Shown here piece after piece: positions 1 through 42,487 of a stretch of 42,487 nucleotides of DNA. The stretch comes from a virus. The stretch lies in the IMG/VR virus record IMGVR_UViG_3300021438_000025, positions 1-42,487 of that record; one strand, written 5' to 3'. Numbering within the stretch: the stretch's first letter is position 1; each line of letters begins with the position of its first letter. The position numbers and the translations under genes are program-made. The notes below the pieces were generated by a model, which saw only the letters and a program-made list of their open reading frames with translations, ran no database searches and was not told the DNA's origin.

Positions 1-125
1 GGGGACTCCCCTAAATTCAGATTAAGCACCTGGGCAACATTGGTAATGTATACCGCATCATTAAATCCTTTGTCATCGGTCGTTACTTCCTGCCAAACGC
101 CTGCTACTCTGCCCCATACTCTCAT
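1..125 (-). CDS. gp25-like baseplate wedge gene, 5' part (partial)
   Basis: Reading leftward from the ATG at 123-125 gives the first 41 codons of the same protein that is complete at 42137-42466. On the circle this is one gene, split by the window edge. In this copy the start has a good ribosome site, GGAGA, just after the stop of the spike gene at 134. It should not be counted as a second gene; it is listed because the real upstream context of the wedge gene is seen here. Confidence 0.85.
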   Translation of the reverse strand, partial: MRVWGRVAGVWQEVTTDDKGFNDAVYITNVAQVLNLNLGES

Positions 126-126
126 A
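1..126. repeat. Terminal direct repeat, left copy (circle overlap)
   Basis: These 126 bases are identical to 42342-42467. The repeat lies inside the gp25-like baseplate gene, and gene order continues sensibly across the join, so it is best read as the overlap of a circular or circularly permuted genome. Beyond base 126 the two copies diverge: here the spike gene follows, while after 42467 a different 20 bases follow. Confidence 0.95.
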
Positions 127-133
127 TTATCTC

Positions 134-733
134 CTATGGCACTGGAACGCCAGAAGTGCCGCTACCTGGTTGTACTAAGCTAGTTCTGTGTGATTTGAGA
201 CTAATACCATCAGCAATAACATCGCCCGTCACTGTTACAGTACCATGTATAGTAATACCCGCTTCTGTAATCTGGATATAATTAGCCCCGCCGTCTTGTG
301 ATCGGATAATCACACCGTCTTTACCGTACAATTCAAGTTTTAATTTGCTTGTAGGTGCTGTCCAGTTGGCATTGCCAATCGGCATAAACACTAAGCCCGT
401 TAGATTGCCTTTAGTCGTTAAATCTGCAACACCTGAACCGATACCGCTCATTTCATTTAATCGCGTGTCACTGGGAATGGCTATGCCTTTATCACCTATC
501 TGCACTGGATAGCGTATCCATTCGCCTCCAAAATGTGGAATAGTGATATTGGGCAACGTAAACCCTGTATCAACTTCAAACTTAACAGTAACGATTGCAC
601 CTCCTACAGTTTGACTCACAGCTACAACGCTACAAGGTAATGCTTTAGCTTTTTTTAAATCAACAATTTCATCCGATTTTTTTTCAACGTGTCGATTGAT
701 TGATAAATTAAAAGGCGTTTTTTGACCGTTCAT
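134..733 (-). CDS. Baseplate spike protein, gp138-N/OB-fold type
   Basis: This 199-aa protein looks like the membrane-piercing spike at the tip of the contractile tail. The N-terminal half has the pattern of the phage gp138 N-terminal OB-fold family (residues about 30-90, starting near PCSVVAVSQTVGGAIVTVKF), followed by a beta-rich stretch with repeated GITIHGTVTVTGDVIADG-like turns typical of a beta-helix needle, and a short Gly/Pro tail ending SGVPVP. It sits between the hub gene and the gp25-like wedge gene, the usual place for a spike. The ATG at 731-733 has only a weak ribosome site. The alternative bases at the right window end encode a variant of this C-terminus. Confidence 0.75.
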   Translation of the reverse strand: MNGQKTPFNLSINRHVEKKSDEIVDLKKAKALPCSVVAVSQTVGGAIVTVKFEVDTGFTLPNITIPHFGGEWIRYPVQIGDKGIAIPSDTRLNEMSGIGSGVADLTTKGNLTGLVFMPIGNANWTAPTSKLKLELYGKDGVIIRSQDGGANYIQITEAGITIHGTVTVTGDVIADGISLKSHRTSLVQPGSGTSGVPVP

Positions 734-735
734 TT

Positions 736-993
736 TTAATTAATAGGAAAAAGAACTAAACAAGGGTTATTCTGTTTTAAAGACTCCCATTCGTCACTAT
801 CCATGTCTGCATCTTCACAATTCCAATTCAAATTGTAAACATCACCGCTATAACTGTTTTTTGCAATATAAACTGCATTACTATCAATCCCACGCAAAGG
901 CGAATAAGCATTACCTTCTGAATCTTTTTGTAAAATTACTTCAATGTTGGGATCAATTTCATTCAACAGTTGTATTAATTCTTTTACTTTCAT
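736..993 (-). CDS. Small acidic protein inserted between hub and spike
   Basis: An 85-aa acidic protein with no recognised virion role. The start MKVKELIQLLNEIDP followed by NIEVILQKDSEGNAYSPLRGI is a pattern I have seen in small phage proteins of unknown function that occur in early or accessory regions. Its presence inside the baseplate operon suggests a moron inserted between the hub (996-2003) and the spike (134-733); it is separated by only two bases from each neighbour. It has no membrane segment or signal peptide. Function unknown. Confidence 0.7.
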   Translation of the reverse strand: MKVKELIQLLNEIDPNIEVILQKDSEGNAYSPLRGIDSNAVYIAKNSYSGDVYNLNWNCEDADMDSDEWESLKQNNPCLVLFPIN

Positions 994-995
994 TA

Positions 996-2003
996 TTATT
1001 GTGTCTCCACCTGTAAAGCATCAATGACTGTACACCAGCTACCAGCGTCCGCTTGTCGAAAATTGCCTACATGACGCACCCGTTGTATTTGAAATGTACC
1101 TTGAAACGTCACGCCCTTTTTAAGCTGTGAAAATGACTTACCCGATAATTTAACCGCGCCCTCTGGCAAGCTGACAAAATCCCCAAAGTGCAAATCTGCT
1201 CGCATTGGGCATTTAAACTGTATTGTCTTATAGTTTAACCAAGTTGGTTGCCCTATCAAATCAATAAACTGTATCTGTTTAGGCTTATCTTTGGTCGTGC
1301 CATCATTGATTAAAAACGTCTTGCCAAGTACCGATATATCGACACCTGGATACGCATAATCCTTAATGATGTGCTGTGATATGCGCTTAACAAAAAAAGC
1401 AAACTGATAAATAGACTGATACGCGCCCGTTTCATCGGCTGTTAGTGTCATCGCTTGACGCACGTTAAATTTAAGCTGATACCCTGGGTAGTTTTGCGTT
1501 AAGACATTCTGAACCATCGTTTTTAATTCGCTGCCAGCTTTCCAGTTGACCACAAAATTATTCACTGTGTTGTCGGTAATCTGTACGATTAAATCGAGTG
1601 TCATTTGATCGCCAATCCAGTTGCCAAATGCCTGGTAAACAGTACCCACCAATAACACGCCTGCTTGATCTGGATTAGCAAGCGGTAAACCTTTACTCAT
1701 ACCCCCGCTAATCTCAATTAACCCGCCGTTTAAATCAGCGGCTTGCATAATGTCTTCAATCGATATGCCATAGATTTTAACATTGGCGAATCCTTCGGGG
1801 TCGTTAAATGTGGCAAGCGGTATATCAAGCTCAACATTCAAGGAGTTCAGGTTTACTTTGCCATCAGGTTTCAAGCTGGTAATAGTAATAGGTTTGCCAT
1901 CTTTACCACTGGCAGGTAATGGCACGCCCGTTTTAAGCTCCTGTGTGCGTTCAGCTTGGCTAGGCTGTGCTTTAGGTGTGATGGTGATGGCATAATAACG
2001 CAT
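996..2003 (-). CDS. Baseplate hub protein
   Basis: A 335-aa protein just upstream of the spike gene and after the tape measure, plug and tail-tip genes, which is the position of the hub (gp27/gpD-like) in Bcep781- and Pam3-type baseplates. It is rich in beta-strands and has no membrane segments. The ATG at 2001-2003 overlaps the TGA of the plug gene (TGATG) and has the ribosome site GAGGTG 5 bases upstream; a TTG one codon earlier is less likely. I assign the role from position and general composition, not from a motif. Confidence 0.65.
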   Translation of the reverse strand: MRYYAITITPKAQPSQAERTQELKTGVPLPASGKDGKPITITSLKPDGKVNLNSLNVELDIPLATFNDPEGFANVKIYGISIEDIMQAADLNGGLIEISGGMSKGLPLANPDQAGVLLVGTVYQAFGNWIGDQMTLDLIVQITDNTVNNFVVNWKAGSELKTMVQNVLTQNYPGYQLKFNVRQAMTLTADETGAYQSIYQFAFFVKRISQHIIKDYAYPGVDISVLGKTFLINDGTTKDKPKQIQFIDLIGQPTWLNYKTIQFKCPMRADLHFGDFVSLPEGAVKLSGKSFSQLKKGVTFQGTFQIQRVRHVGNFRQADAGSWCTVIDALQVETQ

Positions 2004-2269
2004 CAAATCACCTCAAAACATTGGCTTGATTCTCTAAACACCAACTGAGTGTCAAAATAGCCTTTCGTCATTGATATGTTGTAAGTCAGTGGCGATTCAA
2101 TCAAGGGCAAGTTGAATATTAAATCACCCGTTGTGTCATACAAAACCACATACCAGCGTTGTCCGAAGATATTCCAACGCACATAAAATATATAGGCGTG
2201 TCCATCTAGCGTTACCGTTGCCTGGAATGGAATGTCATTAGCGGGTAAGAAAGGGATAACTTTAGCCAT
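2003..2269 (-). CDS. Baseplate plug protein, Pam3 gp18-like
   Basis: An 88-aa beta-rich protein. The centre, with VTLDGHAYIFYVRWN then RWYVVLYDTTGDLIFNLPL, matches what I know of the small baseplate plug family typified by cyanophage Pam3 gp18, which fills the base of the tail tube. ATG at 2267-2269 is chosen over an ATG six codons upstream because AGGAG lies 7 bases before it. Its start overlaps the TGA of the preceding gene, and its own TGA overlaps the hub start, so translation is probably coupled. Confidence 0.7.
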   Translation of the reverse strand: MAKVIPFLPANDIPFQATVTLDGHAYIFYVRWNIFGQRWYVVLYDTTGDLIFNLPLIESPLTYNISMTKGYFDTQLVFRESSQCFEVI

Positions 2270-2913
2270 CAATGCGCTCCTGACCATGCCGTGTTAGTGA
2301 CTTTAGTACCGCTTGACAGTTTAGCCATTAAGCTATTCTGCGCTCCTGTTGCTTCTTCTGTCGTCATGATTTGTGGTCTGGTAAAATCCCAAGCCCACTG
2401 ATATTGCGGCTGCTTTGATTCTCCGCCGCTAATATCACGGATGCCCACAAGTACGCAGTTATCATAAACGTATGACGGTGTAATCACTACAAACATTCCG
2501 CCTAATGCAATATGGTTGCTAATCGCTTGCTGTAATGAGTTAAAGATACTAGTTTTTGCACCCATTCCAGTTGTTGAGTTGGCTGGACACGTCATCATCA
2601 TAGACACGTTAAGAGGCTGTGAGATTATCGCATTTGCTGCAACTGACTGATTCGCAAAAGGATATTGCCCAATGGTATTCTGTAAAATCGTACTGCCTGG
2701 CATTGGTTTCCAGTGTGCAAAATAGGCACTTAGGTTGACTGGAAAACTACCGCCCTGGGTCAATTGCATGATAGGCATGACTTTATCCTGCATTTGTTCA
2801 GCTATGCCGTTTTTTAACAGGATAGGGCTAATCTCATATTGCATAGCAAACGAGTTCTTACCCGCCGCCCCGATTAAACCGCCTAAGCTATTCCCTAAAC
2901 TGATTATATTCAT
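2269..2913 (-). CDS. Conserved baseplate/tail-tip protein after tape measure
   Basis: A 214-aa protein directly downstream of the tape measure gene, its ATG (2911-2913) overlapping the tape measure TGA. The N-terminus is small and glycine-rich (MNIISLGNSLGGLIGAAGK); the rest is beta-rich. In Bcep781-like phages a protein of about this size sits between tape measure and plug and belongs to the baseplate. I see no enzymatic motif. It could be the tail-tip protein that joins tube and hub. Confidence 0.6.
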   Translation of the reverse strand: MNIISLGNSLGGLIGAAGKNSFAMQYEISPILLKNGIAEQMQDKVMPIMQLTQGGSFPVNLSAYFAHWKPMPGSTILQNTIGQYPFANQSVAANAIISQPLNVSMMMTCPANSTTGMGAKTSIFNSLQQAISNHIALGGMFVVITPSYVYDNCVLVGIRDISGGESKQPQYQWAWDFTRPQIMTTEEATGAQNSLMAKLSSGTKVTNTAWSGAH

Positions 2914-5069
2914 AATGCCGCCGCGCTGGTGATTGTATTACCACCTGTATTATTTTCGATTAACAGTCTCATGCCGTTGACATTTCCGCCCTGGTTTTGC
3001 TGAAACATGATGCTCTTAGCTTGCTCTGGTGTCGGTCTGTTTAACGCCTGCTTTAACTGTCCGTTCACGTCCTTTTCACCGCGTGGGATGATGATAGGCG
3101 GTGGATTCTTTCCTTTACCATTAGAAAACGATATTTCAGGCTTACCCTGCGATAGTCTAGCCAAGTTTAAAGCGTCTTGCGATTCTTTATCATACCGTTT
3201 TTCTTGCGCTGCTAATACGCCACCGCTTAAGTTTTCCCTAACATACTTCCTACGCTCTGCATAAAACGCTTCAAGCTGTTGTTCTGGTGTCATTGACTTA
3301 AGGTCGTTGTTTTTACCTACACGGTCAAGTAACTTTTTGATGCCACCGTGTTGTATCGAACCACTAAAAACAGCCTCTTGTACACCACGATTTGACATAT
3401 CAAACCCTAGGCTTTCGGCTTTTTCTTTGGCTGGTGCATACCAAATATTAGCCGCGCTTCTATCCTGGGCTGCCTCAAAATTACCGCTGTCATTGCGTGC
3501 TATGTCTTTCCATTTTGCATAAAACTCTGGGCTATCGCGCTCTATGCCTTCAAACTGTTTAGCGTATTCTGGGTTGTCCGCAAAAAAGCGATTTAAACCG
3601 CCTGTTTTGCTATTGAATTGATACTTTCCATAAGCACTACCGATGTTGTCTTTATTAGCACTGCCTACCTTACCCTCATATTTAGATGACAATGCCCCTA
3701 GCTGCTGTTTACTATTCAGCACTGCTTCTGCTGCTTGTGCGTCCTTATCGCCTAAGAACGCCGCGCCGCCGCCTATAAAATCCTGTATTCCCTGCTGAAT
3801 GCCCGTGCTGAGTTTGTTGTAAATACCACCAGTACCCGCTGCTGGAGTCGCGCCCGTTGCCCCTGGCACATCAAAGCCTAGCATTTTTAAAGCACCCGCT
3901 ACACCATCAGCAAACGACTTAATAACACCCGCTGTTGTAGTCAGTGCATCAGTAAAACTGTCAAAGTCTTTAGTAAATTCAGGGCTAACCAGATAATCCG
4001 CAAACTTGCCTATACCATCGGCTAACTTGTCGATTAATGGCGGCAATTTGTCGGACTTCATTAGCTTCTCAAACGCCTGTATTGCTGATTTTGATAGCTT
4101 TTCAAGGTTTGGAGCGATTGGTTCTAATGCTTCAACAAGTACTTTTTTTAGTTTCTTTTCAAAGAAATCAATTTCTTTTCCTAAATCTTGATATTTTTTT
4201 AATATTTCATCGGTTAATCTTAACTCTTCCTCATCGGCTTTAGCTTTGGCAATCATTGCCTCAACGTCTTTTTGTGTTGTGTTTGCTAATCGATTAAGGT
4301 CATCAATGCTAAAGATTTGATCTAAACCCGTTGCTTGTGCCATCTGACTAATATGCCCTTTTGAGCCTTTAGCCTGTTGCTGAGCATAGCGGATTAAATC
4401 TGGGGCTATTTCAGCCGCGTTTTTGTTTTGATAGTTAGATATGCCAGCCGCTGATAAAACGCGCTGTTTGGTGATGTCCGCTTGTACATCGCGGATGGAT
4501 GCAAGCATTTGTGTGGGGTCTCTAACAACACTGGAGTAGTTGACGTTAGCGGCTTCCATTGCCCCCGCCCCTACGCCTAACCCCTGCGCTGTAAAACGTG
4601 CATTGGATGCTGAATCGATAAGCTTGTTAAAGCCAAACATACCCGCACCCGTGGTCACGCCTGCAAGTATACCGCCCCATTTCATAAGCATCATGGTTGT
4701 GCCAGTGATGCTGGTAAACATGTCTTTAGCGTGTTTTGCGCCTTTTTTTAAATCTTTTGCACCTTGCTTGATATGTTTTACAAGGTTCTTATAATGAGAC
4801 TCTGATTTTTTAGCTTCATCAGTTAGCTTTTTGGCTTCTGCTGCTAGTTTTTTCTCGTCATTCAACGCGCGTTGATAAGCGTTTAGTAATTTCTGAGCTT
4901 CTGTAGCTGCTTTCTTTTGCTCCGTTGTTAAATCACTAAACGCTTTAGCATTGTTTTTCCAAGCCGCTGGCATGTCATCAACATTGGCTTTATAGTCATC
5001 AAAAGCAGATAAAAAGCTTTTAAACTTTTCGTCGTTGACTTCTATGTCAATTATCGATTTTGCAGCCAT
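2910..5069 (-). CDS. Tail tape measure protein with muralytic-like domain
   Basis: A 719-aa protein that sets tail length. Residues 40-120 are a long Lys/Ala/Glu-rich helix, residues about 120-150 are hydrophobic and glycine-rich, and 270-345 again coil. Residues about 457-620 form a separate globular domain with SSKYEGKVGS (E465), IGSAYGKYQFNSKTGG and QHGG, a pattern I associate with the lysozyme-like domain found at the ends of some VgrG and tape measure proteins; it would cut peptidoglycan during DNA entry. The gene directly follows the G/GT chaperone frameshift pair, as in lambda, P2 and relatives, and overlaps the next start by ATGA. Confidence 0.85.
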   Translation of the reverse strand: MAAKSIIDIEVNDEKFKSFLSAFDDYKANVDDMPAAWKNNAKAFSDLTTEQKKAATEAQKLLNAYQRALNDEKKLAAEAKKLTDEAKKSESHYKNLVKHIKQGAKDLKKGAKHAKDMFTSITGTTMMLMKWGGILAGVTTGAGMFGFNKLIDSASNARFTAQGLGVGAGAMEAANVNYSSVVRDPTQMLASIRDVQADITKQRVLSAAGISNYQNKNAAEIAPDLIRYAQQQAKGSKGHISQMAQATGLDQIFSIDDLNRLANTTQKDVEAMIAKAKADEEELRLTDEILKKYQDLGKEIDFFEKKLKKVLVEALEPIAPNLEKLSKSAIQAFEKLMKSDKLPPLIDKLADGIGKFADYLVSPEFTKDFDSFTDALTTTAGVIKSFADGVAGALKMLGFDVPGATGATPAAGTGGIYNKLSTGIQQGIQDFIGGGAAFLGDKDAQAAEAVLNSKQQLGALSSKYEGKVGSANKDNIGSAYGKYQFNSKTGGLNRFFADNPEYAKQFEGIERDSPEFYAKWKDIARNDSGNFEAAQDRSAANIWYAPAKEKAESLGFDMSNRGVQEAVFSGSIQHGGIKKLLDRVGKNNDLKSMTPEQQLEAFYAERRKYVRENLSGGVLAAQEKRYDKESQDALNLARLSQGKPEISFSNGKGKNPPPIIIPRGEKDVNGQLKQALNRPTPEQAKSIMFQQNQGGNVNGMRLLIENNTGGNTITSAAAL

Positions 5070-5072
5070 GTC

Positions 5073-5734
5073 TTAGTCTCTGTCAATTAGGTAACGCTGT
5101 CTGAACTCGTGTGATGTCTTGTATTCTACGCCGTGATCTTCAAAGAATAAATGAAAACCCGCGTTGTTTATCCAGTCGAACAGCTCATGAATTAAGCTGC
5201 TGCCGTCTTTCCAACATTGTCTATCTCTGTCAATATCGGCAATTGTTTGAGATACGCCACGCAATCCAATGAGGTAGTTAATAATCCCCACCTTGCCGTC
5301 ATGTTCGACAGTGTCCAGTTCAGGATCGGTCTGCCGCGCTGAACCTGCGAGATGCAAGTAAAAAAAACGATAGCGTTCATCACCTCATCGTGTTGATGTT
5401 CATCTATCAAGCCATCTTTTACAGCAACCTCAAACGCGATAGGCTCATAGTTACCCGTCGCACCTGGCACAATAACGTTGGTTAATCGCTTAAGCTCATT
5501 GACTAGCGGCTTGATGTTAATATCTGATTCTCTGGCTGTTTGCTCAAGCATCAGATAAGCAACACGCGCACCTGATAACGCCACGCCTTCACTGTTGATT
5601 GCATCATGAACTTTAGTTAATGCGAGAAAGTTCTCTTTAAACACATCATAACCAATGGCTGTATGGTGGATGTGGATATTCCCCAAATCACCTTCTACAG
5701 TCATTGTTAAGTTTAATTTGTCATTGATTTTCAT
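5073..5734 (-). CDS. Tail assembly chaperone GT, -1 frameshift product
   Basis: Inferred fusion of about 220 aa: the first 125 residues of the G-type chaperone (5192-5734), then a -1 shift on the T8 run at 5360-5367, then 95 residues in the second frame beginning YLHLAGSARQTD and ending LIDRD at 5073. The second frame has no good start of its own, overlaps G by about 170 bases and ends four bases before the tape measure start. This is the arrangement of G/GT in lambda-like and gpE/E' in P2-like tails, where the longer form recruits tube protein to the tape measure protein. Confidence 0.75.
5192..5734 (-). CDS. Tail assembly chaperone G-like protein
   Basis: A 180-aa, mostly helical, soluble protein between tail tube and tape measure genes. 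Residue 125 (Phe) is encoded at the slippery T8 run where ribosomes may shift to the -1 frame to make GT. Ribosomes that do not shift continue to AAA at the C-terminus. It probably coats the tape measure protein before tube polymerisation. The start ATG is preceded by a 10-bp perfect hairpin (5766-5821) about 30 bases upstream in the mRNA. Assignment rests on position and the frameshift architecture. Confidence 0.75.
   Translation of the reverse strand: MKINDKLNLTMTVEGDLGNIHIHHTAIGYDVFKENFLALTKVHDAINSEGVALSGARVAYLMLEQTARESDINIKPLVNELKRLTNVIVPGATGNYEPIAFEVAVKDGLIDEHQHDEVMNAIVFFTCISQVQRGRPILNWTLSNMTARWGLLTTSLDCVAYLKQLPILTEIDNVGKTAAA
5359..5368 (-). other. Programmed -1 ribosomal frameshift site (T8)
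   Basis: On the minus strand the bases read GTTTTTTTTA. In the G frame this is GTT TTT TTT A, so the heptamer T TTT TTT fits the X XXY YYZ rule. Slipping back one base after Phe125 gives TAC TTG CAT and enters the open frame that runs to 5073. Known in this gene position in most tailed phages; not measured here. Confidence 0.75.
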
Positions 5735-5765
5735 TTAATCGTCTCGTTAAATTATCGTCTATGGA

Positions 5766-5821
5766 TTATCAGGACACGCGCTAGACGGTACGCTATTCAG
5801 AGGCTATCCTAGTCCTGATAA
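5766..5821 (-). ncRNA. Intergenic hairpin element, copy C1 (conserved loop)
   Basis: Perfect 10-bp inverted repeat TTATCAGGAC / GTCCTGATAA around a 36-base loop, lying in the 92-base gap between tail tube (stop at 5827) and chaperone G (start 5734). On the mRNA strand the loop has the ordered blocks GGAT, CTCTGAA, GTACC and AGCG. The hairpin at 42067-42122 has the same blocks with a different stem. No T-run follows, so it is not a simple terminator. Role unknown: translational control or mRNA processing are possible. Confidence 0.6.
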
Positions 5822-5826
5822 ACTGG

Positions 5827-6267
5827 TTAATTCCAAAGAACGTTGTTTACGTTCCAAGTGCCTTTAATTCTGATTCTAAACCCTGGATCAGTACCGTTAA
5901 ACGTACACGCTTCAATACCCTCGATAGCTGCGTTTTGAATCGTAAACTTCGGAAAGTTTGAGCTGTCTGGGTTTATAACGCAATCGCCTATTGTTGCATC
6001 TTGCTCAATGCGTGCCTTGTAAGCTACGCCCAGCGTGGTTGTTTTCAATATGCCGATGGTTAGCGTTACCATTTGATACGGTTCTGGTGATACAACAACG
6101 CCTGTCATCGTTGGGATAAATGTGGTTGTTTCACCGTCCCATGATAACGACAATCCCTCTTTTACAAGGAATGGAGCGGTAATGTTTAATTCTGGATGTG
6201 CAACAACTGATACACTACCTTTGACTCTGTTTAGTGAGCCTTGGTTTACTTGTGGATTTCCTGCCAT
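5827..6267 (-). CDS. Tail tube protein
   Basis: A 146-aa beta-rich protein located between sheath (6284-7444) and the tail chaperones, the standard position of the tail tube protein in contractile-tailed phages. Its length and all-beta character fit the family that forms stacked hexameric rings; I link it to the DUF3277-like tube proteins of Bcep-type phages. The start ATG (6265-6267) has AGGAGC about 9 bases upstream. The C-terminus ends NVNNVLWN. No cysteine-rich or membrane segment. Confidence 0.75.
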   Translation of the reverse strand: MAGNPQVNQGSLNRVKGSVSVVAHPELNITAPFLVKEGLSLSWDGETTTFIPTMTGVVVSPEPYQMVTLTIGILKTTTLGVAYKARIEQDATIGDCVINPDSSNFPKFTIQNAAIEGIEACTFNGTDPGFRIRIKGTWNVNNVLWN

Positions 6268-6283
6268 GACTATAAGCTCCTAA

Positions 6284-7444
6284 TTAAGATACAAAATTCG
6301 TGACGTTCAAATTAAATACGATTTGTTCAAAACCGCGTGCTGGTGTAATCGCCGCCTGTAAACCGCCATACTTGCCTAGCATGTAGTCACTAGGATTGTT
6401 TTTGGTGTAAATTGGAAACGGTACAGCGTTTATCACAGCATTACCCGCATACAAACCATTACCCACATTCACAGCGAAAACAGTCGGATCGAGTTCAGTC
6501 ATAATCACATCACCTAATACCAGCCCGTAGCTGATACCGTTACGCAACGTCTGAGCCGCTCGATTCTGTAATCTGTCAATACCGTTTTGATTGTAATACA
6601 GTGGCGCAAGTGCATTGTTAGATCCGTTGATAACTTCATTTGCAAGGTCTAACTCAAGCTGAATTTTCGCCCAGTCTACCGTGTACCAGTAGTTAAACGG
6701 ATTGCCGCCTAATACATGCCCCCACTTGATGATAGTGTTGACCAGCCCGCCCTCACTGCCTAAATCAACATAACCGATGTTTGCCGCTTTAAGCTGTGTC
6801 AACAGTGTTAAGTTGTTGCGTGTTGGGTAATTGGTCACGCCATAGATAAAGCTGAATGCCAATGGCGGCACTTTTTGCGCTGAACTTGGAGACCATGCCA
6901 GCGTTACTTGGAAAGGTGCGGCGCATGAAAACTCAGTGATAGGTCTATCAGGAGCTTCAACCATTGCAAACACACAGTTATCCAATTGACTCCAATCTTC
7001 ATAAGTCAGTATGGTAGTGGTTACAAAGAAATTAACAGGTGTCGATGGTGCGTTGTAGTTTCCTGCCATTGTATGAAAATCTGGCTCTGCATCCCAAGCG
7101 CGTGGAATTAAAAAGCTGTAGATTGTTTCAGGGTTTTCAGTAATAAAATCATTTAAAGCGATAACACCATCTGATGCTGTTCCAGCCCCTAATTCCAGCA
7201 CATAAACAGCGGTCTGGCTGTTTGCTTGCGCCCAATAGGTTGTGTTCATTGCTACCAGTTCATCATGTCCAGACGGCGCAAGAATGCCATCAATATCTGC
7301 TACACTGGTTAATAGTGTTAATGTGCCTGCTGCGGTAGTCGTTGCGCCCTGACTGATAAACGCGCCCGTTTTTTGTAGTTGACTTGGGATAGGTGGATTG
7401 GTAATGCTTACATTAATCGTTACGATGTCATTTGCGAATGCCAT
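6284..7444 (-). CDS. Contractile tail sheath protein, DUF3383-like
   Basis: A 386-aa protein of the size and position of a compact sheath subunit. It begins MAFANDIVTINVSITNPPIP, has the serial alpha/beta segments ADIDGILAPSGHDELVAMNTT and WAQANSQTAVYVLELGAG that I know from DUF3383-type sheaths, and ends with the typical extended C-terminal strand after ITPARGFEQIVFNLNVTNFV, which would interlock with neighbouring subunits. It is followed by the tube gene 17 bases downstream with its own ribosome site. Contraction of the sheath drives the tube through the envelope. Confidence 0.85.
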   Translation of the reverse strand: MAFANDIVTINVSITNPPIPSQLQKTGAFISQGATTTAAGTLTLLTSVADIDGILAPSGHDELVAMNTTYWAQANSQTAVYVLELGAGTASDGVIALNDFITENPETIYSFLIPRAWDAEPDFHTMAGNYNAPSTPVNFFVTTTILTYEDWSQLDNCVFAMVEAPDRPITEFSCAAPFQVTLAWSPSSAQKVPPLAFSFIYGVTNYPTRNNLTLLTQLKAANIGYVDLGSEGGLVNTIIKWGHVLGGNPFNYWYTVDWAKIQLELDLANEVINGSNNALAPLYYNQNGIDRLQNRAAQTLRNGISYGLVLGDVIMTELDPTVFAVNVGNGLYAGNAVINAVPFPIYTKNNPSDYMLGKYGGLQAAITPARGFEQIVFNLNVTNFVS

Positions 7445-7453
7445 TGCATTGTC

Positions 7454-8470
7454 CTATGGTTGATTGATAATAACGCTAGGGATGGCTGATAAAATCAACT
7501 GTCTAGCAATGTTTAAAGTTCTGTTTTGTAAATAGTTCACATCAAACTCGATTGTTTTCTTTTGCGCAATAACATTTAATTCAGATTGTGGTCGTTTTTC
7601 ATCTTTAGCAACGGGCATATTCATAATGCCGTATGCGTCCCATAAATCCAGATTAACAGGCGGCTCTGTGTCACCTGTCGCACTTGCTACAACATACCAA
7701 ATATAATCAAGCACCACATTATTATTGATACCGTAAGTTGTGAGCCTTACCTTATCCTGGCATTGCTGCCACCGTGAACTATTAGCTGCTTGTGTAGGCT
7801 GTTCTGCAATGGCTTTTGTTTCAACTATGTCGATAGCCGCGTAAGGTGGATAACAGTTCTGCTTTACCAAAAATGACGGATAACAAGGAAAGTATTTATT
7901 AAGCATCATGAAAATAGGCAGGCTATTACTGACTATCTGCGTGTTATCGAAAAATCGTATATCATCAATAATCTGTGAACGCATGGCAGGGTGGATAGCT
8001 TCACCTGTATAATGATATAACCCTACCTGACTGTAAAAACTACCGCGCTGACTAAAAGCAAACTGTATGCCGTCCCATTCTGCGATATATAAAACACTTT
8101 CGCCTATGTCGTTAAAATCATCAATGTCTGATTCAGACGTAAAAACGACAGAGTTAAAACCGATTGTTTGATCTAACTCTTGCTGATTATTGGTTGAGTA
8201 GTGCAAACTACCCCTAACTGTAACAGTGGGCGCACCTTGCGTGATCGTTCTGTCAGTGCCATTGATAGCGGTAGTACCAAAGATTAGCGAATTAAAACCA
8301 GCATCACCGCTCCACATATCCGCTTTTACCCAAAACACAAAACCATCTGCTGGTAATACCAAACGAACGTATTTTGTAAAGGTAAGCTCTTGTAAACGGT
8401 CTAAAGCGCGTAAACCTGCTTTAAGGTCACTGTTTAAAGGCGTTGCGCTGGTTGCTTCGTTTACGTTCAT
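7454..8470 (-). CDS. Conserved virion protein upstream of sheath (neck/tail terminator region)
   Basis: A 338-aa protein between the gp10-like completion protein and the sheath. It is beta-rich with a WVKADMWSGDAGFN segment near residue 50 and a long run of aromatic residues in the middle (YFPCYPSF at about 195). Position suggests neck or tail-terminator function; homologues occur at the same place in Bcep781-like phages to my knowledge, without a firm role. The ATG at 8468-8470 overlaps the end of the previous gene. I cannot see a catalytic motif. Confidence 0.6.
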   Translation of the reverse strand: MNVNEATSATPLNSDLKAGLRALDRLQELTFTKYVRLVLPADGFVFWVKADMWSGDAGFNSLIFGTTAINGTDRTITQGAPTVTVRGSLHYSTNNQQELDQTIGFNSVVFTSESDIDDFNDIGESVLYIAEWDGIQFAFSQRGSFYSQVGLYHYTGEAIHPAMRSQIIDDIRFFDNTQIVSNSLPIFMMLNKYFPCYPSFLVKQNCYPPYAAIDIVETKAIAEQPTQAANSSRWQQCQDKVRLTTYGINNNVVLDYIWYVVASATGDTEPPVNLDLWDAYGIMNMPVAKDEKRPQSELNVIAQKKTIEFDVNYLQNRTLNIARQLILSAIPSVIINQP

Positions 8471-8868
8471 TAATCAATCCATGCTTTAAATGATCTTTGA
8501 TAAGTTCCAGTGTCGATAAAAGCGGTTCTTTCTTTGCCCGATTCAACGTGTTTAAATCTGTGATTAATGCCCTGTTTTGCTGCCCCGGTCTTAATACCAG
8601 TAAACCCCGCATCAAGTGCATCTCTAAAATCGCTTGCAATTTCTGTCATTGCATCATCAAAAACTGAGCCGCCCTGCTGTACGCCGTTCATTGCATTTGT
8701 CAATGATTTAGATAAATCCTTTTCTAAATGTTGCGCTATTTGTTTGCTAAAGTGTTCGGCAAATTTACCGATAACACCATATCTATCTTCTAAATGCTGG
8801 GCAACCTCGCCCGTCATGGTCTTTCCATTGTCATAAGGCACATCATTAACGCCTAAATGAATAATCAT
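8470..8868 (-). CDS. Head-tail joining / tail completion protein, gp10-like
   Basis: A 132-aa protein. The mid-part (HLEDRYGVIGKFAEHFSKQIAQHLEK, helical) and the C-terminal GKERTAFIDTGTYQRSFKAWI fit the HK97-gp10-like tail completion family, where the YxxSFKAWI end is common. ATG at 8866-8868 is chosen because it overlaps the TAA of the upstream gene (TAATG); a longer reading to 8928 would run through that gene in another frame. It lies between the connector (8868-9308) and the neck protein, consistent with head-to-tail assembly. Confidence 0.65.
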   Translation of the reverse strand: MIIHLGVNDVPYDNGKTMTGEVAQHLEDRYGVIGKFAEHFSKQIAQHLEKDLSKSLTNAMNGVQQGGSVFDDAMTEIASDFRDALDAGFTGIKTGAAKQGINHRFKHVESGKERTAFIDTGTYQRSFKAWID

Positions 8869-9308
8869 TACGACACCGCAAAAATGTTGCCGTATTGCTG
8901 AGCTACCATGAGGTATGCTCTGCCCCAAGGTGTCTTTAAATTCTGTAAATCGCCTAAGGTTAGGCTTGCAAATGATTCTGGTGTAACAAGACTTGAACTT
9001 GTCCCGCTGTCACTTGCCGATGTAACAACACCAGAAACAAATCCGACACAATCAAACTTCTGTCTTGCTTCTGCAAAGAATGATTGTCCGTCTTGGTCTG
9101 GTGTCATGTTAATCAGGTAATCAGCCGCTAAATTATAAACAGCTTGCTCATAATGAAGCGGTGATACAGTCACGAAAATAGGGTTGACGGTTTCCAATGC
9201 AAGCGCATAACTCGTGCTTATGTATGCGCTATCATCAGGTAGCAATACAGGTGCAATTTGCATACACCCGCGAATAAAAGCTAAATACCCGTCAACACTT
9301 ACGCTCAT
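8868..9308 (-). CDS. Head-tail connector protein, DUF4054-like
   Basis: A 146-aa helical protein with the layout of small head-completion connectors: helix 1 YLAFIRGCMQIAPVLL, then ALALETVNPIFV, SPLHYEQAVYNLAADYLINM, and a C-terminal TPWGRAYLMVAQQYG. This order, especially the hydrophobic helix followed by WGRAYL, is the signature I know for DUF4054-type connectors next to DUF2184 capsid proteins. The start overlaps the stop of the upstream gene by four bases (ATGA), and the end overlaps the next start (TAATG). Confidence 0.7.
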   Translation of the reverse strand: MSVSVDGYLAFIRGCMQIAPVLLPDDSAYISTSYALALETVNPIFVTVSPLHYEQAVYNLAADYLINMTPDQDGQSFFAEARQKFDCVGFVSGVVTSASDSGTSSSLVTPESFASLTLGDLQNLKTPWGRAYLMVAQQYGNIFAVS

Positions 9309-9766
9309 GACTTTTTACGTCCCATGCTTGAAACGGTTTTGCGAGTCGTTACGCCGTTTTCAACGGTTTCCGCTACAGTATCCAATTCTACCGCGTTAGC
9401 CTCTGGGAATTGCTCCAGAATAGCCGCTGTAGTTGCCAGTTTAGAATCATCCGCCATTTTTTGCGCAACGTCATCGTTTTTAGCAATGCCATGAAACAGC
9501 TTATCAAGGTCTACTGGTTCGCCTACAGAATAGACCAATGGAGCTTTAATGTTATCGTGGCTTTTTCCATAGACCTCATTAGCCGCCAGAATACCGTAAT
9601 CCGCGTGCTGACTGATAATAATATCAATTACATCACGGGCTAAGTCCCCAGCAATTTGTATCTGTTTACCGATAGGAATATCCTGATCTAACAGCTTAGG
9701 GTTTTCTGGCAAGCGGTAATGGAACTTGAACCGCTGTTTTGTTAAGTTTGCAATAAATAGTTTCAT
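9305..9766 (-). CDS. Conserved structural protein next to capsid gene
   Basis: A 153-aa protein that begins MKLFIANLTKQRFKFHYRLPENPKLLDQDIPIGKQ, a beta-strand start shared in my memory by small proteins following the DUF2184 capsid gene in Bcep781-like phages. The C-terminal 50 residues are acidic and then basic (SSMGRKKS). Possibly a head-completion or head-fibre protein. Its stop overlaps the connector start. No function can be assigned from motifs. Confidence 0.6.
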   Translation of the reverse strand: MKLFIANLTKQRFKFHYRLPENPKLLDQDIPIGKQIQIAGDLARDVIDIIISQHADYGILAANEVYGKSHDNIKAPLVYSVGEPVDLDKLFHGIAKNDDVAQKMADDSKLATTAAILEQFPEANAVELDTVAETVENGVTTRKTVSSMGRKKS

Positions 9767-9783
9767 GATTCTAACCGTCTAAA

Positions 9784-10806
9784 TTAAGAATATGTAGCTG
9801 ATAAAATAAAAATGGCTTCTGGTCTAATGCCCCAGCCGCTGATAATACGCTGTTCTGCCAATACGTCTGTAGCACCGCCAGCCAAAGGACTGTAAATTTC
9901 AGTTGGTGCTACTTTATCGCATAACTGAATAGTAGTGGCTAACAAACCTGGCTGTAGTTTAGCAAACTCGTTTGTGTCGTTTACGCCATCATTAGATACT
10001 TCCAATTCAGGTACAACGATAACAATCGCATCTTTACCGCCGTTGCCTTTACCGATTAAGGTGTCATCAACAGCAAACTCGATATTACCACCAGCCGCAC
10101 CTGAAAAGGTTTGAGCCATTGTCGCAATAGTGCCAGAGCCCGCACCTTCACGTTGGAAGTTGGTTAACTGAACGACACCGTAATACGTCCATTTTGCAAT
10201 GATACGTTGAGGAGCAAGGATAACCACCTTATGCGCTTGACCAAGCATGTACAACCCGCTGAGAATGTCAGAGATTGTTTTTAACAAGAATGTAGCCATT
10301 TCGCCATTGTCATACGTCAAAATAGTTGTGTGCCCGCCGCTGTCGGCTGGTAAGTTAGTTGCGCCTGCACCCGCTGTATTCAACAAGCCTTCACCGTTTG
10401 CCGCGTTTACGCCATATAACAGCGCGTTACGGTTTTGCTGGAAGATTGCCTGTCTCATGCCTAAACGGTATGCTTCTGGTAATGCCAAGCCCCATGCACC
10501 CGCCGCCGCTAAATCGTGATGATCGTATTCAGCACGCGCACGGTGTAAGTATGTTGGGGTACTAATCATACCCATTGTAAAACCTACGCTAGGTAAGCTG
10601 TTACCAGGTGATTGACCAATGCTGGATTTTGTCTGAATCGACAAAGTTTTGATGTTAACAGTCTTATCCACGTCTGACAATCTGACTTGCATTTCACCGC
10701 CACCCAGTAAGCTAAACGCCCCTGAACGTTGGTTATATTGCATGACAATATCAGGCATTATCAGTGATGGATTGACCGTTACAAATGCTGGATTAATACT
10801 TGCCAT
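9784..10806 (-). CDS. Major capsid protein, DUF2184-like
   Basis: A 340-aa protein that fits the DUF2184 group of HK97-fold capsid proteins: N-terminal extended arm with PDIVMQYNQRSGAF and LSDVDKTVNIKT, the helical spine region EAYRLGMRQAIFQQNRNALLYG with the linked NGEGLLNTAG, a P-domain rich in beta-strands, and a C-terminal IYSPLAGGATDVLAEQRIISGWGIRPEAI. It lacks a separate N-terminal scaffold; the upstream protease-scaffold gene (11402-12634) would supply that. Flanked by a putative cement protein and connector genes, as expected for the head module. Confidence 0.85.
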   Translation of the reverse strand: MASINPAFVTVNPSLIMPDIVMQYNQRSGAFSLLGGGEMQVRLSDVDKTVNIKTLSIQTKSSIGQSPGNSLPSVGFTMGMISTPTYLHRARAEYDHHDLAAAGAWGLALPEAYRLGMRQAIFQQNRNALLYGVNAANGEGLLNTAGAGATNLPADSGGHTTILTYDNGEMATFLLKTISDILSGLYMLGQAHKVVILAPQRIIAKWTYYGVVQLTNFQREGAGSGTIATMAQTFSGAAGGNIEFAVDDTLIGKGNGGKDAIVIVVPELEVSNDGVNDTNEFAKLQPGLLATTIQLCDKVAPTEIYSPLAGGATDVLAEQRIISGWGIRPEAIFILSATYS

Positions 10807-10808
10807 GA

Positions 10809-11402
10809 TTAAATCTCCACCAGTGCAACAGCAACGCCAGATTCAACCCACGTTGCTAATTTTGTTGTGCCATTGTAAGAAACAACTTTACTGTTCCCTG
10901 CGTTTACGTTCAGAACCTTAACAGGCAAAGCAGTTGTGCTAAATGCAACAATTTTGTTTGTCGTAAAATCCCAGCTAACCTGTGCGGTAATCAATGAACC
11001 GTCCAAACTAACTAAAGCAGGATCGATAGGTAACACGATTCTTGCCCCACTGCCCATTCTGTAGAATGGAACAGTTGCACCCGCGCTGCCTGTTGGCACT
11101 GGTGACGCTGGACTGTTTACCCATGCAGTTGCTTGATTAAATACACTAAAGCCTGTCACTTCATCATAAGCAGTTGACCGTGAAATTTGACCCCCTGTCG
11201 CACCGCTATCAATCGTGATAGTTTCTTGGATTGGCAAGCCGCCCCAAATTGGCAAGGTTTCAGTAGATGCCAGCACACCAATAGCTAAGCTATTACGGAT
11301 TGCTGGGTCATCCATTGCCATGCCTTGAACATAACCATCACTAGACTTTTTAAAAGTACCAGCTGCGTTGGTCGTGCTGTATGGATCAATTGAAATACTC
11401 AT
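10809..11402 (-). CDS. Putative head decoration/cement protein
   Basis: A 197-aa beta-rich protein between the protease/scaffold and the capsid gene. The segment DDPAIRNSLAIGVLASTETLPIWGGLPIQE resembles phage structural cement proteins (gp24-like) that bind the capsid surface. The rest is strand-rich with many Ser, Thr and Ala, as in decoration proteins. The ATG overlaps the TAA of the upstream gene (TAATG), and the capsid gene starts two bases after its stop, so expression of the three is coupled. Confidence 0.65.
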   Translation of the reverse strand: MSISIDPYSTTNAAGTFKKSSDGYVQGMAMDDPAIRNSLAIGVLASTETLPIWGGLPIQETITIDSGATGGQISRSTAYDEVTGFSVFNQATAWVNSPASPVPTGSAGATVPFYRMGSGARIVLPIDPALVSLDGSLITAQVSWDFTTNKIVAFSTTALPVKVLNVNAGNSKVVSYNGTTKLATWVESGVAVALVEI

Positions 11403-12634
11403 TAGTTGCCTCCTAATCTGCCAGATAAAGCAGGGGCTTTAAATTGGTCAAACACCGCGCCTGGTTTACCGCCAACAAATTCAATGGTAGTACGTCCCAT
11501 TGATTCGTGCTTAATTTCGCGTGGCATGGTTGAGCCTGTGTTAATGCTTGGTGATCTTGCAGCTTTCATTGAATCGGCATAAACCGTCGCTTCAATGGCT
11601 TTCAATGTTGACGGGTCATTAATCATGTCAACGTTAGCATCTTTAAACGCTGCGCTGTGTTTCTGATACTTGCGAATAACGCGCTTACGATAAGCCAGCG
11701 GTGTCTCGCCTTGCATCGCACGAACAGCACTGTCGCCAAACGCGTGTGCGACTTCTGCGGCTTTGCCTTCACTGTCTGCTACTTCTTCCATATCGGAGTC
11801 AGATAACACAGCGGGCTTTTCGCACATAGAATCAAGTTTTTTCTCGACTTCGGCTATACGATTAGGTATGTCGTTATCGGCTTCTGCTACAGGTTGAGCG
11901 GGTTCGGCTGCTACTTCGGCTGGAGCGGGTGCAACGTTTGCATCTGCTTTTGCACCTTCCAAAGCGTCTAACCGCTCGCTAATTTTTCCGAGAGCCGCCA
12001 GAATCTGAGCCTGTACGCTCTCCTCTTGTGCCTCGTGTTCTTGGCTTTCAATTACTTCATCTGGCATGGTATCGCCCTCTGTTGTGTTAGTGGATAGATT
12101 TATCCCGTTTGGTTCTTGCCCTTTGTCCCATACACCGCCGTTTTCGGTGATGGCAACATGGTCAATTATTGATGGTTCGCCCTCAATTAGTATTGTTTCG
12201 GGCTTACCGTTTACATCAATTTGTTGTGTTGGCTGCTGTTCGTCAAAAATGACAGTTGGACTTGTTGATAAGCCACCATTTATTATTTTGTTGATAGCAT
12301 CTTGATCGTAGATTTTAGCAATACCCCATACTTCATTGTCTTTAAGATAGGGCAGGAATACAGTGCCGATGATACGGTTGCCAAACTCCTCGCTGTTCAG
12401 TTTGTTGTCGTCTGGATGTTCCCATATCACAGGCAATCCGTTACAACGCGCTAGAAATTCATCATTGAGATATTCCTCAGGTGGACGGTAAACAAATTCA
12501 TCCAGTTTAGAACGATACGCCGCGCCCGTGCCTGTAATCCTAATATCAAACAACACAGCGGCTTCACCCGCACGTTGTGGGCTTGGTAGTTCGCCATTGG
12601 CTATCTGGCGTGCAATGTCAAGTTCTGTAGTCAT
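11402..12634 (-). CDS. Prohead protease-scaffold fusion, DUF2213-like
   Basis: A 410-aa protein in two parts. Residues 1-170 match the DUF2213 protease-like pattern: FDIRITGTGAAYR near the start, YLNDEFLARCNGLPVIWEHPD with a candidate catalytic His, and INGGLSTSPTVIF with a candidate Ser. Residues about 190-290 are acidic and coiled (QILAALGKISERLDALEG, then Ala/Pro-rich, then NRIAEVEKKLDSM), typical of internal scaffolds. I infer that the protein scaffolds head assembly and then cleaves itself and others. No ribosome site precedes the ATG, and a TATAAT lies only 7 bases upstream, so the message may be leaderless. Confidence 0.75.
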   Translation of the reverse strand: MTTELDIARQIANGELPSPQRAGEAAVLFDIRITGTGAAYRSKLDEFVYRPPEEYLNDEFLARCNGLPVIWEHPDDNKLNSEEFGNRIIGTVFLPYLKDNEVWGIAKIYDQDAINKIINGGLSTSPTVIFDEQQPTQQIDVNGKPETILIEGEPSIIDHVAITENGGVWDKGQEPNGINLSTNTTEGDTMPDEVIESQEHEAQEESVQAQILAALGKISERLDALEGAKADANVAPAPAEVAAEPAQPVAEADNDIPNRIAEVEKKLDSMCEKPAVLSDSDMEEVADSEGKAAEVAHAFGDSAVRAMQGETPLAYRKRVIRKYQKHSAAFKDANVDMINDPSTLKAIEATVYADSMKAARSPSINTGSTMPREIKHESMGRTTIEFVGGKPGAVFDQFKAPALSGRLGGN

Positions 12635-12640
12635 TGTTTG

Positions 12641-12672
12641 ATTATAGCACCATGTTATGTTATATCATAACA
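12641..12672 (-). promoter_or_regulatory. Candidate promoter of capsid operon with palindrome
   Basis: On the minus strand a perfect TATAAT (12641-12646) lies 7 bases before the DUF2213-like start, so transcription would begin at or near the A of the ATG. A palindrome TGTTATG-6-CATAACA spans 12653-12672, where a -35 or activator site would be; there is no consensus -35. A terminator sits just upstream, so the capsid operon probably is its own transcription unit that needs an activator. Confidence 0.5.
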
Positions 12673-12681
12673 CATACATGC

Positions 12682-12711
12682 AAAAAAAACGCCTAATTAA
12701 TAGGCGTTTTT
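12682..12711. terminator. Rho-independent terminator, bidirectional
   Basis: Stem AACGCCTA / TAGGCGTT with loop ATTAA. On the minus strand it is followed by a run of eight T, giving a strong terminator after the gene at 12780-13079; on the plus strand the T-run is five. It separates the portal/MuF operon from the capsid operon. Confidence 0.85.
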
Positions 12712-12748
12712 AATCAGTTTTTTGCGGCATTCCAGACTAACTGATTAA
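12710..12748. repeat. 10-bp perfect inverted repeat beside terminator
   Basis: TTAATCAGTT / AACTGATTAA with a 19-base loop, abutting the terminator at 12682-12711. It lies between the stop of the 99-aa gene and the terminator. It may stabilise the 3' end of the message or act with the terminator; no conserved loop blocks of the C1/C2 element are seen. Confidence 0.6.
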
Positions 12749-12779
12749 TGCTTTATAGAACTGTAACTAGCTTAATAAT

Positions 12780-13079
12780 TTAATTTTTTTCGTCTTTTCC
12801 ACCAGTGCGTCTTATATCTTCCCAAGCATCTATATCAGGGTCAAACGCTCCTAAAACTTGTATATTTGTAATTTGCATATCAATTATAAGTAATTCTTTT
12901 TCACGCGCAATTTTACAAATATGAGTTTTTAATAATTGTAAAAACTCGCACCATGCGTCATGATGTGAATCACAATTATACATAAAGCTATCATTAGTAA
13001 AAATACCATAAGAATAACCTTGTGTATTATCATGATAAATACAAGTAGCATGATAAAAAACTGTTTTTCGTGTGTTCAT
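12780..13079 (-). CDS. Hypothetical protein after MuF-like gene
   Basis: A 99-aa protein rich in His, Asp and aromatic residues (YHATCIYHDNTQGYSYGIF, NCDSHHDAW, then AFDPDIDAWEDIRR). It has no membrane segment. Its ATG overlaps the TGA of the MuF-like gene (ATGA), so it is translated with the head genes, but its content does not look like a structural protein. The A+T of the gene appears higher than its neighbours, suggesting a moron. It is the last gene before the terminator at 12682-12711. Function unknown. Confidence 0.65.
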   Translation of the reverse strand: MNTRKTVFYHATCIYHDNTQGYSYGIFTNDSFMYNCDSHHDAWCEFLQLLKTHICKIAREKELLIIDMQITNIQVLGAFDPDIDAWEDIRRTGGKDEKN

Positions 13080-13858
13080 CTTTTTAAATACTCCATACCT
13101 TTTCTAGTCAGGTTTTCATCGGGCAATCTGTTCAGCTTATAGTAATAGTTGTATGAGCACTGGCAAAAAACTTCTTCCGCTGGCATGGTTATCTCATCGG
13201 TATATGTACCTTTAACCAATCCCGCTTTATCAGCCCAGCTATCACGAATTAGATATATCTGTTTATCCCTTTCCTTGTGATCGGGTCGGTAATCATACCC
13301 TGGTCGCTTCCAGCGTGACGACCACACTGCATAAACAGCACCTGAATCAGTCGCTACAATGTTGTTAATGTTCGATACCAGCTTAGCCGCTTGGTCAATT
13401 GAGCATCTACGCTCTATGAAATTCATCTGACTAAGTGACTTTTTAATATCCTGCTTAAGTTCAACCTTATCGGTCACATCAACGCCGCCAATGGGTATAG
13501 ACGTTGACCAGCCAACAAACCGCCGCAAAGTTTCATTTACTGCTTGCTCTTTGCGTAGCTTGATAAGACTAGATGCTGACAGTATGCGCCTGTCAAGTTC
13601 CCCGTAAAGACTCTGTTTAATCTGCTCTTTACGGTAGACTGGAACATCGGTATTACTGTTTAAATTGCGTAAAAAAGAACCTACTTTGGGCGTGTATGAG
13701 GCTTTTAATCGTTCGACCAGCTTTGCATCAGGCTCTTGCCCCATTTCAATGGCTGCCCTGATTTTCGTTATCCAGCCTTCAATGCGTTCGGCACTGTCGA
13801 ACCCGTGTTCCTCAATGTCTTTGATCGCCGCTGTAAGTAGTTCGTTTACTGTCCGCAT
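13076..13858 (-). CDS. Head morphogenesis protein, MuF/SPP1 gp7-like
   Basis: A 260-aa minor head protein. The C-terminal region carries the family hallmark: RPDHKERDKQIYLIRDSW, then KGTYTDEITMPAEEVFCQCSY, which corresponds to the conserved RxDHxxRDG and CRC motifs in MuF-like proteins. The N-terminal half is helical (residues 1-150), as expected for a protein that binds the portal and enters the prohead. It lies downstream of the portal gene with three small genes in between, which is unusual, as these two genes are commonly adjacent. Confidence 0.85.
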   Translation of the reverse strand: MRTVNELLTAAIKDIEEHGFDSAERIEGWITKIRAAIEMGQEPDAKLVERLKASYTPKVGSFLRNLNSNTDVPVYRKEQIKQSLYGELDRRILSASSLIKLRKEQAVNETLRRFVGWSTSIPIGGVDVTDKVELKQDIKKSLSQMNFIERRCSIDQAAKLVSNINNIVATDSGAVYAVWSSRWKRPGYDYRPDHKERDKQIYLIRDSWADKAGLVKGTYTDEITMPAEEVFCQCSYNYYYKLNRLPDENLTRKGMEYLKR

Positions 13859-13859
13859 G

Positions 13860-14159
13860 TTAATAACCGATGATATTTTTTACCGCTGCTGATTCACATA
13901 GTCCTGGGTTAGTTTGCAACAACTCTGCAAATTCGACGCGCTGCTGTGCAATCTTGGTTAGCATAAGCTTTTTTGATGGCTCTGGACAGTTGTTATCAAC
14001 AGTTTGTTGCATAATTTGTGTTTTAGCATTGCCACTCAAACCACAATACTTTTCCAGTGTCACCACGCCTGCATAGTCGTCTAACAGTTTGTTACATGAT
14101 TCAGCTTGTGCGTTACTTGCAATCATCAAGGCGATTGCTGCCATTAGTAGTTTTTTCAT
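13860..14159 (-). CDS. Secreted (periplasmic) small protein, probable moron
   Basis: A 99-aa protein with a clear Sec signal peptide: MKKLLMAAIALMIASNAQA then a cut before ESCNK. The mature part is about 80 residues with four cysteines (in ESCNK, KYCGL, NNCPE and GLCES), likely two disulphides, and is mostly helical. A periplasmic product in the portal-MuF interval has no part in capsid assembly; superinfection exclusion or altering the cell envelope are reasonable ideas. The next start lies two bases before its stop region. It could also be co-opted from a host. Confidence 0.75.
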   Translation of the reverse strand: MKKLLMAAIALMIASNAQAESCNKLLDDYAGVVTLEKYCGLSGNAKTQIMQQTVDNNCPEPSKKLMLTKIAQQRVEFAELLQTNPGLCESAAVKNIIGY

Positions 14160-14383
14160 TGTCTACTCTCTATTGTTGATTGTATGTCGTCTGTTTTAAA
14201 AACAATCCCTGTTGATTCGCTTTTACCACCGCCCCATAAATAATTTAAATGTGGGCTAGGCAATGGATTGTCCTGATACCACGTCCATTCCCCGCTTTTA
14301 GTCTTAGATACTCCTAACCAGTTAGCCCATTCTGGAGCATCATTCCAATCTGGTTTTTTTGCTGCCATAAATAATGTTTTCAT
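14156..14383 (-). CDS. Hypothetical Trp-rich protein
   Basis: A 75-aa protein starting at the ATG 14381-14383 (MKTLFMAAKKPDWND). It has six tryptophans in about 50 residues (DWND, PEWANWLG, GEWTWYQDN, YLWGGG), which suggests a compact domain with an exposed aromatic surface. No signal peptide is convincing. The stop overlaps the start of the secreted protein. I do not recognise the family. Confidence 0.6.
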   Translation of the reverse strand: MKTLFMAAKKPDWNDAPEWANWLGVSKTKSGEWTWYQDNPLPSPHLNYLWGGGKSESTGIVFKTDDIQSTIESRQ

Positions 14384-14519
14384 TGTTTGTTCTCTGTGTG
14401 TGTTGTTTTTGTTCGCACCCAAGCTGTACAACCTCATACAGCTCAGGCTTGTGTTTTTTCCAGTTGTTCAGTGTTTGGCGGCTCGTTTTTGTGAGCCGCG
14501 ATACTTCGGCGGTTTTCAT
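14340..14519 (-). CDS. Small helix-turn-helix DNA-binding protein
   Basis: A 59-aa protein: MKTAEVSRLTKTSRQTLNNWKKHKPELYEVV reads as a helix-turn-helix with recognition helix RQTLNNWKK, like a short MerR/Cro-type or excisionase-type DNA binder. The ATG at 14517-14519 overlaps the portal TAA (TAATG), so it is translated by coupling. The C-terminal 25 residues overlap the next gene in another frame and are polar. It may tune late transcription. Confidence is moderate because of its small size. Confidence 0.6.
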   Translation of the reverse strand: MKTAEVSRLTKTSRQTLNNWKKHKPELYEVVQLGCEQKQHTQRTNNENIIYGSKKTRLE

Positions 14520-17500
14520 TATGCCTTTTTCCAAACCATCAAAGAATCAACTAAATAATCTGGATTGCTTAAGATTTCATCTTGATTTTCAACAAAAAAA
14601 CCTGCTTTATTAAGGTCTTCTATCAATGATTTACGTTTTTCTAAACTCATAAATCCATCGCCTTGTTTTCCAACCATAACAGCATGAAGTGGTTGTTTTA
14701 CGCCTTTAATACCATGAGAAGATACTATTTTTCTTATGTCGGCTGTTTGTTCTTTTGTTGGCTTTACGGTTGCTACGTTCATTTTAGTCTCTCCAGTTGC
14801 CGCCTCGACTTGAGACGTTGGAGATATTAAATCACGATTATCAATTCCTGTCAAATTATTTGTCACTTGCTCGCTTGGCTTTGCTTCTGGCGCGGGTTGC
14901 TTTGGCTCTGCACTTTTTCTTGCTTCAATATAACTTTCTAAATCCATAGCATTAGCAAGTATATTCCCGCCAGTAGTATCAAACTGATTGTTTTTTCTTT
15001 GATTGCCACCGCCACCTTTTCCAGTTGGAGTGTTTTCCAAAGCCTTAAGTGATAATTTTTCGCCTTTGGCTTTCATGTCTTTGTGCATTTTTTCAAGTTC
15101 TGGAATAGTTGCTTTTGCATAATGCTCATTTACATGATGTTCTGATTCTAGCGTGTTCTTTTTTGGGCTGCCTTTTGCTGATTCATATTTTTCTGGGTTG
15201 GCTAATTTATCAGCTTCTTTTTCCTTTGCTCGTTGCTCGTTCATGGCTTTCAATCTTGCCACGCCTTTTAATGGCTCTGCACTCTCAACCTGCTGGGCTT
15301 GGAATGATTCCCTGTCTTTTCGTTGACCTCTTGTTTCCGTGAACATGTCCACAAAACCGCCTGTTTTTTCTGGCTGTTTAGGCGATTCTGGCGCGTTAAT
15401 TTTTGGAGTAATTCCAGCGGCTTGTCTGAAAATATCCATAATGCCAACAGTATCAAGTCCTCCCATTAAATCATTAGTCTGTGCGTGCTCGGCTTGTTGG
15501 TTAATCGCGTCCGCCATGCCTTTAAATACTTGCGTTAGCTTTTTAGGGCTACGCGCATTTTCTGATATAAATAAAGCCATTTCGGCAACGTCTGCTGGGG
15601 TTTCATCTTCGCCAAAAATATTATTTTGTCTCAAATAATCGCCAATACTTAACCCCTTGTTTTTCGCCTCAAGTATTGCATTAGATGCGTCTAATAACAG
15701 ATTAACAGCTTCTTTATCCATCGATATCTTAACACCACTTGCCAAAGTATCGGTCATTACCCCGTGTGCCTGTTCGTTTGATTCTCTAGCCTGAATAAAA
15801 CTACCTGCTGCGCCATTTAACGCGCTTATGATGTTTTTTACGTTCGGGTCCGCATCGTCTACCATTAATTCAAGTAATCTGTCATCATCGTATGCACGCG
15901 AAAATACAGCCGCTTGTACACGGTCATAAATATGTTTGGTTAATTTGCCGCTGGTTGTGTAATATTGTGCCGCTTCTGCATCGCCTAAAGTCTTTAAAAA
16001 TCCTTGAACAAAATCTCGATTATCTTTGCTCATTAGGTCGCCATCGTGCAACTTATCAACTAATGTACTATTGATTTTGTCGCCATCACTACGCGCTTTT
16101 TCCGTAGCTGTCATCGCCATTTTGTCATCTTCGTTGGCTTCTTTAGTGAATATTGAGCGGTCTATATCGGTTTGTCGTTCGCGCACTAATACAGGTTTTT
16201 TCATGCCTTTTATGCTTTCTGGGTCAATTCCTAAACCTGCTGCTTCTTCCTGTAACCACGCCCTATATTCGTCCGCGTGTCCATTTTCATAGGCTGCATT
16301 AATCGCCATTGTCCGACCATTGCCAGATTCCACTACGCCATCTTTGCCGACAATAGGTGCTCCGTTTGCTGCGTCTCTAGTTTTACCTAATTTATCCACA
16401 TCCAGATTTTTAGATGTTTTAGCTACCCATGCCCTGCTAGTTTGTTTTGACCTGTCACGCGGTTGTAATTCACTAGGAAAATCTAAATTAGCATTGCCGT
16501 TGCTATCGTGACTCGTTTTTAACTCTCCAGCGTCTACCACTTTAAAACGGGTTTCTACCTCTGTTCCTTTCGCGGTTTTAACCTTGCTAACATTGCCTAG
16601 CCCCGTTCCATCTTGGTTAAATTGCTGTTTAGGTTCTGCTTTACCGACTGATTGTTTCCAAGCTTGAAAGGCTTGATAGTCTTGACTGCTCACTCCGCCT
16701 ACCTTTTCCTCATTGGTTTCGTATTTAGTAAAATTTTTTGTTCCACCTAAATCACTGATCTTTTTACCTTTCAATCCGCTTGCGCCTTTTTCGATTTGTC
16801 CGCCTGCACCAATAAACACATGGCTGCCGCCGTGCCCTTCTTCACCGCTTTCGCCATTAAGTGTTATCCAGCCATCAGCATACGCCATTGAATCAGCATA
16901 AGTGGGTTGACCTGGTTGCTCTTGTGGTTGCTGCTGTTGCATCATCGCCATTTGTTCAGCTTGTTGTTGCTGGGCTTGTGCTTGTTGTTCGGCTGCATAT
17001 TCAATCAATGCTTGTGTATCAATCTCAAGCGGGTTGGGGAATAACAGCTTATTGTCATTCAGGTTTGATTCTGTCCATTCTAAAACTTTAGCCTGGTTTT
17101 CAGGGTCTAGCTTGTCATACACCGCACCGATTAAGTCAGTGATTGCTTTAAACTTGGTTTCCTCGACTTTGATTAATTCGCTGTCAGGTTCTTTAAGCAG
17201 GTTTTCCCATTCGGCACAAAATGACTTTCTCCAACTATTAAAAGCGGTTTGCCATGATACAGCACCATAGCTCACTGGATATTGTGCTTGTATGGTTGCG
17301 TAAAACTCTGGATTCCATGCTCGATACATGACAATCTGGTCAAAAAAGTCATACAGTGATTGCAATTCGCCTCGAAACCAATCTATATATTCTGCTATTT
17401 CTTTTGCATCTTCCGCGCCCTCTCCAAAGCCCGTTGCAAAAGTTTCATTCGATAACAGCTTAGCGGGTAAGTTTGCTGCCGCTGCTATGTTTTCGAGTAT

Positions 17501-18364
17501 GTTTTTGCGACTTGCATCCATCGCTTGATTAACATTAGTCATGTTAAAGGTATCGGCTGTATCTTCAATACCCATTTCTAACACGTTGCCAGTGCTAACA
17601 CCTTTTAGCATGGTGCGTTTAATCTCACTAATGGCAAGCATGGTTTTGTTGATGATGCTACCCGCTTTTTTAGTCTTGATAACCATCAAGCCTGCTTTAG
17701 TCGCAACGCTGTCATCCGTTATCATTGATCGGATAAACGACTTCATTGGGAATAATGCGCGGGTATAAACGGACCTGCCAACATAGCCATAGCTTGACTG
17801 TGTGTAAGACAGATAGATAGGACGCTCATTCATGAACGTACAAACCCTAGAATGATGATAGGCTTTACCTTGGCAAGTTACCGCGTCAATGCGTTGAAAT
17901 TCGACACTGTTAGCATCTTGGGATAAGATAACGCTACCCGCCGTATTTAGCGGGTCTAACACGTTAAAAAAGATATTAAGCTTATGTAATTGGTCAAGTG
18001 GTAATGGTTCATCGGTTTTGATGTCCTCATTATCAATGCCCATAACAGCACTGCCAAAGCCGTATATACGCGCTTGGCGTACAATGTTGGCTATGATGCT
18101 ATCCACATTTAACGCCGTCCATTCTGTTTCAAATGCGTTTACTACTAAGTCCTCTGGACTGTTAGGCACTGACAGTTTACGCGGTTTCGACAATGCTTTA
18201 GTAATCGGCAAATCGACTATCTTTGCACCTAACGGGTGATGTAAATACAGTTCTTTACATAACTGATAGCCCAAATCAGAACCTACCTGAATGTTATCAG
18301 CCATCAAAATGCTGAGTAGTGGTGTCGTTAAGCTGCTGCCAGTAATGTCTAGTTCTGCATTCAT
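14519..18364 (-). CDS. Portal protein (DUF1073-like) fused to ddrB/ParB-like polyvalent region
   Basis: A 1281-aa protein. Residues 1-450 match DUF1073-type portals (DLGYQLCKELYLHHPLGAKIVDLP, then ATGFGEGAEDAKEIAEYIDWF) and a Gln-rich linker follows at 455-485. Normal portals of this kind are about 450-550 aa. Residues 498-530 hold GHGGSHVFIGAGGQIEKG, a linker motif seen in phage head fusions. Residues about 630-745 (SELQPRDRSKQ, APIVGKDGVVESGNGRT, KPVLVRER) match the ddrB-like ParB domain found in polyvalent proteins. The final 90 residues are a separate small domain. I infer that the extra part is carried in the virion and may enter the host with DNA. Confidence 0.85.
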   Translation of the reverse strand: MNAELDITGSSLTTPLLSILMADNIQVGSDLGYQLCKELYLHHPLGAKIVDLPITKALSKPRKLSVPNSPEDLVVNAFETEWTALNVDSIIANIVRQARIYGFGSAVMGIDNEDIKTDEPLPLDQLHKLNIFFNVLDPLNTAGSVILSQDANSVEFQRIDAVTCQGKAYHHSRVCTFMNERPIYLSYTQSSYGYVGRSVYTRALFPMKSFIRSMITDDSVATKAGLMVIKTKKAGSIINKTMLAISEIKRTMLKGVSTGNVLEMGIEDTADTFNMTNVNQAMDASRKNILENIAAAANLPAKLLSNETFATGFGEGAEDAKEIAEYIDWFRGELQSLYDFFDQIVMYRAWNPEFYATIQAQYPVSYGAVSWQTAFNSWRKSFCAEWENLLKEPDSELIKVEETKFKAITDLIGAVYDKLDPENQAKVLEWTESNLNDNKLLFPNPLEIDTQALIEYAAEQQAQAQQQQAEQMAMMQQQQPQEQPGQPTYADSMAYADGWITLNGESGEEGHGGSHVFIGAGGQIEKGASGLKGKKISDLGGTKNFTKYETNEEKVGGVSSQDYQAFQAWKQSVGKAEPKQQFNQDGTGLGNVSKVKTAKGTEVETRFKVVDAGELKTSHDSNGNANLDFPSELQPRDRSKQTSRAWVAKTSKNLDVDKLGKTRDAANGAPIVGKDGVVESGNGRTMAINAAYENGHADEYRAWLQEEAAGLGIDPESIKGMKKPVLVRERQTDIDRSIFTKEANEDDKMAMTATEKARSDGDKINSTLVDKLHDGDLMSKDNRDFVQGFLKTLGDAEAAQYYTTSGKLTKHIYDRVQAAVFSRAYDDDRLLELMVDDADPNVKNIISALNGAAGSFIQARESNEQAHGVMTDTLASGVKISMDKEAVNLLLDASNAILEAKNKGLSIGDYLRQNNIFGEDETPADVAEMALFISENARSPKKLTQVFKGMADAINQQAEHAQTNDLMGGLDTVGIMDIFRQAAGITPKINAPESPKQPEKTGGFVDMFTETRGQRKDRESFQAQQVESAEPLKGVARLKAMNEQRAKEKEADKLANPEKYESAKGSPKKNTLESEHHVNEHYAKATIPELEKMHKDMKAKGEKLSLKALENTPTGKGGGGNQRKNNQFDTTGGNILANAMDLESYIEARKSAEPKQPAPEAKPSEQVTNNLTGIDNRDLISPTSQVEAATGETKMNVATVKPTKEQTADIRKIVSSHGIKGVKQPLHAVMVGKQGDGFMSLEKRKSLIEDLNKAGFFVENQDEILSNPDYLVDSLMVWKKA

Positions 18365-18365
18365 G

Positions 18366-19826
18366 TTAGTGATCTTCTTTTAGTGTTAAAAGTATCGAGT
18401 AATTAAACGTGTCCAATAAATCATCAGAACCGTTATCAATCCCGATTCTAAAGTTTATTATCTGGTTCAATAAATGGTTTTTTGGCTGGTCTTTAAGTAC
18501 CACTATCTTATCATAAGCGTATTCGCTAAAGCGTATCATGCCCTTAAATACATAAGGACTGGCGGCAATAGCACGTTCTGATTTTCCCATTTTTGCGGTA
18601 TAAATTTCAGGGATAGCATTAGCAAGTATTCCATCGTTTGCACACTGCTGTAACAAAATCGCACCTGAGCTGCGATCTTCGATCCAGACACTTGAACCAT
18701 GACGGGCTTTGCACTGTAAGCCTAGCTCAATTGATCTATCAATGACAGATGGCAACCAATTGATTAAACTACCGCCCTCAATTTGTACCGCGTCCCAATC
18801 GAGTATAATTAATTGTGGCGTAGGGTACTGAATAAATGCGCAATGAATAACCGCTGTACTATCGTTCTTTTTACCCGTTTTAACCGCTGTATCCAAAACT
18901 GTAATGATTTGCTGGCAGTTTGCAGGGTACGCAACGGGTAAGCCATTTTCAAGTAAATCGGCTTCATTGAAAAACAAACCGCCTGGAGGCATTGGATTTT
19001 GTTGGTACATCGCCTCCCAAAAATATACACCCACCGTTGACCGTGTTTTTTCAAGCTTTTCGATAGGATGAAGTTCTGGCACTAAGGCTTTTCCGTCATC
19101 AGATATAGCTTTAAAGACTAGGTGTCTTGTATGTGGATCGTTCTCAAGTACACGCCCTGATAAGTCATCCACTGCCCAGCGCGTTGCCATAATGATATGC
19201 CCGCTATTCTTTGATAGTCTGGTTAAGAACGTGGTTAAGTACCAATCCCAAATACCAGATTTAACAGTTTCGCTGAGTGCTTCTTGACTGTTCTTTATGG
19301 GGTCATCAATGATGCCAATATCCACTTTACGACCAGTTAAACCACCACCAACACCGATACCGCGATATTGTCCACGTTCGCCCACTTCATAGGCTGTTGA
19401 GTTCTGCTTACTTGCTACGCCTGCTTTCTTTTGTCCTAATAGGGTATTAGGGAATAGCCGTTTATACTCGTCTTTGTTAATAATTCGCTGTACATCTCGC
19501 CCCATGTCCTCGGCTAAATCTGAGTTATAAGACACACCAGCAATTGATAAATCTGCATTGATGCCGTGTAGATAGGCAGGTAAATAGCGACTAACAATCG
19601 TACTCTTGCCGTGCTGAGGTGGCGCGCCCAAAACAATAACAGGTCGTTTACCGTTGTACACATCAAAAATAAACTGCATCAAATCAGCACAGACACGCTG
19701 TGAAAACTCAGAAACAATATAGTCGGGGTCTATGTATCTGATAAACTCATGCAAATCAGCACGTGCTTTACGCCGCTTAAGCAGTTCTTGTGCTGCTTGT
19801 GCTTGCAATGATTGTGAGTTCGTCAT
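18366..19826 (-). CDS. terL: Terminase large subunit
   Basis: A 486-aa packaging motor. The ATPase has a Walker A GAPPQHGKST (67-76), a Walker B VDIGIIDDP (168-176) and a coupling-like TRWAVDD (215-221). The nuclease domain begins with ITVLDTAVKTGKKNDSTAV (D312) and has WIEDRSSG further on, as in RNase-H-fold terminases. The gene starts 50 bases before the end of the small-subunit candidate and is followed by the portal after one base. Terminal overlap and gene continuity fit headful or circularly permuted packaging, but this protein alone does not prove it. Confidence 0.95.
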   Translation of the reverse strand: MTNSQSLQAQAAQELLKRRKARADLHEFIRYIDPDYIVSEFSQRVCADLMQFIFDVYNGKRPVIVLGAPPQHGKSTIVSRYLPAYLHGINADLSIAGVSYNSDLAEDMGRDVQRIINKDEYKRLFPNTLLGQKKAGVASKQNSTAYEVGERGQYRGIGVGGGLTGRKVDIGIIDDPIKNSQEALSETVKSGIWDWYLTTFLTRLSKNSGHIIMATRWAVDDLSGRVLENDPHTRHLVFKAISDDGKALVPELHPIEKLEKTRSTVGVYFWEAMYQQNPMPPGGLFFNEADLLENGLPVAYPANCQQIITVLDTAVKTGKKNDSTAVIHCAFIQYPTPQLIILDWDAVQIEGGSLINWLPSVIDRSIELGLQCKARHGSSVWIEDRSSGAILLQQCANDGILANAIPEIYTAKMGKSERAIAASPYVFKGMIRFSEYAYDKIVVLKDQPKNHLLNQIINFRIGIDNGSDDLLDTFNYSILLTLKEDH

Positions 19827-20082
19827 CGGATAATTCGGATACAGGTTTATCTGTGTGTGTGTTTAAATTGATGTCTTTCTTTTCCACAAACAGCCCGTGA
19901 AGCTTGCCTAACACCTCGGCTGACTTGTTGCGGTCTGTCGCACGTTCAAACTTGTTGGTAAACGTAGACAGTAAACCAAGGGTTAAGATTTGCTTGATTT
20001 CTTCATCGGTAGGTATTTCACCGCGTTCTATTTCATTAGGCGATACAAACTCAAACAGGCTTAATTGCCTTTCATCATCCAT
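19777..20082 (-). CDS. Putative terminase small subunit
   Basis: A 101-aa acidic and helical protein just before and overlapping terL by 50 bases. The central part, EEIKQILTLGLLSTFTNKFERATDRNKSAEVLGKLHGLF, could form the helical oligomerisation core; the C-terminus SELSDDELTIIAS is a pattern seen at the end of several small terminases. No clear helix-turn-helix at the N-terminus, which is shorter than usual. The role is inferred from position, size and overlap with terL. Confidence 0.6.
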   Translation of the reverse strand: MDDERQLSLFEFVSPNEIERGEIPTDEEIKQILTLGLLSTFTNKFERATDRNKSAEVLGKLHGLFVEKKDINLNTHTDKPVSELSDDELTIIASTSSTRTA

Positions 20083-20285
20083 TAGGGCGCACCTATTCCA
20101 TCGCTATCAATTAGCAATTGATCTATATACATGTGTTTCGGCATAAAATCCTGACATTCGTTGTGATTCTGTCCTTGACCATAAATAATCTTACACCCGT
20201 AAAACCACATGCCTCCGTACTGGCAAAGCTCGCGGCTTGTGCAGTTTCCGTTGTTGCAGTGAATGGTTTTTTTTCGGGTTGTCAT
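20082..20285 (-). CDS. Cysteine-rich small protein
   Basis: A 67-aa protein with five cysteines (CNNGNCTSRELCQYGG, GCKIIYG, NECQDFMP), probably zinc-binding or compact. Its start overlaps the TGA of the 45-aa protein upstream (ATGA), and its stop overlaps the small terminase start (TAATG). It might be a nuclease accessory or a packaging factor by location; I do not recognise the family. Confidence 0.6.
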   Translation of the reverse strand: MTTRKKTIHCNNGNCTSRELCQYGGMWFYGCKIIYGQGQNHNECQDFMPKHMYIDQLLIDSDGIGAP

Positions 20286-20419
20286 CGGTTTTTTATATAG
20301 TCACTGGGTTGTTTACGGTCTTTGTGTTCACGCGGTTTGTTTTTAGTGTACTTGCTATGTAGTTTTGACGCTACGCCTAACAAGTGATAGTTGTATAAAT
20401 TAATCGGCGGTGTGGTCAT
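20282..20419 (-). CDS. Small basic protein downstream of Rha-like gene
   Basis: A 45-aa basic protein (MTTPPINLYNYHLLGVASKL then a Lys/Arg-rich tail KNKPREHKDRKQPSDYIKNR). It is in the gap between the Rha-like gene and the cysteine-rich gene, overlapping both by ATGA, which supports real translation. The tail could bind nucleic acid. No family recognised. Confidence 0.55.
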   Translation of the reverse strand: MTTPPINLYNYHLLGVASKLHSKYTKNKPREHKDRKQPSDYIKNR

Positions 20420-20877
20420 TTATTCCAACCATATAGTTTTTTATTCTCGATTTCCTTTTCTAGTCTGTCCTCAATCCATTTTACATCGTTTCTTAAGTCA
20501 TTAATGGCAACATTCGTTATTGCCTGGTCTTTTTCCAATGCCTGTATTCTATCGTGACTTTCAACCAATGCCCTGGCGTAATCGACTATGGTTAATGGCT
20601 TGTTTTCTAATTCTTGCCAACGGTCAATAATGCGCATTAACAATGCTGTGTTTAGCCTTGCAGATACAGCAATTGATTGTCGCTTGTCTAGTTCATAAGT
20701 TTCGTATTCGTTTCCTTGCGTTGTACGATACGAGCTTTTCGTAACGTTGCCAAACTCTTTATTTTCAATCATTTTTTCAACAATACGCATTGCGTCATTG
20801 TGACGAACACAAAGCAAATCAGTTATTTCTTTCAACGTCATTGTTTGCGAGCTTTTTATTTCAATTAATTCGTTCAT
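20416..20877 (-). CDS. Rha-like phage regulatory protein (1)
   Basis: A 153-aa protein with the Rha-type layout: an N-terminal DNA-binding part TMTLKEITDLLCVRHNDAMRIVEKM, the core YETYELDKRQSIAVSARLN with LLMRIIDRWQELE, a coiled region, and the tail WIEDRLEKEIENKKLYGWNK. The last 20 residues are close to those of the second Rha-like protein at 27437-27928, so the two share a C-terminal module. Rha proteins act as regulators that hinder growth of some temperate phages in certain hosts. A terminator-like hairpin (20909-20958) lies before the gene. It heads the terminase gene cluster. Confidence 0.7.
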   Translation of the reverse strand: MNELIEIKSSQTMTLKEITDLLCVRHNDAMRIVEKMIENKEFGNVTKSSYRTTQGNEYETYELDKRQSIAVSARLNTALLMRIIDRWQELENKPLTIVDYARALVESHDRIQALEKDQAITNVAINDLRNDVKWIEDRLEKEIENKKLYGWNK

Positions 20878-20902
20878 TTTACCAACCTAAAAATCTACCT
20901 AA

Positions 20903-20958
20903 AAAAGATGCGGCACTGACTGGGTAGGCAATCATTCGAGTTGCAATCTCTAGCCGCA
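20903..20958 (-). terminator. Terminator-like hairpin, possible copy C3 of the RNA element
   Basis: On the minus strand the stem TGCGGC / GCCGCA (20909-20958) encloses a 38-base loop and is followed by ATCTTTTTT, after the last lysis gene. The loop contains, in order, GATTG, CTCGAA, CTACC and AG, similar to the blocks in the hairpins at 5766 and 42067. It may be a terminator or attenuator that lets some transcripts read into the Rha-like and terminase genes. Confidence 0.5.
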
Positions 20959-20972
20959 AAACTATAAAAACT

Positions 20973-21086
20973 TTACTGATTAATTCTATGATTCTCTACG
21001 ATGTCTTTATACACCATGCCGCGAAAATAGAAAAACACAAAAGGGCTGATTGCCATGATTGCAAAAAGTAGCACTAATAAAATCAT
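20973..21086 (-). CDS. 37-aa membrane protein after endolysin
   Basis: MILLVLLFAIMAISPFVFFY is one strong membrane helix, followed by FRGMVYKDIVENHRINQ, a charged tail that would face the cytoplasm by the positive-inside rule. The ATG overlaps the endolysin TGA (AATGA), so translation is coupled with lysis genes. It could be a holin-like or antiholin-like helper. Too short for standard gene calls; supported by overlap and composition. Confidence 0.6.
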   Translation of the reverse strand: MILLVLLFAIMAISPFVFFYFRGMVYKDIVENHRINQ

Positions 21087-21664
21087 TTAAGCAAGCTCCA
21101 ATAATGATTAAACCGCTCAATCCGATTCTCCAGCCCAATTAACCCGCCATTAACACGTCTGGTTACATTAACCACGTCCGCCCGTTCAGCACCTGTACAC
21201 TCTTGCCACACTTTACGCGCATCAAAGTAGAAAATAGCTGACGCAAGTGGGTATTTTTCAGCGACTAGCCAAGGTTGAGCGACACAGTTTACCCCGACAA
21301 ACTCAGAAAACTCCTTGTAGTTGTCATGAAAGGTCAACTGAATATAACCACGTCCACGATACCGCCATCCATCACCAGACATTTCTGCACCGTTTCCGAA
21401 CCGATTAGCATAAACACGGTTTGCTATGCGCTCTGGGTTGTGTTCGTATTCTACCGCTTTCAGTGTGTCGAAATACTTGCGAAACGTTTTTACCAGTGCT
21501 TCTGCTGAATAGTTCAGATTTTCCTCAACAAACTGAAACCCGCCGCTTTCGTGGTCACACTGTGCCAACAAGTGAGCCACGCGCAACGGATTAAGCACGC
21601 TGTACTGTTGTAGTTCAGCATAGACCTTTTCGGGTAGATGTGGCTTTAATGGTTCAATATTCAT
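21083..21664 (-). CDS. Endolysin, GH19 chitinase/lysozyme family
   Basis: A 193-aa enzyme of the GH19 type, which cuts peptidoglycan. CDHESGGF with E39 and FVEENLNYSA with E48 are the catalytic signature, and GRGYIQLTFHDNY (105-117) is the substrate-binding region. No signal peptide or cell wall binding domain, so it depends on a holin. I start at the ATG 21662-21664; an upstream TTG would add 17 residues without family similarity. Its start overlaps the end of the 39-aa membrane protein, and its stop overlaps the 37-aa one. Confidence 0.9.
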   Translation of the reverse strand: MNIEPLKPHLPEKVYAELQQYSVLNPLRVAHLLAQCDHESGGFQFVEENLNYSAEALVKTFRKYFDTLKAVEYEHNPERIANRVYANRFGNGAEMSGDGWRYRGRGYIQLTFHDNYKEFSEFVGVNCVAQPWLVAEKYPLASAIFYFDARKVWQECTGAERADVVNVTRRVNGGLIGLENRIERFNHYWSLLK

Positions 21665-21770
21665 GAGGCGGTAACTGTGAAAAGTAATAGAACAACATGA
21701 TAAACGGCAACGCAATAATAACGATTGCCCATGCCAGAACTGAGACTGGTTTAACGTTTTTGGCTATCAT
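21651..21770 (-). CDS. 39-aa membrane protein between Rz and endolysin
   Basis: MIAKNVKPVSVLAWAIVIIALPFIMLFYYF, then SQLPPHEY: one membrane helix of about 21 residues and short tails. The ATG (21768-21770) has AAAGGAG 7 bases upstream, the start overlaps the end of Rz by 20 bases and the end overlaps the endolysin start by 14. Such overlap strongly suggests real translation. A holin, pinholin or antiholin role is possible. Confidence 0.65.
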
Positions 21771-22278
21771 CGATTAGCTCCTTTTGAATGCTGTTAATCC
21801 AGTTAAGCAGGTAATGCTTATCCTGGTCTAGTCTGTCGATGTTTACGGCGTTGTTTGATAGATATGTATCAAGTTTTTCTGAAATTCCATCGGTTTCCAG
21901 TTCTGATTCTCTGACAGCATCCTTTGCACTTCGGGTGGAATTATCAGTTTTGGACACTCTGTCGCAACTACGGGTTGTATGACTTGTTTGCTTGTGCATC
22001 CGCTGAGCAGTAACAAGCTGATCGTGTAGACTATCGTTAGCTGTGATCTGGTCATGGTATCGCTTCTCAAGTTCAATTATGGTCGTTTCTTGCGTATCTT
22101 TTATCGCTTCAACTTGTTGTTGTGCCTGGCGTTGTAATTTAACCGACTGTATGTGTATTTCTTCCAAATGAGTTTGCAGTTTTACGACTTCATCATATTC
22201 GCCAGCCCATCCGTAGTAATAGCCACCGCAAAAACACAGCGCAAGTGATACGGCATACAGAATCGGCAAGATAGGCAT
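21751..22278 (-). CDS. Rz: i-spanin, Rz-like
   Basis: A 175-aa inner-membrane spanin subunit. Residues 2-22 (PILPILYAVSLALCFCGGYYY) anchor it in the inner membrane; the rest is a long periplasmic coiled coil (KLQTHLEEIHIQSVKLQRQAQQQ, TTIIELEKRYHDQ) as in Rz proteins. It would pair with the outer-membrane lipoprotein Rz1 encoded inside it in another frame (21843-22055) and fuse the two membranes after wall breakdown. The start overlaps the holin TAA (TAATG). Confidence 0.85.
   Translation of the reverse strand: MPILPILYAVSLALCFCGGYYYGWAGEYDEVVKLQTHLEEIHIQSVKLQRQAQQQVEAIKDTQETTIIELEKRYHDQITANDSLHDQLVTAQRMHKQTSHTTRSCDRVSKTDNSTRSAKDAVRESELETDGISEKLDTYLSNNAVNIDRLDQDKHYLLNWINSIQKELIDDSQKR
21843..22055 (-). 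CDS. Rz1: o-spanin, Rz1-like lipoprotein, embedded in Rz
   Basis: A 70-aa protein read in a different frame wholly within Rz. MTRSQLTIVYTISLLLLSGC is a lipoprotein signal with lipobox LLSGC, cysteine at 20. The mature part (TSKQVIQPVVATECPKLIIPP) is proline-containing, as in Rz1 lipoproteins. I choose the ATG at 22053-22055 because it directly precedes the signal; an upstream start would add MNLRSD. Embedded Rz1 is a classic architecture. Confidence 0.85.
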   Translation of the reverse strand: MTRSQLTIVYTISLLLLSGCTSKQVIQPVVATECPKLIIPPEVQRMLSENQNWKPMEFQKNLIHIYQTTP

Positions 22279-22451
22279 TATTTATCCTTAGCCAATCCCA
22301 TGCCACCAACGACAGCCGCCGCCAGTACCATTAAATCCTCGATTGATTCATTGTTCGATACTTTTGTAAATCCAATCACCGCAACGACTAGCCAGACTAA
22401 ACCGCGATAAGTAGAAGCCTCTGAAAGCCGTTGTTTTAAATATTCTTTCAT
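22278..22451 (-). CDS. Putative holin (57 aa)
   Basis: MKEYLKQRLSEASTYRGLVW then LVVAVIGFT, a soluble turn NNESIED, and LMVLAAAVVGGMGLA: two hydrophobic segments. The N-terminal pattern (S)EASTYRGLV is common in small phage holins of Gram-negative hosts (usually written STWRG). The start overlaps the upstream stop (ATGA), and the stop overlaps Rz (TAATG). It would form the membrane hole that releases the endolysin. Confidence 0.75.
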   Translation of the reverse strand: MKEYLKQRLSEASTYRGLVWLVVAVIGFTKVSNNESIEDLMVLAAAVVGGMGLAKDK

Positions 22452-22621
22452 TCGTCGCCATCCTCTTCTGTATAGTTAGAGTCATATTTAAGCAAGTGAT
22501 GCCTGATATGGTCAAGACGCTTAAATATGAGTTTTACTTGATGCACAAGCGTTTTTATTGCCCATAAGCCAATCACACCAGCCCACGATAACGCGGTTTG
22601 TACGTCTATTTCTACCTGCAT
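22448..22621 (-). CDS. Small membrane protein at head of lysis cassette
   Basis: A 57-aa protein: MQVEIDVQTALSWAGVIGLWAIKTLV has one membrane helix, and the C-terminal half is charged and helical (VKLIFKRLDHIRHHLLK, then acidic TEEDGDE). This layout is like lysis-cassette membrane proteins such as antiholins or DUF-type holins. It is the first gene after the terminator at 22675-22703, and its TGA overlaps the holin start. The ATG at 22619-22621 is used; a TTG four codons upstream is possible. Confidence 0.65.
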   Translation of the reverse strand: MQVEIDVQTALSWAGVIGLWAIKTLVHQVKLIFKRLDHIRHHLLKYDSNYTEEDGDE

Positions 22622-22674
22622 TATACACCACAAAATAAAATAATTTTAACCGCCTTATAACACAAATTGCTGAC

Positions 22675-22703
22675 AAAAAAAAGCCCGCTGTTTACACGGG
22701 CTT
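22675..22703 (-). terminator. Rho-independent terminator before lysis cassette
   Basis: On the minus strand the stem AAGCCCG / CGGGCTT with a 9-base loop is followed by TTTTTTTT. It ends transcripts coming from the small accessory genes above 22708. The lysis cassette below must have another promoter or readthrough; no clear -35/-10 pair is visible in the 54 bases between. Confidence 0.85.
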
Positions 22704-22707
22704 GGTT

Positions 22708-23082
22708 TTAAGCTGCTTGCTGTTGTTCGCGTTGTTTTATTGCTCGGTTTAGTTCAAGTTGCAATCTTTTTATATCAACTATATCTTTTGTTATATCAGA
22801 GTAACTTATACTAAGTTTTTTAGATATAGATTTACCGCATATTAACTTTTTAACATACTCAGTTAGATGCTTATTTTCTTTTAAATAAGTTCGTTTTTTA
22901 TTGTAGTATTCTTTTTTGTATTTTTGCCTTGTTTTTTTATCTGATTCACGGCTTTTTTCTTTATTACCTTTTATTTCAAGTCTTTTTCTTGCATCTTCAT
23001 AATGACATATTTTACATGCCCCATTTTTATACCTCTCAACAACTCCGTGTTTTTTACAAGGTTTCACCGTCGATATAGTCAC
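22708..23082 (-). CDS. Basic protein with zinc-binding CxxC motifs
   Basis: A 124-aa very basic protein. The N-terminus has PCKKHG and CKICHYEDARKR, a pattern seen at the start of small phage proteins linked to HNH-type domains, but no HNH core follows. Residues 35-80 are Lys/Glu/Tyr-rich helix. It starts with GTG at 23080-23082, with GGGAT 5 bases upstream, and overlaps the end of the 71-aa gene by 29 bases. Possibly a nucleic-acid binding protein. Function unknown. Confidence 0.6.
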   Translation of the reverse strand: MTISTVKPCKKHGVVERYKNGACKICHYEDARKRLEIKGNKEKSRESDKKTRQKYKKEYYNKKRTYLKENKHLTEYVKKLICGKSISKKLSISYSDITKDIVDIKRLQLELNRAIKQREQQQAA

Positions 23083-23269
23083 GTTCTATCCCCTTTGTGT
23101 TATCTGGAAGTGCTTTAATTGCTGCAATCTCAACAATCCATGAATTAATCACACTGTTTGCCAAGTTACTCACAACTTTAGCCTGATTTATGCTTGTTGC
23201 GCCGTTTTGAACGTTTGCTATTTCTTGCTCTAGTTTTGCGCGTAGTGCGCTCATTTCTGGAATATTCAT
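23054..23269 (-). CDS. Hypothetical helical protein
   Basis: A 71-aa protein, MNIPEMSALRAKLEQEIANVQNG..., mostly helical with a repeated NL/NS pattern (VVSNLANSVINSW). ATG at 23267-23269 is chosen; a longer frame would overlap the HTH gene. Similar short helical proteins occur beside small HTH genes in phages and are of unknown role. The TAA overlaps the next gene's start region. Confidence 0.55.
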   Translation of the reverse strand: MNIPEMSALRAKLEQEIANVQNGATSINQAKVVSNLANSVINSWIVEIAAIKALPDNTKGIERDYIDGETL

Positions 23270-23279
23270 GATGTTTTCT

Positions 23280-23465
23280 CTATTTGTTAAAACACGTCTT
23301 AATTTTAAACAGCTCCCACATTGCCGCTGGTATCGTTTTTTTACTGCTTGTCTGTCCTTCCCAGCGTTGCCAAGTGTTCTGACTAACGCTGAGCATTTCT
23401 GCACAATTTTTGGTTGTTAAATTTAGCCGCTTCCTTGCGGCTTTGAGTTCTTCCTGGCTAGGCAT
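23280..23465 (-). CDS. XRE-like helix-turn-helix protein
   Basis: A 61-aa DNA-binding protein. MPSQEELKAARKRLNLTTKN, then CAEMLSVSQNTWQRWEG, is a Cro/CI-type helix-turn-helix with recognition helix SQNTWQRWE. The length allows just the five-helix domain. I start at ATG 23463-23465. It overlaps the end of the zinc protein upstream by 8 bases. It probably controls accessory or late transcription; its operator is not evident. Confidence 0.7.
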   Translation of the reverse strand: MPSQEELKAARKRLNLTTKNCAEMLSVSQNTWQRWEGQTSSKKTIPAAMWELFKIKTCFNK

Positions 23466-23793
23466 AAGTTCCCCTTTGTTCAAAAATGTTGTGAATTGCT
23501 TTTTTCCATCTGCCGACAGTTGGTTTTGTCATCCAATAGAACCAATAAAGATTCATCATGCGCAATATTTGTTTTTCTCCACATCCCTGATTAATCCAGC
23601 ATTTGACCTGGGCTTTTACTTCTCCCAATCTGTGAAGATGCCAACATGACTCTGAGCAAAAATCCTCAATGTCATCGCTTGGCGGTGTAAACTCTTTACC
23701 GCATCCAGCGCAACATAGCGCGTCTGGTTCGTCTCGGTCTATTGGGTTTAGCCATGCTTCGCGCATGTTTTCGACTTGTTTGTATGTGTTCAT
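23458..23793 (-). CDS. Zinc-ribbon-containing protein
   Basis: A 111-aa protein with LCCAGCGKEFTPP and DFCSESCWHLHR in residues about 25-50, a zinc-binding pair like MYM/TRASH-type or DUF2116-type ribbons. The C-terminal half has QGCGEKQILRMMNLYWFYW and a WKKAIH, maybe a helix-turn-helix (KPTVGRWKKAI). The ATG overlaps the TGA of the small zinc protein upstream (ATGA). Likely a regulator; family not recognised. Confidence 0.6.
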   Translation of the reverse strand: MNTYKQVENMREAWLNPIDRDEPDALCCAGCGKEFTPPSDDIEDFCSESCWHLHRLGEVKAQVKCWINQGCGEKQILRMMNLYWFYWMTKPTVGRWKKAIHNIFEQRGTYA

Positions 23794-23927
23794 GATTGCA
23801 CCTTTTCGCATTTTTTGCAGATAACAGAAAACCTATGATTAATTAATCTAAATTTTGATGGTGATAACATTCTTTCGCATTTTCTGCACAATCTAAAATC
23901 TGTTGGGGTTTGTTTTTTATCGTTCAT
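23790..23927 (-). CDS. 45-aa zinc-finger-like protein
   Basis: MNDKKQTPTDFRLCRKCERM then a basic loop, then VICKKCEKVQS: two CxxC pairs 23 residues apart, giving a four-cysteine zinc site. Overlaps of four bases with genes on both sides (ATGA) support translation. Such tiny zinc proteins are common in phage early regions. Function unknown. Confidence 0.6.
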   Translation of the reverse strand: MNDKKQTPTDFRLCRKCERMLSPSKFRLINHRFSVICKKCEKVQS

Positions 23928-24058
23928 GATTGCACCCGCACATAGCGTCTGAATTGACGGTTAAAAGCTTTTTCATACGCATGATGTAATCTTGCATTAG
24001 AAAAATCTTGTTGTAGTTTTAACCACAAGCTGTTTTCAAGCTTGTTTGCTTCTTTCAA
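23924..24058 (-). CDS. Helical protein, full-length paralogue of the 24547-24642 peptide
   Basis: The frame reads ...TELLKEANKLENSLWLKLQQ then DFSNARLHHAYEKAFNRQFR and ends YVRVQS. The first part is nearly the same as the 31-aa peptide at 24547-24642, in protein and DNA (24001-24065 versus 24563-24629). No ATG is present; a TTG at 24056-24058 or an ATA 18 bases upstream are the only options, and the preceding gene's stop interrupts the old start. It is thus either translated by coupling or decayed. Confidence 0.4.
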   Translation of the reverse strand: MKEANKLENSLWLKLQQDFSNARLHHAYEKAFNRQFRRYVRVQS

Positions 24059-24068
24059 AAGTTCTGTA

Positions 24069-24272
24069 TTAGTTTTTATCTAATTCACCACTGCAAGCGA
24101 TTGTGTATGCTAAGCCTAAAGTAAGATTTGTTCTTACTGGTAAACCTGTCCCCCTAGTTACATACTTGTAAGCAGGTTTACCGTTGATCCTGCAAGATGA
24201 CATTTCTTTAAACGTCAAACCGTTTTTACGGGCTTCTGCTCTACATTCTTTTATTATTTCTGACTTTTTCAT
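24069..24272 (-). CDS. Hypothetical protein in leader L2 cassette
   Basis: A 67-aa basic protein (MKKSEIIKECRAEARKNGLTFKEMSSCRINGKPAYKYV...). The first 25 residues look like a helix-turn element; GKPAYKYVTRGTG is beta-like. I have seen such short proteins in phages as unknowns. It is read behind leader L2 (24280-24304), which carries the ribosome site GAGAG. The same leader precedes an unrelated ORF at 24547-24642. Confidence 0.65.
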   Translation of the reverse strand: MKKSEIIKECRAEARKNGLTFKEMSSCRINGKPAYKYVTRGTGLPVRTNLTLGLAYTIACSGELDKN

Positions 24273-24279
24273 TGTTTTG

Positions 24280-24304
24280 CTCTCTTGATAATGCGCGTCC
24301 TTGC
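24280..24304 (-). repeat. Leader repeat L2, copy 1
   Basis: 25 bp, identical to 24650-24674, ending on the mRNA strand in ATTATCAAGAGAG just before the next start codon. It acts as the 5' leader and ribosome site for the 67-aa gene at 24069-24272. The identity extends weakly beyond on the upstream side (GCACAG versus GCACAG-like with one change). Confidence 0.85.
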
Positions 24305-24315
24305 ACTGTGATTAA

Positions 24316-24516
24316 TTATTTTTGGTTATTCCACGAACGTTGTACAAGTATTGCATCACCACCACCCCAGCAAACGCCTTTAATCGCTGGTTCTTCGCGG
24401 TTAAAGTGTTCGATTACTTGCGCGTTGAGATTATTAAACGCATCACGGTTAGCTCTTAATAAAGCTGTTTTAATGACGATGTGTTTAGATTTTACTGTGT
24501 TTAAAAATGCACTCAT
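24316..24516 (-). CDS. Hypothetical protein in leader L1 cassette
   Basis: A 66-aa protein: MSAFLNTVKSKHIVIKTALLRANRDAFNNLNAQVIEHFN, then EPAIKGVCWGGGDAILVQRSW. It has a helical N-terminal half and a glycine-turn and strand C-terminal half. The ATG is at the end of leader L1 copy 1. It is not related to the protein that follows L1 copy 2 (24687-24857), although the leaders are identical for 45 bases. Function unknown. Confidence 0.65.
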   Translation of the reverse strand: MSAFLNTVKSKHIVIKTALLRANRDAFNNLNAQVIEHFNREEPAIKGVCWGGGDAILVQRSWNNQK

Positions 24517-24558
24517 GACACTCTCCAGATAATAGAACTAGACCGCCTAGCTCTTAGG
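24514..24558 (-). repeat. Leader repeat L1, copy 1
   Basis: 45 bp identical to 24855-24899, then one change and further identity. On the mRNA strand it holds CTAGGCGGTCTAG (4-bp hairpin) and the ribosome site TGGAGAG, and ends in the ATG of the following gene. Here it cuts into the 31-aa ORF at 24547-24642, whose last residues and stop are encoded by the leader itself. Confidence 0.9.
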
Positions 24559-24642
24559 TAAATATAAATCTTGTTGTAGTTTTGACCACAAGCTATTTTC
24601 CAGTTTGTTTGCTTCTTTCAAAAGTTCCGTGTGTTTTTTCAT
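24547..24642 (-). CDS. 31-aa truncated peptide (shortened paralogue)
   Basis: MKKHTELLKEANKLENSLWS then KLQQDLYLPKS. The first 25 residues match the N-terminal part of the frame at 23924-24058; the last six residues and the stop come from the L1 leader. So it is a copy cut short when the L1 cassette joined. It still has L2 copy 2 and GAGAG before its ATG, so it may be translated. Confidence 0.5.
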   Translation of the reverse strand: MKKHTELLKEANKLENSLWSKLQQDLYLPKS

Positions 24643-24649
24643 TTTTTTA

Positions 24650-24674
24650 CTCTCTTGATAATGCGCGTCCTTGC
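24650..24674 (-). repeat. Leader repeat L2, copy 2
   Basis: 25 bp identical to 24280-24304. On the mRNA strand it ends ATTATCAAGAGAG and is followed by the ATG of the 31-aa peptide at 24640-24642. Together with L1 it flanks the ORF at 24687-24857. Confidence 0.85.
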
Positions 24675-24686
24675 GCTGTGTTGTTG

Positions 24687-24857
24687 TTATTGGCAAAAAA
24701 CAGGGTTTAACCATTCTCCTTTTTTTACTTTCTCAATAGAATCTTTCATACTGAAACCGCGTTGATGTTTTTCCTGATAAAACTTGATTTGTTTTTCGAC
24801 TGAGTTAAATACTGCTATAACATAATCACTCATATCTACTACATAATATCTTCTCAT
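24687..24857 (-). CDS. Hypothetical protein, first gene of cassette array
   Basis: A 56-aa protein: MRRYYVVDMSDYVIAVFNSV with a strand-turn-helix start, then EKQIKFYQEKHQRGFSMKDSIEKVKKGEW. It resembles small helical phage proteins of unknown role. The ATG is part of the L1 leader (24855-24899), and the promoter at 24905-24932 lies right upstream, so this is the first gene of the transcript. TAA at 24687-24689. Confidence 0.65.
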   Translation of the reverse strand: MRRYYVVDMSDYVIAVFNSVEKQIKFYQEKHQRGFSMKDSIEKVKKGEWLNPVFCQ

Positions 24858-24899
24858 GACACTCTCCAGATAATAGAACTAGACCGCCTAGCTCTTAGG
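24855..24899 (-). repeat. Leader repeat L1, copy 2
   Basis: 45 bp identical to 24514-24558. It directly follows the promoter at 24905-24932, so it is the 5' leader of the transcript, with the small CTAG-GCGGT-CTAG hairpin and the GGAGAG ribosome site. Confidence 0.9.
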
Positions 24900-24904
24900 C
24901 AAAT

Positions 24905-24932
24905 ATGATACTACTAAAAAAAGTATTGTCAA
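24905..24932 (-). promoter_or_regulatory. Sigma70-type promoter for small-gene cassette
   Basis: On the minus strand TTGACA (24927-24932), a 16-base T-rich spacer, and TATCAT (24905-24910). The start would be near 24898, within leader L1. It lies between a terminator (24973-25000) and the cassette genes, so it opens a transcription unit that ends at 22675-22703. Confidence 0.75.
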
Positions 24933-24972
24933 CTCCTTTTTACATCAATTTGCAATAAACTTTATTTAACCC

Positions 24973-25000
24973 AAAAAAAAGCCCGTTTAATCACGGGCTT
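24973..25000 (-). terminator. Rho-independent terminator
   Basis: Stem AAGCCCGT / ACGGGCTT with loop TTAATC, followed on the minus strand by TTTTTTTT. It ends transcripts from genes above 25070. Nearly the same stem as the terminator at 22675-22703. The gap 25001-25069 holds no clear gene. Confidence 0.85.
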
Positions 25001-25069
25001 AAGCATCATCAAGAGAGAATGATAAATGAAACGCACACACAAAACTAATTTGTTGTTGCAATCATAGCA

Positions 25070-25279
25070 TCATTTGCCAGTTTGGCAAAGCTTTAAAATC
25101 GACTCGATTCTAGAATTTGCTTCAATTTGTAAAACAAACATGCGATTAACAACATCATTGATTAAATGATTAAATTCAGTTGAATGCCTTATTTTATCAA
25201 TCATGTCATCAAGTAAAAAATATTCGATTTGTTCCTGCCAGCTCATGACTGTCATTGTTTTTTTATTCATATCAATCAT
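25070..25279 (-). CDS. Hypothetical protein, tandem paralogue 2
   Basis: A 69-aa helical protein with the core MTVMSWQEQIEYFLLDD, DVVNRMFVLQIEANSR and the end IESILKLCQTGK. Its C-terminal half is related to that of the next gene upstream (25279-25482): VVxRMxxLxxxA then ESILKLC(Q/K)TGK. The pair arose by tandem duplication. The ATG overlaps the TAA of the first copy. Function unknown. Confidence 0.65.
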   Translation of the reverse strand: MIDMNKKTMTVMSWQEQIEYFLLDDMIDKIRHSTEFNHLINDVVNRMFVLQIEANSRIESILKLCQTGK

Positions 25280-25482
25280 TATTTACCTGTTTTGCAAAGC
25301 TTTAAAATCGATTCGACCTTGAGTTTTGCTTGGTACTCTAGCCACGACATGCGACTAACAACTGCTGGTATTAAATATTCCATGTCTTGCGACCATTCCG
25401 CCTTATTCGCTATATATTCAAGCTTTTTATGCTCGCGCTGGTGTCTGTCGCTCATTACCGTCATTATTTTGTAATCGGGCAT
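25279..25482 (-). CDS. Hypothetical protein, tandem paralogue 1
   Basis: A 67-aa helical protein: MPDYKIMTVMSDRHQREHKK, AVVSRMSWLEYQAKLK and the end VESILKLCKTGK. It has a strong ribosome site, AAGGAG, before its ATG. Shares motif and C-terminus with the gene at 25070-25279, which follows in the same operon. The two may form a heteromer. No family recognised. Confidence 0.65.
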   Translation of the reverse strand: MPDYKIMTVMSDRHQREHKKLEYIANKAEWSQDMEYLIPAVVSRMSWLEYQAKLKVESILKLCKTGK

Positions 25483-25673
25483 TGTAGCTCCTTAATCAAC
25501 TCATCAAACTCTTTTATATCTGCTCTGTATGCTTCTGCTCGTCGCTTATATCGCGGCATATCTTCAACATCATGAATATTATCTAAAACTTCTTGCGCAT
25601 ATTCCTTGCCGTTTTGCAAAGCTTCTATCAAGCGTTTCACGTCAATAAATCGTGTTTTTACATCGTCTGACAT
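25464..25673 (-). CDS. Hypothetical helical protein
   Basis: A 69-aa, charged, alpha-helical protein: MSDDVKTRFIDVKRLIEALQ, then DNIHDVEDMPRYKRRAEAYR and DIKEFDELIKELQ. Probably a coiled-coil dimer. It overlaps the next gene by 19 bases and the upstream gene by 16 bases, so the three are translated as a set. Function unknown. Confidence 0.6.
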   Translation of the reverse strand: MSDDVKTRFIDVKRLIEALQNGKEYAQEVLDNIHDVEDMPRYKRRAEAYRADIKEFDELIKELQCPITK

Positions 25674-25837
25674 TGTTCCTCCAATTGCTTTAAAACCTGA
25701 TCGGCTTCTCTGTAAGTCTCAACAAAATAACTGTTTTCGTCTTTGTCAGTAACTTTGTAACCGTTAAAGTTGTTAATCTTCGCGCCTATCTTGCGTGCGC
25801 GTGCGTTTACTTTTTCTTGGTTGTCTGATTTAGCCAT
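25658..25837 (-). CDS. Small basic-then-acidic protein
   Basis: A 59-aa protein, MAKSDNQEKVNARARKIGAK then INNFNGYKVTDKDENSYFVE and a helical end. The ATG at 25835-25837 has GGGAGAAT upstream. The strand-like middle resembles short phage proteins of unknown function. It overlaps the next gene by 16 bases. Confidence 0.6.
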   Translation of the reverse strand: MAKSDNQEKVNARARKIGAKINNFNGYKVTDKDENSYFVETYREADQVLKQLEEQCQTM

Positions 25838-25839
25838 TG

Positions 25840-26118
25840 TTATTCTCCCAGCATTGCGCGTTGTTGTTGATACAGCTCATACACTTCAATGTCTCTGTAT
25901 CGTGATCTATAATGAAACCATGCTGTTTTAGCGACAATACTACGCGCTAGCTTATCGCCTGGCTTTCTGCGTGCTGTGATAATGTCATCGGCTACAACGT
26001 CAGCGGTAAACGTGTGAAAATCTACCCTTGCTCTATATCCTGTAGTCCAGATAACACGACCCCACAAACTTGATTCTTTAGTACCCATTTTTACATAGTC
26101 GCCCGTTTCAAAGTGCAT
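25840..26118 (-). CDS. Beta-rich hypothetical protein
   Basis: A 92-aa protein: MHFETGDYVKMGTKESSLWG then RVIWTTGYRARVDFHTFTAD, a probable small beta-barrel (SH3-like), followed by a helical end RDIEVYELYQQQRAMLGE. ATG 26116-26118 is within the end of the upstream gene, 11 bases overlap. The barrel type is seen in nucleic-acid or protein binding domains. Family not recognised. Confidence 0.6.
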   Translation of the reverse strand: MHFETGDYVKMGTKESSLWGRVIWTTGYRARVDFHTFTADVVADDIITARRKPGDKLARSIVAKTAWFHYRSRYRDIEVYELYQQQRAMLGE

Positions 26119-26530
26119 GATGCCGCTCCCAAATCTCCAAAGCTTTTTTTGCGTCGATTGCGTCCAAGTCACTACGCGCTCTTGCTCTCCAGCCCGTTTC
26201 TTTACTGTAGCCTTGTTCATCGCCAAAAATAAAACCATCAATTTTTAAATAAATGGCTTTATCAGTCACTTTTACAATCCGTCTTGCTTTGTCGTAATGC
26301 GGATAATTTGACTCCTTCAACTCAAGTTCAAGCTGTTCAATCAATCCTATTGTGTTTACTCCCATCGACCTATAGCCGTTAATTTTCTGCAAACGATTTT
26401 TCAACTCTCGTTCTTGCCGCTCAATACTAGCTTTTTGGTCAATAAGATCATCGCTTTTCTTTTTTATTTCAATTAACTCACTGCTTAATGAGTCGATGTC
26501 TTGTTGTATTTGTTCTGCTGTGCGTGTCAT
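26108..26530 (-). CDS. Coiled-coil hypothetical protein
   Basis: A 140-aa protein. Residues 1-55 are a long coiled coil (AEQIQQDIDSLSSELIEIKK, SIERQERELKNRLQKI). The rest, with NYPHYDKARRIVKVTDKAIY and DGFIFGDEQGYSKETGW, looks beta-rich. Not recognised. It lies between a zinc-like protein gene and the beta-rich protein in the accessory operon. Confidence 0.6.
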   Translation of the reverse strand: MTRTAEQIQQDIDSLSSELIEIKKKSDDLIDQKASIERQERELKNRLQKINGYRSMGVNTIGLIEQLELELKESNYPHYDKARRIVKVTDKAIYLKIDGFIFGDEQGYSKETGWRARARSDLDAIDAKKALEIWERHHAL

Positions 26531-26533
26531 TGT

Positions 26534-26803
26534 TTAGCCCCTTTGATGCTTTATTATTACTTCACCTGCTTTCCATTCAAGTGGGCAAGTGCAGCATTTA
26601 TTAACCCGTTTATCAACGTTGCCGATGTTCCATAACGAGTGGTTACACTCAAAACACACGGGGATTTCACCGCGCTGTGTGAGTGGTTTAAATACTTCGT
26701 GATAATAATCAGCATCTTTGCAAACGTCTGTATAATTGCATTCTGCGCAATCTGATACACTGCGTATCATTGCGTTAAGTATGCGTTTTATTAATTTTTT
26801 CAT
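26534..26803 (-). CDS. Cysteine-rich, zinc-binding-type protein
   Basis: An 89-aa protein. SDCAECNYTDVCKDADYYHE, PVCFECNHSLWNIG and NKCCTCPLEWKAGE hold eight cysteines in pairs, which suggests two zinc or one Fe-S site. The ATG at 26801-26803 with GGAG 6 bases upstream is chosen; a GTG five codons before is less good. The basic N-terminus (MKKLIKRILNAMIR) may bind DNA. Function unknown. Confidence 0.6.
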   Translation of the reverse strand: MKKLIKRILNAMIRSVSDCAECNYTDVCKDADYYHEVFKPLTQRGEIPVCFECNHSLWNIGNVDKRVNKCCTCPLEWKAGEVIIKHQRG

Positions 26804-26970
26804 GTAATACTCCAACACGGCGGCTCATTTACGCTGTTCAACACTCTCTGTAAGTCTTTGCTTACCTGCTTTTCTTGTAGCAGTTGTTTTGCCATTTCGA
26901 CTGCCGTTTCAACTTCAACGTGTGTTGGTGGATTGTTAATAAATCGTTTTAACTCGTCTTGTGTGTACAT
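26800..26970 (-). CDS. Small helical hypothetical protein
   Basis: A 56-aa protein beginning MYTQDELKRFINNPPTHVEV, helical through QLLQEKQVSKDLQRVLNSV and ending PPCWSIT. The stop overlaps the next start (ATGA). A TTG six codons upstream would overlap ssb. Located right after ssb in the replication-recombination operon; no family recognised. Confidence 0.55.
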   Translation of the reverse strand: MYTQDELKRFINNPPTHVEVETAVEMAKQLLQEKQVSKDLQRVLNSVNEPPCWSIT

Positions 26971-26984
26971 TGGTTTTTCCCATA

Positions 26985-27413
26985 TCAAAACGGAATCGAG
27001 TCCTCGAATGGATAATCATCGCCCGCTGGGGCTGGTGCATACCCGTTCGACTTTTGCGTGTTATGCTGCGATTGTTGGCGTGGTCTTTGTGCTTGCTCTT
27101 GCGCTGGTGCTGCGTTGTCTGATTTTTTGCCTACCAAATCAATCTGACTAACATTAAGTTCAAGGTATTGCTTACCTTCATATTCACGCTGCGACAATTC
27201 ACCTGATACCCAGACTTGCTGCCCTTTTAGTAAATACTGTTCAAGCTTTGCGCCACGTTCGCCCCAAATAGAGCAATTAAACCATAGCACCTGCTTTTTA
27301 TCACCAAAGCCAACATTACACGCGCCACTAAATCCCGTGACTGAGTTATTACCCGCCTGGCGTGTTACCGCGTCTTTGCCTAGTGTTAATACTGCTGAAA
27401 ATGTGTTACTCAT
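26985..27413 (-). CDS. ssb: Single-stranded DNA-binding protein
   Basis: A 142-aa SSB. Residues 1-95 have the OB-fold pattern: AVLTLGKDAVTRQAGNNSVTG, LWFNCSIWGERGAKLEQYLL, GQQVWVSGELSQREYEGKQY. Residues 96-130 are a Gln/Pro-rich linker, and the tail DDYPFEDSIPF matches the acidic C-terminal peptide that recruits partners in bacterial SSBs. Encoded with ERF and YqaJ-type exonuclease, it would coat ssDNA in phage recombination and replication. Confidence 0.95.
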   Translation of the reverse strand: MSNTFSAVLTLGKDAVTRQAGNNSVTGFSGACNVGFGDKKQVLWFNCSIWGERGAKLEQYLLKGQQVWVSGELSQREYEGKQYLELNVSQIDLVGKKSDNAAPAQEQAQRPRQQSQHNTQKSNGYAPAPAGDDYPFEDSIPF

Positions 27414-27436
27414 TGTTTTTCCTGTGTGGTTGTTGA

Positions 27437-27928
27437 TTACTTACGCCAGCCGTAAAGCTTTTTGTTTTCAATTTCTCTTTCGAGTCTGTTTTCTAGCCAA
27501 TGAACATCTGCCCTTTGAGCACCCATCACTTGATGGTTAATTCTGTCGTTATAGACGTGTTGTGCATTCTCTAAAGCTAACTGTTCTTTTTCTTCGGTTA
27601 CTGCTACCAGTTCTTTCAATGCCTCCAAATACGTTGCTGGTAGTTTTTGCTGTTGTTGTGCTTCAAGCTCTTGCCAGCGGTCAACTAGTCTACCTGTAAA
27701 AGCTGGTGACAATTGAGCAACTACAACATAACTGTCTCTTTTGCCAACAAGATAATTTTTGACCATTACACCCTGGCTATTAGGGGTTTCCACCAATGGT
27801 GGAAGCTGAATAATTGCATTTTTTGCCAGTCTTTCAATTGATAATTTAACTGAGTCATGGCGTGATTCAACAAGCTTTGCAATGTCTAAAGATGACATTG
27901 TTAAATCTGCTTTAATTAATTCGTTCAT
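27437..27928 (-). CDS. Rha-like phage regulatory protein (2)
   Basis: A 163-aa protein: TMSSLDIAKLVESRHDSVKL is the N-terminal DNA-binding part, NYLVGKRDSYVVVAQLSPAF and RLVDRWQELEAQ are the Rha core, and VHWLENRLEREIENKKLYGW is a tail shared with the Rha-like protein at 20416-20877 (IEDRLEKEIENKKLYGW). N-terminal parts of the two are more different than the tails. It lies between exonuclease and ssb, behind a terminator-like stem (27946-28010). Confidence 0.8.
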   Translation of the reverse strand: MNELIKADLTMSSLDIAKLVESRHDSVKLSIERLAKNAIIQLPPLVETPNSQGVMVKNYLVGKRDSYVVVAQLSPAFTGRLVDRWQELEAQQQQKLPATYLEALKELVAVTEEKEQLALENAQHVYNDRINHQVMGAQRADVHWLENRLEREIENKKLYGWRK

Positions 27929-27939
27929 TTATTTCTCGC

Positions 27940-28010
27940 ATAAAAAAAGGCTATCTCTTAAATCGGGGTCGAATAGGCTGAAGTGTGCCTCCCAATTAGA
28001 AATAACCTTT
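27940..28010 (-). terminator. Terminator-like long stem before Rha-like gene
   Basis: On the minus strand the arms 28010-27998 and 27958-27946 pair over 13 bases with two G-U pairs, enclose a 39-base loop and are followed by TTTTTTT (to 27942). It lies 121 bases deep between the exonuclease stop and the second Rha-like gene, so it may be an attenuator. Within the loop a second hairpin is possible (AGGC-ACACTTCA-GCCT). The adjacent CGCAA/TTGCG hairpin at about 28029-28044 adds structure. Confidence 0.5.
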
Positions 28011-28050
28011 GTTTAAACCTTCATTTTCGCAATTCGACTTGCGGGTTTTA

Positions 28051-28824
28051 TTATATCACTTTCAGCAATTCCAGATACTCTTTTTTACGCTCAATTGCCA
28101 GTTTTAAACGATGTTTTAATAACTCAATATCCGCCGCCGCTTCAATAGCACTGATGGTAATTTGTAAATACTGTAGATGTTCTGGCATGGTCGGGCGAAA
28201 GCTTACCCAATCAAAATAATCACATCCTACACATAGTATCTGTAGCAATCCTTGAAAGTAATACTCTGGATAATGCTTTTTTAAATCCTGGACAGTTTTT
28301 ACATTCAGGATGTTAAAAATATGCGTGTGCGCTTGTGGGCATTTAGTATCGACAACACGAACAGGTAAAAAGTTTTCGTCATACAGCACACCGTCAGGTG
28401 TTGCTCCGTAGTCGTCATTTCCAAAAAACATTTGATTTTCACCAGTATGTGACAAAATACACTCGTTGCGCTGTTCGTATGCTTCGATAGCTTGCCACTC
28501 GGTCTCTTTTCCCCATCTTGTAGAATGGTTTTCAAAACCGTCTGGTTTATCGTAGTTATCCAGCGTTTCACCAAGTTTTTCGTAAATGTAAGTAATCGCA
28601 CCATCTGGCAAAAACTTGTCGTTAAATCGATAAACGTTTTTGTTTTTTGGCTTTTCAGTAACGACCACATACGAAAATTCGCCTGATTCAGTCTTGCGCT
28701 TTTCATACATCGGCTCATTGTCTGACCATTCGCATGATTCATAACCACCCGCGCCTGCCATTAGTCTATGCACTTCAGAACCCGTGAACATGCCTTTTCG
28801 TTGTTGTTTAATTTCTGGGGTCAT
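28051..28824 (-). CDS. YqaJ-type (lambda exonuclease-like) viral recombinase
   Basis: A 257-aa nuclease. The PD-(D/E)XK motif is GNDDYGATPDGVLYDENF followed by VRVVDTKCPQAHTH, where D of DGVL, D of VVDTK and K are the metal and catalytic residues. The start QQRKGMFTGSEVHRLMA and TRWGKETEWQAIEAYEQ are also family motifs (TASxxxxLM; GxxxExxA). It chews 5' strands to make 3' ssDNA for the ERF annealing protein just upstream; both are in one operon with ssb. Confidence 0.9.
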   Translation of the reverse strand: MTPEIKQQRKGMFTGSEVHRLMAGAGGYESCEWSDNEPMYEKRKTESGEFSYVVVTEKPKNKNVYRFNDKFLPDGAITYIYEKLGETLDNYDKPDGFENHSTRWGKETEWQAIEAYEQRNECILSHTGENQMFFGNDDYGATPDGVLYDENFLPVRVVDTKCPQAHTHIFNILNVKTVQDLKKHYPEYYFQGLLQILCVGCDYFDWVSFRPTMPEHLQYLQITISAIEAAADIELLKHRLKLAIERKKEYLELLKVI

Positions 28825-28826
28825 GA

Positions 28827-29426
28827 CTATTCACCTGCGCTCAATTCTTGGTTGCGCGTGTTTACAATATCAGTAATGTACGTCTCAACGTCACTTTCGA
28901 CTGTGTGCTGCTGTCTAATCGTTGCCAGCAATCTTTTAGCCTCAATCGGTTTTGGGCTTGATTCCCATGCGCCAGTCTTGGCTTGTGCCATTTCAAGCGT
29001 GTATGGTGGTTTTTGTGCGTCTGGAGTGGTTTGTGGTCGTTGCCCAGTAGCTGAACCGTCATCATCTTCCTGAGCAAGTCCTAAGATAGCTGACCAGCTA
29101 TATCTACGCGCATAAGCCAATACGCTACCAATGCCTTGTGCATCTAACTTGGTGCATGGCAAGCTCAGTTCGTTTGATACCCATTGCCCAGAAACATGCA
29201 GCAACATAGTTTCTACTTTAGCAAAACCAGATTCAAAGCTTTCAAACTGGACAATCGACAATCCACATTCTGCCAGTGGCGTGCGACTTACGTTTATGAC
29301 TTCGGATAAATCCGCGTATTTGCTTTTTAAGTGTGGGTTTGTTGCGTTCTTTTTTGGGTTAGTCGCTACCGCGTGGAATTTCACAAGTGCTACGGCTAAT
29401 TCGTTAAGTTGTTCTGATCTGTTCAT
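28827..29426 (-). CDS. erf: ERF-family single-strand annealing protein
   Basis: A 199-aa recombinase. KNATNPHLKSKYADLSEVI is the family's N-terminal signature (NPxxKSKYAxL), LAECGLSIVQFES and LDAQGIGSVLAYARRYSWSAILGLAQEDDDG are the core and end of the ERF domain (residues 5-130). The C-terminal 65 residues are variable. ERF proteins form rings that anneal ssDNA and can act in circularisation of permuted phage DNA after injection, as in P22, which agrees with the permuted genome seen here. Confidence 0.93.
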   Translation of the reverse strand: MNRSEQLNELAVALVKFHAVATNPKKNATNPHLKSKYADLSEVINVSRTPLAECGLSIVQFESFESGFAKVETMLLHVSGQWVSNELSLPCTKLDAQGIGSVLAYARRYSWSAILGLAQEDDDGSATGQRPQTTPDAQKPPYTLEMAQAKTGAWESSPKPIEAKRLLATIRQQHTVESDVETYITDIVNTRNQELSAGE

Positions 29427-29449
29427 TGTGTGTTCTCTCGTTGTTTAAA

Positions 29450-29821
29450 TTATCTGTCATACCATGACAGCTCAGGCGTTATCTCTTTGAATTCTTTTAA
29501 AAAAGACTCAAATTCTTTAAATCTTTTCTTTAAAATCATTTCTTTTTTTAAAAAAGGTATTTCTGGATTTCCTCCGCATATTGCGGGAATTTGGCAACCA
29601 ATAAAAACATTAACTGATTTACCTGATTTAAGAATATAACGGATTCTGTAAGCTCTTATAAAATTGCCTTTACACTCAACGACAAAATACATTGAGCTAT
29701 CTGATCTGCTTCTGAAATAATACCAAAAAGATTTTTTTTTACTTGAATCTAAGCATTTACATCCATTGTCATTAACTACGGATTCAATTTTTTTAAATGT
29801 CGATTCTCTCAAAGTTGTCAT
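29450..29821 (-). CDS. Hypothetical protein beside ERF
   Basis: A 123-aa basic protein with many Phe and Lys (DSSKKKSFWYYFRSRSDSSM, CKGNFIRAYRIRYILKSGK, LKKRFKEFESFLKEFKE). It has an alpha/beta N-terminal half and a helical C-terminal half. A+T-rich compared with erf, suggesting recent gain. Its ATG overlaps the stop of the ribbon-helix-helix gene (ATGA). Function unknown. Confidence 0.6.
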   Translation of the reverse strand: MTTLRESTFKKIESVVNDNGCKCLDSSKKKSFWYYFRSRSDSSMYFVVECKGNFIRAYRIRYILKSGKSVNVFIGCQIPAICGGNPEIPFLKKEMILKKRFKEFESFLKEFKEITPELSWYDR

Positions 29822-30009
29822 TTTGTTTCTTCTCTCTCTAAAAATTCTATCAATGCTTGCTCAATAATGCCCGTCACGGTCTTTTTTTGCTTAAGGCATA
29901 TGTTATCTACCCTTTGTCTTAAAATCGCCTCAAATCTAAATATAAAGCGATTCTGAGTATCTGGCGTTCTTTTTCTACCTCCGCCTGGCTTGCGTCGTTT
30001 AATTTCCAA
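29818..30009 (-). CDS. Ribbon-helix-helix DNA-binding protein
   Basis: A 63-aa protein. MEIKRRKPGGGRKRTPDTQN is a basic arm; RFIFRFEAILRQRVDNICLKQKKTVTGIIEQALIEFLERE is strand-helix-helix of the Arc/CopG type (RFEAxLRxxVD... TVTGIIEQAL). It starts with TTG at 30007-30009, within the end of the Ala-rich gene; no ATG fits, and translation may be coupled. It could autoregulate the operon from the promoter at 30577-30605. Confidence 0.65.
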   Translation of the reverse strand: MEIKRRKPGGGRKRTPDTQNRFIFRFEAILRQRVDNICLKQKKTVTGIIEQALIEFLEREETK

Positions 30010-30544
30010 AATTCCAAACCTCGATTGGTATATATTTTCTGCATATATCAGCGGTTAGTTGTCTGTTTTTATTTCTAGCATCATAATAAGCGGCTTCATA
30101 AGCTTCATCAGCAGCTGCATCATAATAAGCGGCTTCATAAGCTTCATCAGCAGCTGCATAAGCTGCATAAGCAGCAGCATAAGCCGCCTCTTTCTCAGCA
30201 GCAACATAAGCAGCTGCATAAGCAGCTGCATAAGCTTCATAAGCAGCATCAGTAGCTTGTTTTAGTTCTTCTATCGTAGCTAATCCATTTCCAAATTTTA
30301 TTGCAACGTCAACTGCGTTTCGTGATCTTTCATCGGTCATCAAATGTCTGACTGTGTTAGCGCAATGTGCTTTTGCTAGCGTCAATAATTGCAATTCGGC
30401 TGGATTAGTACGCTGAAAAAGCCATAACAGCCAATCACCTCGATTACAGTTTTTTACAAAATCCTGCGGTGTATCGAACGAATTGAAATAATCCGCTCCA
30501 TCTCTGCAAGCGTCGTGAATATTTAAATTTTTTAGTGTTGCCAT
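29999..30544 (-). CDS. Ala/Tyr-rich repeat protein, Imm5-like putative immunity family
   Basis: A 181-aa protein. The N-terminal 95 residues, with CRDGADYFNSFDTPQDFV and DWLLWLFQRTNPAELQLLTLAKAHCANTV, match a family I know from many phages as 'putative immunity protein' (DUF resembling Imm5). The rest is an Ala/Tyr helix repeat (AAYAAAY..., then two copies of AADEAYEAAYYDA encoded by a 39-bp tandem duplication). RHLMTDERSRNAVDVAIKFG is also typical. It has its own strong promoter (30577-30605). Function unverified; a defence or immunity role is only a label. Confidence 0.7.
   Translation of the reverse strand: MATLKNLNIHDACRDGADYFNSFDTPQDFVKNCNRGDWLLWLFQRTNPAELQLLTLAKAHCANTVRHLMTDERSRNAVDVAIKFGNGLATIEELKQATDAAYEAYAAAYAAAYVAAEKEAAYAAAYAAYAAADEAYEAAYYDAAADEAYEAAYYDARNKNRQLTADICRKYIPIEVWNFGN
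30078..30155. repeat. 39-bp perfect tandem duplication in coding sequence
   Basis: 30078-30116 is repeated exactly at 30117-30155, 13 codons each, within the Ala/Tyr-rich protein gene. The surrounding 90 bases are built from related short units (GCATAAGCAGCT type). The length is a multiple of three, so changes in copy number keep the frame and change helix length. Confidence 0.9.
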
Positions 30545-30576
30545 TTTTTTATCCTGGTTATTTTGTGTGTGGTGTC

Positions 30577-30605
30577 ATTATTATTTATTAATATATATTT
30601 GTCAA
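30577..30605 (-). promoter_or_regulatory. Near-consensus sigma70 promoter for Ala-rich protein operon
   Basis: On the minus strand TTGACA (30600-30605), a 17-base A+T spacer, and AATAAT (30577-30582). The stop codon of the upstream gene (GCT TGA) is part of the -35 box. A 32-base leader with AGGAT leads to the ATG at 30542-30544. The promoter likely drives the operon down to the exonuclease and ssb. Confidence 0.8.
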
Positions 30606-30808
30606 GCTTTTTCATAATACCGACATTCCCTGGTTTCGTCGCAATCCTCAAAAAAATAGCCGCCTGGCATTTTTACAGCACCGTTTAGCTTTTCACGGAT
30701 GATTTGTTCAACGTTTTCACGCGTGCCTCCCTTGGCTAAATAGTCTTGTACTTTTTGGCATTTTCCGAAGTTGTCAAATTGTGGTTTTGAGTGTTTGCAT
30801 TGGGGCAT
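30602..30808 (-). CDS. Small Cys-containing protein beside origin-like region
   Basis: A 68-aa protein: MPQCKHSKPQFDNFGKCQKV, then ENVEQIIREKLNGAVKMPGG and YFFEDCDETRECRYYEKA. Four cysteines at the two ends may bind a metal. The TGA stop lies within the -35 box of the next promoter. It directly follows the repeat-rich region at 30825-31117. Not recognised. Confidence 0.6.
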   Translation of the reverse strand: MPQCKHSKPQFDNFGKCQKVQDYLAKGGTRENVEQIIREKLNGAVKMPGGYFFEDCDETRECRYYEKA

Positions 30809-30830
30809 GTTGTTGATTCCTAAATGCTAG

Positions 30831-31102
<272 letters not shown>

Positions 31103-31117
<15 letters not shown>

Positions 31118-33544
31118 ATAATCATACACTCCCACCCGTTCAGGCATGTAATAAGTCGTTACGCCTTTTGTGTTTCCAATTTTTACACCCAGTTTTATCA
31201 AAATCGGCTTAATCTGGTTTAGCTCTTTTTGTTTTGGCACTTTATCGAAACAAGCCTGGTAAATTTGTGTAGCTGTCATCTTTTTTTCCCACAAATGGCT
31301 ATCAACATCCCAAGCAAACATGGTTTTAATGGCATCATCCATAGGTAACACCGTTTGATGGTTGTTTGAGTTGCGCTCCTGCATTTGTTGCTCGGTATCT
31401 TTATCCAGCCACCACTTAGCACCTGATACATACAAATCACGCACCTGAGACCACAACTGTTGCATATCAATGTTGTGTTCGGTTATGCCTTGCACCTTGA
31501 TTACGCCAAACCTGCGAGAACCAGTGCTATCGTTTAAAAATGCTTCATCATTTACACTGGCACAAAATGAAGTTGATCGTAGATAGGCACACTCAGCGCG
31601 TGCGTAAGGTAGTCGAATAATGTCTTTTTGATTTGAGCAGAACGCTTTTAATGCTGCTATGTCTGACTTCCTAAAAGTAGCATCTAATTCACCTAGCTCA
31701 TTTATCCAGCATGATATGTTTTGCTTAATGCTGTCTTTGTTATCCAGCGAAAGGTTAGAACCATCTTTGATGTACCGATTACTGAAGTTTTGCCCGTTTA
31801 CTTTGTCTGGCAATAACTTTGTAAACCAAGTCGTTTTTTTATGCCCTTGATCGCCTTGCAAGACTAAAATCAATTCATACTTAGCACGCGCATTAGGGTT
31901 TATTCGGCATCCAATTACACCCTTATCCAATGCTGCTATACACTGGATTAACCACGTTTTGATAATCTCACAAGACAATACCCTATCTTCTGGCGCAACT
32001 ATCAAACTTTTGCATAACTCGTTTATTCTGTCCTTACCGTCCCATTTTTCAGAGTTAATCCAATCTTTAACAGGGTTTATTGTGTTTTCGGTTAGGATAA
32101 TCGGCAATCTTTCGATAATCCGTCCGTCAATCCTGTTTAACGCTGCTAAATCATAAAGCTGCTGTAGACAAGTTTCATTGTGTAGGTCGTGGGTAATGGT
32201 GTGGCGACTATCGATAATAATTTGCTGTGATTTGATCGCCTCATCGTAAATAGCTGCGATACCGTAGGCATTCAGCAATATTTGCAAATTGGTTTTAGTG
32301 GGCATAACCGTTTTAATTTTGCCTTTTTCATCATACAAAACATCGGAAAAAATTGAGGGCGGCAAAGGAATATTGAGCTGGTAACATTCGCGGTCTATAA
32401 AATCATCGTAAACCTGCACTGTTTTTTTTAGAATCGTGTAAACACGGCCGCCGTGTGCCTGGCTGTTAATCTTTGGCTTGCCATCATTCCAGTAAAACTT
32501 AGCCTTGGTTAGGCTTCCTCCATCATAACCTGGTTCGTTTGGGTCTGCCATCGTTAAACCGTCGTGCGACTTGTTTAACTCTCCAACTGTCATCAATCCG
32601 TTGCTGGTCAATACAGTGAAGTCGTGCATTAATTCTCCACGTCCTAACGCTTGCCAATCTCTTTCAGTCTTGCCAGTTGCTAAAAATTCACGTTTTTTGA
32701 CCTCGGTAACTTTCTCAAACTCTGGACGCACTTTTAAAGCCGATTCGCGGATTGCCTGTTTAGAAGCGTTTATTTCTTCGGGCGTTAAATCTTTGATAAT
32801 GGTTGTATCCAGTACATCACCATCAACTACCGTCGCATGATTGTATTTTTGTACTAATCCATCGTTTAAAATCGGTTTTGCCTCAAATGCCAATCTTTCA
32901 GACTTACCCAATACTGACAAATCAAATAAGCCGCGCTCTAACAAGGCAGGATGTATGCCTGCTCTAATCAGGTGATAACCATGCCCAGCTATCCACATCC
33001 GCGCCCACAAGATAGCCGCTATCCTTGGCACGTCCGCCATGCTCTTAACTGGTATATAAATATGCCGTCCTTTTTCACCTATCAACTCATTGCCGTTTTT
33101 GTCATAAATTAGGCTAGAGCTTGATGGTTTGACCACCGCGCCAATACCCGCCAATTCAGGGACAAACGCAACCAAATCGCTTAATGTGCCTGTATTGCCA
33201 TCAATATCAAACAGCATAAACCCTGGTGTGTTTAAGTTCTGAATGTGTCTTTTTGACCTAGATACTGATTTATCGGTTTCTTTGTCTTTAAGGCACAATC
33301 CAATCTTTTCACCTACCGCTAATACCGTGCCGTCTAAGCGCACAATAGAGCCTAAGATAATAGATTGTTTAACGGTTATTTTATTCAGTGCGTCCGCAAA
33401 CTCTTGTAAAGATTCGACAGAATGCGTAGTAAATCGCCCGTTAGTGGCGTTAGCAAATGACGCTTTAACTATCTGTCCATCAACTAGCGATAAGGTTTTA
33501 GCCTGGTTTGTGCTAGTTGTTAAAACTGAGTAATGAAGTGTCAT
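31103..33544 (-). CDS. VapE-type primase-helicase
   Basis: An 813-aa replication protein. The N-terminal part looks like an archaeo-eukaryotic primase: MLFDIDGNTG (Asp pair at 113-115) and KGRHIYIPV (H161). Residues about 480-740 are the VapE-type helicase: NPVKDWINSEKWDGKDRI, a Walker A variant LQGDQGHKKTTWF (564-572) and a Walker B-like CWINELGEL, then SFCASVNDEAFLNDSTGSRRF (sensor/arginine finger). ATG 33542-33544 follows GGAGAATTAAC; an upstream longer frame would add 27 unrelated residues. It would prime and unwind at the adjacent origin-like region. Confidence 0.85.
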
Positions 33545-33545
33545 G

Positions 33546-33719
33546 TTAATTCTCCAACAGCTTAGAAATAGGCTGCTTGGTATCACGCGATAACTTCTCA
33601 AGCACAGCGACTCTGACATAATCACTCAGGTTCATAACTCCCTGATTTTTTGATTCATTCGCTATCATATCGGCAACGCGCTTTGGTATTCTTGCTCTAA
33701 TTGTTGCATCTTTTTTCAT
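33546..33719 (-). CDS. Ribbon-helix-helix regulator at head of replication operon
   Basis: A 57-aa protein: MKKDATIRARIPKRVADMIA then LSDYVRVAVLEKLSR is the Arc-type strand-helix-helix (ATIRARIP; NLSDYVRVAV). ATG 33717-33719 is the first of the leftward operon; it is followed by the primase gene after one base. It may bind the short divergent region 33720-33781, where TTGT-GGT-ACAA is a small palindrome, and control both directions. Confidence 0.75.
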   Translation of the reverse strand: MKKDATIRARIPKRVADMIANESKNQGVMNLSDYVRVAVLEKLSRDTKQPISKLLEN

Positions 33720-33781
33720 TGTTTTATTCCATTGTTGTGGTACAATCAACTACATATTAACACAGACAAGGATAAAACAAA

Positions 33782-34468
33782 ATGATTAGATGTAATGTAT
33801 GCGAATCGACAGAATTTAAGTTTTGTTTTACAAAAGATTCGATAAATAGAACTATCTACCGTGAATACTGCCTTAAATGTGGCGCGTTTGTTGGTGCAAT
33901 GGTAAAAAAAGAAATTGCTCTTAATTGTGGGTATGAATTAACCGAACAATCAGGAAAAGCTTTGGATTTTAAAATGGATGTGTTTAAAGAACGCTTTGAT
34001 AAAGCAAGTAATGAGCATTACGCACATAATAAAAACGGCTTAGCTTTTGGGTTTACTGAATACGAAAATAGAAAATCATATTTTTTGTATTGCCCAGGAT
34101 GTTTGGATCATCTTGGATATATTCCAGAATCGGTTATTGAATGGATAAACCAATCATTTCATGAATCGTTTATTATTTTACTTGAAACTGCAAAAAATTT
34201 AACGCAATTTAATGAACCGACTTATTCCCACAAAATACCAAAAATACTTTTAGACGAATACAACGATTACATCCATTCCGAAAAATGGAAACGCAAACGA
34301 GAATTACGAATGGCACTTGATAACCATGAGTGTAAAATCTGTTTTAGTAAAAAAGAATTGCGAGTTCATCACATAACTTATACTGAATTAAATAACGAAC
34401 CCATGAGCCACCTTTTAACCGTGTGTCGTACTTGTCACTCGTTAATACATGGTCATGATACACAATAA
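33782..34468 (+). CDS. HNH endonuclease with zinc-ribbon N-terminus
   Basis: A 228-aa protein on the plus strand. CNVCESTEFKFC and YCLKCGAFVG near the start are zinc CxxC pairs, a third pair is YCPGCLDHLG (about 105). The C-terminal domain, HECKICFSKKELRVHHITY then SHLLTVCRTCHSLIH, is an HNH nuclease with both zinc pairs and the catalytic HH. A+T is higher than in structural genes. It may be a homing-type or recombination nuclease. It is divergent from the primase operon with only 62 bases between. Confidence 0.8.
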   Translation: MIRCNVCESTEFKFCFTKDSINRTIYREYCLKCGAFVGAMVKKEIALNCGYELTEQSGKALDFKMDVFKERFDKASNEHYAHNKNGLAFGFTEYENRKSYFLYCPGCLDHLGYIPESVIEWINQSFHESFIILLETAKNLTQFNEPTYSHKIPKILLDEYNDYIHSEKWKRKRELRMALDNHECKICFSKKELRVHHITYTELNNEPMSHLLTVCRTCHSLIHGHDTQ

Positions 34469-34489
34469 CCAGCAACACAAGGAAAACAC

Positions 34490-34651
34490 ATGAAACGCAC
34501 CCAAAAGCCCAAACTAGCCGAAACCGTAGCGGCTAACCGTCGCACGTTGCACTTCCTGGACTTTTGCGCGGGTAAGCCACCGCGTGAATTTACCGAATTA
34601 AACTGTGATAAAAAACTACCTAACAAAACGCCGCGATTGCCCAGCGCGTAA
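34490..34651 (+). CDS. Small basic protein after HNH gene
   Basis: A 53-aa protein, MKRTQKPKLAETVAANRRTL then HFLDFCAGKPPREFTELNCD and a basic end. RBS AAGGAAA lies 5 bases before the ATG. The 3' end overlaps, tail to tail, the minus-strand HNH gene at 34616 by 36 bases. It is not covered by any long frame on the other strand in its first half. Family not recognised. Confidence 0.6.
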   Translation: MKRTQKPKLAETVAANRRTLHFLDFCAGKPPREFTELNCDKKLPNKTPRLPSA

Positions 34652-35041
34652 GTCTGCAAGTATCGATTTGCCGCCATCCTCAAACGTTGCCAACAACTCC
34701 AGTAACGCTTTAAACTCTGACTCTGTTCGATTACCTTTTGCTTGATTTATCCTTGCGGAGGTAATCCCAAGGTTTAAACACTGAAAACTACCACCGCGTG
34801 AAATTGGCTCTCTGTGGTCAATTTCAATCTTACCCAGTGCTACCAGCTCACCTGTTAAATAACACGTCAAATACACCCGTTTACGTTTGATTATGAGTGG
34901 CTGTAACGTCAACCACTCGGCAAAATCGCGCGGCATGGGTATGTTGTCAGTGGGTAAGTTGAATTTCTTAGCACGTCCAAGACAGTTACTTCTAAATGTT
35001 TGTGCTTTCCGCTTTATTGTTTCGTGTGGTAATTCGGTCAT
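34616..35041 (-). CDS. HNH endonuclease (minus strand)
   Basis: A 141-aa protein with a compact HNH motif: VYLTCYLTGELVALGKIEIDHREPISRGG then LNLGITSARINQAKGN, that is D-H, the N of the middle and the final H replaced by the NQAKG pattern seen in a subset of HNH proteins. The N-terminal 60 residues are basic. It is the last gene in the minus-strand unit that starts at 35562 and converges with the plus-strand HNH unit. Confidence 0.75.
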   Translation of the reverse strand: MTELPHETIKRKAQTFRSNCLGRAKKFNLPTDNIPMPRDFAEWLTLQPLIIKRKRVYLTCYLTGELVALGKIEIDHREPISRGGSFQCLNLGITSARINQAKGNRTESEFKALLELLATFEDGGKSILADLRAGQSRRFVR

Positions 35042-35196
35042 AACCGCCCACTCTCACACGCGCATGACCGCAAAAACTGCGAACACGGATTGTTACTATC
35101 AACCGCCGTCCACACGCATACTTCAATAAAAAACGCTAATGCGCAGCCAATTATTGCAAATGCAATAAAGCTTATTACTTCAATAAAATTACTCAT
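35038..35196 (-). CDS. Small membrane protein
   Basis: A 52-aa protein: MSNFIEVISFIAFAIIGCAL then AFFIEVCVWTAV is one long or two short hydrophobic helices; the end NNPCSQFLRSCACESGRL has four cysteines. ATG 35194-35196 has GGTGGA upstream and lies inside the end of the previous gene. The TGA overlaps the HNH start (ATGA). May act on the host membrane early in infection. Function unknown. Confidence 0.6.
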   Translation of the reverse strand: MSNFIEVISFIAFAIIGCALAFFIEVCVWTAVDSNNPCSQFLRSCACESGRL

Positions 35197-35350
35197 TTCG
35201 TCCACCTGTCGATTTAAAATTTCGTGTGCCTGGTAAGTTTGCATGGCTGCCCAGTTCAATCAATGGAATGTCTTTTCGTGCCTTGGGTATTGAAAAACCG
35301 TTCATCCATTTTTTGTTCGGTTTGGTTTTGCGTAATGGCTTGAAGCTCAT
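35189..35350 (-). CDS. Small basic hypothetical protein
   Basis: A 53-aa basic protein: MSFKPLRKTKPNKKWMNGFS then IPKARKDIPLIELGSHANLP. No membrane part. ATG 35348-35350 overlaps the TAA of the regulator gene upstream, and its own TAA overlaps the next start. The tight overlaps make translation likely. Family not recognised. Confidence 0.55.
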   Translation of the reverse strand: MSFKPLRKTKPNKKWMNGFSIPKARKDIPLIELGSHANLPGTRNFKSTGGRNE

Positions 35351-35562
35351 GATTTACCTCTCTTAGATTTAGCATCTTGTTTCTTAGCCCACGCATACAG
35401 CGCATCGAAATCTACCTGGTTTTTGATGTGCGTTGGGGCTTTCTTTGCTGCTTTGGCGTAGTAGTAAATATTGCAATACTTAACGCCTGTTTCACGTTCT
35501 ACCCGCTTAAGGTTTGGCGCGCACGCTAGTTTTTGTCTTATGTACTCGATTTTATCGTTCAT
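35347..35562 (-). CDS. Small HTH regulator next to divergent operators
   Basis: A 71-aa protein with a likely helix-turn-helix: MNDKIEYIRQKLACAPNLKR, then VERETGVKYCNIYYYAKAAK (turn at TGVKY, recognition helix CNIYYYAK). The end is basic (AKKQDAKSKRGKS). It is the first gene leftward of the regulatory gap that contains two identical-type palindromes, one placed within its own promoter, so it probably represses itself and controls the early plus-strand operon. AGGAAAG precedes the ATG. Confidence 0.65.
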   Translation of the reverse strand: MNDKIEYIRQKLACAPNLKRVERETGVKYCNIYYYAKAAKKAPTHIKNQVDFDALYAWAKKQDAKSKRGKS

Positions 35563-35590
35563 CGCTTTCCTGAAAAGTTAATTTTTAATC

Positions 35591-35619
35591 ATCATAATCT
35601 TTAACATAGTTAAAAGCAA
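35591..35619 (-). promoter_or_regulatory. Leftward promoter of the regulator gene
   Basis: On the minus strand TTGCTT (35614-35619), a 17-base spacer and TATGAT (35591-35596). The palindromic operator O1 (35600-35614) fills the spacer, the classic position for repression. The -35 is weak, the -10 matches at five of six. Confidence 0.55.
35600..35614. promoter_or_regulatory. Operator O1, palindrome TTTAAC-ATA-GTTAAA
   Basis: Perfect 6-bp half sites with a 3-base centre. Its centre is 34 bp from that of O2, about three helical turns, so one regulator could bind both on the same face. Lies in the leftward promoter. Confidence 0.7.
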
Positions 35620-35633
35620 GACTAATAAATTAT

Positions 35634-35648
35634 TTTAACCAAGTTAAA
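35634..35648. promoter_or_regulatory. Operator O2, palindrome TTTAAC-CAA-GTTAAA
   Basis: Same half sites as O1, with a different centre; the symmetry extends by one base each way (35633-35649). It ends 8 bases before the -35 of the rightward promoter, where a regulator could block or help RNA polymerase. Confidence 0.7.
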
Positions 35649-35656
35649 ATAAATGC

Positions 35657-35685
35657 TTGACGTTTTGCGATAGTGCAATTAAACT
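35657..35685 (+). promoter_or_regulatory. Rightward early promoter
   Basis: TTGACG (35657-35662), a 17-base spacer and TAAACT (35680-35685). The start would be near 35692, followed by AGAGAGG and the ATG at 35714. It drives the coupled early operon 35714-37728. Confidence 0.75.
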
Positions 35686-35713
35686 GAGACCGTACAAACA
35701 AGAGAGGTAAGCA

Positions 35714-36049
35714 ATGAAACTATCAGAACTACAAAGAGGCGGCGCACGCGATTATCACCGACAACGCGCATTAAACAGCGCAAAAATGCGTTTATTATCG
35801 CTGGCTTATGATGCAGTACAAGATAACCCAGATTTAACACGCAATGAATTTATTGCCTGGGAAAGATTAAAAATACTTGGTCTGTCAAGGAAAAGCATTG
35901 TTAATTATCTGGTCGATGTTCCGTTTAAAAAAGAACCACGACAGTTAAAAGTAAAAGAAGACGAAAATCAGAAAGATATTTGGTATCTAGGATACCAAGC
36001 ATCAACACAGGGTCTTAAATTCCATCAATTATTAAGGACGCACAAATGA
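35714..36049 (+). CDS. First early-operon protein, unknown
   Basis: A 111-aa helical and basic protein: MKLSELQRGGARDYHRQRAL then RLLSLAYDAVQDNPDLTRNE, and LKILGLSRKSIVNYLVDVPF, which could be a helix-turn-helix. The strong ribosome site AGAGAGG and first place in the operon suggest high early expression. As a first early product it might shut off or take over host functions. No family recognised. Confidence 0.65.
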   Translation: MKLSELQRGGARDYHRQRALNSAKMRLLSLAYDAVQDNPDLTRNEFIAWERLKILGLSRKSIVNYLVDVPFKKEPRQLKVKEDENQKDIWYLGYQASTQGLKFHQLLRTHK

Positions 36050-36369
36050 TTCATCAATGCCAAAAATGCAAAAAGTTTTGCAGTTCTTTAGTAGTTGTTT
36101 GCCGATTATGCTCTGGGATGACGGTTAGAGCAACATGGACAGATGGGCGGATTATGTATTTTGGGGATTCGTACAAAAAATGGGAAGAACAGTTAAAAGA
36201 ATATGTTAGGGAATACATGGATTGTCTTAAGCCATTAAAAATTGAAGAATCTTACACGCCTTGGATAAAAAATGGAGCAAAATGGCGAAACGAAGAACTG
36301 TTTTTAAAAGCATTAGAAGCCGAACACAGAACAATTAACGAGTTTAACTTTTTGGAGTACAAACAATGA
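36046..36369 (+). CDS. Zinc-binding N-terminus protein, early operon
   Basis: A 107-aa protein. HQCQKCKKFCSSL and VCRLCSGM give four or five cysteines in a zinc knuckle at the N-terminus; then TWTDGRIMYFGDSYKKWEEQ and a helical C-terminal half follow. ATG overlaps the TGA of the first gene (ATGA). Function unknown. Confidence 0.65.
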   Translation: MIHQCQKCKKFCSSLVVVCRLCSGMTVRATWTDGRIMYFGDSYKKWEEQLKEYVREYMDCLKPLKIEESYTPWIKNGAKWRNEELFLKALEAEHRTINEFNFLEYKQ

Positions 36370-36476
36370 AACGCAGAAAAACACACATGACTGCGCATGA
36401 CGCGGTAAAACTAGGCTGCCGTTACTGGCTTGGTCAAATATTATCAACTGGAATATGGAGTGCACGTCATGTCTGA
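36366..36476 (+). CDS. 36-aa early-operon protein
   Basis: MKRRKTHMTAHDAVKLGCRY then WLGQILSTGIWSARHV. The ATG overlaps the stop of the upstream gene, and its own end overlaps the start of the next, so it is part of the coupled chain. The second half could form an amphipathic or membrane-touching helix. Function unknown. Confidence 0.55.
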   Translation: MKRRKTHMTAHDAVKLGCRYWLGQILSTGIWSARHV

Positions 36477-36606
36477 TTTAGACGAACACGAAAAAGCCAT
36501 TGCAGGCGACACAGAACTAACTGTTAATGAGGGATGGTTTGTTGGCGTGCTGTTTGGTTGCCTGGCAATTATTTGGGTTTTAGTTGTTAAGTGGTGGTTG
36601 TTATGA
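36469..36606 (+). CDS. 45-aa early membrane protein
   Basis: MSDLDEHEKAIAGDTELTVN is acidic, then EGWFVGVLFGCLAIIWVLVV is a membrane helix, ending KWWLL. Topology with N-terminus inside is uncertain. Overlaps both neighbours by four to eight bases. An early single-pass membrane protein may alter envelope or defence systems. Confidence 0.6.
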   Translation: MSDLDEHEKAIAGDTELTVNEGWFVGVLFGCLAIIWVLVVKWWLL

Positions 36607-36728
36607 AACAAAATAAAAATGAACCAGTGATACAAAAGCCAATAAAACGCGCTGTATCACGTCGGGTAATGCAGGATTTTAAACACAATGGCAATGGCAA
36701 GACTATTTTTGAGAGACTTGGGTTATGA
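36603..36728 (+). CDS. 41-aa basic early protein
   Basis: MKQNKNEPVIQKPIKRAVSR then RVMQDFKHNGNGKTIFERLG, basic with pI clearly high. Start ATGA overlap upstream, stop overlaps next ATG (TTATGAGT). No family recognised. It may bind nucleic acid. Confidence 0.55.
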   Translation: MKQNKNEPVIQKPIKRAVSRRVMQDFKHNGNGKTIFERLGL

Positions 36729-37030
36729 GTAATACAGAATGGTACAAAAACATACCGCCAAACGGTCAACAACGCAACATACATGTGCTTGGTTATAACC
36801 AGCTACCGCTTGGTTTGATACTGTTGGTTATGGACGGTGGCACGCCTGCGGATTGGTATCACAGACAAATAATGAGCCGAAACCAGCACGGACAATTTAC
36901 AAAAAAATACGATGATGGCAGTTTTGATGAAGAGGACGGTTACGATGTAAAAATACCGCCTAAGTTTCCAAAATACGCCACCATCCCACACAAAATATAT
37001 AAACATGGCTTTTTGGAGCTTAGACGATGA
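36725..37030 (+). CDS. 101-aa early-operon protein
   Basis: MSNTEWYKNIPPNGQQRNIH, then VLGYNQLPLGLILLVMDGGT, with a WY-containing start (TEWYKNIPP) like many phage early proteins; the second half is Lys/Asp-rich (KKYDDGSFDEEDGYDVKIPP). Part of the ATGA-coupled chain. No recognised family; soluble. Confidence 0.6.
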   Translation: MSNTEWYKNIPPNGQQRNIHVLGYNQLPLGLILLVMDGGTPADWYHRQIMSRNQHGQFTKKYDDGSFDEEDGYDVKIPPKFPKYATIPHKIYKHGFLELRR

Positions 37031-37728
37031 AACTAGAAATAGAAAACCATCTGCCAGACGGTGTCGAACTAACAACGGGCAACCCTGAATCGATTAATTT
37101 TGATGGTGATAAATCACACGTCATTATGAGGTTTGCTGTTAAACCGATTGAACCAGAACCAGACCAACATGCAGAACTAAAAGCACAATACGCCCAAGAC
37201 GTTGAGACGTGCAAGTCGATTGATGATCTTGAGGCTTGTCAGTTGTGGCAAAATTTATGCGTAGATAAATGGTATGACTATGAACCTGGAGATGAGCCAA
37301 GATTTTATACTAATATGATTTACCGCCGTCATCCACATGCTGACAAAATCATCGAATATCACAAATGCAGTGATGCCGATAAAAACCGCTGGCAAGTGCT
37401 GAATGCGTTAGATAACTGGGCGAATTTAAACAGTAAGCCAGAATGGGATGAAAATTATCAATACCGCCTAAAACCACGCACAATAACAATCGTGGTCAAC
37501 GGCGAAAGCAAAGAATACAATGCGCCGCTGAATGTTGCTCCTGTTTTTGGTGCCGAATATTGGGTGATTGAATTTTCGTTTGCTTTTGGGTTTTATCCTA
37601 ATTCAAAAGAATGGTTAGAAAGTGAGCTTGATATTTCCGCATTGCAAGAAAGTCATGTGTTTTCAACACAAGAAGACGCCGACAGAGTAGCAGATGCTTT
37701 TAATCAAATACTGGCAGGTGCTAATTGA
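37027..37728 (+). CDS. 233-aa early-operon protein, WYDY/YRLKP type
   Basis: The last and largest early product. ACQLWQNLCVDKWYDYEPGD then NWANLNSKPEWDENYQYRLKPRTITIVVNG is a motif seen in repeated form in several phage proteins of unknown role, where a W/Y-rich pair precedes YRxKP and a strand. The C-terminal 60 residues (WVIEFSFAFGFYPNSKEWLE...) may be another beta-rich copy. The TGA stop lies inside the -35 box of the RNA gene promoter. Function unknown. Confidence 0.65.
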   Translation: MKLEIENHLPDGVELTTGNPESINFDGDKSHVIMRFAVKPIEPEPDQHAELKAQYAQDVETCKSIDDLEACQLWQNLCVDKWYDYEPGDEPRFYTNMIYRRHPHADKIIEYHKCSDADKNRWQVLNALDNWANLNSKPEWDENYQYRLKPRTITIVVNGESKEYNAPLNVAPVFGAEYWVIEFSFAFGFYPNSKEWLESELDISALQESHVFSTQEDADRVADAFNQILAGAN

Positions 37729-37753
37729 CACCAGCAAATAAATAACAGATAAT
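37725..37753 (+). promoter_or_regulatory. Strong sigma70 promoter of the ncRNA gene
   Basis: TTGACA (37725-37730, perfect), a spacer of exactly 17 bases and GATAAT (37748-37753, five of six). The start would be about 37760, right at the 5' arm of the closing stem of the RNA. The stop codon of the previous gene is part of the -35 box. This is the best promoter in the window. Confidence 0.85.
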
Positions 37754-37759
37754 TTAAAT

Positions 37760-37956
37760 ACTTATTAACGGCGTTGAACGTGAAACGCGCGGGAACGGGG
37801 TCAAAGCCCAAAAGCCTGGATAGTGACGTGTAGAGCGTCTTAGTTTATCAGTAATGACAAATGAAACTGTGTCTTAAACAGCCTATCGTGTAGAAATACT
37901 TAATAAGTAAAAATTATTAAACCCGCGTGTTTAGAATATGATGACGCGGGTTTTTT
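37760..37956 (+). ncRNA. Stand-alone structured non-coding RNA, about 195 nt
   Basis: Lies between its own promoter and terminator and has no useful reading frame. A perfect 10-bp closing stem joins TACTTATTAA (37759-37768) to TTAATAAGTA (37900-37909). Inside are a hairpin GCGTT-8-AACGC (37771-37788), a GGG-7-CCC hairpin (37797-37809), a 5-bp stem GATAG (37819-37823) / CTATC (37883-37887), GACG-7-CGTC (37825-37839) and a hairpin with a GTAA tetraloop (around 37850). Two copies of CGTGTAGA-N4-CTTA lie exactly 60 bases apart (37827 and 37887). Family not recognised. Confidence 0.75.
37919..37956 (+). terminator. Rho-independent terminator of ncRNA / early operon
   Basis: Stem ACCCGCGT (37921-37928) / ACGCGGGT (37944-37951), 15-base loop, then TTTTTT. 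It ends the RNA gene and any early transcript reading through, and lies 70 bases from the end of the converging late operon, for which it could also serve weakly. Confidence 0.9.
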
Positions 37957-38026
37957 ATTGTCTAAAATAAATAGTGCAAATAACACACAGCCAATAAAAC
38001 AAATATTTTAATGACTGTTCATGCAG

Positions 38027-38467
38027 TCATTCCATGTCAAATGGCGGTAATGCTTTCAATGCCATTTCTACACTGTCATATTTTTTAACACCGTTTTTAA
38101 TGTCAGTTTGGATCGCATGACACGATTCAACCCAGTCCCAAATAGCACGAGCTTCTACTTTGTAAGTGTCTGATAAAAGAGCATAAGCCGCTATTTCTCC
38201 TAAGCTGTCATAATCCCAGCCATTTGATTTAATACAACTAGCAATGTGCGCATCAATCGCGCTGTATTGTTCTGCTGGTAAATTAAAGTCATCAATCAAT
38301 GATTTAGGCTTTTCAAACTTTTTACCGTTGCAAAACATGCCCACGCATACATTATCATCACATTCTACAAATGTTTTAATTAAATCAGGATGGAACTGAT
38401 TTTCTATATTATCGCTTTCAATAATTTCAACAACAACGTTTTCTTGTACTCTTGCAAACTTTTTCAT
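38027..38467 (-). CDS. Tail fibre assembly-like protein
   Basis: A 146-aa protein, last of the late operon. MKKFARVQENVVVEIIESDN and FVECDDNVCVGMFCNGKKFE fit the N-terminal domain of tail fibre assembly chaperones (ARIQxGxVVEI ... W/MxYxxGxFxxP). The C-terminal part is helical with EARAIWDWVESCHAI. Located directly after the fibre gene with overlapping stop/start. It may help fold the fibre or be its receptor-binding partner. Confidence 0.65.
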   Translation of the reverse strand: MKKFARVQENVVVEIIESDNIENQFHPDLIKTFVECDDNVCVGMFCNGKKFEKPKSLIDDFNLPAEQYSAIDAHIASCIKSNGWDYDSLGEIAAYALLSDTYKVEARAIWDWVESCHAIQTDIKNGVKKYDSVEMALKALPPFDME

Positions 38468-39750
38468 TAACTATACTCCCACACTATAACCACACCCTGC
38501 GCCCCTGCTCCACCCTGTCTTGGTGTTGCACTTCCTGATAAATCACCACCACCAGAACCACCAGCTCCATAACCCGTTGCGGCTATACCATTTTGGCTGC
38601 CACTGTATCCGCGTCCAGACGTGCCATAAGGACTATCACCGCCTCGACCCGTTAAATTTCCAGTCTGAAATATATAGCCTGGCAATCCCCCCATTCCTGT
38701 TATAGCAAGAATATTCGCACCAGTTGGAGCACTGCCGTTTGATGATGAACCTTGAACGCCAATGGCTGTTGATGTTGACGCGGCAAGACCGCCACCACCA
38801 CCAGTACCACCAGGGCAAGACAGCAACGCACCAAAAGAAGTCGTACCACCGTTACCGCCTGGTTGATTACCCGCTGTGCCTGGTGTACCACCTGCTCCCA
38901 CTGTAACCGTTACACCAGAAAACGCGCTTGTATATTTTCCTTTACCGTATGCACCCGCCACGCCGCCGCCCCCCGCCGCCGCATTGCCTGCCGAAGCACC
39001 TGAGCAACTCCCTCCAGCTCCACCACCACCTACAGCTTCAACAATAACGTAATTCGTGCCTGCTGTCGGGGTATACGTTGCAGTTCCTACAGTCGAAAAA
39101 ATCTGATAATTAATCAACCCGCCTTGCGTGGCTGGATTTTGAAGCAAGACTTTATCGAGTGTTGAACTATATTTAAACTCGGCAATCATACCAACAGCCA
39201 AATCGCCTACTTTTAAAGCCACGCCGTTGATTTTAACAATTGTCTTAGCTGTTAAACCGTTAGGGCTAATAGTTGGGGTCGTTGTCGTATTAGCTGCCGT
39301 AATCTTAGCAAAGAACGTCATGCCATCAACCCACGCCGCATAAACAGGCGCATAGGTTGCTGTTATTGCGTCCGATGTACCGCCAGCCGTTACAGAGTTG
39401 ATTGTGTTATTCTGCACTTGCGGAGCTTGTAGCATTGCGTTTGCGCTGTTTTTAGTCCACATATTTACTGCAAAATCACCCGCATTCCATGCTAGTGCAG
39501 TCGTCCCTTCTTGGGCTCTAACAATAGTTACAACATCGCCTACCACTGCAATGCCGTGTACAATCTCATTAATTAACCCTGTTGCCTGGTCGGTAAAAGT
39601 GAGCTTAAAATATTCTCCAATTGCGTTGTTCGGGTTGGGGAATAAAACGCCCGTGCCTGTTGCCAATGTAACCGATGTTGCAACGGCTGTTATTGAGCCG
39701 CTAACGGTTGATCTTGCATTATTGGCAAATAATAGAACTGTTTGTGCCAT
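38467..39750 (-). CDS. Tail fibre with glycine-rich adhesin domain
   Basis: A 427-aa fibre. Residues 1-100 (VTLATGTGVLFPNPN, VTIVRAQEGTTALAWNAGD) are a baseplate-side domain common in small fibres. Residues 210-427 are very rich in Gly (AVGGGGAGGS, GGTGGGGGLAAS, GAGGSGGGDLS) and end GAQGVVIVWEYS, the known signature of glycine-rich tip domains like T4-like S16 gp38, which form polyglycine sandwiches and bind receptors. So host recognition is likely here, and the domain is expected to vary. Confidence 0.85.
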   Translation of the reverse strand: MAQTVLLFANNARSTVSGSITAVATSVTLATGTGVLFPNPNNAIGEYFKLTFTDQATGLINEIVHGIAVVGDVVTIVRAQEGTTALAWNAGDFAVNMWTKNSANAMLQAPQVQNNTINSVTAGGTSDAITATYAPVYAAWVDGMTFFAKITAANTTTTPTISPNGLTAKTIVKINGVALKVGDLAVGMIAEFKYSSTLDKVLLQNPATQGGLINYQIFSTVGTATYTPTAGTNYVIVEAVGGGGAGGSCSGASAGNAAAGGGGVAGAYGKGKYTSAFSGVTVTVGAGGTPGTAGNQPGGNGGTTSFGALLSCPGGTGGGGGLAASTSTAIGVQGSSSNGSAPTGANILAITGMGGLPGYIFQTGNLTGRGGDSPYGTSGRGYSGSQNGIAATGYGAGGSGGGDLSGSATPRQGGAGAQGVVIVWEYS

Positions 39751-39761
39751 GATTATGTATC

Positions 39762-40448
39762 CTAAATAACGTTAATAACGTATGTAAACTGAAAAGGCAA
39801 AGGTAACACCCCCGCCTGGATTGCTTTTTTCACTGTTTCTGCCAGTTCGTATTTAGTCAATGGCTCATAAACAGTATGTAATTCATTAAAACCGACTTCA
39901 TTAAACGCAAACATGTTTATGATTGCTGACGGTTTTATAATATGGCGGTTGTTGTTGTAGATTGTAATATTGACTTGATTGCCAACGCCAAATGTAACTG
40001 ATACTTGATAAGTTTGAGTAACAAAAGCATTGGTCAAAAAACGCATAATGCGCCGTTTAAGCCATTTGATATTAAAATGATAGCCATCACCGCGATAGTG
40101 CGACCATGTTATTACCCGCCTATACACATCATCCGTTGTAGGCGCGTAGTATGTTGGGTTAATAATTCGCCGTTCATTAAACGCTATCTCATTAAACGCC
40201 CAAGTATTGATTGCATCGCGAATTTCAGCACGTCCAAAGGGAAAAACAGGACGCGGTATGCCATAAATGTTATTGCCAACCCAGTCCAGCATCAAATTGG
40301 TTTGTAGGTTGTAAATCGGCAGGTTTAGCGTGTTGAACCCATCAACATAATTTTGTGTTAGTTGGTTATACGAATCGACAAACGACTGTAAAGTTTCATC
40401 ATCGCGATACTGTAAGTAAAGATATGAGGGGATAGTCGTTTGTAACAT
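39762..40448 (-). CDS. Baseplate protein, DUF2612-like
   Basis: A 228-aa protein between baseplate J and the fibre. YRDDETLQSFVDSYNQLTQN, DWVGNNIYGIPRP and PTTDDVYRRVITWSHYRGDG fit the DUF2612 family, which plays the P2-gpI-like part of joining the wedge to the fibre. Helical first half and beta second half. The gene starts five bases before the J stop region. Confidence 0.8.
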   Translation of the reverse strand: MLQTTIPSYLYLQYRDDETLQSFVDSYNQLTQNYVDGFNTLNLPIYNLQTNLMLDWVGNNIYGIPRPVFPFGRAEIRDAINTWAFNEIAFNERRIINPTYYAPTTDDVYRRVITWSHYRGDGYHFNIKWLKRRIMRFLTNAFVTQTYQVSVTFGVGNQVNITIYNNNRHIIKPSAIINMFAFNEVGFNELHTVYEPLTKYELAETVKKAIQAGVLPLPFQFTYVINVI

Positions 40449-40452
40449 TCGC

Positions 40453-41877
40453 TTAACCTTGGGTAATGGTCACGTTGCTTTGTGTCGTATAAAAATAGGA
40501 TTCAGGATCGCTTAATACAATCTTTTCACCAGACACAACAGAAGCATTTACACTATTGATTGAATAAGTAAATACCAACCTTACCAGCAATTCAGGTGGA
40601 ACAATATCAGCTATCGATTCCTTGAATACTTCCTCAAGCGTCAATTCATTGATTGGCTGACCAACTGGAATACTGTTAATGTAATTAACAACCGCAATAT
40701 TTGCAGTTGCACTAACTGCCGCCGCGCTTACGACATACGGGCTGGAAGTGTTCCAAGTGATGCCAATATGCACGGTTTGCATAGGCGGATTAACAAACGT
40801 CACCGCGTAGGTATCTGGATAGTCATACAGGTTTACGGTTACATTGCGCGTATTAGGCGTTAGAACGCCACCGCTTATGTAAGTTAATCCTGTCGTGTTT
40901 ATTCCACATGTGAATGTTGTCGGCGTGAGTACGACAATGGTTAAGCTAGCTCCATTGATCGACCCCGCCATAGTTCCTGTTATTCCATTAATTAATACGC
41001 CTGTCTGTCCAGTAGTCAGTCCGTGATTTAAATTTGTGGTTACAATGGCATTTGCCGCAACTGATATGCCTGTTACTAATATGACACTACCTGTTAGCCC
41101 TGGTAAGTAAAACAGTGCTTGATAAATAGCCATCCCTACTTCGTAAGGATCGCCGCCACCGCAAATAACTTCCCATTGTGTAGTCTCTTGTCTAACAGAT
41201 ATAAGCCGTTGCTGTACGCCTGTTATGCCAGTGAGAAGCGTTTTTAAATAAGCCGCCATACCTTGGCTACCAACGCTCCACGATTGCAACACACGCGCCC
41301 TAAAGTCACCTATTGATTCCGTGCTTTCGCCTGGGATGCCATCGGTTAAATTAACAACGGTTAAAGTTGTTCCCGTAGGAATAGACGTGGCAAGCGCGTT
41401 TACACTGCCAGACGGTACAGACCAGCTACCATCTTGAGTAGCAACACAGTAAACAGGTGATGATGAACCACCAGCCGCGATAACCGCGCTTTCTTGCGTG
41501 GTGTATTGATACACACCATCAGACACAATAAAACCTTGTGAGACGATGTAACCAGCCAAGCCGCTAAACGTACAATAAACCGCTGTGCGACTTGGGAAAC
41601 CCATTGGTGGAATACCCGCCGCCGCCGCTTGTTGGTTGAGAATGAATAGGTTACTGTTTACGGGGCTAATTGAATTAATCAACTCAACATAAGCCTGGTC
41701 ACATACCACCAATGCCCCAACATCTGTACTGGCAATATCTTCGATTAGCGTGCCTGGTAGATTAGCTGTGTAATCTGGTACATCGGATGCCACATACGCC
41801 ACAAGCTCATCGCGTAGTGTTTGTGGTGACGTAGGGATTGCACCCGTTGCGGTCATGGTGATAGTTTGTGCTGTCAT
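40453..41877 (-). CDS. Baseplate J-like protein
   Basis: A 474-aa wedge component like T4 gp6/P2 gpJ. Family motifs: TLRDELVAYVASDVPDYTAN near the start, the central TDGIPGESTESIGDFRARVLQSWSVG (P/GxxxESDxxxRxR type), VYNLYDYPD-type strand region and the C-terminal YINSIPVGQPINELTLEEVFKES. An insert near residues 270-340 (LTTGQTGVLINGITGTMAGS) is an Ig-like or beta insert absent from the shortest family members. It has a weak ribosome site behind the 48-aa membrane protein gene. Confidence 0.88.
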   Translation of the reverse strand: MTAQTITMTATGAIPTSPQTLRDELVAYVASDVPDYTANLPGTLIEDIASTDVGALVVCDQAYVELINSISPVNSNLFILNQQAAAAGIPPMGFPSRTAVYCTFSGLAGYIVSQGFIVSDGVYQYTTQESAVIAAGGSSSPVYCVATQDGSWSVPSGSVNALATSIPTGTTLTVVNLTDGIPGESTESIGDFRARVLQSWSVGSQGMAAYLKTLLTGITGVQQRLISVRQETTQWEVICGGGDPYEVGMAIYQALFYLPGLTGSVILVTGISVAANAIVTTNLNHGLTTGQTGVLINGITGTMAGSINGASLTIVVLTPTTFTCGINTTGLTYISGGVLTPNTRNVTVNLYDYPDTYAVTFVNPPMQTVHIGITWNTSSPYVVSAAAVSATANIAVVNYINSIPVGQPINELTLEEVFKESIADIVPPELLVRLVFTYSINSVNASVVSGEKIVLSDPESYFYTTQSNVTITQG

Positions 41878-41889
41878 GTTTTTTGACCT

Positions 41890-42036
41890 TTATTTTTTAT
41901 CAAGCGTTCGTGTTGCATTATTAGCCATTATTGCCAAAAAAACACCTATTGCATTATGATTGCCAACGTACAAAAGATAATAGCCAGCTACAGTACATAT
42001 TAATGAGATTACTGTTAATAATATATTTTTTTTCAT
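41890..42036 (-). CDS. 48-aa two-helix membrane protein within baseplate operon
   Basis: MKKNILLTVISLICTVAGYY LLYV is one membrane helix, then a GNHNA turn and IGVFLAIMANNATRTLDKK, a second. The ATG at 42034-42036 has AGGTAG 7 bases before. It sits in the 260-base gap between wedge and J genes, behind the hairpin element C2. A membrane protein has no use in a baseplate, so it is probably a moron, for example for superinfection exclusion. A+T is very high (about three quarters). Confidence 0.65.
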   Translation of the reverse strand: MKKNILLTVISLICTVAGYYLLYVGNHNAIGVFLAIMANNATRTLDKK

Positions 42037-42066
42037 TTTTACTACCTATAATAGCTACCATTAAAG

Positions 42067-42122
42067 ATAACCATTGAGAACGCTGGTAGGGGCTTCGGAG
42101 GATCAATCCGCTCAATGGTTAT
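42067..42122 (-). ncRNA. Intergenic hairpin element, copy C2 (conserved loop)
   Basis: Perfect 12-bp inverted repeat ATAACCATTGAG / CTCAATGGTTAT around a 32-base loop. On the mRNA strand the loop has GGAT, CTCCGAA, CTACC and AGCG in order, as in the hairpin at 5766-5821 where the stem has entirely different bases. Next to it a short palindrome ATGTTA-5-TAACAT (42121-42137) with TATAAT on the minus strand could be a promoter. Function unknown. Confidence 0.6.
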
Positions 42123-42136
42123 GTTACATTATAACA

Positions 42137-42466
42137 TCAAATCGGGACTTGCACGATTAAACTACTACCCTGCTGTGTGGTCACGTTCACGTTATAACAC
42201 GGGTAAGGCTGTTCTAATTGCTGGATAGACATAGCACTAAAGAACTGTGCGAATTGATCTTGTACACGTTGCACATAGTAAGTAGGAAAAATAGAACTTA
42301 CTATCGACTCATGCGCAGGTATTCCATAATTTGCAAAAAAAGGGGACTCCCCTAAATTCAGATTAAGCACCTGGGCAACATTGGTAATGTATACCGCATC
42401 ATTAAATCCTTTGTCATCGGTCGTTACTTCCTGCCAAACGCCTGCTACTCTGCCCCATACTCTCAT
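42137..42466 (-). CDS. Baseplate wedge protein, gp25/gpW-like
   Basis: A 109-aa protein of the T4 gp25 lysozyme-like fold family that starts sheath assembly. MRVWGRVAGVWQEVTTDDKG then VYITNVAQVLNLNLGESPFF fits the common pattern NLxLxxGEW/Sxxxxxx, followed by helices SIVSSIFPTYYVQRVQDQF. The first 125 bases of the window repeat its 5' part. In this copy the upstream 20 bases (ACAGGAGTACCAGT ATG) differ from those at 126-145, but also hold a ribosome site, so both variants could be expressed. Confidence 0.8.
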   Translation of the reverse strand: MRVWGRVAGVWQEVTTDDKGFNDAVYITNVAQVLNLNLGESPFFANYGIPAHESIVSSIFPTYYVQRVQDQFAQFFSAMSIQQLEQPYPCYNVNVTTQQGSSLIVQVPI

Positions 42467-42467
42467 A
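42342..42467. repeat. Terminal direct repeat, right copy
   Basis: Identical to 1-126. It is followed by 20 bases (42468-42487) that do not match 127-146. Read on the minus strand, those bases encode SQTGVPV and a stop that overlaps the wedge start, similar to the C-terminus SGVPVP of the spike gene at the other end. Confidence 0.95.
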
Positions 42468-42487
42468 CTGGTACTCCTGTCTGGCTG

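Follow-up and report, generated by a model that had tools for sequence, protein, structure and literature searches.

The segment at 37725-37956 on the plus strand of virus record IMGVR_UViG_3300021438_000025 is best explained as an RNA moron, an accessory gene standing on its own that would specify an RNA of approximately 197 nt acting in trans and likely having a protein partner; the probability of this reading is put at about 0.5. The window analysed was the whole stretch of 42,487 bases. Its first 126 bases recur at 42342-42467 (the last 20 bases differ), so the contig represents almost the full circle, approximately 42.3 kb. The locus sits between an operon of small, densely packed plus-strand ORFs, which stops upstream of it at 37728, and tail-fibre genes on the minus strand (38027-39750), which converge on it and end at 38027. 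Several other features were recorded in the genome. On the minus strand, several TACCCCCACC-like repeats with a long run of T next to them (30820-31120) adjoin the gene for a VapE-type primase/helicase and may be a replication origin; an intergenic segment at 12630-12790 (z = -3.9) contains strong hairpins, among them a long stem that resembles a terminator; and two genes (20416-20877 and 27437-27928) match the phage regulatory protein Rha family. Tandem repeats at 30055-30265, with an identical 39-bp unit and a degenerate 21-bp unit, lie within an alanine/tyrosine-rich ORF (29999-30544).

The promoter reported in the initial annotation, of sigma-70 type, was present on the plus strand at 37725-37753, where TTGACA (37725-37730) and GATAAT (37748-37753) are separated by a 17-nt spacer and match 11 of the 12 consensus bases; the preceding gene has its stop codon (37726-37728) within the -35 box. 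Five promoters in the genome reach 11/12 and three have the TTGACA-17 spacing, the promoter of the RNA being among them in both cases. From the position of the -10 box, transcription is predicted to start at about 37760, and with the end taken from the terminator the predicted non-coding transcript of approximately 197 nt spans 37760-37956 on the plus strand. Within it, no plus-strand ORF of at least 20 aa was found, consistent with the earlier remark that the segment lacks a good reading frame. The intrinsic terminator noted at 37919-37956 (plus strand) was also found, with a 10-bp stem (37919-37928/37944-37953) followed by T; the routine terminator scan, covering loops of 3-8 only, does not list it. 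It possesses an A-rich 5′ flank and A-U pairs below the stem (AAAAAUUAUUAAACCCGCG), and because the flank is A-rich the terminator may also halt the converging minus-strand tail operon.

The body of the RNA is closed by a stem, P1, which on the DNA consists of 10 Watson-Crick pairs between TACTTATTAA (37759-37768) and TTAATAAGTA (37900-37909), both read on the plus strand. This stem had been described as perfect, as it is, with a 5′ arm beginning at the predicted start of 37760; the arm instead begins one base earlier, at 37759, and nine of the pairs (37760-37768/37900-37908) fall inside a transcript from 37760. A stem of at least 9 pairs joining both ends of the body was obtained in none of 5000 shuffles. 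Enclosed by P1, also on the plus strand, are a predicted hairpin at 37771-37788 (GCGUU/AACGC, loop GAACGUGA; mean pair probability 0.97), a predicted two-part hairpin at 37790-37818, in which an internal loop separates CGGG/CCUG (0.95) from GGGU/GCCC (0.94), a predicted three-hairpin domain at 37819-37887 closed by GAUAG/CUAUC (0.87 for the closing helix and 0.69-0.96 for the hairpins), and, beside P1, a predicted GAAA-loop hairpin at 37888-37899 (GUA-GAAA-UAC; 0.63). The inner hairpins seen previously, including the GTAA tetraloop, which belongs to the three-hairpin domain (GUAA at 37851-37854, in UCA-GUAA-UGA), were found in both the MFE and the MEA structures, which agree on P1 and the inner hairpins with mean pair probabilities of 0.63-0.97.

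The body folds with an energy that is unremarkable in this genome, ranking 72nd among 850 genome windows by GC-corrected energy, and weak against shuffles (z = -1.76 for the body alone, with 11 of 200 shuffles; z = -3.48 with promoter and terminator included). The scan for this arrangement required a promoter matching 9/12 or better, then a perfect stem (8 bp or longer) whose 5′ arm starts 5-10 bases past the -10 box, and a terminator no further than 40 bases from the other arm. This ordered set occurs at one site in the whole 42.5-kb window; it was absent from both strands of 40 randomised genomes, generated as a first-order Markov chain that keeps the dinucleotide frequencies of the window though not the exact counts, and from 1.56 Mb of comparison loci, which include related viruses but also the chance-match loci. 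Because the fold is ordinary while the ordered set is unmatched in random sequence, the real signal is the fit of the parts, not the stability of the fold. From the fit of promoter, stem and terminator, the initial annotation had taken an independent small RNA gene as the simplest reading, and so do we: the observation as a whole is real and the reading as a non-coding gene likely.

The RNA had not been recognised as belonging to any class, and with Rfam covariance models at the gathering threshold no family matched, including group I intron, 6S, tmRNA and CRISPR repeats. Lax filters yielded weak matches mostly centred on the terminator, the best being AaHKsRNA82 with 30.1 bits against a threshold of 51.4, and no CRISPR family was reported at E up to 10. 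The segment GCGGGAACGGGGUCAA, which we take to resemble a P4-P5 segment of group I introns, had pointed to such an intron, but that Rfam family did not match and the candidate was dropped, as was a late-gene leader like lambda 6S, because no plus-strand late genes lie downstream. A search for a retron partner revealed no reverse transcriptase domain in 29 window proteins, most larger ORFs included (Pfam). No blastn match was found in plasmids or in E. coli, and phages gave just short partial matches (E of at least 0.1).

The matches from exact-pattern scans (four viral and one genome) were regarded as chance, and the 16 that were tabulated have nothing in common beyond the pattern and a few bases. 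L002 and L003 lie in an apparent tRNA gene on the opposite strand, and L008-L014 (genome) and L015-L022 (viral) show the same limited likeness. A covariance model built from the single sequence, and hence able to find fairly close relatives only, gave one match in 34 further pattern loci (L108, 18.2 bits); it lies away from the pattern site, has a broken P1 and many non-standard pairs, and was judged to be chance. With the same model, no convincing match was obtained in 50 whole virus records (48 from IMG/VR and two phage isolates; best E 0.23) or in samples of 369, 392 and 398 bacterial genomes (approximately 1,160 draws with slight overlap). These samples were drawn around a Pseudomonadales MAG that was picked through a chance match and not by host, and the records nearest the window were possibly left out of the searched collections. 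Since no relative was found, membership of a known RNA class is improbable, and the RNA is probably an accessory RNA of putative function. The lack of homologues leaves the gene without backing from covariation or conservation and counts against it, whereas the architecture, the closing stem (0/5000) and the ORF-free body count for it.

The nearest relative found, G001 (locus L004), resembles the window at approximately 82% in the DNA of the tail genes and at 93% in the baseplate J protein. It carries a homologue of the gene that immediately precedes the RNA (50% identity), with other small genes between this and the tail genes, and is without the RNA at the equivalent site, this being the one close relative available for comparison. 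Its best local similarity to 37729-38030 consists of 22 bases leading into the terminator, 18 of them identical, and the 5′ flank of the terminator appears to be common to the operon terminators of both phages. At 15565-15668 on the minus strand of L004, the unrelated 3′ end of an operon folds unusually well (z = -5.2); a near-perfect hairpin stands there before the terminator. In the simplest history, the operon terminator would be shared, and the promoter and RNA body would have been placed upstream of it here or lost in L004; because a single close relative was compared, and fits either, insertion and loss cannot be told apart.

This folded end in L004, at an equivalent place and with a terminator of similar 5′ flank, is the best support for reading the locus as simply the 3′-UTR of the preceding operon, in which hairpins and terminator would stabilise the mRNA and the likeness to a promoter would be due to chance. 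Promoter-like matches are indeed common in the region (6 found versus 5.1 expected), and the body folds no better than many windows; however, an 11/12 promoter with a 17-nt spacer, a perfect stem and a terminator were unmatched as a set in randomised sequence, and the closing stem links the predicted start to the end, leaving this explanation on the improbable side. Considerably less probable is a regulated switch, in which a possible anti-terminator segment at 37783-37793 (plus strand), an 11-bp complement of the 5′ arm of the terminator (37922-37932), would pair with that arm and permit read-through antisense to the tail-fibre genes (38027-39750), limiting tail-fibre production or a superinfecting phage. 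Such complementarity was equalled by just 2 of 1000 body shuffles, the tail-fibre genes do come next in antisense, and STnc6030 offers a precedent (PMC12197685), but the helix was spotted post hoc, the fold forced to contain it lies 6.3 kcal/mol above the MFE (terminator) fold, the 5′ hairpins would form first during transcription, and no plus-strand gene lies downstream.

Being stand-alone, promoter-driven and accessory, the locus recalls the Racrs (PMC10651486), and the RNA might act in counter-defence as a decoy of a host defence substrate, e.g. a CRISPR repeat (Racr) or a type III antitoxin. This is unlikely, as the Rfam matches were weak and mostly in the terminator region, no internal repeat copies were seen, and none of the ten proteins tested with PADLOC provided a defence-like neighbour. 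The inverted repeat (37759-37768/37900-37909) and the absence of the segment from L004 would also suit a feature of the DNA itself, such as terminal inverted repeats of a small mobile element, an origin or a packaging site, with the fold as a by-product; yet the paired arms have no further exact copy and near copies at chance level only, the segment is single-copy and no target-site duplication is visible, making this very unlikely indeed.

On the preferred reading of an RNA moron, the accessory RNA gene lies between the last gene of the small-ORF operon and the terminator of that operon, and we infer that host RNA polymerase would transcribe it from its own sigma-70 promoter, which would permit expression independent of the phage operons. 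The product would be a compact RNA of approximately 197 nt with its ends locked together and its 3′ end shielded by the terminator, and would act in trans inside the host, most likely together with a protein; candidates are a chaperone of the ProQ/FinO type and a host factor occupied by the RNA. A protein partner is favoured because the 5′ end is paired in the predicted fold and no convincing target emerged: when pairing with the starts of phage genes was computed with internal structure ignored, the best value was reached by 6 of 60 shuffles and was not significant. The paired 5′ end in the model thus speaks mildly against a seed-type base-pairing RNA. It is rather unlikely that the locus encodes a protein-binding structured RNA of a new class, for example one that inhibits a defence or regulatory protein of the host, in the form of a cassette of promoter and RNA set upstream of the operon terminator. 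The early action and the role against host or defence functions proposed in the initial annotation are unsupported.

Small non-coding RNAs of phages are few and were mostly discovered by RNA-seq in model phages. Here, a cassette of promoter, closed body and terminator could be read from sequence alone in an uncultivated phage, which suggests that annotation, by seeking proteins only, may miss non-coding morons. Should the RNA bind a host protein, it could readily be used to find that target.

Among the known systems, prophage BTP1 has STnc6030, an RNA that runs antisense to the tailspike mRNA and prevents superinfection (reviewed in PMC12197685); the locus would resemble it only if transcription reads through, antisense into the tail-fibre genes, whereas the predicted RNA stops before them. 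PreS of lambda and VpdS of VP882, both Hfq-bound regulatory RNAs (PMC12197685), are likewise small phage-encoded non-coding RNAs, but the 5′ end of the RNA described here is closed in a predicted stem. Racrs are small phage RNAs that often follow a predicted promoter directly and lie apart from cas genes (PMC10651486); as a short phage RNA predicted directly after a promoter, the present one is similar, although it has no match to a CRISPR-repeat family in Rfam and its predicted fold is far more elaborate. Ligands of ProQ reportedly have A-U pairs at the foot of the terminator stem and a 5′ flank rich in A (PMC12001967). The terminator in the window has both features, a sequence hint of such a ligand, but a two-way terminator would be expected to show them just as well.

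Described morons are mostly protein genes. The marks of such loci include an own promoter and an accessory position, and transcription from an own promoter antisense to lytic genes has been described as a mark of accessory loci (PMC7067206). As to an own terminator, one is present here, but its 5′ flank is apparently common with the L004 operon terminator. The locus differs from phage morons in having no ORF, and it seems to be like them, as far as sequence can tell, in its promoter (11/12, optimal spacing), its accessory position and its absence from L004. Thus, the locus fits an RNA moron because it has its own promoter, is absent from L004 and is not translated.
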